DNA of 64,000 nucleotides from positions 1 through 64,000 of the forward strand of contig SGPL01000134.1 of NCBI GenBank assembly GCA_004802705.1, given 5' to 3'. Within the stretch, counting starts at the first letter, position 1. Every line of letters begins with the position of its first letter. A program made the translations under genes and the position numbers. Below are positions 1 to 64,000 of this stretch, one piece after another. The notes under the pieces are model-generated. The model did no database searches. It was not told the DNA's origin and was given only the letters and a program-made list of their open reading frames with translations. The DNA is from Bondarzewia mesenterica (Eukaryota; Basidiomycota; Agaricomycetes; Russulales; Bondarzewiaceae).

Positions 1-719
1 CTATCCTCCCTCCCTCCATCAGTGCTAACCACATCACCATCCTGGCCAGCAACAGTAGGCAGGCTCGGCGTCAGCATATACCCCGACTCGCCAAAGTCAC
101 CAGCGGTGATAGTGGCACAGGCAATGGATCGGCTCTCGGTGGGCCCACCTATCCCTCCTGCCCTATTCCCCTGACCTTCCCTGTCCCCGCTGCCCTAACA
201 ACAGCACCGACTGGACTGCCTACATTGCTGCCGCCCCAGCCCCAGCCGACTGAGGCTGAAAAAAAGTTGGAATAGGTGGACGGGTGGCAGATCCAGCTGC
301 AGCCAGAGTTGTCGGATGAGGACATGGACCGCAGCAGTATCGATGGTGAGGCCAAGGGTGAGGCTGCCAGTGGGCAGATGCCAGAGGATCAGCTCAAGAG
401 CAAGAGCTGATGCCTCTTTTTTTTATATACACATAGCAGACAGTTTGTTTTTTCCTTTTTGTATTCATAATAGATGCAATTTCATACTCCTTCAATGCTT
501 CAAATACTGAGCAAGGTGAATTACAATAAAACAACGAAACAATGCCATCGCCGATACCATCACCGTCCCCACACTGGCCTCTACCTCATGTCCACTACAT
601 GCTATCGGCGACGTGACTTATTCCCCATGTTAGTGTACATCCAATGATATGTCTAATTGGTCACCTATATTTTGGCATTAGACGTGCTCGCCACCAATCA
701 CAATCGAGTGTGCATTTCC

Positions 720-3700
720 AGCGGACTTGGCTCATATCCCCTTTTTGGCCTTGATGGCTTTGTGTCCACCTGAAATTATGCTCAATATATACATCTCGTA
801 AGCAAATCCAAGAACAACTACCTTTGGATTCATACAGCAACGTGTTCTGGAAGCCTTCGCCGAGTCATTCTTCAACTTCTTATCAGTGGCCTTCACTTGA
901 GACTCACTGGCAACCACCTTGTGCCACTTCGCTGAGGATTCCTCAGCTTTTGCCATTGCTTTTGCCGATAGCTTCCTCTTTCGGGGAACAGCGACCTCTG
1001 GCGTGCCTTCTCTAATAGAGGCATCCTCCTCAGCGTCCTTCTCAGCTTCCTCCTCAGCTTCCTCGGCCTCTTGTTACAAGTGAGTCATCCCAGAAAATAC
1101 ATGTACTCAAGGTGACTTACCTTTTCTAAGTCCATCTCCTTCGGTGACCTCACCGATACTTCACCAGTGGCCTGTTCCTCTGCCTCGCCAAGGGCCATAT
1201 CCTGGTCTTCATCATTGGCCGATGCCGGCGCCGGTTCAGTTGTTGGCCCAGCCTCCTCAGTGGCTGCAACATCTAGCCTTGTCTCGGAAACTGGGGGTTC
1301 AGTCTCCAAATCAAGTCTTTCATCAATGCATGCACAGCCATATTCGATGAATCTAAATTCACCTCATCATCACCAGTGGCATCGGTCTTAGCCACCTCTA
1401 GGAGTTCTCGAAGATTAAACTTCGACAACATTGTTTGTAATTCNGAGTTCATCTCCTCCACCTCTTCAGGTTTGATGGTCACCAGCTCAGCTTTCTCGGC
1501 CTGTTGGAGTGGCTTTAGCAGGGCCTCGGTAATCTGGTTAGACATCGTGACTGCCAGCAAGTCACATGCTGAAAAGTCCAGCTGTGTGGTCAACATATAC
1601 AGTGGAATTTTGCTGGTGGTGGTGGCATTCCCATCAGCATTGGCACCAGGATCTTCATAGAACTGAGCTTAGTGGCTGTCATTTAATAGCATCTCGATGG
1701 CCAGTGCAATGAGCCACAGATCCTCCTTCAGCCACAGCATGCCATCCTCACCGAGATGCAGATTCTCGGTGAGCCACATTGTCAGTACCTCCTCACTCTC
1801 CATTGAGGTGTGCACCAACTCGAGGAGGTATAGACTGTCATACTTCTAGTTGCACCAGGGGGGTTACTGTCAGTGGCAGTGAATGGATGATTATCCTAGG
1901 TCAAAATCAGCATAGATTCTACTATAGAGGTTAACCAGTCATACCTCATGCTCTAGGATGGCAGACAACATCATCCTGTACTCAACTTGGGCACTGAGGT
2001 TGAGCAGGAAGCTCATCTTACTCATATCACACTGGGTATAGGTAGACACCAGCGAGATGGTCAGATTGATCACTGAGGGGTCAGCCAACAATTCCTCAAC
2101 TACAGTCTTCCACTTATCAGAGACTGTCTGAGAGACATCGGCCTTATCCTCACTATCACTGTCACTGTCATCCCCCATTAGCTTCTCAAGCTTGGCCTCA
2201 AAGTTCTCCTCTGCCTCCTCCATTATCACTGTGCTTTCCTCCACCTCCTCAGAGGGAGGGATGGCCTTCTCCTGTCCTTTTGCTGAACCATTCGCCGAAG
2301 TCGATGCTGACCCTGATGCTGACCCCAATGCCGATGCCGATGCATAAGCCTTGCCCTTTCTTGGCTTTCCTTTCTTGGTCACAGTTGATGTTGCTGACTA
2401 AACCTCACTGTCAGATGCTTGATATGACTTGAACACCACCAGGGCCTTGCCGTCTGTTTGCTGATTATACCAATGGTTCATCCACTTAGTAATTATTTCT
2501 CAAACCAGCTTTGATAGCTCTTTGACAATAAAGTCATCTGGAAAATACTCGTCGGTGAGGTATTCACCTCGCCATTCCTTCAACTCCCCCTATGGCACTG
2601 ATCCCTTTGCATTCTCGCTCGTCACTCTATACTTTTGTCAGTACATGAACACCATGATGTCTGATTACAACATATGGTATGCAGTTGTCATCACCACCCT
2701 CACCAAGCCCTTCATTTGCTCTAGATCGAAGGTCTTGTCCTTCTCTGGCGATGGCAACATCACCCTCCCATCCTCAGCAGTGACCAACTTAGGAATCAGC
2801 TTTTTTTCTTTTCTTCACTTCCTCCTTGGCCTCTTTTCTGACTTCTGTGGTACCTGTCACAGACATGAGACATACTCCCACACATCATCATCTACAGAAT
2901 GCTCACTGAACACCTTATTAGTGTAGTCTGCCCATTCCTTCAGAATGTTGCCGGTGTTCCAATTCGGATGAGAATTCATGAATGAAGTCGATCCATTCTC
3001 CTCATTGAAGTCATGATTGAAAGAACTAGTAGGTATCAGCCATCACCGAGACCACCACCGAGGGCAAACTCACTAAGTGTACACTGGCTTGCTATCCTTC
3101 AGCACTGTCACTGAGAAAATAAATAACTTCATATTCAGTTGCCAGAACATCTGGCCGGTGAACTCCTTCACATATTGATTGGCATGCTCGGTGAGCCTAT
3201 AAATATATCAATTGGTATGTCACTGGAGATGGAAAAACAAACTCACTCTCTCTGTTTTTCGGCTGATGAATGCACCATGTTCCATTTTTTAGCCAGCTCT
3301 TGGAACTTCACCATGTCCTCTGAGCTCACTGAATCCCTCACCACCCTCACTCCATCCTAGTAGTGGGAGATATAGACTTGGAAATCCTTCAGCATCACCC
3401 CATGATGCTCTAGGATGTGGGCCTCAATGTCCTTCCTTTTCATGAATTTCAGGACCTCCAGTTGGGTCCATCACCAGATGTTAGAGATCTTGTCCTTTCT
3501 TTCCTTCTTGTTTGTCTTCGAAAGCTTTGATAGCAAGTATCTGTGCATCAACTGTGAGTGGTCAGTATTATCTAATCACTGAAAGGACAAATTGACCAAC
3601 CTTCTGAAGGCTAGAGGTATACTGTGTATGCCTGAGGGGTTGGGGCAGGATATCTTCCTTTGGCTTGTCTTGGGTCATCAAGAATGCCCATGACCTCTCC

Positions 3701-3792
3701 AAGTCCTTCTGTACTCTCGCCGCCACCTCTCGCTACTGTTTCTAGCTATCTTTCAGAAACTTGGTTTCTGTGTTGTTGAAGGGGGAGGCCAT
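720..3792 (-). pseudogene. Decayed transposon-associated gene, unknown family
   Basis: A reading frame can be followed from an ATG at 3792 (start MASPFNNTETKFLKDS) leftwards for about 3 kb. It switches frame and crosses isolated stops, several of them TAG or TGA where Gln, Trp or Arg would fit. The middle part has an Ala/Ser-rich linker and an acidic SDSDSED stretch (about 2160-2380). The longest intact pieces are at 1939-2382 and 1273-1596. I do not recognise a domain. The low CpG, broken frame and proximity to a KDZ remnant suggest a gene carried by an old transposon. Function unknown; the boundaries are approximate. Confidence 0.4.
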
Positions 3793-4019
3793 GCTGTCCA
3801 TTGCAGATAACTTATTCAGAAATGGATGTATGGAAGTACTTATCATAAAAGAAGGTAGATGTCGATCCTTTTGGCCCAGCACCCATTATCTTTATATGTC
3901 AAATGCTATGCCTGTTGTTACGTCGGACATGCCATAATATTTTTAATCTATATATCTGATACTACCTTCAAAGCATGAAATAGTTTGTGCATTGCCAATG
4001 ATTTTGCCAAGGGCCTCAG

Positions 4020-4195
4020 TGGCAGTGATAGAGCATCGAGCTAGGTCGGCCAAGGCTTTAGTGGTAGCACCAGTGGCAGCAATGGCAGAATCAGTGGCAA
4101 CATCAGTGGCAGCGTCAGCGGCAGCATCAGTGATAGCATCGGCGGCAGCATCGGCAGCAGCATTGGCAGCAACAGCATCAATAGCAATGGCTGTT
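4020..4195 (+). repeat. Degenerate GCAGCATCGG-type simple repeat
   Basis: A run of imperfect short repeats (gcagcatcg, gtggcagc, gcagcaac units) would encode Ala/Ser/Thr if translated. It resembles the Ala/Ser linker of the neighbouring pseudogene and is probably a decayed coding repeat, not a gene. Confidence 0.5.
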
Positions 4196-5109
4196 TTATG
4201 CCTGCAGTGCTTGCTGAACTAACTGTCTTGTCAAAGCCCTGTCTACTTGCTAAAAAAAAATGTTCTTTAGTCACACAAGTCAGGTTTTGGCTATGGACCA
4301 GTACCCACAATATTAGTTTATACATACAGACCTTTTCTATAGCTGAACATGCCTGCTCAGCAATAAAACACAGCATGACAATGTGCCACTCCATTCATCT
4401 GCACTTTATTCTCTCAGTACAAGTCTCTATGTCATGTTTGCCAACTCATCACTAGATACATTGATTTTTAGGATTGGAAGGAATGACTTTGCCTTGACAT
4501 GTGTGAGATGCAGCCAAACTGATGAAATGCATCTCACAAGTCCAATGTCTGACCACACTCTCTTCAAACTGAAAACAGTCTGGCTCACAGCAGATTGTTG
4601 GTTATAAATTAGTGCTTTATCAATTATTCACATACAAGTCTCCCTAATATCAGTCAGTGGAGGGACACAACAATAGATTTGTGTTTGCAAAATGCAAAAG
4701 TGTTGAGGCAAGCCACTGGCAGTTGCAATGCCTGTCCTTACTCATGCACACTCATCCCTCAGCATATTTTGGTGTTCAGCAAGATATCACTGTCTGTGAT
4801 TGCTAAACCCAATGTCTCGTGCTCCATCATCCCCTCTTGGATTGTGATGGAGAGAATGAGAGATGACATTGTGCAAGTGGCCCAGTGTTGCAGCCAGTGC
4901 AGTTGCCACATTGGGCTATGAGTGAGCTTGCAAGCCCAACAGGCAATTAATTGCACACCTGCCATGGTCATGGCAGTCAAGCTCACTGTATGATCAATTG
5001 ACAAGAATGAAAATGAGTTGTAGCCCATTTGAGCCCCCATTGAGCTATAAATTCTCACACTTGCCAAGCAGGCACTGCTTGTGATGCCGAGTGATGATGC
5101 CAGCCCAAA

Positions 5110-5117
5110 TATATAAA
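5110..5117 (+). promoter_or_regulatory. TATA-box-like site before a decayed gene
   Basis: TATATAAA lies 73 bp before the ATG at 5190 that opens the plus-strand remnant. It is probably a relic promoter. Confidence 0.25.
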
Positions 5118-5189
5118 GGCAAGGGCCATCATTGTTGGCCAGCTCATCATCTACTTATATTCCCCCCACTTCCATTATACTCCCTCATC

Positions 5190-6100
5190 ATGATGTCTGA
5201 TAGTCAGAGTGCCAAAAAGCCTGTAGAGTGGATGCTGAGGCAGACTGAGCAGTTTGCCAAGTACTTGGAGTAGGATCTGCAAGACAAGCTGGCTAGTTGG
5301 CGAGCACGAGGGTCAGTCTCACTGAGGATGGCAACATCATCCTTGTCAGTCCAACAGCTATTTGAGTGTGATAACATCACTGATGTTGTCATCACTGCGT
5401 ATGCCTCGCCGAGTGAGTTGGATTGATCTTGTTAGAAATATGAAGGCTAACATTTCTTAGTCATAGTGAATTGGGATTTTCAGTGGTATGCTGGCCACGT
5501 TCACCATAGAAAATGTGACCCCGATAAGGGCACCAAGGTGATGTTGGAAACAAGGTACCTGCTGCTGAATGAGGATGCTTCACCACTTCATAAATTGCTA
5601 GTGATAATTGTGGACTGATACAGCATCATCAGCTTATGGTATTTGCCAGCAATTCTGACCTTGAAAAGACAAGTGAGCGGTCACTGATAGGAATCAACAT
5701 CGATACTGAAACTGAATGTATTGAAGGGGATCATTTAGGAATCAACAGCGAAGCTTTCACTGATGCACCAGCCGAAGGCCACAGGTAATTGGAGGTATAA
5801 TTCAAACCTCTTCAGCATAGCTGAGGAATACACTGGAATGGATCTCAGCACAGTGGAAATATTGCTGGGGTGATTTAAACAGGCCCATGATGTGAGTATT
5901 TAGTTATCGCCATCGGTGAGTTTGCTAAAGAAAAGATGGCAGTTGTCGAATCACCTCTTAAAGCCATCAGCGAGCTTGACTAGGAAACACTCCAAGCTGG
6001 GATGTCAGCAATGGATTGCTGAATTTGCTGAATCATCTGCCCTCCTCAGTGCCATCTTGAGCCTCATCAATCCTGACCAGTATCAATGTGGACTCTAATC
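5190..6100 (+). pseudogene. Decayed TE-associated gene, plus strand
   Basis: Starting at ATG 5190, the translation MMSDSQSAKKPVEWMLRQTE runs to a stop at 5271. It continues as protein-like sequence (DLQDKLASWRARG, then QLFECDNITDVVITAYASPS) up to a possible splice donor near 5415. A second protein-like piece follows a cag acceptor near 5480. The stop at 5271 is a single TAG in otherwise coding-like sequence. No known domain is recognised. It sits just upstream of the KDZ remnant on the same strand and shares its CpG-poor character, so I infer a gene of the same old element. Right boundary uncertain. Confidence 0.35.
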
Positions 6101-6653
6101 AATTTACAAGCTCGGCAAGATTAGCTCACTCACCGAGATCGCTTGCCGATAGCCTTCTGTCTTCACCAGCATCTTGGTAATTGCACAAAGAATAACTCCC
6201 CCTCACCATAATGGCCAGGCTAGGCATAAATGATACGATCTCCTCGCCACTGTCAGGCCATATTGACATGCTGTCATAGAGCTCCCCGGCATCAGTCTCC
6301 ATTTCAAATACAACTCTGGAATGGTGGTAGGATTTTGTGAAAGAGTTTTCGCACATTTAGTCTTAGAGGTGGATGGCGAGAGGGTTTGTATCGCATTCTT
6401 TATGTGAGATAACGTTCATGAGCGGCTGGGAATCAAGGCAGCAGGATGGATGGAAATGGCCAAATTTAACAGTCTTATCACTACTGGTGGTTTGCTGATG
6501 CCGACGCTGATGCCGACACTGACCGATGCTAGTTACTTGTAGATTATCACTAAAATTGCCTTGCATTTACTAGCATATCATTTGTCAACAAAATTATCTG
6601 ATGATGCATATAACATTCTGTAATTCACTGTCTTCCTTTCAATCTACTATACT

Positions 6654-7230
6654 ATGGGGTCTGGCAGGAGAAAATGCATTCAGCCCCCTATTCAGTTTAT
6701 TATCTATCGAGAGAAGCAGACCAGTCGAGGCATCAAGACTGTAAGGATCCTAGTCAATAAAGGCGCAGGGCCTTCTTCACCGATGAAGGCTCCATCGACC
6801 TCTATCCCTCTCCCTGACTATAACCTTGATAATGACATAGATGTCATGTTAGAAGTCATCTCAGTCCATAGTAAAAGCAAGGGAAAGGTATGTCACCAGG
6901 CCACAAACTATTAGCGAGAAATGGACTGACTGAGTTATAGAGTCAAAATGACTACATGCGAGACTAAATCCCGAGAATTGGGGAATACTTAGACCACTTG
7001 CTGTTCATGGAATGCCCCCAGGAAGACTGGCAGTGTGGCCTTTGCCATGTAGTCAAAGGGACCTAGTGATGCCTCAACTGCTTTGGCTGGCCAATCTTAT
7101 GCACTGGATGTTGTAGGGAGAGCCATGGCTGAATGCCATTCCACTGAGTGGAGCAGTGGATGGGATCTTATTTTTCACTGACATGGCTTTGGCAAGCCAG
7201 CATCAGACTATACCTCAGCCATGGCAGAGA
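6654..7230 (+). pseudogene. KDZ transposase N-terminus (CxC2 cysteine cluster), decayed
   Basis: The first exon starts at ATG 6654 and ends at a GT donor near 6888. After an intron ending in ATAG, the frame reads SQNDYMRD, stop, IPRIGEYLDHLL, then a cysteine cluster CGLCH...CLNCFGW...CTGCC followed by MPFH, VEQWMGSYF and LTWLWQASIRLYLSHG. The order Cys pairs, PFH, EQW.GS.F, WLWQ.. and HGR is the signature of the CxC2-like cysteine cluster that precedes KDZ (Kyakuja-Dileera-Zisupton) transposases in basidiomycetes. Five in-frame stops (6965, 7064, 7067, 7130, 7145) lie where Trp or Arg is expected, matching C-to-T or G-to-A change at TGG and CGA. The catalytic transposase domain is absent: the frame ends at 7230, where an inverted-repeat terminus of another element begins. 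Confidence 0.75.
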
Positions 7231-7262
7231 AGGCCCCCTGCGTATGCTACAAGAGGTTGTAT
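7225..7262 (+). repeat. Left arm of outer inverted repeat
   Basis: AGGCCCCCTGCGTATGCTA (7231-7249) and its surroundings match, inverted, the sequence at 14047-14065. Similarity extends more weakly inward for a few dozen bases (TTGTAT, then TTTGGCC) and outward into CAGAGA. It lies exactly where the KDZ reading frame stops, so it may be the terminus of an element that inserted into KDZ. Confidence 0.6.
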
Positions 7263-8078
7263 TTAAAATCATGCCTTTTTGGCCTTTCCATCCACATGCT
7301 TTTTGGGCCACTTCCATCAGCAAGAGTGATAGGACCACTCGATTTGGGCCACTTTCATCAGCAAAACCAGATACAACCTCTCAACCAGGCCTCTTCGTCC
7401 GCATAAACAGATCGGACCTAGCAGACCCGTCATTTTGTACGCATAGTGAATGATTTTTACACATATACACATATAAATTGTAGCTGTAGCAAGGTTCTAT
7501 TCCTATCAAGCCTGATCTTCATTGGCAGCAAACATATTAAGAGATCAAAAATATGTGGATGCTTGAACAAAATGGGATACTTACTAGCTGAAAAGATCAT
7601 GAAACACAACATGATATAGGGAAAAAATGGCCGTGATGATCAAGACGAGCAACGGACATCAGGACAGGGAAATCCAGCAATATGTACGTGAGTGAAACAT
7701 GTGGTCTAGCAGGACGATCATTGAAATTTTGAGCGCGCTATCCATTTACAGCAACGAAGGTACTTACTGGACAAGCAACAATGAAAAGAGCATGTTTTGG
7801 ATTTGGAACACTCAGTTGTCCGTTGAAGCAATGCTATGCTAAAGGATATGCAGGCTAAGACTCGAAAAGCTGTCTGATGCGTACAAAGATACCATAGTAG
7901 GAGGCAGGGTGTACAGCCTGTTTCGTCCTGTTTTCATCACTTTACTTCTGCCAGTGGCAGCACCGTGACAGCCGGCAGCAAACATCTACACACATACATA
8001 AAAAATAAAATGACATTCATTGTGCATTGATGTAGTGAAAGTTCATTTGACTGGAGTCGAGCGACGCCCATGATCCTG
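7263..8078. other. Non-coding stretch between repeat ends
   Basis: About 800 bp with no supported gene. Two direct copies of TTTGGGCCACTTYCATCAGC occur near 7303-7362. The rest is AT-rich. It probably contains the inside of the outer element, plus the remains of another copy of the 8108-13883 transposon that ends at 8099. Confidence 0.4.
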
Positions 8079-8099
8079 TTGTGAAGAGTTGCCGGGTCC
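8079..8099 (+). repeat. Second right-end terminus of the Ulp1/P-like transposon family
   Basis: TTGTGAAGAGTTGCCGGGTCC resembles the right end of the complete element at 13860-13883 (TTGTGNNGNGTTGCCGGGGG, then TCCT), with a short deletion. It is also followed by the same octamer CCATCCGT. This looks like the right terminus of a neighbouring decayed copy abutting the intact one. Confidence 0.5.
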
Positions 8100-8107
8100 C
8101 CATCCGT
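8100..8107 (+). repeat. Left 8-bp target-site duplication
   Basis: CCATCCGT directly abuts the left terminal inverted repeat and is repeated exactly at 13884-13891, directly after the right terminal repeat. Length 8 bp fits P-element-like or hAT-like transposition. Confidence 0.8.
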
Positions 8108-8122
8108 AGGACCCCCGGCAAC
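8108..8122 (+). repeat. Left terminal inverted repeat
   Basis: AGGACCCCCGGCAAC is the exact reverse complement of 13869-13883. TATGTTC follows at 8134-8140 and also occurs at the matching distance inside the right end (as GAACATA), extending the imperfect repeat. Confidence 0.85.
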
Positions 8123-8146
8123 CCACCAAAATGTATGTTCTTCCCA

Positions 8147-8281
8147 CGGTAGTCCAGCGGCGCGTAGCGCCGCAGCTCTGAAATTTTTCCGGTAGTTGGG
8201 GTATCGAAAATGGGTCAGTATCTATGAAATTTCTCCGGTAGTCAGTTCCCTGTGGCTGAGGTCTGATCTGATTGCGGTAGT
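8147..8281 (+). repeat. Left subterminal CGGTAGT repeats
   Basis: Four exact copies of CGGTAGT start at 8147, 8190, 8236 and 8275, spaced 43, 46 and 39 bp. A fifth, one-base variant (AGGTAGT) is near 8286. Subterminal arrays like this are usually transposase-binding sites. Confidence 0.65.
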
Positions 8282-8590
8282 CTAGAGGTAGTCTAGTCAT
8301 CGGGTTGTCAAAAGTTGTCAGTTCACCAATCCGCCCCTGTCCACCTGAATCTGACAAACAAAAGAGTCAAAATATTTTCCCGTTGTTAGTCCGTTATGAG
8401 GGATACCAAATCTATCTCAAATACTAGCTCAATATAATTTTTATCCAATTCGCACCCCCCTCAACGCCGCATCCCTTAATGACATTTTCAAAGTGCCTCC
8501 TTACGATATATTGACTGCTTCTCTTCTCGACCTGCTTCCCTTCTCAGCTTCTCAACATCTTGGCATCCTCCGTGCATCATAGAGTTTGGA

Positions 8591-10045
8591 ATGAACAGCA
8601 TTCAGATCTACAGCGATGATGATATCCCCGAGTTTCGTCACGAGTTATGGATTCGCAATGGGAAAAAATATCCTGATGATCCTTCCCAAGTTCCCCCTGA
8701 GCTTGAAGCCCACATCGACATCACTACTCGCATACCCCTCGACTATGAGACTGCCCTACTGCCTAATGAAGATCTCTCTGTGCGCGATTTCATACGTCTG
8801 AACCTGCCGCAACAAGAGAAAAATTTAGTGGCCGCTCATGCTCACTTAATGTTCAAAAGCGACCCACCGAATTTACAGGCATCTGTACTCCATGGCCGAG
8901 ATATACCACACCGAGAGTTTGTGAAGGAGGCAGTACAATCTGTTGGCCAAGCAATCCTAGATGGCGCGCTCGCAGTTTTGGATGGACGATATGCAGGTGG
9001 GCGCTTACCACTATGGACTATCACATATTGGCGCAGGATGGACATTATCTTGGAGACCAAGATGATCTGGAAGCAGGCAGAGGATTGGTTACTGTGTCAG
9101 CATGTTGGCGCTGCCATACAAACAACTGCCGCCCACCTGCGCACCCTTCCATGGTCTGAAAGGACTGATATTCCTGGTGCATACTCACGCACACGAACAA
9201 TGGACTTTGCAATGCTCCTGTCAGATGGAATGATCAGTACCGGAGTTGTGGACTTGATGGTACATTGGATATCCGAGAAAGCGAGGGCCAGTGATGAAGT
9301 CCGCGGGCGCTATGTAGTTGTGGGTCTCAAATTTTGGACCGAGCTGGACAAGGCTCATAATCATGGATATTTCACCTCCTCGCCTATTCCACGCTTTCTC
9401 GAGAGATTGGAGAAGAAACTACGTACCGGGGAGAAGACTTTATTGTTTTCAGTCTTCTTGTCAAAGCATAAACACTTCATCGCGATGGAAGTCGACTTTA
9501 TGAAGGCGGCAATAGCATGTGGTAAGTCGACTGTGATACATGCACATGCTGATGATCAACTTACTTACGTGGATCCGTCTGCGCAAAGGTGATAGCTTGC
9601 ATCACCGTGACTCCATCGTGCCGACCACTGTCATTCGCAAAATTCAATGGTGGACGGAGGTGAGGATGGGTGGCAAGTTCCAGTGGAAGGGCGACACTAT
9701 GGCCCATGGTAATCAGTCAGATTGGGTATCATGTGGAATCTATACTGCCAACACCATCGCCCATGCTGTGCTCAGCGAAACATTGTGGGATGCCTCACAG
9801 ACTGCTGTCGAGCGAGCAATATGGTTTAATAGATTAGCTGAGGCACATATCGCATCGGTGAGNNNGGNAAAAAAAACTGTAACTCGTTGTGGTACTTACT
9901 ATACTCATTGCATTAGACAGTTGCACCGTTCATCGACTCATCCATACTGCAAGCTGCGTTCATGAAGCCAGTCACCATTCCACATGATATGGGGGATCTG
10001 TTAAACCCAAGCACAGCTGGAGATTTAGCTGAAGTGTATAGCAAG
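8591..10045 (+). CDS. Ulp1-like (C48-type) cysteine protease domain encoded by the transposon
   Basis: Starts at ATG 8591 (MNSIQIYSDDD). The first exon runs to about 9520 and a roughly 60-nt intron ends in cgcaaag at 9590. The joined frame gives HKHFIAMEVDF, then IACGDSLHHRDS, and later GNQSDWVSCGIYTANTIAHA. This is the His...Asp...Gln-x(n)-Cys order of Ulp1/SENP proteases: His in HFIAMEVD, Asp in GDSL, Gln in NQSD and the nucleophile in SCGIY. About 300 residues upstream are unassigned. A second intron with Ns (9863-9868) leads to a third exon ending at 10045. Splice phases would allow reading straight on into the transposase exon (after cag near 10157), so this may be the N-terminal half of one fused protein. 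Ulp1 proteases cleave SUMO-like modifiers, but the target here is unknown. Confidence 0.75.
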
Positions 10046-10157
10046 GTGCAGGACTCAAAATCGGTGTCAGACGACGGGCACATGCAAAGTTACAGCAAAA
10101 ACTTACCTTGCCACGATAATGGATGAGCGGACTCCCCATCCACACCCGAATATCAGT

Positions 10158-13100
10158 CTTCTGAACTGATGATGATAGACAACGAGGAGATGGGATACGA
10201 CACAGAGGATTTCAATGAGAATCAGTTTGGAGTGGACGTACCGTGGCCATCCGACACTGAAGCTTGTACCGTCAGTCGTGCTGCGTCAACTATATCCTCT
10301 GATACCGACATGATGGACCTTAGCGCCGCACCTTCACCTAAGAGCAGGGTCGAAGGGATTAGAGCCAAATCGGATAGTGCAGGAGTATACAGCATTTTTG
10401 CTGAGACACGCCAGAGAGCGGAAGTAGCTGCAAGAAGGAAGTTTTTCGTTGACTTGGTGAAGACGATGGTCCTGAAGAAGGACAAGAAGCTTTGTGGTGT
10501 TGGAATGCAAGGCTTCAAATACGCTCCTGATGTTCTTGAGTTTGCCCACATCATCAGTGTACATAGTCCGCGTGCGTATCAGTCCATACGCGAGCTTCTC
10601 CAGCTGCCAGACATTCGGACATTACAGTATGTGTCTGATTTTAGATTTCTGTCGGTGATTTGACATTGTTATTTGCAACAGGAGGCATCGCGCGCGTCAA
10701 GGTGGATTACCTATAGGTATAACAGAGCGCACGTTCGAGCTCGTCGTTGAATTTCTGACCAAGCTCGAGTGGAAGGGCCCTGTTGGGTTGATGAGCGATG
10801 ATACCAAGCTGATGGCTGCGCTGCGACCTTATCGTGATGTGGATGGCAAGTTATACATCTTAGGAGGGACGGGAGAGCCTATGCTTTTAGTTGATCCCGA
10901 CGCTCTCATAAGTGCTCTACGCAGTGGGACAATCAAGAAGGGTACGAAGGTATCCTTCAAGTTCATTGCCTTGTTATGCATATTATGCTGATGTTCGATG
11001 CCCAGGTTCGAGTCGTGTGCCTTCAGGTGCCAATGCCTAATATTCCAACATTGGTCGTCGCTGCACTTGCTATCACTGATGATATGTCAGCGGATAACCT
11101 ACTTCCGTATCTACAGTCAATCCTCAATGGCCTTCTCAGGCATCAAATCCAGGTTATATCGTATGCAGCTGATGGGACGGGCACGGAACGAGCGCTCCAA
11201 TGAAAGATTACAGAAACTGCAACTAGCTTCCGCTCGTACATCATCCACCATCCCGAAGACCACCGACGCAACATAGATCTTCGTATACCATGCTTCGGAA
11301 CGCAGCAGCAGCCGATCGCAATGGTGCAAGACCCCCCACATTTGCGCAAAACTGTTCGCAGCAACAGCTACTCGGGTGCACGACTGCTCACCCTCGGCAA
11401 CTACTCCGTTCTTTATAGCCACTTCAGAGACATTGCCGCCGCCGATAACGGGACCTTGTATAACAGGGATGTCGAGAAAGTTGACCGTCAGGACGACAAC
11501 GCTGCGACACGTTTGTTTTCCGCCCACACCCTGGACTGGCTGACCGAGAATCATCTTGACTGGATTGGATCAATTATTTATCTCTTCATCTTTGGCGAGC
11601 TCGTTGATGCATACGAGAACCGTCATATCAAACTGATTGAACGAGTTCATCTTATTCTTCGCACTCTTTTTTTTTTTATGGAGGCCTGGGAAGACTTTCT
11701 TGATCGGGCGAAATATCCAAAATCCAGGCATTTCCTGTCCCATGAAGCTTGCGACATCATTCGGTTTGCAACTCGTGCTTTACTCCAGCTGGTTATCATC
11801 TACCGGGATCATCTTGATGGTGTATATCCCCTTCTCCCCTGGCTACTCTCCACGGCAGTTTGCGAGCACGTTTTTGGCATCTGTCGACAGATCATCAAGG
11901 ACTTCACCATGCAAGATTTTCACCATATGGTTCCGAAACTCTACGTGCATTTGCGAGAACACTTCTTCTTCTCGCATTCATCGGATGGGAAGGCTCGCGC
12001 TAGTGGCTACAACCACACATACACAGATAGTCGCAAAATTGACCTTGCCGCTTTGGCGATGTACCCGACGGATGCGGAGATTCAACGTGCTGCAACGGCA
12101 GCATACGAGGAGGCACATGGCCTGTGGGAGATACTCGGGGTTGAAGGACTTCGCAATCAGACTGCCGTCGTCCTGCGGCTCCCATCTATCCAGTCCTGGT
12201 TTATCAATCCTCTCGTTGGCTCTGACGAAAAAGTCGTCGACACGCCAGTTTCTGATGTCGAATCTGAGGTGGGTGACGAGGATGAGGAACCGGGGACGCG
12301 ACAAGGAATACAGGAGGCTATGGAATGGCTCGAGGATGAGGTGACTCTCCCACACGAAGACGATCAACTCAACTCACTCGCCTATGCAGCTATTTCCCTC
12401 TCCGTTCAGGACTCTATGCATATGTAAGTTTGTCTTTATGTCTATCAGAGCTGGGCCCTCATTTTTGTGTTTCTGGTCATTCTCGCAGTCGAGGTCTCCC
12501 GGAATGTCAGCTAGATACCTATCAGTCTGATGCCGCAATGCTCGGACAAATATTGGCAGGTTGTCTCTCGCCTATCAATGATCCGAACGAGCGAGCTCAC
12601 CCAGCAACACACCAAATGGAGCCTGCTTCGCTCAACTTCAAGACGCTTGTTGAGCTTCGGATGGAACACCAGACAGTGCAGGCAGACAAGGGTGTTCGCT
12701 CGAAGGGAAAGGGGAAAGAACAATCAGCAGGAGAATCGGAACGACAGGCCCTGCTTCGTCAATACACAGAGATCCTGCATGACCGCGAGGAGCGCGGCAT
12801 CACCACGGGAAATGCGCGCTCAACGCGGTGGACTCGACATCCCACGCGCGGAGGACGAGATGGACAGGTTGATGGGCAAGTAGCTGATGCGCCCGCACCG
12901 GGAAATGAAGCAAATGCAGCTGAGGTTGCTGGCACCAATGCCAATGAGGTACGTGTTGTTTCAATCCATCCATCCATGCTTTCATTGTCAGGCTCACGGC
13001 TGCGTTGTTGTACTAAGACACAAAATCGGAGGGCAAAGATTTTCAGGAAGCACAGGCTTCCGGCATTCGTCGAGGCAGCGAATATAGCACCGGAATCACC

Positions 13101-13630
13101 GCTACTTCAGGCTGGAAATGGCTTAGAAACAGCATCGAAAAATGGATCATCGTACGGATTCGTCTTTTATTCAGACAGTATATGGCTAGCGCAGGGTGTG
13201 TAGTAGTGCATTTCTTTTCCTTTTCTTCAACTTCACTCACTTCGGCTTCTTAGTCCTCTCAGTATATTCCAAGTCAGCGGGCAAGAACGGCAAACATAGC
13301 TGGGTTTCCGACTCTTCAAAAATCACTGCCGTTTCGTACATTGCTGCGCAGCTTTTCCAGCCTGTTGCGCCACGGCAATTCACCTCAATCCCCCGAGACA
13401 ACATGGGGCTCAAAGTCTCGAGATTCGCGCTGCTCAAACCGACATCATTCCTTGTCGTGCTCAAGGCTGTTCCGACACCCGCGGGTCAGAACTTCATTAT
13501 CTCGGCGCAGGACCACCAATATTATGCTGCATTGCAGAAGAAGCTTGCAAGCATTCGGGAGGCTATGAAGGAGATTAATGGTCGACGACGAATGGTTCCA
13601 GCGGGTGGTAGTGGTGAGGAATCAAACTAA
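10158..13630 (+). CDS. P-element/THAP9-like transposase, one premature stop
   Basis: Exons joined by hand read: an acidic linker with first internal ATG at 10169, LLQLPDIRTLQRHRARQGG, GITERTFELVVEFLTKL, VGLMSDDTKLMAALRPY (first catalytic Asp region), VISYAADGTGTERALQ (second Asp region), MVQDPPHLRKTVRSN, LFSAHTLDWLTEN and FGELVDAYENRHIKLIER. This order matches the RNase-H fold of P-element/THAP9 transposases, where a (D)PPHL.K..RN motif follows the second Asp. A C-terminal extension (12490-13630) is basic and low in complexity, then a conserved-looking tail SWVSDSSKITAVSYIAAQ. One in-frame TGA at 11201-11203 interrupts ERALQ/KITETATSFRSY; Trp (TGG) would fit. No zinc-binding THAP domain was seen. 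The frame is otherwise open, so inactivation would be recent, or the TGA may be a sequence error. Confidence 0.7.
11201..11203 (+). other. In-frame premature TGA in the transposase
   Basis: The codon after CTCCAA is TGA. Both sides are coding-like in the same frame and no splice donor or acceptor would remove it. A TGG-to-TGA change is the simplest explanation. Confidence 0.6.
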
Positions 13631-13749
13631 GCCGGTATCATTACTATCTAGTGTATGTATCGACATGAATAGCTACAGATGATGCGTAGGAGGCGAATTC
13701 GAATTTTTAGCGATTTTTTACGATTTTTTTGGATGTCTGATCCGATTTC

Positions 13750-13832
13750 CGGTAGAAAATGACCTTCTCCGGAGGTCTCTGCAATTCCCGGTAGTCAGAC
13801 GGCGCCGCAGGCACCCCCCAGCTCACGGTAGT
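13750..13832 (+). repeat. Right subterminal CGGTAGT repeats
   Basis: CGGTAGA at 13750 and CGGTAGT at 13789 and 13826, spaced 39 and 37 bp. They have the same plus-strand orientation as the left array, so the arrays are direct copies, not mirror images, at the two ends. Confidence 0.65.
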
Positions 13833-13868
13833 TTGCNTGTTTTGGCGGAACATATCCNNTTGTGNNGN

Positions 13869-13883
13869 GTTGCCGGGGGTCCT
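13869..13883 (-). repeat. Right terminal inverted repeat
   Basis: GTTGCCGGGGGTCCT is the exact inverse of 8108-8122. Ambiguous bases lie just inside it (13837, 13858-13868). Confidence 0.85.
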
Positions 13884-13891
13884 CCATCCGT
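13884..13891 (+). repeat. Right 8-bp target-site duplication
   Basis: CCATCCGT, identical to 8100-8107, directly follows the right terminal repeat. Confidence 0.8.
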
Positions 13892-14039
13892 CCGCACTTG
13901 ATACAACATGGCTACCGACGGACCATTTTCGTACGTACCTTTGGATCGGACCTTCGCCGGATTTTCGGCCTTTTTCGTCCTCACTAGGATACAAGAAGAG
14001 CCCCATTTCAGGGCCAAATCTGTCCGCACCAGGATACAA
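13891..14039 (+). repeat. Three TCCGCAC-ATACAA repeats
   Basis: TCCGCACTTGATACAA (13891), TCCTCACTAGGATACAA (13978) and TCCGCACCAGGATACAA (14023) are copies of one motif just inside the right arm of the outer inverted repeat. They probably are subterminal repeats of that outer, older element. Confidence 0.5.
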
Positions 14040-14072
14040 GGTATTATAGGATACGCAGGGGGCCTGTCTCTG
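14030..14072 (-). repeat. Right arm of outer inverted repeat
   Basis: The inverse of 14047-14065 is AGGCCCCCTGCGTATCCTA, 18 of 19 bases identical to 7231-7249. Weaker similarity continues inward. No matching target-site duplication was found around this pair. Confidence 0.6.
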
Positions 14073-14260
14073 TACGTCCGTCACCTAAAATTGTCACACA
14101 TATGTCACATAGCGTCTGCGTCCGCGTATCTGTCTGCGCGTCTGCCCTTGGTCTGCCAGACAGCTCGAGCTGGCCTATCGATTCGACTCAAATTATGGCT
14201 CCCGGGCCATGCGGAGCTCGTTCTTGATAGAAGTGCTTTGTTCTTTTCAACATAAATACG

Positions 14261-15660
14261 GTGGACGAAAGCCCATCAGATACCCCAATTCCTCTCCAGG
14301 ACAACATGACATCCACTAGACCGTCTCCGCGCAAATTGGGCATAGATGCATTCGAGAATTTCTCTTTACAGATCCTACCGCAAAGCGATTGCCGAAGAAC
14401 TCTTGGCAAGCTCCTTTTCAACGACAAACGAGTTCTACAGTGGTTGAAATCGACGCAAGGTTTGTTTAGGCATGCTTAGCATCGTTTTTTTTTTGTTGCC
14501 AAGAACGCCCACCCCATCGCTAGGCTGAAAGGTCTGGAACCGAACCAGACTGTCTTACAATCTTCAAAATAAGCCGACGCGGGGGAGAAGACCACGTATC
14601 CTCATCTCGTATGCCGTTCGTGACCTTGTCAATTGGTGCCCTCTCTCGCTCTTCACATCGTTGAGCTATCCATTTCCCGCTGTATGGAAAGCATGGAGGA
14701 TCCGGTTAGCATTCTAGGTGGCCCTCGTCAGTTTCAGGACTAGACCGTTGCTCCTCTGCCCGATGAAGGATACGCTTTTGGCTTTCCAAGTCATACCTGA
14801 CTTCATCCTCCTTAGGCAGGAAGGGGTGACACTCGAAATTGTGGCGTGATAGTTATGCCTTCGGAGAAGTCAAGACTGCAAAAAAACAAGGACGCAAGCC
14901 GCATATCGAAGGAACAGTCCCGGAAATTGTGGTTCAGTACGCCGACTATGTTCGCCTTCACGCATCTGCTTGTCCATTCCTTCTATTTTCTGTTCGGCTC
15001 CTCATGTCAGGTTCAGACTTTGGCATCTTCGACCATAGCGGTGCAACGTTCTCTCCCGTTTATAGTATGTGGAGCAATACAAAGAAGTTCATCCGTATCA
15101 TCCGTAGCATGTCCTGCCTCTTGTCGGCTGAAGAGCTTGGCCAGGACAGTCCAGATCCTATCTGATGCTGACACAAAACAGGTCTCTAAAGGAATCCGTA
15201 TCCTTCCTTCATCGTCGCTCCACTTGGGGATGACCAGTGTTGTTGGTGTACCCCCCCCCCCCCCCCCCCGATGTGGAGCTTAATATCGCTATTAGGACGT
15301 GGTACCATCATTTGGCGAGTGCGTGAGTACCGCGGTCTGGGTCAATTCGGTCCTCTGCTGCATCATCCCGCCATGGCCATGAAGACCGCCTGGCGCAGTA
15401 GTCATTGTGATCCTGAGGCTGATATCTACGAGTTGGTCCATGGTGAGCATCCCGGTCTGGCAAAGTACGTGACAGGCAGATGTATTCGACCCAAGGGATC
15501 GTGGACGAGGTCGTCAACGGATTACTGTCCGCCCTCTGCGTGACCCTGTTGATGAGAGCGCAATCAGGCCTCACAGACTTCACGAGCGTGGAAGTCTCGG
15601 TTAGCAACTGACTCAAGGTCCAGCGATGGCCGCAACGATCACCGTCGGGTCCTACTGAAG
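14261..15660 (+). pseudogene. FunK1-type protein kinase, N-terminal half, decayed
   Basis: Pieces in three frames follow the order of a FunK1 (fungal-type protein kinase) N-terminus: GEVKTAKKQGRK, VQYADYVRLHASACPF, LLMSGSDFGIFDHSG, FIRIIRSMSCLLSAEELGQD, then LLGRGTIIWRVREY (glycine-rich loop), MAMKTAWRS (catalytic Lys region), EADIYELVHGEHPGLAKY and a frame-shifted DESAIRPHRLHERGSLG. Stops and frameshifts separate the blocks, and a run of 19 Cs (15251-15269) sits in one junction. The first ORF from ATG 14261 is probably its 5' part but is not diagnostic. The sequence stops being recognisable just before the alpha-C/catalytic-loop region, which reappears at 22.2 kb. Family assignment rests on remembered motif order. 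Confidence 0.6.
15251..15269 (+). repeat. Poly-C tract (19 C)
   Basis: An uninterrupted run of 19 cytosines inside the FunK1 remnant. Length is likely to be unstable in both the cell and the sequencing. Confidence 0.9.
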
Positions 15661-16126
15661 TTGCCAGCAACGCTAAGCCGGTTGGAAATCCAGGAAGGTG
15701 TATTCATCTACAGCACATCCACTTAAGTCTGTGTAAATCATAGATACCATGACTGTACGTTTCAATTTGTTGGATTTTGCCGTCAATGGCGGTGTGGTAT
15801 TTGTACCAACAAATTTGAACTATGACGTGAACCAGACTTGGTGCTTGTTTGACTTGACCGAGGACGGTGTCTGCAGAGTGACTCCTAACGTGCGCTGGTC
15901 ACTGATTTTTAAGCTGAAGAACAAATCGTGTGCATTAAGACAGCGACTACAAAAGCTTCCATCCTTCCATATTTAGAACCTAGATATTCGAATAGATACG
16001 TGTACAAAGAGACAACTGATTTGTGGGCATTCGCTAAAGAAAAGAAACATCTCCAGGTGCTGGTATGAACCGCAACACTGACTCGGGTAGATTGGTGAGA
16101 GAGACGTGTATCTGGTATCCAATACT
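15661..16126. other. Intergenic, laccase 3' side
   Basis: A short ORF (15749-15976, plus) has no recognisable features. It is most likely the laccase 3' flank and the tail of the FunK1 remnant; no gene is supported. Confidence 0.3.
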
Positions 16127-18660
16127 TCAGTGATCGGAAGGATCAAGCGCATCATACGTAGGGCAAAGGGTATCCCAGTCGGCTGCAGTCGAAGAGCGGT
16201 CAGAATCTCTTAAACTGGATGAGACTGAGACATGATAAATACCTGTGACTTGAGTCGTAGAATTGACCAGGTTGATATCTTCCGCCATGACAACGGCGAA
16301 ACCACTTGAAGAGCAAGTCGGTCAGATAAGCAGTGTGACATAACAGAATCTAGACAGCAAATACTGACGCCTGAAGGTGCCAATCGATGTGGCTACAACA
16401 TCACGGGTTAGGACACTGACCCAGGCAAGAATGAGTGTTACTCACCAATGCATGAACCACGGACCGGGGTTGTCAGTCACGAAACGGAAGGTGACGTTGT
16501 CGCCAGTGGTTCCGATGTTAACCGTGTCGCGAATAACGGGGTCAATGTAGTTGTAAGCAGTGCTACCGGCACTGCGGATAACATTGAAGGCGTGCTACGG
16601 AACGAGAAAACATCAGTTGCGGGTTTGCTTGCCCATGTAAAAGCAAAACTCACGCCGTGCAAATGGATAGGATGCTGTAATTTTCGCGAAATTAGTATGA
16701 GAGAGGGGACGAGAGAAGGGCACCACTTACTCCGCCTCCTACAGCACCGCCAGGAATGGATACTTCGACGACCTTGTTAGCTTCAAGACCATAAATGGAA
16801 CCGGCAGGTAAGAGATCGGACGCTTTCTGCGCGCCACTGAGAATCTGAAGTAGCACGGGGACTGTGGGTGGAGAGAAAGGCACGCCGTTGACCGTGAACT
16901 CCAAGAGAGAAGCATTCTATAAAAAGAGGTTAAGTCAAAATACGAACGCACAAAAACAACGGTTGAAACCCGTACGAAGACAACGTCCAGATTAATAGTG
17001 ATGTCTGCACCTCCCTGCTCGGGCAACCCAGGCTTTGTGATAATGACGGTAATTAGAACAACAGAAGCAAGGGCGAGAACACGTTGGACTCACGACAATG
17101 GTCGGTACAAGAGGCTGTATATGGGGATATCAGGAACCTTATCGGGCAGGGAAAACGCAAGAAAGCTCACGTGAAGGTCGGTCTCGTTGAGGGGGATCAC
17201 GCTGGTTGTTTGATTGGTAGTCGGGTCGGTACCGTTGGCACCGGAATACCGGAGGATCGCCATGTTAAGTCCACCATCGAACGTTGTCGTGCCCAGGTTT
17301 GGCTGGGCTCGAATCCCTGCCGGTCATACAGTCAGACTCAGCCGGCCTGTCCAGAAGATTGAGATGACTTACAATAGTTCCCGACAGGTTGGTCTGCTCT
17401 AAGCTATGTATTAGACGGATGAATCATTAGTCTAAGACTCTAAGTCTCTTCGTGATGGTCTTACGATGAAAGAATAGCGCTGGCCTGTCAAGAAATATAA
17501 GGGCACGGCGACAGAAAGTGCAAAATGCGTACTCACTGGCAAAGATGTGGATAGAGTCGACTAAGAGAGGCTTTGTACTGATACCGTCAGTTTCAATGGC
17601 CGTTATATTGTGGCCATCAATTGAGAAGACGAAGTTGGGATCGCAAGAGATGCTGACGAGACGGAACCGGTATCTATCGACGCAAACAACGTTCATGAAT
17701 AAGGCTGGGGGGTGATCCTATAAGTATGTCCACTAACCGCTTTCCGTGGGTGACGTTTACGACAGCCAACGGTGAGGCCGGCCCACCAACATAACGTCCC
17801 AAGCCATTTATCAGAGTAGCATCGGAGGTGCTGACAGCATGTTTTGAATTACGTTAGAATGTATGAACTTAACTAATTCATTGTTGAAGGAAACTCACGG
17901 GACGAGTCCAGCGGAGGGCGCGAAAACGTGGTACCAGTCCGCGAGCGTGATGACCGTAGATTCTATGTACGTATAGTCAGCATTCCATCAAAAGCCGTTC
18001 AATGAGAACCATACCATCGTCGACGTCGTAAAGAGCACTGTGCGGGTCGAGCGGGTCGTATATAACGAGAGCACCTCTCAAGCCATCACAATACTGAGTG
18101 CTCAAATGCGAGTGATACCAGAAAGTGCCGGCTTGGCCCGGGACTCTGAAATTATAGAGGAAAGAACTGTTCGGTGCGATGGGACACTGGGTGACGAAGG
18201 CAACACCGTCATCATAGTTTGTCCCATGCTGGAACAGGCCATGCCAGTGCTATCAAAAACAAGCTTGAGTGCATGGGAACCATCAGAGAAAGCCAGTACA
18301 GTACAATGGACGTGCTTTTCAGCATGTTGCCGTCCGTCAGCTCATTTATCACATTGACCTGAAAGTTATCTCCCTAATGAACAAATTTAAATTTATTCAG
18401 AACAACAATTTAGATAAAGAGCTAAAGAAGACCCGACTTTCTTGCCAACGATGACAGGACCTGGAAACACGCTTTCCGCCACGACGGTGCTAGAAAGAGC
18501 GATGTCAACGACGATGTAGAGAAATAAGCAAAATATCTAATCACTCGCGCGAGAACCCATCGGGAGAAAGCACCGTGTTGGTGATGTGCAAGTCGGTGAC
18601 AGGACCGATGGAGGCGAGTGTTGTGATTGCCAGGACTAGTGGGATAGCGATTGTCAACAT
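16127..18660 (-). CDS. Laccase (multicopper oxidase, secreted)
   Basis: Start ATG at 18660 opens a signal peptide ([20 protein letters not shown]), followed by [17 protein letters not shown]. All four copper motifs can be assembled across introns: L1 [11 protein letters not shown] after an intron ending in GATAG, L2 [12 protein letters not shown]3 HPIHLHG|HAF on a tiny exon at about 16650-16670, and L4 [19 protein letters not shown] split by two introns. The middle block [20 protein letters not shown] and [19 protein letters not shown] is typical of basidiomycete laccases. The stop TGA (16127-16129) follows [11 protein letters not shown]. It has many short introns, about 520 residues, no frameshift or missing copper ligand. 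L3 has Ile where most fungal laccases have Phe. Laccases oxidise phenols with O2 outside the cell, in lignin attack, pigment or detoxification. Exon edges are predicted. Confidence 0.92.
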
Positions 18661-18758
18661 CGTTGCCTCGGAAAAATCTGAAACAATGAAGGCAATAGAC
18701 AGTAGAAAGGGTTACCGAAAACTAGTTCCGATGATGAAGAGTGAGGTTTGAGCGACCT

Positions 18759-18766
18759 ACTTATAG
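18759..18766 (-). promoter_or_regulatory. Candidate TATA box of the laccase
   Basis: Read on the minus strand this is CTATAAGT, about 100 bp upstream of the laccase ATG. No other core element was convincing. Confidence 0.35.
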
Positions 18767-20797
18767 TCGTACACGGTAAGATGCTTTACCTGATTAAACA
18801 CAGAGACGCGCAGGAACAACTTCAGGATGAGCAGGGAATACGGTCTGGAATTAACGTCCGTAAGCACCTCATAAAAGTCTCAAGGTACCAAAGTTTGAAG
18901 GCGCAAGGCGAAACGGGACGCATCTCCAAAAGGTGGAATGCGGTCACCAAAGACTCGGTTGAGGCAGCATGACAAACTCACCGGTAGATGCAACACCAAA
19001 CGCATGAGGCATATGGAGTCGTCTTCATCTCTCTGCCTCACGCCTCAGAGACAAGGAGAGAGATGAAAGAATCAAGAGGAGCAGGGAATCGACGATGCCG
19101 ATAGCGTGGACGGCACGTAATGGACCATACAAATTGAGCCCTGACAAGACCCTGACGTGAGAACAGACCTGAACAAACACGGATGATGGATGCTGAGCGC
19201 TGACCGTTGTCTCTGCTCCACAACTGAGAAGCTAGATAATTTTCTGACACTGAATCTAGAATTAAGGCAATCGATTCAGATATTTGACTGGGCATGTCAT
19301 GTTGTAGGCAAAGGCTCAATCGGAGCTCCGCATAGGTCACGATGTGCGACGGGTCACGGACAAGTTGGACTTGTGCACAAAGCGCGCTTACCGTGATCGT
19401 CAAGAGGACTGAGACCATGTTATGTTCGGGAGGAACCAATGCATCAGCGCTTGGGTATATGAACACATCAGCTCAAAAAAATGAGGTTCATGAGAGGGTT
19501 GGACGGACGAAAGTTGCTGCAAAGGTGTTAGACTCGAACTCTTGGAAAGAGACCCAAAAGAGACCATTAAAAGTCTACTATGTTCTATGGTCGCGGAGTT
19601 TTGAAGAGCGTCCGTGTTCCCACGCCCCGATGTACTACCCTCTTGAATCGCAAGCGGCGGCTGTTCGACGCTCCTCCACTCACCATTGGCAGAATCCTTT
19701 CCATTTGCTGTAATCTCAAACAAGCAGACCGCATTGGTTGGGATTTTCGATGTGTAGTGCATACCGGTGGACCTCACTCAGGAAAGTCTTGCCGGCTTAG
19801 GCTAAGTGTCTTCGCCTTGACCGACCACTGATCGTGGAATCGACCTTCAATCTTCAGAGCTTCAGGCTCGACGCGGATCGCGGGTATGTCATCCACTTAA
19901 ACCGACTAGCATGACCTGAATTGACTGACTCTGCAAATTAGTCTCAAGAATGCTCAATAGCCACATTGGATCCAAGCTCTCTCACAAGAAGATCTTGTTG
20001 AAGGAGCGGTCCCGTAACCGACCCAAACTTTATGTGCTCTGTTTCTCGAAATGCGCAGTCAGGGAGAGTCAGGGCCTCACTGAACTCGGATCAATTCAAT
20101 GAATCTATCATTCCCCTTTGGCAGCCATACGGGACACATTCTGTTCTTCAATTCTCATGCCGCCGCGGCCGCCGTCAACCTTTGCTTCCGAAGAACCAAT
20201 GACGGGTGTTCAAAGTCGCCGGTGGTCGAACGCGTACCTGGCACTACCCCTCATTGCGGCAGTATTGCTGCTCTGCCACTGACAGGAGCTTGTTGTAGAT
20301 GGAAAGGGTCAAGTCTCTGTCATGTGGCGATGCCAGAAAATAAGGCGGCACATTTATCACGGAATGGTCCTTAGATCATACATCTTCTCAATACTTCCCA
20401 TTGGAGTCGGTCCTCCATTCTGGTGCTCAATAGCCACACCTTCGTACCGAGTTGGAATCCTGACAGAGGCCTGACTTGACAGAACTCAACCCAGGTCCGA
20501 CTCGGACAGGTCCCAATTTTACGAACGCCGTCGACTCTGGCATCTGAAGGTGCGGCTGTCATTCTAGATACTGTTTTCACACGAGTATCGGCGTCCTTGA
20601 CTCAAGGTCACTTACCCAGCAGGAACTTTCATGCCATACTGAAGCCGGTTCGTGCCCTCAGATGATTCATCTCAGGCCCATCTCCGTAATCCTGATATTC
20701 CTGTAAGCTTCGGGCGGGCAAGGAACCATCCAAAGGCATATCTACTATCAGTCTCTTCCCAAAGTCGACACGACTGCACACCCACGATCATCGCTCG
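18767..20797. other. Gene-poor 2 kb upstream of laccase
   Basis: No supported gene. Short overlapping ORFs on both strands (e.g. 19038-19777) look like chance frames. An exact 15-bp direct repeat TGCTCAATAGCCACA occurs at 19951-19965 and 20424-20438. This may include laccase upstream regulatory DNA. Confidence 0.3.
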
Positions 20798-21050
20798 ATG
20801 TTGTTCATCTCGTTCATCGTCTCTCTCTCTGTATCTCTGGCCATGGTGGGGGCGAATCCGGTTAGTCCCTCCCGAGTTTTATCATTTCTCTCTTTGACAA
20901 TTTATGTAGGATGCTGGCGCATCCAGCTCTGCTACCGTAGTAACAGCGACTCGAATTGTCAAAGAGCTCGCTCAGGAGTCACCTTACCTCCTCACCAGCA
21001 CAGAAGTTCTCGTCTGGACTCAGACACCCGAGCCAATCCCTTCGGCCTGA
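20798..21050 (+). CDS. Candidate small secreted protein
   Basis: ATG 20798 begins MLFISFIVSLSVSLAMVGAN, a convincing signal peptide with a hydrophobic core and a likely cleavage site after VGA. The unspliced frame gives a poor tail. Removing a 49-nt GT-AG intron (20861-20909) gives a mature part starting DAGASSSATVVTATRIVKEL and ending TEVLVWTQTPEPIPSA at TGA 21048. Predicted length is 65 residues, with no cysteines in the mature part. No family is recognised. It lies between the laccase and the C-terminal FunK1 remnant. It could be a chance ORF; support is the signal peptide plus a well-formed intron that restores protein-like sequence. Confidence 0.4.
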
Positions 21051-22218
21051 GAGTTGCGCGTGAGTGCGGAAGGCTTCTTTCCCAACTCTTTTTCTTCGAT
21101 CATGTTCTCACCATTGATTCGTTGGATAGGAAGGAACCCAGGAGTCGAGGGTTATTAATCAAACCTCTCACCCGGCTTTTTAATGTACTTTATTTCTCGT
21201 TCCAGGCTGATTAAATAGTCCTGACTCCTTTTTTGCGATTTGCTTGCGTTATTAGAGCGCTTTTTAGAGAACTTGAGAACTATGGTATAAATACAACATG
21301 GTTCTCCACCATTGAATAGAAAGGAAACGCTGCACAATTCGGAGGAGTATTCATACGTTTTGCGGATGCGTTGGAGTTTCGATCTCGTGTTAAGAACGGT
21401 CGATCTCGGATTATTGCATGTCAGCTGTCATCATGCGACATGCGATTAACATGGGATATCTGAGTGGACAGGAAAAAAACAATGAGTCGTTGCATAGGCT
21501 GGGGGAGCACAGACCTGAGTGCAGGGTTAAGGTCTGAAGAGTTCTGACCTTGACGCTCTCGTGCATGTCCCGGAACTTCGAACAATTAACACCTGTATAC
21601 GTGAGTGAAGAGAAGTCAGCGCTATTGCATTCCATGGAAGAGCCCAGGACGTTGAATGGAAGAACAATTTTGCTTATCGTGTCCGCAATGAGGTTGCTTG
21701 AATGAAAGAAACAACTACAACTTCAGGAGAGTCATGAAAGGTTGACAACAATACATCGCCAACAGCTTGTGTGTAAGTCATGGACGCATTTGCGGTCCGG
21801 CCCGTCTTAAACTTTGATTTTGCATTTCGCCCCTGGCTGGATTCCTATGTACTTGACGAGTACTTACGGTCACCTCGGATTAATGAGTTCTTATCCTGTG
21901 AGAAAATTGTAGGCACAGGTACCCTATGTAAGGCTTCTGCATTCACGCGGGATCGCGGAGACGAGCACACTCGGAAAGGCGTACCCGACGTGATGATCCC
22001 AGGACGTCTTCTACAATGACAATGGTAAGTCCTCGGACAAGCTGCGCACGTCTATGTGAAGCGATACAGACGGCCATGGAAAGCGCTCATCCACAGAAGT
22101 CAGCATGCCATAAACATCTGTGAGATGGCACGACATGCGTGAACGAACCTCCACAACCAATAGACAACTCTGGCTGACGAGATGAGACTCGCAGAACTAG
22201 TACCATCGGTCGCCTGCT
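21051..22218. other. Intergenic; nothing clear
   Basis: No gene is supported. An ORF at 21780-22019 (plus) may belong to the decayed kinase that becomes recognisable at 22219, but has no diagnostic motif. Confidence 0.25.
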
Positions 22219-22800
22219 ATGGGAGTACTCTTTCCGACTTGGAACTCCTCAAAGGACTGCACGCGGCGCTTGATGGTGAACGTGCTTCAAATGTCTATAG
22301 TGATACTCATCACTGACGGTGTTTTTCAGCGCACAAATTTCTCCGTGATCGAGACATCTTTCAATACGATGTCGATCCTGGCAACGTCCTTGTTGCTGAA
22401 AATTCGCAAGAGGTTCTGCTTGGGGGAGAAGATTTCCTTTCTGATCTCGACCCGGCTTGGATGAAACCAGACACGTTAATAAGAATGGTAGAAAAAAATG
22501 GAGCCTGCAAAAAAAAGGAACGATAACATGACAGCTTAAGTATACGCTGACGGAAGAGACAAGGAGGGCAAGAACCAACTTTGAGACCCAGAGGTGCTGC
22601 TTTGTCGGTAGGTTTTTGCCGAGCTCTTCCCTGCAACCTGAGCATGTCCTGATGCTCCAACCAGACACGTTTCAATTCATGACGACTGAGCTTCTAGAAG
22701 GCATTGATAACGTAGAACAAGTTGTGCAAACCGCCGAGCATGACGTGGAATCATTCGTCTGAGTTCTAGCTAGGATCCGTGACGGCGTTAGTATGAGAAA
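22219..22800 (+). pseudogene. FunK1-type kinase, C-terminal half, decayed
   Basis: Across two frames and a possible intron (ending tttttcag at 22330) the sequence reads LSDLELLKGLHAALDG, then HKFLRDRDIFQYDVDPGNVL (catalytic loop; FunK1 usually has H-x-D-x-S-x-G-N), FLSDLDPAWM (DxD/DFG-like), DTFQFMTTELLEG and TAEHDVESFV, stop, VLARIRDGV. The catalytic-loop His-Arg is replaced by Gln-Tyr. The TGA at 22760 stands where Trp is expected. It is on the same strand as the N-terminal half at 14.3-15.7 kb and begins almost exactly where that half ends. It may be the same gene split by about 6.5 kb, or a second, independent fragment. Confidence 0.6.
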
Positions 22801-23070
22801 GCTGTGCGCTACTGTTAATTGGCACCAATTGCGTGGGATCGCCTTGATTTGGATATTGGTGCGGCACTGTCATTGCGGTCATACACCGTGTCGCGGCATT
22901 GAACTTGAAGAGACTTGAAGTATACAACAAACATAAGCTCCTCCGAGTCCTGACCGTCTCTCAACTTCATCAGAGGTAAGCTCATGACTTTCTGTATAAT
23001 AAGCATAGAACAATCTGAATTTGCAATGCATTTCTAACTTACGACTTGTTCAGTCTCGTTCTCGTGATTA
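22801..23070. other. Upstream flank of the FG-GAP gene
   Basis: No gene seen; presumably promoter and 5' UTR of the gene starting at 23071. Confidence 0.3.
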
Positions 23071-25890
23071 TTGACCGTGACAATCACGATGCACCTCTTC
23101 CTTAGGCGACGAAAACCTCCAAGATTTGTGTTAGCATTTCTCTTTTACACTTGTCTCCTTGCCCTCGTCGCGCCTGTGTATGGAATCTGGCCGTTTTCCC
23201 CGAAACGATTCACTGGTAATGCGCTCTTGACGGCGGGGCGAATGGGGGTGGATGACGATGGCAGAGTCATTGCATTTGGAGACTTCAACGGAGATCAATT
23301 GTGTGTATCCTGTATGAAATATCTGATGTACGATTTAAGGGCTAATGTCCAACAGCTCTGATATCATCACCCTTGGGTCTGATCAGCACACGCTTTCTAT
23401 ATACCTCTGGAATCATGGTGTGTCCCTCGATTCTTCAACCCGGACCGAATGCTTTAATACCTCGCAGAGAAGTTCCACTTCACTCGTACTGCATCCTTTC
23501 GCCATCCTCAGCGAGTCTACAATGTCGTGCCGGGTGACTTCACCCATGACGGGACACTAGACATCCTCGTGATGTCACAAAGCCCTTCGTCCAATGAGCT
23601 CGCTATGTCGTTGTACCCTGCGAAATCTGGCGGAGGATTTGGTATGCTGCGTTTTTTGTATTTTTTGTACAGTAGTGTTCGCTGACTACTTTGCACTGAA
23701 GACATGGATCCAATATACGTCCCGCCATCCACATTGTCACAACCCATTCCTCTTGATATTGACGGGGACATGAAAATTGATCTGTTGGGCCTTCGTTCTC
23801 GTGGATCCTCCTCGCCTAAGATCTGGCAGAACATTTGGAACGTTTCGGAGCCCAGTCATTCTTTATACACTGTGTATGTTACAGTTCTCGTTGTAGAAGG
23901 TCGCACTGACTTTATGCGCTTAGTATTGATCCACCGTTCAAGGGTATTCAGTGTAAATTATCTAATCCACACAGCAATGCCTTCATTGATCTCAATGGTG
24001 ACTGTCTTGCTGGTACGTTTTGCTCTGTTCGATAAGTTTGATTTCAGGAGCGTGGCCTACCACTGAATTTACGTTTGTACAGATATCTTTCTTGTGTGTG
24101 ATGACTCGTCAGGCCAAAAGTCATTCCAGATATGGGTAAACAACAAAGACGACGGGTTCTCACTCGCGCAGAGTGAACGTTTACCACAGGGAACCCAGTC
24201 CGTCACATTTGCTGACATGGGTGCGTAAAGTCAACGTCACGCGACTTACCAAGCTAACCCTACGATTTCTCGGTTTGCCCGCTCTCTTTTCTTTGCGTAC
24301 TTCACAGATCGTGATGGCACTATCGACCTCCTGATAACGACGTGCACCTCTGTCTCCTCCAGGACAGGACTCGGAACAGGCTGCTCTCTCAACATCGCAT
24401 ACAACAAGCAACTACCGCTTTGCACTTCCTCTTCCTCTGCGTTGATATTATCGGCTCCTTTAAATGAATCCGTTGAAGATGGGCAAAAAAAGAAGACATG
24501 CCGGCGACCCGACGAACTCTGTTCCGCCGATCCAAATTTCAGGTTTGATTTCGAAGGTACCGTATGTATTATTGTGAAGTTGCATCAATTCGCTTCCCTG
24601 GCTGACTGATGCGCGACGTGCAATTCTAGTCCTACGTCTCGCTCCCTATATCTACACTACTTCCTTCACAATCGTCCCGATCGTCACTCCTAGTCCTAGA
24701 CACATCTTTCTCACCCCCTCTACCCGTCCCTCCGCGCCTGGGCGACGCGAACCTGGATGGTTTCCCTGACTTGCTCATTGTCACCAGCACCACGGTGGAT
24801 CACGCACGGAGGCCAAGATTGATTTACTCTGATATATGCGGCGGGAAGGGCGTTATGGGGTGCGACGTCCCTGGCGCACGGAGGGGGTGGAAGGAGGTTA
24901 AGAAGAACGCGGATGCGCTCGGGAATGTAAGTGATGCGAGGGGGGTTGCATTCCTGGATATGGATGAAGATGTAGGTGCTCTGATTCTCGAATTTAGCGT
25001 GGTTGTCGTACTTATGGTGGTTGACACTGCAGGGCACCCTGGATATCATGGTACAGCGTACGGGAGAGCAGGGCCAGGGCAATGTTCTCTTCGTGCAAAA
25101 CAACTTTTATTATGATGCGTTCTTCATGAAGGCTATTGGTGCGCCCCATTTGTTATATTTTATCACTGTTATCACCTTTTCTCACTTTTGAACGTAGTGC
25201 TGAACGGTGCGTGTATCAGTGGATGGTGCACACCGTCAGACGGTAGCGAGAGATATCGCGTATGTTTTCTACTCATTGCAATGGCATACTAGGACAGATT
25301 TCTCAAGCAATGGGTATCTATCGTAGCCCTTCGGCGTGAGCTACTCAGGCGCGAGCTACAAGTACACGGTGCTCGATACATCTGGCCGTCGTTCAGCCGC
25401 CCAGGGTATCCACTTCCTTCCCTCGTTCTCGATGTCCCCTAATAGCACTTCTTCTCCAGTCGCTCAACTTCCACAAACGTCCTACCAATCTCTGCAAACG
25501 CCCTATGTCTTCTTCGGCCTCGGTCGCACAAATAACTACATTGAAAACCTGTTCGCAGGTTCGACGAAGCATACTGCGCAGCATTTCATCAACCTCGAGA
25601 TGGTGATCCCGAACTCGAAGATTGTTATCAATCCATCGGAGACCGACGATGTTTGGCGAAAGGAGCTGTACTTGCGTCCTGGGGAGTGGATCCCGTGGGT
25701 GGGTGTGAGTGTTATTGCGACGACGGTCGGCCTTGCCGGGGTAGTGCTTGTGCTACATCTAAACGAGAAGGTGAGTTTATTCGAGCCAGAGCGGATGACG
25801 ACGCATGCCCTGATGACATGTTTTTTAAAGAGGGAGGATGAGCTAGAAAGGAGACGGGCGTCTCATCACATCAATTTCGATGCACTGTAG
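23071..25890 (+). CDS. FG-GAP repeat membrane protein, ITFG1/TIP (LINKIN) family
   Basis: ATG 23071 (or the in-frame ATG at 23089) is followed by a basic stretch and a hydrophobic segment (FVLAFLFYTCLLALVAPVYG), a signal anchor or signal peptide. Exons joined over about ten introns give calcium-binding-type FG-GAP motifs: FGDFNGDQ (first exon end), PLDIDGDMKIDLLGL (23750s), FADMDRDGTIDLLI (24210-24330, split by an intron) and DANLDGFPDLLI (24750). The C-terminal part has GVSYSGASYKYTVLDTSG, QLPQTSYQSLQTPYVFFGLG and RTNNYIENLF, a block strongly conserved in ITFG1/T-cell immunomodulatory protein homologues. One transmembrane segment (IPWVGVSVIATTVGLAGVVL) is near the end and the tail is EDELERRRASHHINFDAL. 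The stop is at 25888-25890. Metazoan members act in cell adhesion and bind RUVBL proteins; the fungal role is unknown. Confidence 0.88.
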
Positions 25891-26329
25891 CTTAGGTTTG
25901 GCTAATATGTAGGCGGGCGTTCTGCTCATCAGTGCTTGTCGCAGTTTGGGGTTCGGATTGGACTTGTGGTGTATTCTGTATAATATGGAGTTCTATTTTC
26001 GAGACAGGATCAGTTTATGACAGCTGATCGTGAATGTCGGCCAAATTTCATGGCATAACTTGATTCGCCTTCAATGAGCGTCTCACGGTTGTCGCCTCCG
26101 ACTAGCTCAGACTGCTCTTCCTCAGAGAACATTCTATCTGTTTTGACTCATGCAAAACATATTAGTCCGCGCGTCTTCCGCACTGTGCAACACCGCATGG
26201 CAAAGCGAACCGTCTGGCTCGAGTCGGAAGTCGGTATAACAAACGTTCGAATTCTACCCATCTTCCCATAATCACATAGGCATTCTCCGCCTTCAATTTC
26301 TTAACATCTTCAGATTAACCATCTCCATC
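25891..26329. other. Intergenic between FG-GAP and LOG genes
   Basis: No further gene supported; the 26074-26271 ORF has no recognisable content. Confidence 0.3.
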
Positions 26330-27384
26330 ATGTCTGCCGCACCAATGTCAACACCAAAGCCCCCATCTCAGACGGTCGCAGTCTATTGCGCGTCGTCGAC
26401 GGGAAAGCACCCCGCCTACCGAAGTGCGGCAGTCTGTGAGTACAAAATCGCGCCATCTCGGCCTGTTTGACGCGTCCGAATTTTGAATCTGATCATCCTG
26501 CGGCATAGCGCTGGGCCATGCGCTCGCAGCTGCAAAGCGCGCGCTCGTCTATGGCGGCGGATTAAGTGGAATCATGGGCATCGTGTCCGGCGCGGTCCTG
26601 GAGGGCGGCGGGGACGTTACGGGTGTCATTCCGTTCGCCATGGCCGCTGGTGGCGGTGAGCGCGAGAAGAGTGAAGAGCCGACGCTGCACGTTAAGCTGA
26701 ATGAGAAGGGCCGAGAAAAGGTGCGTGCGCTTGCTTGGTCTGCAGGAACCGTTTGGTCATGTTGTAGCGTATATGCGGTAAATGCAGGTGGAGACGGTCA
26801 GTCAGACTGGTACATGGTAATTTCGAGCAGTGAACTTGGGTAGGCTGATTGTGATGTTGCATTTAACAGATCGTTGTTCAATCGATGCATGAGCGCAAGG
26901 TGGAGATGGCCAAACGGGCAGGCGGGTTCATAGGCCTGCCAGGTGGCTTTGGCACTTTTGAAGAGGTGAATCGGATACTTACTCTCATCGCACGTCAATC
27001 TCGTTCACATACTGTATTCTAGATCTTGGAGGTAACGACATGGTCTCAACTCGGCATCCACAGCAAACGTTCGTCTTCGCACTCTTCTGACTCATGCATG
27101 GGCCGTTTTGCTTATCACCTTCTTCCCTCTGCGCAGCCGTCGTCCTCGTCAACGTCCTCGGCTTCTTCGAGCCCCTGCGCGCCATGATCCAGCGTGCCGT
27201 CAGTGACGGCTTCATCCAGCAGCACAACGAGCACCTGATCGTGTTCGTAGATGGGCCCGCCGACCAAGCAGAACATGAGACGTTCGACTGGGGTTCTGCC
27301 GCGCTCACTGCATTGGATGGGTGGTGCCGGGGTGCCCCCGCACTCTTTGACTGGACGGTGAAGGGAGGGCTAGAGGTCTCGTAA
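26330..27384 (+). CDS. LOG-family protein (cytokinin riboside 5'-monophosphate phosphoribohydrolase-like)
   Basis: ATG 26330 begins [20 protein letters not shown]. Five exons give [59 protein letters not shown], then [20 protein letters not shown] ending in the family signature PGGFGTFEE, followed by [21 protein letters not shown] and [12 protein letters not shown]. PGGxGTxxE and the upstream GGG.SG.MG match the LOG/lysine decarboxylase-like Rossmann fold that releases free cytokinin bases from their nucleotides. The stop TAA is at 27382-27384. Introns are short and canonical; the one before ILEVTT splits the signature's last Glu from the next exon. Fungal members may make cytokinins or simply clear modified nucleotides. 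It converges with the TrpRS gene. Confidence 0.9.
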
Positions 27385-27624
27385 TGGATGAACAATTTTT
27401 TTTTTGCGTTTGGAGATCTCTTCATCTCGAGGAGGTCAAGTTCTACTCGCGTCTACTGACCATATCCAATATATTTATTAACTCATCCCCCGTCAATATC
27501 TTGCTGATGCTTGCGCTCTTCTATACGTACATGCTAAGGGTACAGTAACATCAAAGGACTGCACCCCGGAATCTACTAAGTCTTCCAACAGTATCTTTTT
27601 TGCTTCACCTCCGGCACCGTACAG

Positions 27625-29458
27625 TCAGGCCGCCGGGGTCGCGTCCGATTGGGGCTTCTTACCGAACATGGGGGTGATTTTCCGGTTGGCGTTCATGAAC
27701 GCGCGGACCTGGTCGTCTGTAACCTTGGCCCTTTTCTAGAAATGGCCGAAAAATTTGTTAAAACGAACTAGCAGGTTAAAAGTGAAAGCTGCCTTGACGC
27801 ACGTCCTGGAAATCCTTGACGAACGCCTGGAGCACCTGGACACACTTCGCCTTCAGCTGGCCAGTGAGAAGACGGCCGGCACGGTATTCCTGTTCAGCGG
27901 ATGTTATGAATACAAGACCTTCTCAATAAGCAAAGATTTCACAAACCTTGCCAATATTTTCAAGTTCCTCATCGTCCTCCAGGAAGAAGCTCAGGTACTG
28001 ATAACTGACATCGACTTCCGTGTCTCCACCGAGCCTCCTATGCTCCTCCTCCGTCTCCTTTCCGCCACTGAAGCCATGACGATTGATCTTGGTTTTGATC
28101 TGACCGGGTGCGTCGGTCATGAAAATGCTGGAATTGACGTCCGATGCGCTCATCTTCGTCTGTGGGCCCTGGAGCGCGGGGAAAAACTTGGCGTGCAGGA
28201 GAGCGGGCTTTGGGTATTTGAGCTTTTGCGCGACGTCGCGCGTCAGGCGGAAGTACGGGTCTTGGTCAATCGCGCAGGGGATCAGACTCGGGATGTTGGA
28301 TGCCTCGCCGAAGATGTGCGGGAATGAATTGGAGAAGGATGGTGCAGCTTGGATCGCGGCGAAGTGGATCTTCCCGATGTTATCGCTGCAGGCCACGCCG
28401 AGGAACCAACAAGTGACGAGAAAAAGAAAGCGGAAATCAGATTGAGTGAGAAGGGGAAGGAATGAGATGTGAGACTTGCGAGTCATTGAAGCCGAAGGTC
28501 GCTTTCGCTTGATTGAGCGTGATCTGTCGCGAGATCTTCGACACGTTTCTGTAGAACGGTCCGCCGACGTAGTCATAGTCGCTGAATATAAACGTCTTCT
28601 CGAGGTCGAACCCGACCGCGATGATGTCGCGCGCGTTCTGGAAGGCATACTTGTACGTCTGTTCTACCTTCAGCTCGTGCTTGAACAAGAACTTTTCGTC
28701 ATCTGCATAACGTCGTAAGAATTTATGTAGGAAGTGGCATACGAAAGGCTCTACCTGTCAGCTGGACAACGAGTGGTACGTTGAAGACATCCTGCAACCA
28801 CCTGAGATGTGTTGGACCGAGAAGATACACGGTGAATTTACATGATACGTACTTTGTGAAAACGAAGGGGATCATGTGTCCGAGATGCATGCTGTCGCTA
28901 CTTGGACCGCGGCCCGTGTAGAGGAAGAACGGCTTCCCCTGCTCGTAGCGATCGAGGATTTTGTCAAACTCACTGTATCATCCATCGTAATCAGCTACTA
29001 AAACATACTCATCCGTGCCCACCATCGCTGTCGTTTCCCAGCGAGCCGACGCGGAAACGTCACTTACCGATGCGAGAAGAAAGTTCCCCGACGCAGCAGG
29101 ACGTGTGGCCTATGCCCCGTCAACCGCTCAAAGCGCTCCAGCAGCACATTGTCAATGCGCCGCGTCCCAAACTGGTCGATCAGCTTGTCGTAGTCAATAG
29201 CGAGCTGCTGGCCGTCACTCGACACGGAACCCTGCACATCCCACGGCGTTACCACTTGCGCGTGTGCCGTCGACGGGTCGGCGGGCTTGATCGCGTGGGG
29301 CTCGTGCGGCGCATGTTCTGATGGACTAAAGAGTCCGTGAGATGCCTTGTAAATTATGCTTGGACGGCCAAGGACCGATGAACTCACGATGAGAGGGACG
29401 TCGCCTCCATCTTGCTCGCCAGGGCCTCTGCTGGGGTAGATGATGCAGGATCGCTCAT
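27625..29458 (-). CDS. WRS1: Cytosolic tryptophanyl-tRNA synthetase
   Basis: ATG at 29458 begins [20 protein letters not shown]. Exon 2 contains [25 protein letters not shown] and RRGTFFSHR, then [20 protein letters not shown] (the class I HIGH-type motif is HLGH), [44 protein letters not shown] (the KMSKS-type ATP loop) and [20 protein letters not shown]. The last exons are [40 protein letters not shown] and [20 protein letters not shown], ending at TGA 27625. This is the eukaryotic cytosolic form, charging tRNA-Trp for translation. No WHEP extension is visible. Several short introns; all key motifs are intact. Confidence 0.95.
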
Positions 29459-29947
29459 CTTGGATGGTTTTTAATTGAGCAGAACCTGATGTATGGAGAG
29501 CGATGGGGCGGAGTATAGCGTGTGCTTGCACTGCTGGAGAAACTCAGAAATTATACGATCACGCTCGAGTCAGGACAAATGAAGTCGGTTATCTTTAGAT
29601 CGGGTTATCTTATCTCTGACTATCTTGAACGATCAATGGCTTCAACGATGCCTCACAAGGGTTTGTAGCCTTTTGTAGTGCATTAGATTTCCCTCGCTGA
29701 TTGCCTGTCAACACTTGTAAGCTTGACTTCCAGTAGGCACAAACGAAAACCTGAAAGATCTAATTCCATCGCTACATCCAAGCAATACAATTGCAGTTAC
29801 AGAGACACCCATCACAATCGACTAGTAACGCAAGATGCAACTGTGATATATGGTATCTAAAGAGTCCACGGGATCAAGAAATCCATCACATCCATTAGGT
29901 AGATCTTCAAAATCGTCATAAGAGTGAGAAGCAACCTGGTCCATCTT

Positions 29948-31628
29948 TCATGAGGTGGGAATACAAGAAAGACTCTACGGGAAGAGGAGAGCGAGAAGAG
30001 CAGAGGAAGCGCAAGCAAGGAGCGCGTGGGGTATGCTCGAGAGCGGAGATATCGATAGGGCACCGCTCGAACCGGGGACGGGGAGGAAATGCTCAGAATC
30101 CACTTTTTGCTGAGCAGCGGATTCCTGATCGGGGAGGAAGCAACAATGGTGTCGGAAGAGCAAACGAAAGGAGATACAGAGGAACGGACCTTGAACGCCA
30201 CCAAGCCGACGATGACGCCGAGAGCGAAGAATATGAATGCTATGATGAGCCACAGGACACCCCAGACTGTACAGAGGGTCAAGGAATCAGTGTAAGATGC
30301 GGTGATTGAAAGGTCTATGAATGGGCATCTGCCAAGAAGAGAAAATTTCACCTCGCGAAGGACAGCAACCGCAGATGTCGGCGAATGCAGAGGCGTCCGA
30401 GGTGTTCACTTTTCGGGAGATGGTATCATCTGCTCATAGAAAGGGAATGGTCGTGTGAGATCCGAGGATAAGGTACTAAGGAAGAAGTTGACGGACCTAT
30501 GACGTCCCAGAGAACGTACAGACACGACATGACGCCGATGAAAAGGACCTGTCGTCCGAGATCAAAATTAGATGCGATAAGAGGGGCAAGTGAGGGGGCA
30601 AGTGAGGGGGAAAAGGTTGGGGAGTCAAGAGTACATACCAGATATCTCAACGCGGCGCCGCCCGCGACAAACCAAAATAACACTATCAGTCCCGACATAC
30701 CCAAAATCAACACCCACGTCCTGAGCCCGCCGTCAGGACCATATGCACAAAACTGAGCTTCCGAAAGGGAACAAAAAACGTACAACCAGTTCCTGCGCGC
30801 CCACCAGAGAGTAAACAAGAAGAATCCGGCGAGTACGAGCGAAGCGATCTTGCTCGCATTGGTATCAAATCCGCACGCGATGAGCACCGCACCGATGAAC
30901 GACGAGCCAAGGTAACCCGCAGGGAGTGTTATCCATGGGATGCCGCCCGACATGCGTGTTGAGCCGCCCTCGTCCGCTACGACCGAGTAATCAGCACGTC
31001 ACAGGATCAGGATGGGAGAAGAGGGCGCATACGGTCTAACTCGATTGAGTGGATGTGCGCGCATGTTAGTACACCCATGAAGGCATGGCTCATCTGCGCT
31101 GCACGATCAGCTCCTGAATCGAGACGGGAAACCAGGTTGACAAAGAAGACAAACTCACTTCGTGGAATCCAACTGTGAGCAATCTACAAGACAGGTTTCT
31201 CTCTCAACTCAAAGGCTATCAAGCGACCCTAAGACTCACTTGAAAGGATAAACTGCAATTACAAGCACAAGCGACCAGTCAGCTCAGCTCAACATTCCAC
31301 CCCACACCACGAAGCGCACAGGGGGGTCGGACGAGCACCCTCCACCCCAAGCAACGGATCGAAATATCGAAACAGTACTACTAGGACTCACTTATGAAAT
31401 TCAGATATGGCACATGCCTGCAGTGTGCATAAGACGTTCAAAATTTCTTCAGCTACAAATCCACGCCTCGCAGACTCACCAAAGTATAGCTATAGCCACG
31501 ACATAACAACCCGCCACAATCAGCGTCGTCCGTTGCGTGTCGTTCGGTGTGATCCGCGACTGAAAGTCGCGCACATAGCGGAACGTCGTGGACGCGTGCA
31601 GCGACTGGTCATACGCGAGTATTGGCAT
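29948..31628 (-). CDS. M50B-like integral membrane metallopeptidase
   Basis: ATG at 31628 starts MPILAYDQSLHASTTFRYVR. After the first exon come three very short exons: 26 nt (31392-31417), 13 nt (31240-31252) and 25 nt (31159-31183). They splice to LWHVPYLNFIIYPFKLLTVG FHE; the next exon gives MSHAFMGVLTCAHIHSIELD, so the zinc motif HEMSH (HExxH) straddles an intron. Next are EGGSTRMSGGIPWITLPAGY, several membrane segments (LILGMSGLIVLFWFVAGGAA, VLFIGVMSCLYVLWDVI) with IDD, SDASAFADICGC and a last membrane helix VWGVLWLIIAFIFFALGVIV. This matches fungal M50B-like proteins of unknown substrate. The 3' end is uncertain: splicing a roughly 200-nt intron gives a stop at 29948, while reading through gives a stop near 29857. 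Confidence 0.85.
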
Positions 31629-31986
31629 AAATTGGAGATTGGAGATGGGTATCTTTTAATGAGTGGCGAAGAAGTGGGCGAAGAAGTCGACAAGAGCTTA
31701 TATAAATGAAATCGCGCAGCCAAGCTGAGACAAAGCTGTTCCCCGCAGCATATCGTCTCAGCCACGGATTTCGCACCGGACTGGCCCGATCTCAGATGAA
31801 CAGCTCTCGCACAACTCAGGCAGTGATAGTTCCCTATGGCATGAAGTACGATTGCATGAAGCGAGAATAATTAGGACATGACAGCTACAGTACACAGATG
31901 GTATTAATAACAAACAGGCGACAAGCAGCTAGAACAACAGCGACAATAAGACAAAAAGAGAAAAAAACAACTAGCTCGCCTATAGA
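31629..31986. other. Short intergenic: M50B promoter, eEF3 3' end
   Basis: No gene. This is the only space between two co-directional minus-strand genes. TATATAAG-type sequence occurs near 31700 on the minus strand and could be the M50B core promoter. Confidence 0.3.
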
Positions 31987-34900
31987 TCAGAGCTCGTCGT
32001 CACTGACATCTTCGCCTCTCTTCCTGCGCGCCATGCGCTCCTTCTTGAGCTGTACGGTGCAATGACGAACATCATCAGCATCACCTTCAAAAACAAACGA
32101 CTGTGAGTGCTTACCTTGCGAGCCTCAGCGGACGTGATCTTCTTCTGCTTCTTGTTATCAATCTTATTACCCATAGCGTCATACTGGTCCTCCTCCTGGC
32201 CGTCCTTCTTGTCGATGCGGGGCCCTGAGCCCTGACCCTCGACCCAGTTGTGCCCGGAAGCCTCGAGACGACCGTCGCGCATCGCCCACACCTCCTTGCA
32301 GATCGACTCCGAGAAGTCGCGGTTGTGGGTGATGATGAGCACGCCGCCTTCGAAGACTTTGAGTGCCTCAATCAGAGCAGCAAGCGACTCGCGATCGAGA
32401 TAGTCTGGACATAAAAAAGTAGATTCAGAAAAGAAAATAGAGAAAACGTCTGGGAAAGAGACACACTGGTCGGTTCATCTAAGCAGATGACGTGTGGGCG
32501 ACGCCAGGTTGCGGCGCCGAGCACGATCTTAACTTTCTGACCGCCGGAAAGACCGCGCATAGTGTTATGCGAGACGAACTCCGGCTCGAGTCCAAAGTCA
32601 GCGAAGTGCTGCTCAATCTCTCGACGAACAAGGGGACGGAGCAAACCAAGGCGTTGAGCCTCGCGGGTGTCGACCTCGATGACTTTCTGTAATGGAAATG
32701 GAATGTCAATGACCATTTTTCCGAAATAATATCAGGCAAGAAAATGGCAGCGCACCTTCTCGAATCCACGTTTGACAAGCTCGTCACGCGGCAGCCAGAT
32801 GTTCTCCGACGTGGACAAACCCTTAAACGATACTTCATACTCGTACGACTGCTTCAACTTCTTGCGATTCGTGATCTCGTCGATGATGCGCTTCTGGCCC
32901 TCGATGATAATGAGCGAGCCATCCTTCATCTTCTGGTGTTCCTCCTCGGAGATCTGGCGGTTCGCCTTGGTCATTTCCTCCAAATCTTCACCGGTCTGGT
33001 ACCGCCAGAGCATGTACTCCAACGGAGTCTTGTCAAGGTGATGATCGATGTGATGGAATGCATGCTGGGCGACGTAGCCGATGACCAAGTTCGGGTGCTT
33101 CCAGACCTCGCCACCCTTGTTGGATTCCATCTCGCCAGTGAGCAATTTGACGAGCGTCGACTTGCCAGATCCGTTGGGACCGAGAATGGCGACGCGGGAC
33201 GAGAGAGAGACTTGGAGTGTGATGTCGTACAGCTGCTGCACGGGCTGCGTGGGGTACTGGAAGCCAACCTTGCGCATCTTCAACAGGGACTTCTCCTTGG
33301 TCTTGACACCCTCGAGTAAAGGAGGATCGGGGAGCTTGAACTTGTAGTCTTCCGCGGCCTCGAGAGTGTAGTAAGACTTGGCTTCGGGGACCTGCTTGAC
33401 AAAACACTCGAGATTGCCCCTGTAGCGGCGCAGCTTGAAACGGTTCAGATGGAGGACGTCGGTAATAGTATTATTAAGGAAACCAGAGTCGTGCGAAACG
33501 ATGATGAAAGTGCAGTGAGTGAGGCTGGTGAGGTAGTTCTCCAGCCAGGCGACGTTGACGACGTCTAAGTGGTTGGTCGGCTCATCGAGCAAAAGGATAT
33601 CGGCCTTGAAAAGCATCGCGCGGGCAAGGGCGAGCTTCATCTTCCAACCACCAGAGAGGCTACCAATGGCATGTTGCTGCCGCTCGTCGTTGAACCCGAC
33701 AGAAGCGAGCGTCTCCACAATCTCCTCCTCGTCCGCAAGAATGCGTTCGTCTGAGAGAATGAACTGAAGGACAGAGGTATCCTCCTCACTGCCGTCAATG
33801 TCGTGCTCGACGTAGAAGGTGCGGACCTCGTCGGGAGATGGGAAGCCTTCGACTTGACTGGAAGAAAAAAGATAAGAATAGACGAAATGTCAATGATTAG
33901 TAGTGGCACATACCCATTGGTGATTGCACGCATCAGCGTCGACTTGCCGGTACCATTCTTACCGCAAAGTCCGTAGCGGTGACCACGCTTGAGACGGAGT
34001 GTCGCCGTGTTGAGCAAGATTTTGGCACCGTAGGCAAGGGAGAATTGGCAATTGCACAGATCTTCGCCCTCCTCCTCATCTTCAAGAGCCTCACCAACGT
34101 CCGCGTCCTCCGTGGCCGAGTGGACTACCCACTCCCTCGCAATCGTCAGAGACTCGGGATTCTGGGCAATGAAAGCAAGGTAGGGTGCGAGGGTGTCCCA
34201 CTCCGGCACATCGAAGTTCTTGGTATTAACAAGGTTAGCAGCGAGGCGCGCAACATAGATAGTGACCTCATCAGCGACAGAGGGCACAGGGTTCGCGCCG
34301 GCTTTCTTGTAGATCGAGATGAGCGAGTGTGCAAGCTGGCCGGACTCAGCTTGCTTGACAAGAGGGAGATCTGAGCCGTCGCCTGTCGGAATCTCACCGA
34401 CCTGGCGTAGCGTAGCAATCGCACGACCAACCACACTGCGGGCCTCAGGGTCGCCAATGGTGGACTCAACCTTGATCAGACCGGGCAGAAGCTTGGGAAT
34501 AAAAGGCCTGACGGTGACAGCGGAGTCAACGAGCTTCGCCATGTTGTCCACGATGCTGTATTACAAATTAGCGTCTTCGTCTCACAAAAGGAAGACGCAG
34601 GAACAAAAAAAAAAATACTTACACAGCAACCTTACGTTTGGTGGCAGTGAGTTTCTCCGAGAGACCACGAGAAAGAAGGGGGACCATGAGAGAAAGGGTA
34701 GGAGAATCGACTTCAGAAACGAAAGTAGTGGCTGAGAGGAGCTGAATCGTATTCGGAACCTCTTCGACCGGATTAATGAGAGCTTTAATAAGAGCAGGAA
34801 TAAAGCGTTCAATGTCCTTGTTGGACACGAGGGCCGTTGCCTTCGTGAGCGACTCGCGCGACGCCTTCTTCACATCTGCTTTGGTGTCCCAAATCGCCTC

Positions 34901-35479
34901 GGAAAGGACGGGGACAATGTCGGGCATGAGCTTGGCGGTCTGGACTGGGGCGCTTACGACGAGCTGGTTGAGAACAGCGAGCGACCCAGTCTTGACCTGC
35001 CACTTGCCGGCAGTTTTGATCTCGTGAAGGAGCGCGGGAAGAAGAAACGCAGCACCCCAGGGGTTTGCCTTGGATACGTACGCCCGAACGGCCTCCACGG
35101 CTGCCGTCCGCACGGCGGGCATCTTGTCAGCAAAAGTCTCCAGCAAGGCGGCATAGAGACCAGAGTCGACAAAGGATGGCTCAAGAGCCTGAACGGCAGT
35201 GTTGGCTATGATGATGACGGCCTCTGCAGCGCCCTCGCGTGCGGCAGGGGATTTCTTGTCAGCGAGAGCCTTGACAATGGCCTCGGCGAAGCCGATGGCC
35301 TTGAGGGCTGAAGGGCCATCCTTTTGAGCAAGAGCTGCGACAGCCTCAGAAGCGCTCTTGCGAGTAGCCTTGTCGGCAACAAAGAGGTTAGATGCGTCGA
35401 CTTGGCCATGGGCGGCAGCCTTAAGGGAAGTAGGGGAGGGGATGGTAGGGGCGACAGCGACGGCGGTGGTACCTGGCAT
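31987..35479 (-). CDS. TEF3: Translation elongation factor 3 (eEF3), ABC-F-type ATPase
   Basis: ATG 35479 begins [20 protein letters not shown]; an in-frame ATG at 35509 would add ten residues. The N-terminal third is HEAT repeats ([40 protein letters not shown]). The first ABC domain has Walker [17 protein letters not shown], signature [16 protein letters not shown] and Walker [13 protein letters not shown]. The second has [36 protein letters not shown] and VICLDEPT, with a chromodomain-like insertion (YKFKL... to [11 protein letters not shown]) between nucleotide-binding elements. The tail is basic, then acidic: [19 protein letters not shown], stop at 31987. eEF3 is the fungal-specific third elongation factor; it aids E-site tRNA release at each cycle. 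Introns are few and short. The gene is complete. Confidence 0.97.
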
Positions 35480-35945
35480 TTCTGATATTTGACTAGGAGA
35501 TGGCGCCAAGTCGTTGACGCTTCACAACAGGCGAAAAAAAAGGACCCACGGACCTTGAAAGACGAAGGTGCAAAATCTATCTAGGGCGATGTAGCACACA
35601 AAGGCGACAAGGACAAGGAACCTTCTATAAAATGACCAAGGGCCTTTATATGATATAAGTGTGTGGAACGAGAAGCTGGTGAGATGCAAGGAGGCATACC
35701 TCTAAAAAAACGAGGGAAAGGGTAGGAAGGAAGATGTGGAACGTTGTTGATGGCACAAATCGCTCGCTTATGAAGGAAACACAGCCACCGCAGTCGACCA
35801 AATGCGGGGAAACTTACCCCACAAGGCGCTCGCATATCGGAAAATAAAGGCGCATGGTGCGCTTGAATGCATTCGTTCGACAGCCATTTGACTAGCTACA
35901 GCCAGCATACGACGTACCATCTACTCGTTCCTCACCCTCCCGAAC
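35480..35945. other. eEF3 upstream region
   Basis: About 470 bp between eEF3 and the V-ATPase gene. Pyrimidine-rich on the minus strand, as in strong fungal promoters; no further gene. Confidence 0.3.
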
Positions 35946-38900
35946 CTACTCTTCGTTCAAGCCAGCAAAGCTCAAGGGCATGAATTGCTACAAATGAAAT
36001 TCAGATACCGTCAGCATGTGTAGTCGCCATGCATGTCACGGAGCCGATCTGAAGGAAACACGTACATAGCCACCTGCCTCGTAGTGCTTGCTGTTAGCCT
36101 CGACCCAGTGCAGTCGAAGGGCATGCAAGAATGCCGATAATCCCTGTCACATTAAAATGTCCATCAGCAAGCCTGAACAGGTCAATCGATATAAAAAGAA
36201 GCCGCAGCACGCACCTCCATGATACAGAGGATAAAGACTGTAAGGACAAACCACAGCGAGAACACCATGACGATAGCGATCCAGCCTATGACACCTCCCA
36301 TCCCCAGAACGTTCGCAAGCGTCATGTCCCACAGCACTTCCGACAATTGGGCATGCGCGAGGGAAAGAGCCCATAGACGAAGATAGGACGCCGTGTGCGA
36401 GATACATCCGAGACAGAACTCGATTGTGTGGATAACCTGATGTATCACTACCTCGCTGAAATCGTGTTGCTCCTGCAAGCGAGATGAAATGTTCCATCAG
36501 TCGTAGCTCATACATGCAGACATATCGATGGTCACTTACATGTTCCTCGTCCATGTCTTCCGCGATAGCACGTCCATTGCCTTCCTCTTCACCTTCCAGA
36601 TCATTACTCCGTCTTCCTAAGTCTTCATCGGGTGCACCATCACCATGGGCGAGACCAACATAACCTTGACCCTGAATCTTCTTCATCTCCTTCCACTGCA
36701 AGTAGGGCTTCACGCAGAGCATCCATGGGACGCAAATGGAAGCTAGAAGCAGCAAGATGGTTTGAATGACGCTCTGTCCAGCATAGAGCTGTGTGCCCGG
36801 TTCGATAGTGCCGGGTGAGAGAAACATGGCGATGAGCATGTTCAGCAAGGACGGTGGAGCAATCGAGGCCTTGCTCCAGTCAATGGTCCATTTGTACAAG
36901 ATGCAAATGACGAGATAGCCGAAGATAGACTGAAGGAAGAGCATTTGTGGGACAAAGTTATTGTAGATGTCGACAGGACGCTTGAAACGAATGTGATTTG
37001 GGATTTGAAGACAAAGCGCGAACGTCATCTGTACAAGGGGCTTGGTGTCTTTTCCAGTATCAAACGAACAAATCCACGTACATGAGTGACACCGAGAACA
37101 ATCGACATCTTCATCTTGTACGAGTTGGTAAAGATAAGGGCATTGTCCGCGCCGTGCCAACCAGGATCCAACCCGAATGGATAGACATGCCCATTGGCTT
37201 CAGCCATCACAGTCCCATTGCCGTCCTCAGGCCATGACCAGCCTGAGCTGAAGATATCGAGAGTCTTGGAGAAGACGTCGTTGTAGATGAATCCGGTATA
37301 GACCGAGAACAGGCCCATGAGAAGAATGATGTAACGACCGCTGCAAGCAGGTCAGCCATGGTCATGAATGGTCGTCAACAGATCGGGGAGACTTACTAGA
37401 AGAATGTCCCGATAATCTCTCCCAGGTCGGCTCTGGCCAATTTGCTCTCGTTGAGAATCATGATCACTGCCGCTGTGAAGATGAGAGTACCATGTCCAAT
37501 GTCACCGAACATGACAGCGAACAAGAAGGGGAAGGTGATGACGGCAAAGAGGCCCGGATTGACTTCCTGATAGGTGGCAATACCATAGCTGTCCATGATG
37601 GTCTGGAAGCCTTCTGTGAACTTGTTCGTGCGCTGGAAAGTAGGTGGAGTCTTGTTCGTGCGTAATTCGTGCAAGATGGGGGGCACAGTCGTCCCAGACT
37701 CCTCCTACAGATGAAACCAGAGTTAGAAAACGGAATAGCCGCCGAGAAGAATGCAGAACACGAACGGTTGCATGACGCAAGGCCAGTTGGATGGCTGTGA
37801 TATCCCTTGTCGGACACCAGCCCTCCGCAATCAAAGTCTTCCTTCTCACATCATAATTGAACAGATTCAGGGTCTCGTAAATCATCTTCTCCTTCCGCAC
37901 AACATCCTGCCAACTCGCCACGTTTTCGCCTATCTTCACCAGCTCACTCCTCCTCGCAGACCCGGTGTTATACAGCACCATTTCGAGATCCTCAATGCGA
38001 CCGTTGACCTCGCGCAAAGACTCGACACGTTTGTCCGCGTTAGCATCAATGGGATAGATCGTCGCGCCCATAGATTCGGCGACTTTGCGGATCTTGGCAA
38101 GGAGGGCATCACCGTGGGCGAAGATGATGAATACGTTCTTGCGGGTTTCGACACCCGTGGCGGGGTCGACGAATGGCTCGGCAATGTCGGTATGGTTCAT
38201 GTAGAGGTTACCACGGAGGACACGCCAGAGCACGCGTTCAAAAGTCGGGAGACGCGCCCGATCAATTGTTCCCGCGACAAACCTATTTATACAATGGCTT
38301 GGTTAAGCAAAACGCGGCGGATGCTAAGAAGCAACTAACTCAAGGTCAAACTGAACATTCGAAGTAGAGAACTGGTTCTCGCGATCATCATGCTGCAACA
38401 AAGGAGCAGAACTGTCGTCGAATGATGTCCTGATATCGGACTGGTGATTCTCGGCCTATAATAAGACAAAATAATTAGAAAGATTGTCTAAGAGCAGTGC
38501 ATACGAGCATTTCTCACTTTGTCGAAGAAGACAGCGGTCTCTCTTAAAACATGCCTTGCCTCGACCAACTCCCTTAACCGTCCACTAAGCACCTCGTAGC
38601 TGTCGTTCATTTGTACCAGCCTCGACTCATGCTCGCTCAACGTGACATCCAATCCATCCATTGTTTGCGCAGCGCGCGGGCCGACAGTGATGAGCGGCGC
38701 CGAGTCATATAGCGGGCGTACAGGTATGGTGGTCTTTCTCCTTTTCAATTTGGGTAGAGAAGAAGCGGACGCGTCGAGCCATCTCGTCGACGCGACGAAT
38801 CTCGCTGATGTACGAGCGTTGGAAGGGATTCACGTCGGGATTCAACTGGACGAGGATGACGAAAGTCAACACTGCAGCTTGGTACACCGGGTAAAAAGAG

Positions 38901-39123
38901 GGAGAAATATTTCGCACGTCTTTGAACTGGACATTTCCAAGCTCGCCAAGTTCCGCGACCGTATCATGGGCAACTTCTGTGGGCACAAAAAGTTGCACCA
39001 GGCTCATAGCCTCAGAGCCTAATAAGCGTTAGAGGAGGTTAATTTCTTGTGCTTGATCAACAAGGTCATCCTGAGGAGACACGCACGAAATAAGCTGGGG
39101 TATTCATTAACGATGGTCCCCAT
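35946..39123 (-). CDS. VPH1: V-type H+-ATPase V0 subunit a
   Basis: The start is ATG 39123: a short first exon ([12 protein letters not shown]) splices into [20 protein letters not shown], restoring the conserved family N-terminus that an ORF starting at 39007 lacks. The cytosolic half continues through [44 protein letters not shown] and [20 protein letters not shown]. The membrane half has [73 protein letters not shown] and [20 protein letters not shown] followed by [15 protein letters not shown], which holds the essential Arg for proton transfer. It ends [12 protein letters not shown], stop TAG 35946-35948. Length about 850 residues, as usual. It drives vacuole/Golgi acidification. Fungi may have one or two such genes, so VPH1 versus STV1 is not resolved. 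Confidence 0.95.
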
Positions 39124-39384
39124 GGCGGAAAAAGTGGTGAGCTATGCAGCTTCACAGGCGATGGGCGTCCGACGCCTGCGTTTGTTTATGGAATCCGAGA
39201 CGGACCAGCTCCGAATTTGGTAGCGCCACCTCCTTTTACGGCCATTGTTTGTTCCGGCCGTTACCGCTCATGTAGAGACCCCGTAACTTCGTCAAAGTCT
39301 GCTCTAGGATTTTGGAGACTTTAACTATGGTTTAAGGGCGTTTAATCACCCAGTTCGGAGCTTTCCTGTTGAATCCCCGCAACA

Positions 39385-39447
39385 CGCTCTCCGTCGAGCG
39401 CATTTGTTCGCCTTTTCGCTCTCCGTCGAGCCCCGCTCTCCGTGAGC
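39385..39447 (+). repeat. Three CGCTCTCCGTCGAGC repeats
   Basis: CGCTCTCCGTCGAGC at 39385-39399 and 39417-39431, with a one-base-shorter copy CGCTCTCCGTGAGC at 39434-39447. They lie upstream of the V-ATPase gene, about 260-320 bp from its ATG. Confidence 0.7.
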
Positions 39448-39711
39448 GCATCGTCCATCCCATTGCGACGTTCCCAGTGCACGTGCCTATGGCAGACCGT
39501 TCAACAGGGGGGGTGCGCTGCACAGTCCCCTATGTTGCACTTTCATTCTGCCCAGGTACGCACCATCTTTCACCCTGGCTCTTTCCTCTCCATTTTTTAC
39601 TTATTAGTTGCACTTTCGTTCGGTTTAGAGCTACTAATTCGTCTACCCTCCTCTCCCACCCTATTTACATTAGTACGATTTCTTCCGGCGATGTACGAAT
39701 AGCATTCTGGG

Positions 39712-39753
39712 CCGTCTCGCGAGGTGTGCGAGGCGGCCCACCTCACGAGACGG
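39712..39753. repeat. 15-bp inverted repeat (hairpin)
   Basis: CCGTCTCGCGAGGTG (39712-39726) and CACCTCACGAGACGG (39739-39753) are inverse copies with one mismatch around a 12-nt loop. No terminator-like U run follows. Could be an insertion footprint or a short palindromic element. Confidence 0.65.
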
Positions 39754-42283
39754 CGCATTTCACTATTCTCTCCTGTCCCGGTAAGCGGCATCGTGATGCC
39801 AATTGTCACGCCATTTCCGTTCTGCTTTCACGCACGATTTCGGATTCACCGTCGCCTCACGAACTGGAGTGATTAAAAATTTGCTTTGCAATATTTTCGA
39901 GTTACCTTTCGAGACAGGGTGGAAGGGTTGTGGCTGTGGATCAGNNNNNNGACNNNNAGANNNTGTCGNAGGCATGGCAGAGCCTGCACTTCCGGCTGCA
40001 CTTGCCTTGTATGCCAACAATGCCGATGATGGGGACGAGAGTGAGAGTGAAGGGGATGGGATGGGTCAGCCAGAGTATGCAGACTTCACCTCAGATTCAG
40101 AAGAGGATAGCGAGGGGGAAATTCTGTAGTTGATACCTGCCATGTACCTTCATTGCTACGAAATGTCTCATGTTGATTGTTCATCAAGATATCAGCCTCG
40201 CACTCATAATCAGGAACTGCCAGTATGAAAGAACATATGTATTATAAATTACACAGATGTAGGTAGTGTCCGAGGTCTTGGTGACATGCCGGATCAATGT
40301 GGCGCGGCATGTCCTTTATTTGTAGCTGGTCCGTCTCGGATTCCATACATCCCAGCCCTGGCGATCAAAGCTGCCGACCTCCACAGACCTCCACACAGCT
40401 GCTCCACACACCATGTCTCGTGGGAATCCACGTCTCGCAGCTGGAAATGCGCCCCCGCACTTTGTTTGGTCTACATATTGTGCAAATAAATCAAACGAAA
40501 TGTCCCTAGTGGGCTCAGCACTGTAAAAACTCCTCACAGTCGTACTCTCGTCGTTCTTTAGGGCCCTCTCCGTTCTTTACTCCCTATGTCGCCCCGAATA
40601 GTCCCACACACGCTCAATCAAAACGTACTAAATCTCTCTCTGCTCACACGCATCATGTTGTAAGACCTCTTGGAGTTCATTGACACTGATCAGCTGCTCA
40701 AAATAGACCTCTCCATTCATCAATTATCCCCGGATGGTTCCATTCAAATCTTTCTCGCTGGCTGACATAGGAAGACAGCTTATTCTCTGCATAGAGAAGG
40801 GAATTACCTACAAATCTGGGTATTAGGATGCGTGAGGTTTGATTCAATGCGTGCTTTTCTCGTGTCTCCAATTCACGTTCATACTTCTTTCCCCGCAAGC
40901 GATAAGGAATAGCTCGGTCCAATGCGATTATGTCTCTGATGGTAGTGCGGGTTGCGATAACATCATGTGCGTATGTAATTTTACATTCACTCTATTTCTG
41001 TGAGATACGATAGTGGTGAATTCCATCAGATCACGGTTTGATCAGGTGGCCTCGTTGTATCGTTGCTTCAGAAGGCTCGAAGACGACGTGTGCACGCTCC
41101 CAAGCTCTTGAACAAGGTGTGTGTACGTGAGCACATAAAGAGTTTGCACTGATGATTGTACGTGATGATCAAACTTCGAGTTGCGAGAATTTGCGGGTCC
41201 GTGGGCTTTTTTTTAATCCCGTGCTAATCCTATCTAGGTGACCTCCTCAAGCACCGTATTCGCCTAGCTGTACATTCTGTACGCAGCCGTTGGCCCACCC
41301 CACCCGAACCTTGCACTGGCGCTCGAGCTTATTACACAATTCCCACCAAGTTCTGTGAGATGTCGTTTGTACTGACTTGGGACAGTCGCAGGATGAAAAT
41401 CAAAGGCAAAGTTGATGACGCTGATCGTGGCAGCTATCGGCATGTATTCGACAGCAATAACGCACAGGCCACTGTATCAAGTACGACCAGATCTTACATT
41501 CGTGGTCGCATAGGCAGCCGCTTAGCCAGGGTCAATGATGGAACGCGCGTTGAGCATTGTTAGTGAGCTAGAGTTAGACTATCTGCAGTCCCGATGAATG
41601 ATATTTCTCTTCTAATTCGCAGCCTGCATGATTCGCGGCAGACCTCGTCATAGACACTAGTCGTCAGTCACTGTAAAGATGATATTAAGTTCAGCTACTC
41701 TTCGGCACTCTGTACCCGTGAGGAGACGTCAGGACAGTACGACCTGAGCCAATCACTGCTCCAGGACCTTTCTCGGTGAGTACCTGTAAGATAGTTGATT
41801 GGCTGACCTTTGCGACGTCATTCAGTGAGACACTGAAAGGATAACCAGATCCAAGGAAATCATGAGACAAATTCGGATCCTGGTTGGCAGATGTCATGGT
41901 TTGGCGTCATTGCCAACTTTCTCTCAGTTTTCTCAACGGTTCTTTGGATGATTGAATTGACCTCAACCGCCACTCTTCAGAGCGGAGAGCTCTCAGTGAG
42001 ACTCAGGATAACCGCGACATGAAACGTGATGCGGCGATCGTGCCTAGATGATGTACTTGTACTTGTTGACTGACCGCGCATACGTCAAATGTCTTCCTCT
42101 ACGTTCCTGATGCTCTTGACCTTGTTTTGGCCCTAACTAGCAGCTAAGCAGCTCCTACCTCTAACGAGTCGTTGGAGTTGGTCAATCAGTTTGCGAGGAA
42201 TATTAATAGACGAGATCTGGACTAGGATCTCAGCCAGTCGCAGTGGTATTATAGATCCCGCCCACTACCATGACCTCATGAAT

Positions 42284-42359
42284 CCCCTATGTTTTCCCCT
42301 ACTCGCAAAGCAGCGTCACCTATATCGTCATAGCTGGCCAAGCATTGTGCAGTATATAA
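42284..42359 (+). promoter_or_regulatory. Two STRE-like CCCCT sites and TATA box of hydrophilin-like gene
   Basis: CCCCT at 42284-42288 and 42296-42300 resemble stress-response elements (C2H2 Msn2/4-type sites). TATATAA at 42353-42359 is 83 bp before the ATG at 42442. The short motifs could arise by chance; their arrangement before a stress-type gene gives modest support. Confidence 0.45.
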
Positions 42360-42441
42360 CTCGAGATGTCGTGACAGGGACCTCAAAATCGTTGCATCGC
42401 ATCACTCTACTCGCCTACTGCATCGATCCTTACCTCGCATT

Positions 42442-43200
42442 ATGTCTTCTTCTATGAATACCGGTGATAATTTCTCTGGCGATCGCCAATTCGATGATCC
42501 CTACGCTGGTCAAGGTCAAGGTCAAGGTCAAGGCCAACGCCAACGCCAAGGCCAAGGTCAGGGCCTCTCCGACCAGAGCCAGTGGGACACCAATACCGGC
42601 GGCCAAGGTCAGTGGGACAGCAGCCAGGGTATGTATCTATCTTCTCGCAGGCTTTTCGCTTCATTCGTCAAGCTCAATCAACTCACATGCCGCGTTAGGC
42701 TATGGTGGTGATAGCGGCATGAACAGGGGCTCTGACGTCCAGAGCTCCGACTTCGACACTTCCGGCGGCAATATTCGCCAGGGAGGCAGGCGCGGTGGAG
42801 TTCAGAGCTCTGGTGCCCAAGAATCGTCCGGGTTCGATGACCAATACGGTCGTTCGGGCCAAAGCGGTGCTCAGTCGGGCTGGGGAGGTGATCAGTCTGG
42901 CTTCGGTAGTGGTGCCGGCTCTGGCTACGACGATAGCGGGGGCACGCAGCGCAGCTCTGGCACTACTGGCAAGCCATCGATGATGGATAAGATGAAAGGT
43001 AAATCATCTTTATTCGCCTTTAGGAATGGTCGGACGATTTGACTTACATACTCACGCAGGTAGTGCTGAGAAGATGACCGGCAAGATGACCGGCGACTCC
43101 AATCTCTCTCAAAGGGGCCAAGAACGCAAGGTGAGTTGAAGCAATTACATTCCTCTGCATAGTTGTTCAGTGTACCGCATCGCAGACGGGTGACTTCTGA
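42442..43200 (+). CDS. Hydrophilin-like Gly/Gln/Ser-rich stress protein
   Basis: ATG 42442 begins MSSSMNTGDNFSGDRQFDDP, then a Gly-Gln repeat, and SQWDTNTGGQGQWDSSQ. After an intron the second exon is Gly/Ser-rich (GYGGDSGMNRGSDVQSSDFD, GGVQSSGAQESSGFDDQYGR) and ends KPSMMDKMK. The third gives GSAEKMTGKMTGDSNLSQRG QERK and a 15-nt last exon gives TGDF, stop 43198-43200. The protein is almost free of hydrophobic residues, as in hydrophilins. The Lys/Gly C-terminus resembles the short CsbD-like or DDR48-like tail of fungal stress proteins; this is an inference from composition. Probably a protective protein in dehydration, heat or osmotic stress. A TATA box and two CCCCT sites precede it. Confidence 0.65.
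42509..42562 (+). repeat. GGTCAA hexanucleotide repeat in coding sequence
   Basis: About nine units of GGTCAA and variants (GGCCAA, CGCCAA) encode Gly-Gln and Arg-Gln dipeptides in frame. Unit number may vary between strains without breaking the frame. Confidence 0.8.
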
Positions 43201-44705
43201 GGGGTCAAAAGAATCCGTTGGCGTTACGTGTACGATATGATAGATCTTGGATCCTTTTGTGACGGTGAAAGATTTTCGTTGACTTGATATAGCTGTACTA
43301 TGCATTTTTGAATCAAATAACTTTGCGAGTATCATGACACGAGTCCGGCGAGTTATTGTACTATTCGTCTACTTATTAACGATGATGCGATTGAAGCATT
43401 GAATTTGTACACGTCAAGTATTTCCAGACGTGAGACGCGCTGCGTTCACGTTATCGATGAATCCGTCATGGCAAGCAGGCTCGAGCAGACGACTCTCGTC
43501 TTCTACTCTCGGACGACAGCAAGACGACGGCATACAAAACCTAAAATTACGTAAAGACTGAAGTTCAAACCCGATCACGTCAGTGGCCACCGGTTGGTCA
43601 AGTTCAAGTTGTCCAGTGATTCTGCATGTCAACAAATCGGATCATGGAGACACATCCAACGGTACGTAAAAATTATTGTGGCCCAGAAGCCAGTCTTATC
43701 TTTGTGCGCAGTATTCAGCGCTTTCCACACTTATCCGAAAGTACCCTCGGAGTGCTGGAGCCATATACCAGACCTATAACGACCTACTTCTCTGTGAAAG
43801 CTTTTTGGTGATTCGAGCGTTTTACGTTTCCTGACCGTTCTTTGCATATCCTGTGGGAAACAGCACAGCAATGGGCCAATCTGGAAGTCGTGAACCTGAA
43901 ATCTTGTGGGCGTTGTGGATTTCGAGGAAATTTACCCGAGACGGTGCGTCCAGAACATAGAATTCTAGATGGTGAGAAGTTATTTACCAAGTCATATGAA
44001 CTGGGCTGTGCATTGCCTGCGGCCTACACGCAGAACAAACCTGCATGCGTGGTTCCATGCTCTCTGGCCGAGACTCTTTCCATGTCGTGGTAAGTAAGAC
44101 GGAAATCTTCGCTACCGACTCATAGGAAGGGAAAATTAACTTGCAACGATTCCAGGCTGAAATCGGCATTTGAAGAGCTGGGGAACCCGATAGAAGTATT
44201 TCTGGCAATTACGGCAGACGATTCGTCGATTGTATACTACAAGCTGAGCATGGGGTTGATGAAGCCGTCTGTTTGATACGCATCTTCGGCGTATGGCGTT
44301 CTCGGATATTACGCCTGCATTCTTTTCTGTTCGAGGCATGCTGAGCGCTAGCGGCGATGGACCGCCCGAGTTACACCTTGCAGCTAAAGGCGGGTGGGAT
44401 CGATCGAAGGAGACAAGGCTGCACGTTGAAGCAAATTGCTGTATGTCTTGCCGACAGCGAAGGTTGGCCCCATGGGTCATTGGGTCTGCATGATCCGCAT
44501 TGGGCCTAAATGCCCGAGAACTATGGTCACATTTTCGGTGATAGGGTAAGGTATTTTTCAAAATTTCCTTTCTTCCGCGATCTCGAAGATGGTCGAAAAG
44601 AGGAGAATTAGAAAGAACAAGAAAGGTCCAGAAAACAGTGCCGCACCACGGCAAGGAAACGGCGGCATGCGTGAGAATGCGCGGAGCTTCAAAATATTAG
44701 GAGAG
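43201..44705. other. Intergenic; possible F-box-type remnant
   Basis: No intact gene. The plus-strand stretch 43842-44095 (LHILWETAQQWANLEVVNLK...) resembles the leucine-rich part of basidiomycete F-box proteins, but has no start, is short and the frame breaks. The 172-codon minus ORF at 44136-44654 has no family features. Confidence 0.25.
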
Positions 44706-44746
44706 TGACGTCACAGGAGCGGGTGGCTCTACGCGGTTGGACCAAT
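44706..44746 (+). promoter_or_regulatory. CRE-type TGACGTCA and CCAAT box
   Basis: TGACGTCA (44706-44713) is a full palindromic bZIP/ATF-CREB site. CCAAT is at 44742-44746. They lie about 400-430 bp upstream of the YTH gene ATG and are plausible promoter sites for it. Confidence 0.45.
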
Positions 44747-45140
44747 AGCTCTGAAATTGTCTTCGTCGTCCTCAGCACTCCACGTCGTTGGGGCTGTAAT
44801 GGAGCAACCATTGTCATCCTCGCAACTCTCTGCGTCAGTGTGTGGCTTGCCCCGACATCACCAGCTTGTTCCGACACCAGTACGACCTTTGCTAGGGGAC
44901 ACCTCTGCTACTTACCACATCAATCTAACTTCAGACGAACTCGTTTGCGGCTGCATGTGCAACTCTATCGATTAGGGGTAATCTTGAATACTCGGAAACA
45001 TTTTTTCAGAGATTCCAGACACTTGCCTCCTGTTTTATTCTTGGGTCGGCGCATCTCAGGTTTGCATGCAGCCGCTCGATCATAGCGAGGATTGCGCTCA
45101 CTAACACCCCAACATAAACGCAATTCGTTTCAAGCAAACC

Positions 45141-48100
45141 ATGGCTTCCCTCGTAAAACCGTCTTCCTTTCTCGAGAGTCATCTACCTGCAGGATCGCCT
45201 GACATGACCGCCGGCACGTTGGGTAAGTTACCAGTGTTGAATTCAACTGCAGCTTTCACGGAAAATGCCGGCGGGTTTACAATTTTTGAGCCGCCGATAC
45301 CTTCAACCGTTCTCGTGGACATCTCACTTTTTAAACCTGCTAGGGCGACCGTCGATGTGTACGCTGTAGCCCAGTGCTTAGCAGTCGCACGGCCGTGTCT
45401 TGTCCTCGAACCGTCCCCCCTGAGATTCTTTTTTGCCATGTCTGTTTTCTGAAATTTATTCCTTAGACGATCCTTACCCGATCTTGCAGAATTACCCACC
45501 CACCGAGCCAGGTATGCACTGCGTTCCTGCTCGGATGCCCTTTTCCGCATCATTTATTTCTTCATCTCAGTGTTTTATGACCTTCAATCGCGGCTACCGT
45601 CCTCGTCAAAACACATTTCCTCATTTCATCCAGAACGTTCTAGGAACGTCGTTGCACCCAGGACAGAGTATAAAGGGGATGCTAGCCCGAGTCCCCGAGT
45701 GTTGAATAACATGGCAGACTCGCCTGTTCAACCGACCGACGCAGACAGACCAGCTCGTCCATCCCGCCATCGTTCCCATTCTCAGACAAATACCCCTGCG
45801 CGTCGACAACAGCCACCTCGTCCCCCCTTTCATGCTTCGACCCCCCATATGTACCAGCATGGTTCCTCGTCGAACGTCCATGAATCAAACGCCAGCACTT
45901 CTTCCACCACATCCTTTCCGGCACCGTCCTCTATCTATCAGCCGTCTCCCCCTTTCGGTCAGCGCGGCGGCTTCGTTGGTCCTCAATACACGATGTCCCA
46001 CCAACAGCCACCACCGATGGTGCATTCACCCCACCAGTTCGCCTTTCCCCATCATCCTGGTATGCCCGGTCCAGACACCAGCATGCCGCACTTGACATAT
46101 TCTTCGGCCTCGATGATGCCCGTGATGCAAACACCCATGTTTCCTTTCAATTCGGAACCTAGCTCGTCACAGCATCCTTTCACGACAGGTACCGGACAGA
46201 CGCTATCTGTTTTCACCCATCCTCAGGTCAATCCCTCGTCCCCTCCACATTCGCCTCTATCCCCTGTGCAGGGTTCGTCTAGCCAAGCAGGACGGCACAC
46301 TGTCTCCTACACGGGACAGCCTACGTTCTCGCCGATGAGATATTCGACGCCTCCACAGTATGCATACGCGCCTCCACCTTCGTTTCCACCCAATCCCTCC
46401 ATGTTTCAGTCTCAGTTTGGCCCTTCTCACTATCCGCAGTCGTATGGTCTCCCCAGCGACCAAGAGGGCCAGGGAACGTGGTGGTACTTACCTCCAGGCG
46501 CGACCACGTCATCCGGTTCGTATGAAGGTCCGCAAAGTCATTTCCAAACTATGTATGGAATGAGTTACCCTTCCGTTGCTCGCCGAGAGGGTGAAGGCTA
46601 CAACAATTCCGGACCATCAAATCCACCCTCAGGCGGGCCGCCATCATCTCAGCAACAGGTTTCGAGCCGCTTTGGTGATCTATATGCCGGCGTTGCTACC
46701 TTCAAAGATCCTCCCCTATCACAATCACCATCGAGATCACCATCGAGTACTCATCCGCCATCCACCGTTCCTCCTACTGCGTCTTCCGAGCATGCTTCTG
46801 CCGCCACGGAACCCGAGCCACGGCATGTCCCTCGACGACCGTACCATCCCAACCCTCCTACTCAACGATCGGAATGGGTCATGTGGGCAGGAAATGTACC
46901 GTCGGACGCAACTCACGACGAGCTGTGGCGTTTTTTCAACCAGCCAGCGTCCTCGAATTTAAGCGAAACCAGCTTGTCGGGAACCGTTTCAGACGACGTT
47001 TCAGGCGGTGTGTCTTCCATTTTCCTCATCTCGCGTTCGAACTGTGCATTTGTCAATTTCGCGACGGAGCAACACCTTGAGGCTGCAACTGCGCGATTCA
47101 ATGGCCAGACTATTCGTCCCAATGACCCGCGCTGCCCTCGCTTCGTTTGCCGAATTCGGAGGCGCATCGACGACCTTCGCGCGGGAGTTGGTGGGCAGCG
47201 TGGAATTGGGATGCATACAAAGTGGATAAAGGAACGGAAGGAACAGACGCGGCAGGAGCAGCGGAGTTCGGACTTGGATGATCCTACGTCGCCGGAGCTT
47301 CTAAACTTTCCGCCTTCGGTCAGCTCACCTGAGGATTTTTCTGGGCGGCTGCAAGACCTCTCGCTTTTGGACGACGAGGGTGTTCAGAGTCTGCGGAAAA
47401 AGACATCTCATTCCAATAGTTCGGGGTCATTCGCCAGCACGAATTCGAGTTTGCTAACTCGATATTTCCCTGAACGCTACTTTATTTTGAAATCGCTCAC
47501 TCAGGTACATGTTTCGAAAAAAAAATTTCATCCATCAACCCTATTGACGATATCATTGGCTCCTCAGTTCGACTTGGATCTCAGCGTCGAAAAGGGTCTT
47601 TGGGCAACGCAAAGGCACAACGAGGGAATTCTCGATCAAGCGTACCGGACGAGCAAGGATGTCTACTTGATATTCGGCGTGAACAAGAGTGGAGAGTTCT
47701 ACGGCTATGCAAGGTAAGTCGTTTCATGACACTCCCATGTTTTAAACTCATTCACTGCGAACTCAGAATGGCCGGTCCGATATCCCGAGGTGAACAACGC
47801 GTTCCATGGGCCACCCCTTCCGCTCCCTCATCTTCGCCACCGGCGCAGTCTCCGTCCGGTAATCCACAACCTTCATTGTCGTATTCACGGAGTCCGCAAG
47901 CTGAGATTCACAACATCATCCCAGCTGACGAGCACCGATTTTCAGACGAGTCTCCCTTACCGGTGTCGGGTGCGCAGGAAAGATCCGGTCTCATTCATAG
48001 CCCGAGCACAGCTGCCCTTCCGCAGCAGGCTCTGGCAGGGCAAGTTGTCTCTGCTCCTGCGGATCTCAGGGAGGCTCAACGCAGGTTGGGTAGTCGACTG

Positions 48101-48607
48101 CCTCTGCCACGCTTCAGTCTCGACGCTCGGAGGGGCGTAGCGCCGCAGGACGAATTCGAGTTGGATGCTTCTGCCCCTATCAGAGCCCTGAAACACACGC
48201 CCGATGCCTCGCCCGACATCACTAGCAGCCCCTCTTCTTCACGAAAAGAGCAGTCGGAACCGTTGCTGCAAACAGTGACCGAAGACGAAGAACGGCGGGA
48301 TCCTGTTGATCCTCCAAAGGAAGAAGATTACGGGGAGGTATGGGGCGAGCCTTTCAAGGTCGAGTGGATTCAAACCGAACGACTCCCGTTCTACCGCACA
48401 CGGAACCTACGTAACCCCTGGAACCATGGGCGCGAAGTGAAGGTTTCTCGAGATGGAACGGAGCTTGAGCCTGGAGTTGGGAAGGATCTCCTGGAGGAAT
48501 GGGCTCGGCCTCCACCCTCATCACCGACGATGCCCGCCATAATGCCGACACGATCTGGACCTCAGCGTCGAACACCTCGACCTCCTCCCCACAACCGCCC
48601 CCCATAG
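45141..48607 (+). CDS. RRM + YTH domain RNA-binding protein (m6A reader-like)
   Basis: Two short upstream exons (ATG 45141: MASLVKPSSFLESHLPAGSP, then DDPYPILQNYPPTEP) splice in frame into the long exon at about 45566 (VFYDLQSRLPSSSKHISSFH). A 400-residue Pro/Ser-rich disordered region follows. The RRM spans WVMWAGNVPSDATHDELWRF to SSIFLISRSNCAFVNF and ATARFNGQTIRPND. The YTH domain begins RYFPERYFILKSLTQ and, after an intron (about 47506-47568), FDLDLSVEKGLWATQRHNEG, VYLIFGVNKSGEFYGYAR. After another intron it gives MAGPISRGEQRVPWATP, then about 180 residues of insertion before GEPFKVEWIQTERLPFYRTR and NLRNPWNHGREVKVSRDGTE. The Trp in KGLWAT, and probably PWAT, line the methyl-adenosine cage. 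This layout fits the YTHDC1/Mmi1-type group. Stop at 48605-48607. Confidence 0.9.
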
Positions 48608-50464
48608 CATTCACGGTCCGTCTCTGGTGGGTGACCTCCAACAGATCCAGGCACAAGAAGCGTTCGACGTACGCCGACTAAACGCCCGGCACACGCTCCT
48701 GTCCTGCACTAAAAAAACACCTCGCCCGAGGACATCACACACGTATACATTACTCGCATTCATACACATATATATGCATCATCTCATACACGCAATCTCT
48801 TTTCAACCCATCGGCACTCACCATTTCGTCCGTCACTCCATACATACCAACGTTTGTTTGCTACGACCGACAACGACCTTCTTGTCATTCACGAAACAAG
48901 ATACGTCCGCTCTTTATCCGCATCACTAGTCTTTTACTTGGTTTTTTCCTTCTTTCTTATTATGGGGCTCATCGTGATGTTTTTGTTTTTGTCCATGGTG
49001 TCGCATCGTCTGTCCGTCGCGCTTTGACTGTTCGTCACATCCATAATGTTCGCCATCTATTTTTCAAGCTGGACACGCGTCCCGCTGCTCTACTCACCAT
49101 ATCGACATCAGTATGCATCTTCTGTAGCAATAGGCAAGGGGATCCGCGGGTTGGAATTCCTCCGTATTACCGTATACATGACGCAGGTAGTGCGCTGGAT
49201 CTGCATAATATTATACAATGGCGCCGAGACTTGCTTGGCCGCTTTCGGACGGTGACGGTAAGTAATTTTGCGATTTTTGGTTGTCAGGCACCAGCGCCTG
49301 TTGGCGCGCGTGTCACGATGACGAGGAGGTGGGGTCATCGGTGTGTGCGACGTGCGGACGTGCCAGAAGGACGTTGGTGCGTGCTGTGGTGTCGGTATCG
49401 ATCGGGGTCCGAAATTCAACGTTTCAAATTTTCAACGGTTGATGCAGTGGGGCGCATGACGCGCCACTCGGAGGGGGATCACGGTAACGTCAACTTCGCG
49501 CGGGAACGGTGGCGCTTGGTGGCGCGTGTACATGATCAGAACATACCACGTCGTCATGGTGGATGCAAGAACGTATATACACGCCCAACGGTTGGCGGTA
49601 GAATTTGGAATCGTATTTTCGGAGCCTGCCAAACTCACACCCCGCGCGTCGGTGCAGGCCCCTAGTGGGGCGCCAGACGGCGCCGTGGAGCCAAGAGCCG
49701 GCGACTATTTCCTCTCAGGCTACGGCTAAGAAAGATCTCTGATCTATTAGTCTGGAGCTGGTAGGAAGGACTTCTCATAGGAACGACGGTTCAGCTGAGT
49801 CTCGACGGAAAAAATGGCCCATCATTTTATGACGACGCGTATTACTAGCGGCTCACTGAGAGTCCGCGACTCCAGCTGACCTCGTCCAGACAATATTCGC
49901 CTACATTTTGTGGTGAGACATTGCAGCTCATCTGGTATTGAGTTCGCAAGTATACGTACTTCGAATAGGCTACCGAAATTAATATGCCTCGGCCATGCCA
50001 TTCAATGTCAATTTCGACGACTGGAATGGAAGGCGTTCAACGCCCGACGTCGTTTCTTTATTTAATTTACTTGTACTTTTTTGGCAAGATCGGTTTCAGG
50101 TAGCGACGCTGGATTCCAAACAGTCAACACGTTCGGATCTTTGGCGATCACACACTGAGTCTTCCACAGACAGGTTGTAGACACCTGCGTGCCTCCGTAT
50201 ATCTGAGACCACATATGCAGGCGTGTTTTCTCAGTCTCATAAACATAAGCAACTGTTTCAGGACTATTGTCAGCAACAAGACAAGGAAAGTCAAAGAGTG
50301 CAAACAACAAGCAAGTACATACAAAGCCTAGGCAAAGGGGAAAAGAGCGGTTCGATGTACGTCGACAGAAGCGCTGGGAATAAGAACGGTTCGTTCATGG
50401 TCATCGTACATGTACAACGATATAACGACAGAAGGGGCACCGTGCATGAAAATGTGGGAATAGT
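48608..50464. other. YTH 3' region and intergenic
   Basis: No supported gene in about 1.9 kb. The 213-codon ORF at 49024-49665 is Arg/Trp-rich with unlikely composition. The start of this interval is probably the YTH 3' UTR. Confidence 0.35.
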
Positions 50465-51019
50465 TTAACAGCACATCTCGCAAGGGCAGCCTACACAGAG
50501 ATTTGACATGAAAAAAGAAGGAAAGCGCGCGGAGGTGGTTGAAGAACGTACAGATGATGTCACCGACACAATCGCAGCAACCCTAGATACGGGATCAATA
50601 TTTTGGCGAACGTGAGAACTAAAAGTCTGACCTCGCAACACTCTTTTGAAAAGCGCACCAGTCAGCAAAGGAAAAGCAACAGCAGAGTGAGAAACGCACC
50701 AAAGCAAAGGAAGCACCCAACAACGCCCAAGAAGCAGTCCTTTATGCGGCGGAATTGAACCAACCTCCTCGTGCTCTAGAAGGTTCTGGTACTGACCTTG
50801 GCGGCCCCACCACCGCGAATGCGGTGCGCCTTGTGCTGATGTTCCTCGTGTATTTGCTGCTGAGACTTGGCGGGTGCCGCAGAGCTCATAGTGCCTTTGC
50901 GAACGCTCCCCTCAACATCTCGAACGTGGAGATAAAGAGCAGTGGATTCGAAACTCACTCATCTGCATGGCAGCCTGAGGCTGGGAAGCGGTAACGTGAG
51001 CGGGCTTAGGTGCCTCCAT
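50465..51019 (-). CDS. CYSTM-type small cysteine-rich membrane protein
   Basis: ATG 51019 begins MEAPKPAHVTASQPQAAMQM. The second exon gives MSSAAPAKSQQQIHEEHQHK and AHRIRGGGAAK, the third DCFLGVVGCFLCF. An 11-nt microexon (50632-50642) adds ECCE, the next exon gives GCCDCVGDIIC and the last CPCEMCC, stop TAA 50465-50467. Total about 88 residues. The microexon is required: without it the phase of the neighbouring exons does not match, with it the Cys pattern is perfect. A Gln/His-rich soluble head plus a Cys-rich C-terminal membrane module is the CYSTM (cysteine-rich transmembrane module) layout, linked to stress tolerance and metal handling at membranes. Function here is inferred. Confidence 0.75.
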
Positions 51020-51104
51020 TGTACGACAAGAGAATCTGTAGGTATATGGTGTGGGATGGAGGGCGTTGTGGTAAACGGAGAGCTGCGGAAAGAAGGATAG
51101 CTGG

Positions 51105-51116
51105 TTTATATAGGGG
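51105..51116 (-). promoter_or_regulatory. TATA box with abutting STRE-like site of CYSTM gene
   Basis: Minus-strand reading CCCCTATATAAA: TATATAAA (51105-51112) lies about 86 bp upstream of the ATG, with CCCCT (51112-51116) immediately before it. Confidence 0.45.
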
Positions 51117-51792
51117 ATTAGTTGCTGTTAACGGTTATTTACATCATGTATTCCTCCATGCAGGCCCGCGCGCTCCGTCGGTTCTATTTATAGACCCACA
51201 TACACTCTGTGGAGCTGTGCGACCAATGCGACCCCATCCTTCCGTGCGCTGTTGTCGTGGATGCCGCGTCCAGCGAGGTCCAGCGTCGCCCCCGTTGGTT
51301 GTTTTCATCGTCACAACGTTTGCTTGTTGGGGAATCGTAATTTTTTGGAAGAGGGCACACACGTTTGATGACATGACGAACGGGGGTGTGTCGTTCGGCG
51401 CGAAATCAATGCCGCATGTAAATGAATAAATTGAACATGCCAGCATATCGTGATGAGAACGTTGGTGAGAGGGAAGTCAATCGTTGTTATCGTCGACGAG
51501 GTTAGGGGAGAAACGGGAATATACGAGCTCAGCGCTCCGATTAGAATGCGGATAGCCATTATAAGTCAATGAGAGTTGCGACATCGAATGGGCGGCTGAC
51601 GAATGGAGCAAATTACCGTATTGCGATCTATTGCGATTCTGTCTGCCATTCATCAGAGGCACCCTCATTGGACTGACCGTCCGCTGCCGTAGCACTGACT
51701 CAGCCGAGTCACCGCCCTTTTCTTAGGGCCCTCCGGAATCTTTCTTACCAACACCTTCCCTTCATACATAAACCCGAGCTGACCCATTTGAT

Positions 51793-54700
51793 ATGGCGTT
51801 CGTAGCCCCCCGCTCTTCCGGACTTTGGGAGGATTCCTCCAGGATGACTTATTTTCAGGCCGACGATGACGACGAGGAGCTCGACCTCGAGCAGAATGAT
51901 GACTTTGACGATGGTCGAACGGCCTTGGACAAGACGATAGATCGTATTGGAATGGGTGCGCGCCTTGTCTTTTTCTTAGTTTTGCAGACTCGTAATGATC
52001 GGTCTTGTGGGTGTCCGTGGATGCACAGGCAGTTACCAATGGACCCTGCTTTCGCTTTGCGGGTTTGGTGAGTCTGTCATGCGTCGTTCCGTCAATTCCG
52101 ATCTAGAACAGTGGGGCTGGTGATGCTTGTAGGTTGGATGGCCGATAATGTGAGTGCAATTTGCGTGTTTAATGATTTTCTTGACATGGCCATGTTAGAT
52201 GTGGATACAAGCAGTTGCGATAATTCTTCCTCGTGTACAGCAACATTATTCAGGTATGCTGGAGAGCAAATTATGCCGATCCCCTTGGCCGTAAAGCTCA
52301 GGCTCCCTCTCATTTGACGCTCTCGTTACCAGTGCCCGATAGCTATATTGGCACGTTATCATCTTCAATGTTCGCAGGCATGATGTTCGGGGCAGTGGGC
52401 TGGGGAACATGTACGTGCTTGTATCTTCTCAAAGTCAAAGTTCGATTCACGACGGTCATCGCATCGGACAGGCTCCGATCTAATGGGCCGTAGTACGGCT
52501 TTCAACGCCACATTATTCTTCACGGCCGTTTTTGGCCTGGCTGCATCTTTCGCCAACACGTTTGGCCTGCTATGTGTATCACTATTCTTTCTAGGGAGTT
52601 CCGTAGGGGTGCGCACATCCTTTTCCTCAAATTCGAGTGCATATTTCCAACCAAAATACAGGGTTCCATGCCGACAGATGGCACACTCCTATTAGAACAC
52701 ATGCCTCGCGGCAAGGAGTATCTTGTCACCGCGCTCTCTATCTTTTTCTCTTTTGGCGCCGTCGTCTCCGCTCTGGTCGCCCTCCTACTCATACCTAAGC
52801 ACTCATGTCCTCCAGCACCCGCCCCATGCGACATGGGTGCTGAGAACATGGGCTGGAAGTACACTATCATGGCTTTAGGACTGATTGTACGTCTTCTCGA
52901 TCTCGCGCACAGCTAGACACGCTGTTGCACTTGCTGTCGTCTCCGGCTGTCGAGCACTTTTTTTTTTTATATTACTTGCAGCCTCCTTCCTTCCTCGTTC
53001 TCGTATCGCCTCTCACCATGATCCCTATTAGACGCTAACAATGTTCCTCGCCCGAATGGTTTTCTTCCGACTACACGAGTCACCGAGGTATCTGGTGCAC
53101 GCCGGTCGGCACCAAGAAGCACTCGAGTCGTTGCAGCTTATTTCCCGATTCAACGGGGACGACCTTGACATCGGGTTACATGATGTCGACGACAGCCTGC
53201 GCAAACCTTCGAGTGAGAGCAGGCCTTTTCTGCCCTCCCCTACCAGCGATATCGGACGACAAGGCGAGCGTCAACAACCTCTCGAGACGGATGTTGAAAC
53301 CTTAGGGGAACGCGGGACACCGCTATTCGCTGCGGACGTGGAGGCGCCGGAAATGTCATCTTCACAGCATTTGGTCGACCGCGCGAATCATTCCCCACTC
53401 ACGACCGCTACGAAAAGGACGCCATCGCCTTCCACCCCACCCGAAAACTTGCGCATCACTGTTCCCGCTTACTCCGCAACTACCGACTCACCCACAAACC
53501 TCGGATCCTACGCCTATCGCACACCGATTGAAACCGCCCATGTTTCTGCACCCAACGTCACAACAGACCGACCATCATCATATAGCAACCACAACGCAGC
53601 AAGCCCATTCAAGGAGAGCCCCACTGCGATTGACGCCGAACCCCTGCCGCATGCGCGGCCGCGGAGAGGCTCGAGCAGAAGGAGCAGGGCCTCGCGGGCG
53701 TCGACCGTGTCCTCAATGTCCATGTACGATGGCAAGGGCACCTGGCTGTGGTGGAAGCTCCCAAGGGGGATTCGCAGACCGCTCGGAGCGTGGTTAGACC
53801 GATTTGCGATGGTGCTGGCGCCCGAGTGGTTAAGGACGACATTGTTGGTGTGGGGCGCGTGGTTTGGGATGTCGCTGGGTGCGCACAATTTTTTCATATG
53901 CTTTATAATGGTGGTACTGATATTTCTCTTTCTTTTTTGCGCATATTATCTTTGGTGGGCACAGCATACACGATGTTCAATGTGTACTTGCCGAAGCTCC
54001 TTGAAGCACGTGGTGCAGTGGGTGGAAAGCAAAAATCATTGGAAGGGACACTTTGGGATGTCGTCATCTTCACTGTTGGCGGGTGTCCCGGGGCTGTTGT
54101 AAGTTTTCTCTCCCATGGCGGTTCCTCTTGCTCTAGGGATTTGCCGTACTGACAGTTCGACTCTTTGCAGCTCGGCGCATATCTAATAGAATCCCCTCTG
54201 GGGAGGCGTCTGTCCCTCGCGGGCAGCACGTTCGTGACTGCTTTCTTTTGTATCGTATTCGTGATGGTGGATGGGCAGTTCGCGGTGACTGCCAGTACTA
54301 TTGGTATCAGTCTGAGTGCAACGGTGCGCTCATATTATTCATCCTCTTCTTCTCGCAAATTGATAATGCTCATTGACTTCGCTGCAGGCGATGTGGGCTG
54401 TGTTATATGGGTGCGTGCCGTACCATGTCACCTAGCTGCCTTCTCAATGCATCGTGCTGACATGTTTTGCTGCGCGGTAGGTGGACGCCGGAGATTTTCG
54501 GCACCAAGGGTGAGAACCAATCTTTCGTTCCCCGTCGGATCACAAGTTTCTGATTCCGCTTCTGACAGTTCGGGGAACAGCATGTGGCACCGCCTCTGCG
54601 CTCTCTCGGATGTACGTCTTCCTTGCCATCTTCCCTTCCTTTTTTCTTTGCTGTCCGGATTTTGCTCACTCTGGGGTTCGCAGAGGTGGGATGATCGCGC

Positions 54701-54849
54701 CGATTTTGGGCGGCGTGCTCTTGATGGGCGACACGTCGTTCCCGGTGTACGTGAGCGTCGGCGTGTTCGCATTGTCGGGCGTGTGTGTCTTGTTGCTTAG
54801 TGAGAACCCTGGGGATGCGAAGGCGAGGGGTGCCGTGCTTGTTCATTAG
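51793..54849 (+). CDS. MFS transporter, SV2-like, with long central loop
   Basis: ATG 51793 begins MAFVAPRSSGLWEDSSRMTY, then an acidic N-terminus (DDDDEELDLEQNDD) and LDKTIDRIGMG. Exons give SYQWTLLSLCGFGW-like MADN, MWIQAVAIILPRVQQHYS, VPDSYIGTLSSSMFAGMMFG AVGWGTGSDLMGRSTAF (the SV2/sugar-porter type D-x-x-GR turn), FFTAVFGLAASFANTFGLLC, HMPRGKEYLVTALSIFF and FFRLHESPRYLVHAGR. A roughly 220-residue Ser/Pro-rich loop (53180-53740) separates the two six-helix halves. The second half has SLGYTMFNVYLPKLLEARG, LGAYLIESPLGRRLSLAG, AVLYGWTPEIFGTKVRGTAC and IAPILGGVLLMG, ending GDAKARGAVLVH. The family moves small metabolites, possibly organic acids, sugars or phosphate; substrate unknown. Complete, with short introns; several exon edges are approximate. 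Confidence 0.88.
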
Positions 54850-56597
54850 GCATCTCTGTTGGTTGGGGGGTGAGCATGGCGGATGGTTGTGTAGACAGGA
54901 CTGGGTGGTTGATTTTGTATGATCTGCTGTGCGTGATATGCATGTGTTGTTCACCCGAGGCTCAGTGGAGCTCCAAATTCAAACTGATCGACGAAAGTTC
55001 TGGTCTCTCAGTGACCAGTGTGCCTTCGTATCATGAAGAAGTGGATTCGATGGTTCTTATGCTCAGTTGCTTTGATTGTTACGAGCTGATTTCGCTCGTG
55101 TTCCCAACCACTATCTGTAAGCGGGCAATTCGCATTCAGTTGCGCAAAGTGTCCAGATTAACAAATCCATTTAACAAATCTCTCGATTTTTCGACACAGG
55201 ACGGCCTAAGCTTCGACTTGGCACAATGACTCGGGAGCTACATCTTCCCTGATCACCGGTTGACCTCTGGACAGGTCGCAACTGCACATCGGCGATCGCG
55301 GTCAAAACAAGATGTAAGCACAGACTGTGTATAGACGCATGATGGTTGGCGAGAAAGAGAACACCGTGATTGGATAGGAGCGGCAAGTAATTGACAAACA
55401 CATGCACTTTGTGAAACCTGTAGTTTCTGATAAATCAGCGGTTTGAATGGGCCAGAACAAGGGAAACGATCAGAGATCCTCAACGATGGTCAAGATATCA
55501 ATTACAAAAATACTCAACGCAGCGTATGATGGGCAAGAAGAAACTAGGGCTACCAACAGAAGGGTGAGCGCAGAGAAAGAAGCTATCAAAGGAAGATGGC
55601 GATGACGGATAAAACAACTGACTTGACAAAGGAGTTGCACTCGTGGCAAACACAAGCCGCGCGTGTTGATATAGATCCATGAAACGCTCGAAGAAACCGG
55701 TCATTTCATTCTCCAACGATCTCGTCGACGCGCGCGTCTCAGCGCAAGAAGACTTCAGAAGCCATAGACCCAGATGGATACCCACATTGCTTTGGGATTG
55801 CCAAAAATACCGAGATCATCATGGGCACAATAAATCAGGGTGCTGATGAGTCCAGATCCGTTCCTAATGTCCATACAAACCTGATGACAGGAAATGCCGG
55901 GATACTACTCGAAAGGAGGAGTATCCAAATCAGCAGACAAATAAACAATGCCCACGCATCAACCGGATATGCGTGCGCTGATAGATTCACGATTGCGGTG
56001 GTCTGATCCAGATTGTGTGGACGAATTGAATCGGGCATGTTTTGATGAGGTCGAAGTGGCGACTGCTTATGTGGGAACCATCTCAGCATAACGCGACAGG
56101 CTATAGGCGATCAACAAGTTTGCGGAGAAATATACCATGTTGTACCATGCTAATGTGATTGGATTTTCATCGCTAGATCCTTCAGGTCAGTTCCTAATGA
56201 GTTTAGCACGGAGAAGAAGTCACGAAAAGTTGGAACACGACCAAATTCTGGATGAGTGAACCTGAGTGTCAGACACGAATATCCTGAGTATCTACAATCT
56301 GCCACTGGGAGACCGACCTGAGTGAACCTAGCATATACAAATGTGTATGATGAGTTTTTCCACTTCCTAAGCACTCACTCTCAAAATGCCACTGCCATCT
56401 GTCAAAACGATATCATGGATGGACTTTGCGACGAATATTAAGAGAAATCGGAACTTGAACGCAGTGAAGGCGCGGAGACGCGGAGTGACTGACTTTTTGC
56501 TAAGTATGTGACTCGGATAAGCGTGACATTATCCACGTGCTTCCAAAAACTTGCATACCTCTCTACTTCTCCCCACCAAAAGTAATTGTAAAAAGAT
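54850..56597. other. Intergenic; possible decayed membrane protein gene
   Basis: No confident gene. Minus-strand pieces at 55470-56089 contain hydrophobic runs (WALFICLLIWILLLSSSIPA and LIASFSALTLLLVALVSSCP) but no start or consistent splicing was found. Confidence 0.25.
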
Positions 56598-57987
56598 ATG
56601 GTGCGTGCTAGCAAATCTCCCTTGGGTATCTGTTCTAATACTAATTTTATGTAGCGCCCTATTTTGCTACAAGGTTGGTGGTTGGTGCTCTTGTTGTTAG
56701 AATAAACAACGAATTGGCTTTTACGCAGGCCACGAGCGGTCGCTCACCCAAATCAAGTTTAATCGAGAGGGCGACCTACTCTTTTCCTGTTCCAAAGACT
56801 CCATCATCAATGTCTGGTTTTCACACAACGGAGAGCGATTAGGAACGTATGAGGGGCATAATGGTGCTGTATGGACGATCGACGTAGACTGTGCGTGAAA
56901 TATCTTCTTCAGCTCTTGTCTGTTCTTACCTTTCTTCTTCTTTAGCACAGTCAAGGTTCTTGGTGACAGGGTCGGCTGATAATGAGATGCGACTATGGTC
57001 AGTGCAGACGGGACAGTGCTTGTATGTGTGGGAGTTTCCGACGGCGGTGAAGCGGGTAGCCTTCAATGAGGACGATGATCAGGTCGTCTGCATCACGGAG
57101 CAGCGTATGGGTCACCAGGGTGCCGTCAGAGTCTTCAACATCAATCGTGAGGGGGATGGGACCAATCGTGAGCGTACTCATTCTGCCCTCTTCGCTCTCC
57201 TCTTACCCATAGTGCCCTCTGCAGAAAGCGCAGAGCCTGCATCGATGTTCAATCCCATTGGCTCGAAGGCGACTGTGTGCGCTTTTTCGTATATGCGCGA
57301 TCTGATCATCACCGGCCACGAGTCTGGCAAGGTGGCGTTGTTCGATGCGAAAACTGGAGAGGAAGTATTGAACAACGAGCGTGCACATATGGATGTCGTT
57401 ACCGATCTCCAACTCAGCGCAGATCGGACATACTTCATCACCAGCAGCAAAGATAAAACGGCTCGGGTAAGTCAAAGTAAAGTGTCTGAGTTGGTTACAG
57501 GTGACTGATGATGAATTGTAGATACATGATTCCAAAACACTGACGGTTCTGAAGACCTTCAGCACCGAAACACCACTTAACAGTGCCGCAATGACGCCGA
57601 ATATGCCATACGTTCGTTAGGCCTATCTTGCTCTCGGGGTAACTCTCACTCTCTATATTTAGGTCTTGCTTGGTGGCGGTCAGGAGGCCATGAGCGTCAC
57701 AACGACATCTCTACGGCAAGGTAAATTCGAGACACGGTTTTGGCACAAACTATTTGAAGAAGAAGTTGGGCGCGTAAAAGGTCATTTCGGCCCCATCAAC
57801 ACGTCAGCTCAATTTTTCTTTCTGTTCCGTGCGCAGCAGTGACTGATGAGTCTTGCATAGTATTGCTGTACACCCAGCAGGAACTATGTATGCGTCGGGG
57901 GGAGAGGATGGTTTTGTGCGGGTGCATCACTTTGACGAGAGTTACTTCAAGGCGAAGCCATATGGTGATATGGAGATATTGAATTAG
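56598..57987 (+). CDS. TIF34: Eukaryotic translation initiation factor 3 subunit I (WD40)
   Basis: The coding part of the first exon is the ATG alone (56598-56600), directly followed by a GT donor. Exon 2 is 19 nt (56655-56673: RPILLQ), and exon 3 starts at 56729 to give the family N-terminus [20 protein letters not shown], then [35 protein letters not shown] and [22 protein letters not shown] repeats continue ([40 protein letters not shown]), then [28 protein letters not shown] and [20 protein letters not shown], ending [10 protein letters not shown] with TAG at 57985-57987. eIF3i is a beta-propeller in the eIF3 complex needed for mRNA scanning. Complete; length about 340 residues fits. Confidence 0.95.
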
Positions 57988-58536
57988 ATATCATATGCTC
58001 TCGATCACCGTGAGCATGTATTCCGTGTTCTTTTTTTTCTTGTACACCTATGTAGATCGTCTCCAAAAATACCTGCAGTATCGACGTGACATTGGACGTT
58101 GATTTGCCGACAGCAACAGGATCAATGTTTTTTTAACTTCCAGAACGACGTTGTCCCCAACAATCTGATGATCAAGGCCCATATTAAGCGTTTCACAAGA
58201 CACCCCTTCCGTACCGGTATGTACAGACATGACACACATTTTTACTTCGCTTGATCAAACAGCTAGTCGTACAAACTCCTTGTGCCGTACCCAAAATTCT
58301 TACATGAAGGCGGAGAAAGAAATCGCGGGACCTGCACCTACTCCGCAAATAGAGATGATGAAGACCAGAAACTGCAGGAATTTGGGATAAGAGAGCGAGG
58401 AAAGCGAATATTGTAGCAAAGCGATACACGAAGCGAAAGCAAATCTCCCGAAAAGAAAGGTCCGAAGCAGAATGCTTTCTCATGCTTGGTGTATTGGTGA
58501 CGGGTAATGACTGATGCGTGCGGTGCACATGTCTAA
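57988..58536. other. Intergenic between convergent genes
   Basis: No gene supported; 3' flanks of eIF3i and of the multi-TM gene. Confidence 0.3.
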
Positions 58537-60007
58537 TCAGAACAAGGATGAACGATACTTGCAAGAACAGACGACGAACCTCAGCTCCGATTTTTCTGGC
58601 ATTTCTTCGAGATCATCGTCGTACATCCCTCCACGCTGATCTAATCCAATCTGAATGACAGTGGATCTGTGGGACCTGGACCGCTGCGAGTTGTCGATCA
58701 CAATAGAATTGGCCAGCGTGGGCACGGCGAATTGTAAGCGACTCGGTCTCAGATTCTCTTCCGGTGGTCTATCCCATGCCGTCTTCTGGAGAGTAACCAA
58801 AACGACAATGATTGTCGGATATATGCCCTGGTTGTGGATAAATTAGGTGATTGCGAACTATGTTGTCGGGCGTAATATATTCGCTCACCGCGACTTGAAC
58901 GGATGCATCCTGAATGAATTCGCACTCGGCAGCAGAGGCAGCACTGAAACGAGTGGTGATAAGCAAAATCTATACAGAGGAAATTGTCAGCACAATTTAA
59001 TACATAGCAAGCGATGCAAAGACTTGCCCAAAGGATGCAATAAAGTGCACCAGATTCGATCAGAAGGGCCATGATCTTCTCTGCTTTGGTCCTCTTCGAA
59101 CCACCATGATCAAGATTGCTCCTGATGAACTTACGGTGTTTCCTATATAAGTGAAAATATGTCAACAATTATCCTAATTGCCAAATATGAATTGAATGGT
59201 ATAGTACCATGCTTTGTATGCAATCAACCCCGTGGCTGCGACATTTGTTGCAAGAGACAAGACCCAGGCAGAGAACTGCGAGTTTGTAGCATCCGAATTC
59301 AGAGCCCTGACTTTGAAGGCTGCACTGATGACCGCTGAGACTATTTTTAAATCAAAAGACTTGAATCACCAAGCTGTCCTAGAGAGATGGTTAAGGCGTA
59401 CGAATTGATCCTGCAAGCAAGCTCAAGGGAAGGAACGTTATCTTCGTATCCCGGTTCCAGAGACACCATGCCCTCCATACGACAATGGTGTCGCTGAGAA
59501 TATACTGTATATAAATGGCGTGAGCTGCATCTACAAACCATCAAAAAACTATGACGACATACGTTGATTATTGGCAGATACATTTGCGAGATGTATATAC
59601 CACCGATGAGGTTACCCGGGATGTTTGCGGGCAGAATGAACAGGGCTCGGACCGACAGAATTGATAGAGTTAATGACAGTGACCAGTAAGCGGTTGCGGT
59701 TGCGAACATGACGACAGTCACAGACAGCATCATGATATTTGTTTTCGTGAATTCCTTGCAGCTTTTCTCCCCATTGGAATGGACAAGTGGATGCGAAGTA
59801 TTCGTAATCACTCACCATGAAAAGTACGTCGAGAAGATCATGATCACAACAAAGACACCTAACAGCGCTCATTGTCAGTGCAACTCGACGTCGAGAGTGG
59901 AAGATAGCCCTGAAACGCACCGTACAGGACGCTCTGTGCAGCGATTGTCGCGACAGTCTGTATGAGAGCGTAGCCGATAGCGTCAGGCGATCCTGTCGCC
60001 GACATAG
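58537..60007 (-). CDS. Basidiomycete multi-TM membrane protein, unknown function
   Basis: ATG 60007 begins MSATGSPDAIGYALIQTVAT. Exons give hydrophobic segments VAT IAAQSVLYG, VFVVIMIFSTYF, NIMMLSVTVVMFATATAYWS and FILPANIPGN, then ILSDTIVVWRAWCLWNRDTK, a motif (SD.IVVWRAW) that recurs in a large basidiomycete family of seven-helix orphan proteins. Later parts are KAEKIMALLIESGALYCILW, a stretch with PTIIVVLVTLQKTAW (58780-58830) and a cytosolic tail RPPEENLRPSRLQF to DDDLEEMPEKSELRF. The stop is at about 58537. Short introns interrupt nearly every helix, so exon edges are tentative. The function is unknown; receptor-like roles have been suggested only by topology. No truncation is evident. 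Confidence 0.65.
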
Positions 60008-61398
60008 CTGCACGATCGACGTGGCCAAGGGAAAGTGAGGTCGTAAAGGAAGAGGAGCAAAGTCGTTAAGCGGGTCTCCCCCCGACCAACAGCTCATAAC
60101 CATTTATAAGCGCCCACGTTACGAAATCCTCACAGGCGAATCGATGATCAGCCCGGGATGCTGTGCCTGTCCTTGTCGTCCTCTGCGACGAGCAATGCGA
60201 GGCATGATCTGAGAGATCATGATGCGGCGTCGGACACCATCTCCGGCTTCCGTACAAAACGTGTTATAGTGCATGTGCAACGTGAAGAAAAGTATCGTTT
60301 GAAGGCTCATTTTGTGTTCCTGCCGAATTCTGGGCTGCAATGGACAGGCTGTGAAGATGGCCTTCAAACGCTTCAAAACAAGTACATATCAATGAAGAGG
60401 CGGTAACTCCCAATTATCCTGGCAATCATAAGATCAGAGTTGTAATGTATATGTAAGTTTTTAGAACAAAGTGCATTGAAAGCCAAACGTACTTGTCGAT
60501 GTCTGGCATCTTACCATAGTACCGTTTGAATCACACTGCATAGGTAGAGCTCAATATTCGGCCTAGCACGGGCCAAAGATGGATGGATGCTTGGAATCTA
60601 GATTGGCATGATGCGGGATAAAAATAAGGCCTGTGAAACTTTAATTCCCTTTACTTACTGCCAACAGCATGTATGCCCGGGCCCACGTCAGACAGGAGGA
60701 TCCTGAAGCAACGCGGAAGGTTGACGAGTGGCTACTCTACCGAGGGAAGACTACCCGCAGCGCTCCCTACCAATAATCCAGATCCTCGACAAACTAGCGC
60801 GCGCTGAGCGCTGAGCAGTGAAGTCTGGAAAATTGCATAAGGTTGGAAAAGCTTCCGGGTTTGATTAATTCATGCGCGGAGAGGCACAAAGTTCGCGGCC
60901 CAACTCGGAGATTGGAGGATGGCGCTCAGTCGAGTACTACGGCAGTGAGTACTACTCCTAGACGTCCTAATAATTGAGCTTAAATACTTGATTCCCCAAC
61001 AAGCTCCAACAGGTCCGTCCAAACTCGAACGTACTACATAAAACACTTTTTTTCCAATTTGGTCTCTCCTTACTACGCCATGGGACGTCCAGTTAATATG
61101 CTCAGTTTGTCTTGAGTCTTGGTAAGGGATTTTGTCGCCAGTGGGTTCCAAGCCAGAACAAAAGATGACGACGTGACACTGTATGATTTATTAGGCTAAC
61201 GAGACACAGATTGATGCCTTCAACCTCAACGTTTCAAAATCTCACCGGCACCGCCCACGCGCACGTCAAGTTTCAGCGGGCCTTGCTGATCGATCACTGT
61301 ACCACTCAGCCACCAACAGCTCTTCACCCCCCCAATTCATTCCTCCAATTCCGCATCAACTCGTCGACCTCCCTCGCAGCGTCCCACGAAGACGTAAT
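60008..61398. other. Intergenic; nothing clear
   Basis: Short ORFs on both strands (e.g. 60119-60376 and 60870-61151, minus) have no recognisable content. Presumably the promoter of the multi-TM gene and the 3' flank of the next gene. Confidence 0.3.
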
Positions 61399-63964
61399 CT
61401 ACTCCAAAATTGTTTTCAATAGCAGCAAGGCCATCTCAAAGCACAACGCCCGATGCAGATTGAGCTCGGCGGGGCAGATGGGCGCGCAAGTCAACAGCCT
61501 GGCCACAGTCACGATATCCTTGGTGGGCAAATCGTACCAGCCTGAAGATGCGGCAGAGAAGTTTCGTGGGAAGCGCAGGTGGTGCGCGCCCCGACTGGCG
61601 ATAGCGTCGCAGATGACACTCAGACGGACAGCGAAGCTCTCCAAGCGTGAAGCGGACCCAGCCGGTTCGGTGGGGTCTGCGTGGTGTCGTGTAACAGGAG
61701 AAGCTATGCATGTAGGTAAAAAAAAAAAAGAAGGTAGTCAGTGATGTGTATTCTTGCGTATTCCGGTAGTATCAGCGCCGCGCCGTTCCTCACCTGCAAA
61801 GCAACAGCCTACACGGGCCAGTAGCGCGCAGCAGTGTGGCGTGATTTCAGAGCCTCGTTCTGCTCCTGTGTCTCCACCAATCCCAACAACCTTGACACAA
61901 TGGGCCGCATGCGCTCTTCCCATACGATTCGTGGAGCAGGAGTCAGACTCAAGTATCCCATGGTGATATCCGTGAGCAGCGCAAAAGGGATGGCACCATC
62001 TTCATCTAATTTATCCAAGAATGCATTGTCTGGAAGAACGTAGAGCGAAGCAGAGATGTCCAAAAATGCGGAGGTCAATGCTCGTAAGACACTCGCCGCG
62101 TACGTCTGAGGTGTCAGGAAAACCATCCTGATAAGATGTGCGACTGCCAAAATTCGATAAGACGCTTTCGCAAGTGCATGTTCCGTAAGACCCTCAAAGT
62201 TCTCGACGAGCGGACTATCCGTCTTTCCCTCAATCGACGAATCACGTAGCAGAAGCTCTCTCAGACGCTCTTACGCCCGCTTCCGATATAGCATTAGCCT
62301 CGCGCAGCACATGCCGGAAAACCTGATCGCGTCCTCTTTCCACGCTGAAAAATGGTCGGCGAGAAATTCGCGAACGACATAGCTCAACAGTGGGAAGGGC
62401 ATACGCGCATCCAACTCCATGTCCCCAACTACCCTCGCAACCAGCAATTTCAGATACCGATTCCGCTCGCGCATTTGGCCGAGGACAACGGGCTCAATGA
62501 CGTACCGCACCCACTCTGCTGCGAGCCTAGCGGTACACCTGTTTTGTCCAACAGGAGGGATGAAATCGGTCTCTCTTTGCTAATTGAAGGCATCGGGCCA
62601 GCACCGCTGCGTGCGGCGGGCCATTGACCTTGGTAACGGGTGAAACCTCATTGAGGCGCTGAGCAATGGCGATCGGAGAGGCGAATGCGCTCCAAACGCT
62701 GTTAGGCAAAGTAGGATTTGGGCCCGTAGTATCCAAAGTGAATTATTGCAAAGTCGAACCCTTTATAATGACCGACACCACCGCATTGTACACCGGTGGC
62801 GGTGCGTCCAACAAGCATTCCTTAGCATACACACTTAACGCCCGAGAATCGATGACACGTAGAACAAGCTGGAAGATCATCACAGTCGTTGTATTGATCA
62901 CAATGGCCGGCGGCACGGGATCCTCCTCCGTCCCCGCTTGGAATCTCGCGAGCGCCCTGCATTCCTGAGTGAAGACCAACATTCGATGAAGAAAATACCG
63001 AGCTTCGCCAAATCGTTGCAACACAGAACGCGTGCAGTGATAGTTTGGTGATGCCACGATGACATTTCGACATCACCGAAGACGGCGAAGGCGCACTCGA
63101 GTGATAGATCTTGCACACTCGAGCACAGGACCTGCCTCACGAGCGGAGTCGGGAACGCCCGACTCGCAGGACTCGTCTGCGCTGAGAACACGATCGCCAG
63201 AAGAGACCAGATCTCAGAAGACAGAAGCAGCGGTAGGAGGTTGAAAACCATTCGGGACACGATGTCGAGGACAGAAGGCTTGCCGTACCGATCCAGACCT
63301 GCACAGCGCCCCAAAATGATTTCGAGATGCGCAGCTTGCGGAGGACGTAAATCATGATTGAGCAGTGACCGTCGATGGTGCCCGACACTTTGACAAGCGG
63401 GGAATATCCAACGACGTGAATATCGACGCCAATGAAAACGCCAGCAGGCGACGCTGCAAGACAAGGGACGCTTTGCAGGCCATCGCAGATGAATACTGAG
63501 TCAAGACGTCGAGCAACAATTTCAATTGCGCCTCTTCTGTGGGACGAAAGATCCTCAATTTGGAAACGCGCACGTCGCCTTCGTTCGTCCCAGCCACCTT
63601 CGAGGGCAAGGGGATGATCGGATCGAAGCTGATCTCCACATCAACGTTGCCCGCGAGGTATTCAGGGAGCCACAAGGTGGCAGCGAGCTCAGCCAACCGC
63701 ACATCCTTCCCCAAAAGCTGTCGAACGGGATCCGCGAGCAAGACGGCCATCCTAAAAATTTCCCCTCGCCCATGCGGTGTCAGGAGACAAAACCTTATCC
63801 ACGCGCTCTCGATTGTCTCTTAAAAACGAGATTGGTGTCCAAAGCCAGTGCAAACTCCGTCGGATGCCAGTCCAACCGATCATACAGCGATGCGAGTGTC
63901 GAACCGATCTCTTCCACAAGGATGCGACGCACATACGATTCCATGGCCGGAGGGAGCATCATGC
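61399..63964 (-). CDS. Unrecognised multi-exon protein near the window edge
   Basis: Protein-like minus-strand blocks occur in order: MMLPPAMESYVRRILVEEIG followed by YDRLDWHPTEFALALDTNLV (63795-63964), VRQLLGKDVRLAELAATLWL and FDPIIPLPSKVAGTNEGDVR (63500-63750), LLLSSEIWSLLAIVF (63200), FPLLSYVVREFLADHFSAWK (62350) and ALTSAFLDISASLYVLPDNA with LLTDITMGYLSL (61950-62120). The last block is near 61400-61640 (WYDLPTKDIVTVARLLTCAP). It is leucine-rich and helical, with no transmembrane segment or catalytic motif recognised. The start may be ATG 63964 or 63961, or lie beyond the window. Exon borders were not resolved, and the 3' end at 61399 is one of two possibilities. Confidence 0.45.
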
Positions 63965-64000
63965 CCGTGTGGGGTAACCTGCTCTCCCGCTTCACCAGCC

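Follow-up and report, generated by a model that had tools for sequence, protein, structure and literature searches.

Target-site duplications of 8 bp are made by P elements and also by hAT elements. The available part of PMC3985635 assigns the Pfam P family to insects and notes distant homologues from an amoeba and a chromalveolate. Several DNA transposons and other mobile elements come close to the locus described below in carrying a Ulp1-related or another accessory enzyme. Ginger1 of Hydra harbours a DDE transposase and a Ulp1 domain in one protein, and a part in transposition or repair has been proposed for the latter (PMC2836005); its transposase is of the Gypsy-integrase type, its Ulp1 domain lies at the C-terminus and its host is an animal. 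Mutator-like DNA transposons with a Ulp1 domain, cited in the same paper, encode a Mutator transposase and are found in plants, hydra and lancelet. The CryptonF and CryptonS elements of oomycetes bear a Ulp1-related C48 peptidase, utilize a tyrosine recombinase and lack inverted ends, and in some CryptonS the peptidase is located on an additional protein (PMC3212892). Finally, KDZ/Plavaka transposons of Agaricomycetes, which employ other transposases, carry a TET/JBP dioxygenase that acts on DNA methylation and is thought to counter silencing (PMC12730594). These descriptions follow the available portions of the cited papers.

The window, i.e., the whole stretch of 64,000 nucleotides that was analysed, belongs to Bondarzewia mesenterica, a wood-rotting mushroom whose genus is placed among the Russulales in the Agaricomycetes. 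The element in this window shares with Drosophila P and human THAP9 the PF12017 helix-turn-helix, the predicted RNase H-like core fold, and the DDE triad together with a D-x2-H motif, and the spacing between the second Asp and the Glu amounts to 231 residues compared to 228 in the fly (residue numbers from the available part of PMC8230255). Unlike these proteins, the fungal protein harbours an N-terminal Ulp1 domain and a different zinc-finger region, no THAP finger was found in it, and it is much larger, has an extra C-terminal part and resides in a fungal host. With Ginger1 it has in common the combination of a DDE transposase and Ulp1 in one protein, with Mutator-like and Crypton elements the presence of a Ulp1-related domain on a mobile element, and with the TET/JBP-bearing transposons the host class. 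No description of a P-superfamily/Ulp1 fusion was found among the open-access full texts searched; most subscription papers and Repbase lay outside this scope, and a prior description is possible. Neither P superfamily nor P element, protease or SUMO is mentioned in the main text of PMC12730594. The available parts of PMC9674265, where the active DNA transposons shown for Marasmius oreades are hAT and Mariner, hold nothing on P/Ulp1, and those of PMC6416283 nothing on a P/Ulp1 transposon.

The element occupies positions 8108-13883 of the window as a cut-and-paste insertion, bounded by inverted ends and by an exact 8-bp duplication, CCATCCGT, on both sides (Table 1), as is also made by Drosophila P. 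The first-pass annotation of this DNA had described perfect 15-bp inverted ends and an exact 8-bp duplication, and both observations stand. The inverted ends are exact over 15 bp (8108-8122 against the right end), and with one mismatch allowed, the 15-bp end has no further match within the 64-kb window and none in 100 shuffles. The left flank of the element is itself part of a repeat, and all three paralogous copies of this repeat that were examined hold a single CCATCCGT in an uninterrupted site without the insert (alignments of 931, 1283 and 625 bases at 91-97% identity). The boundaries of the element are therefore certain. Judged from other copies in the B. mesenterica genome, the inverted repeat extends over at least 33 bp; in the window copy, Ns located between 13858 and 13868 mask the inner part of its right half. 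Since the called letters beside the Ns partly match the empty-site sequence, reads from empty copies may be the source of these Ns.

The gene model comprises nine exons and eight GT-AG introns, which keep a single frame of 1496 residues, as the proposed splice phases for one fused protein had implied; the sole interruption is an in-frame TGA at 11201-11203. The Ulp1-type domain precedes the transposase on the same strand, as had been suggested, and catalytic residues were located in both. The tetrad of the protease is present in C48 order (His, Asp, Gln, Cys), and the transposase residues map to 10800-10802 (Asp), 11171-11173 (Asp) and 11864-11866 (Glu), with the Asp of the D-P-P-H motif at 11330-11332. 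An exon ending at 10045 was retained from the first-pass annotation, and the start of the following exon, placed there near 10158, moved to 10157. The third intron (10046-10156) is uncertain: left unspliced, it contributes one in-frame TGA between the halves and is otherwise open, in both coding copies of the genome. Joining the halves across this TGA would need splicing or read-through in both B. mesenterica copies, and the two halves are presumably carried on one transcript. The gene corresponds to EW146_g3772 of B. mesenterica (97% identical over the 700 residues queried), whose deposited model, a prediction and not a transcript, also joins the halves. It uses mostly the same introns and a slightly different third one, and it skips the stretches with the catalytic Cys and with the TGA. 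EW146_g2755 of the same species shows 90% identity over 43% of the queried 700 residues. An Rfam search of the window gave no match at gathering scores.

Table 1. Features of the insertion and its gene model (positions in the window)
Feature	Position	Strand	Remark
Left target-site duplication CCATCCGT	8100..8107	.	Present once in each of three paralogous empty sites
Left terminal inverted repeat, 33 bp	8108..8140	+	Genome search; outer 15 bp exact to right end
Exon 1	8591..9521	+	Helical N-terminal domain; first half of Ulp1 fold with catalytic His 9473-9475
Exon 2	9589..9857	+	Asp 9591-9593, Gln 9714-9716 and Cys 9732-9734 of Ulp1 active site
Exon 3	9917..10045	+	Start of linker; unspliced frame open until TGA 10124-10126
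Exon 4	10157..10626	+	Linker, deletion point, P-type helix-turn-helix (PF12017)
Deletion point	10441..10441	.	1138 bp of zinc-finger region of transposase missing, against sister copy
Exon 5	10682..10949	+	First catalytic Asp of RNase H-like core (DD 10797-10802)
Exon 6	11006..12423	+	Second Asp, in-frame TGA, D-P-P-H, helical insertion, catalytic Glu
Exon 7	12489..12948	+	C-terminal part
Exon 8	13018..13195	+	C-terminal part
Exon 9	13263..13630	+	C-terminal part with stop codon
Outer 15 bp of right terminal inverted repeat	13869..13883	-	Inner part (to ~13851) hidden by Ns
Right target-site duplication CCATCCGT	13884..13891	.	Empty sites

Other copies in the B. mesenterica genome have the same ends, whereas different ends would have spoken against the first-pass annotation by its own standard. 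A scan of all 844 contigs of the assembly (33.1 Mb) with the 33-bp left end, up to three mismatches being allowed, gave 20 matches, among which the N-bearing right end of the window copy is not counted; a reversed control pattern gave none. Both ends were found at seven loci of this genome, the window included. Five of the seven (the window and contigs C168, C277, C79 and C239) show identical 8-bp duplications, while in C410 the duplication agrees apart from one N and in C128 the flanks are unmatched. The C168 copy contains a nested insertion of ~7.4 kb. Five contigs bear short copies (607-621 bp) that share these ends; identity amounts to 97.7-98.4% among four of them and to 92-93% between these and the fifth. 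A second coding copy, ~97% identical to that of the window, lies on contig C803 (L015, 1174-7689); the element's first 393 bp are missing from it. No separate close match to EW146_g9969 (P0003), a third family gene named from B. mesenterica, was seen in the assembly analysed.

The window element had been regarded as near-intact, a view ruled out by the in-frame TGA and by the absence at 10441 of 1138 bp that the C803 copy holds. This stretch reads as coding sequence common to the relatives, with P-C-P-G-L and neighbouring Cys/His columns, and hence the window copy is the one that suffered a deletion. Between the two copies, 123 of 129 substitutions are transitions, while 92 fall in CpG context; 95 transitions have C or G in the window and T or A in C803, and 28 run in the opposite direction. 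Purifying selection between these copies was not seen: codon positions differ equally (43, 36 and 40 of ~1496 sites each), and introns differ at fewer sites (6/545) than exons, with 4/335 in other sequence. Both copies appear to be decaying, because the differences are mainly CpG transitions without codon-position bias, and they look like methylation-driven fossils.

The assignment to the P superfamily rather than hAT, proposed in the first-pass annotation, is upheld by fold searches and by PF12017. Foldseek and VIA-align, run with a model of the relative P0030 (mean pLDDT 80.4, core mostly above 90), both return the Drosophila P transposase as by far the best match, and the modelled RNase H-like core is closest to that enzyme. 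In the same model, helices between residues 511 and 642 form a predicted helical insertion between the second Asp and the Glu. The PF12017 helix-turn-helix was recognised above the curated cut-off in a window piece and, at E <= 0.1, in 13 of 27 relatives. Over 84 long relatives, the signature D, D, E and D-x2-H, assigned by alignment columns, is conserved at D640 (84/84), D745 (82/84, two gaps), E976 (76/84, eight gaps), D798 (82/84) and H801 (83/84). The narrower label "THAP9-like" is not supported: a THAP zinc finger had no Pfam match in 10 window pieces and was not among the nine families matched by 27 relatives. The zinc-finger region was assigned from conserved Cys/His columns. A search of NCBIfam with five relatives returned nothing meaningful.

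The protease half matches the Ulp1/C48 class by sequence profile and by fold. Since the Ulp1 block profile was built from 82 long relatives and thus came from family members, the independent support for Ulp1 is provided by PF02902 and a PDB match. The structural matches include NEDP1 and bacterial enzymes bound to ubiquitin, and the conserved active-site residues do not identify SUMO as the substrate. The N-terminal helical domain (residues 1 to ~190) gave no clear fold match, the list being filled by the Ulp1 half; a model of exon 1 yielded no significant match by Foldseek in the PDB and nothing significant in a viral structure library.

A query with the transposase part retrieved 161 proteins at E <= 1e-3 among 7994 scored, and a profile of 16 relatives retrieved 481 at E <= 0.01 among 7996. 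Family counts rest on the best 120 of the 161 and of the 481 matches, respectively. All species names recognised on sight in both lists are Agaricomycetes, one entry being nameless. The Ulp1 block is present in 93 of the 120 best relatives of the first list and in all 84 of those with at least 1550 residues, two of which are from B. mesenterica; for both lists combined, the numbers are 113/150 and, for the long proteins, 104/104. The coupling of a Ulp1 protease to a P-like transposase, surmised from the window, is therefore seen as one gene model here and as a fusion in every best relative of that length, while none of the retrieved relatives of up to 1200 residues has the block. Most full-length relatives comprise ~1600-1900 residues and are ordered as Ulp1/SENP protease, linker, zinc-finger region, P-type helix-turn-helix and RNase H-like DDE core with helical insertion, the linker to the zinc-finger region measuring 113 to 405 residues (median 227). 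No relatives were confirmed in viral contigs and prokaryote genomes. Judging from the proteins retrieved, the fusion is not a one-off, and the family is widespread in mushroom-forming fungi.

Within the 84 long relatives, 71 have a complete Ulp1 tetrad (Asp or Asn accepted at the Asp site), 74 a complete transposase triad and 66 both. The 13 incomplete or unaligned tetrads comprise seven with gaps only, four with one substitution and two with more than one change, and some of them are probably gene-model errors; all 10 incomplete triads are gaps. With mean distances of 0.70 against 0.51, the Ulp1 block evolves faster than the transposase, and its median column is 36% conserved. Yet, by conservation, the columns with Cys, His, Gln and Asp stand at ranks 3, 4, 6 and 20 of its 396, which argues for selection on catalysis despite the faster change of the block. 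Pairwise distances of the two halves correlate over 82 proteins (r 0.85; at most 0.16 in 999 permutations), and the trees of the halves have 45 of 80 splits in common (at most 3 in 200 label shuffles), with 5 of 46 well-supported Ulp1 splits conflicting with a well-supported transposase split. As the distances correlate and the trees largely agree, the fusion is old and was mostly inherited as a unit.

We consider it probable that the window holds a defective copy of a P-superfamily transposon whose protease acts as a SUMO (or SUMO-like) isopeptidase and relieves silencing or inhibition; from the sequence, we infer protease activity, SUMO as its substrate and this purpose. The transposase would cut at the 33-bp ends and insert with 8-bp duplications, and it would also mobilise the ~600-bp non-autonomous copies, since these share its ends and duplications. 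The protease, tethered to the transposase, would act wherever the latter binds. There, the predicted isopeptidase could strip SUMO, or a tag like it, off the transposase itself or off nearby chromatin and repair proteins, and removal of SUMO would in turn relieve SUMO-dependent silencing or inhibition. The family as a whole suggests interference with a host protein-tagging system. For Sleeping Beauty, added SUMO1 weakened the boost that a host cofactor gives to transposition, according to the available part of PMC10138897. In 37 of 101 proteins, a SIM-like hydrophobic-acidic peptide falls among the N-terminal 30 residues (shuffled mean 18.5, maximum 32 in 500 trials); of nine other stretches of that length, the one at residues 31-60 scores 24 and the remaining eight score 3-18, of 101. 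The pattern is a loose one, and the N-terminus encoded by the window copy fails to match it. A more specific proposal, put forward tentatively and with somewhat less than even confidence, is that of an old, diverse and hitherto undescribed P-element branch in which the transposase doubles as a deSUMOylase that disarms SUMO-dependent silencing where it cuts, an N-terminal SIM-like peptide guiding many members to SUMOylated targets.

Other readings concern the identity of the transposase or the unity of the gene. It is extremely improbable that the element belongs to KDZ/Zisupton or hAT and bears P-like motifs by accident. Such a placement could appeal to the 8-bp duplications also made by Zisupton (PMC12730594, available part) and to Pfam, which matched no P-type catalytic-core family in the window pieces or the 27 relatives. 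The nine families matched by these relatives (E <= 0.1) include no KDZ family, in a search that missed the P-type core too. hAT is refuted as far as the fold search permits, the core being closest to P and not to hAT; a hAT dimerisation domain was not found either. That the Ulp1 protein and the transposase are two genes with separate messages, fused only by predictors, is quite unlikely. The TGA at 10124-10126 parts the halves in both copies and is followed shortly by an in-frame ATG, and 27 of the 120 best transposase relatives, all of at most 1418 residues, lack the Ulp1 block. Against this stand the single frame shared by both halves in the window and the uniformly fused long models of both lists, and, when the Ulp1 part alone was the query, none of 7348 candidates proved to be a free-standing relative of ~245-775 residues at E <= 1e-3.

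If the gene is one, the protease might still serve another end. It may cut its own polypeptide and free the Ulp1 part, like viral polyprotein proteases, without a host substrate. The N-terminal position of the protease, followed by the long linker, would suit such processing. Gly-Gly is the usual cleavage signal of C48 peptidases, and the linker is not enriched in it (any GG in 36 of 84 relatives versus 40.7 expected by shuffling); self-cleavage at Gly-Gly is thus not supported. The congruent trees of the halves are compatible with either reading, and we regard self-processing as unlikely. Slightly less likely still is a Ulp1 domain that has given up proteolysis and serves only for binding to SUMO or to SUMOylated chromatin and so guides insertion or localisation. 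The SIM-like N-termini of some relatives fit this idea, as does the window copy, which has Phe after the catalytic His where 74 of 84 relatives have Trp; the high rank of the catalytic columns in a block that otherwise changes faster than the transposase speaks for a working active site instead.

The favoured reading, a P-type transposase fused to a predicted isopeptidase, bears on the superfamily as a whole. A mushroom-wide P branch with a fused Ulp1 domain would widen a superfamily whose textbook cut-and-paste member is the P element, and it would present a natural case of a transposase and a probable deSUMOylase that are kept together and diverge in step. Ulp1 recurs on unrelated mobile elements, namely Ginger1, Mutator-like elements and Cryptons, and a single-chain fusion whose active site is conserved renders the reason for this recurrence testable by one point mutation. 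If true, a deSUMOylating transposase would be the protein-level counterpart of the TET/JBP enzymes on other transposons of the same fungi.

The element was inserted into another repeat, which makes up its left flank and recurs at 84-98% identity on six further contigs of the assembly, including C32 and C89, where the matches are partial. Three copies of this flanking repeat represent empty sites for the element. Within the right end of the element, Ns lie between window positions 13858 and 13868, and the letters called around them match the empty-site sequence in part, a pattern that looks as if reads of empty copies had been mixed in. Ordinary host genes lie near the element (see table).

Features of the window outside the Ulp1 and transposase core
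Feature	Window position	Remark
Left-flank repeat	7700-8099	repeat sequence; likewise L055, L056 and L057
Helical N-terminal domain	8591 to about 9160	residues 1-190, ahead of the Ulp1 fold
Class I tRNA synthetase	27926-28663	host gene
Elongation factor 3	32735-35521	host gene
V-ATPase subunit	36150-37199	host gene
YTH/RRM RNA-binding protein	45453-48604	host gene

The helical N-terminal domain of the predicted fused protein harbours a tryptophan (residue 160) found in all 81 relatives having a residue at that position; a fold search gave no clear match for this domain, the match list being filled by the Ulp1 half. At the opposite end, the structure model of relative P0030 confidently predicts a C-terminal beta-rich domain (residues about 1050-1180); what Foldseek matched to it were small barrel-like proteins, all with very weak scores. 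Some deposited proteins of the family, P0022, P0046 and P0143 (Marasmius and relatives) as well as P0110 and P0120, are named mitochondrial methionine-tRNA ligase or carry an unrelated domain (tRNA synthetase, SKN1/KRE6), and apparently are chimeric gene models.

The short, non-autonomous copy on contig C168 (locus L016, C168:39500-48400) is itself interrupted by an insertion of ~7.4 kb (about 604-7981 of L016). The insertion contains an open frame of the tnp2 type (Transposase_21, E 3.4e-4, under the curated cut-off) and probably is a CACTA/Plavaka-like element.
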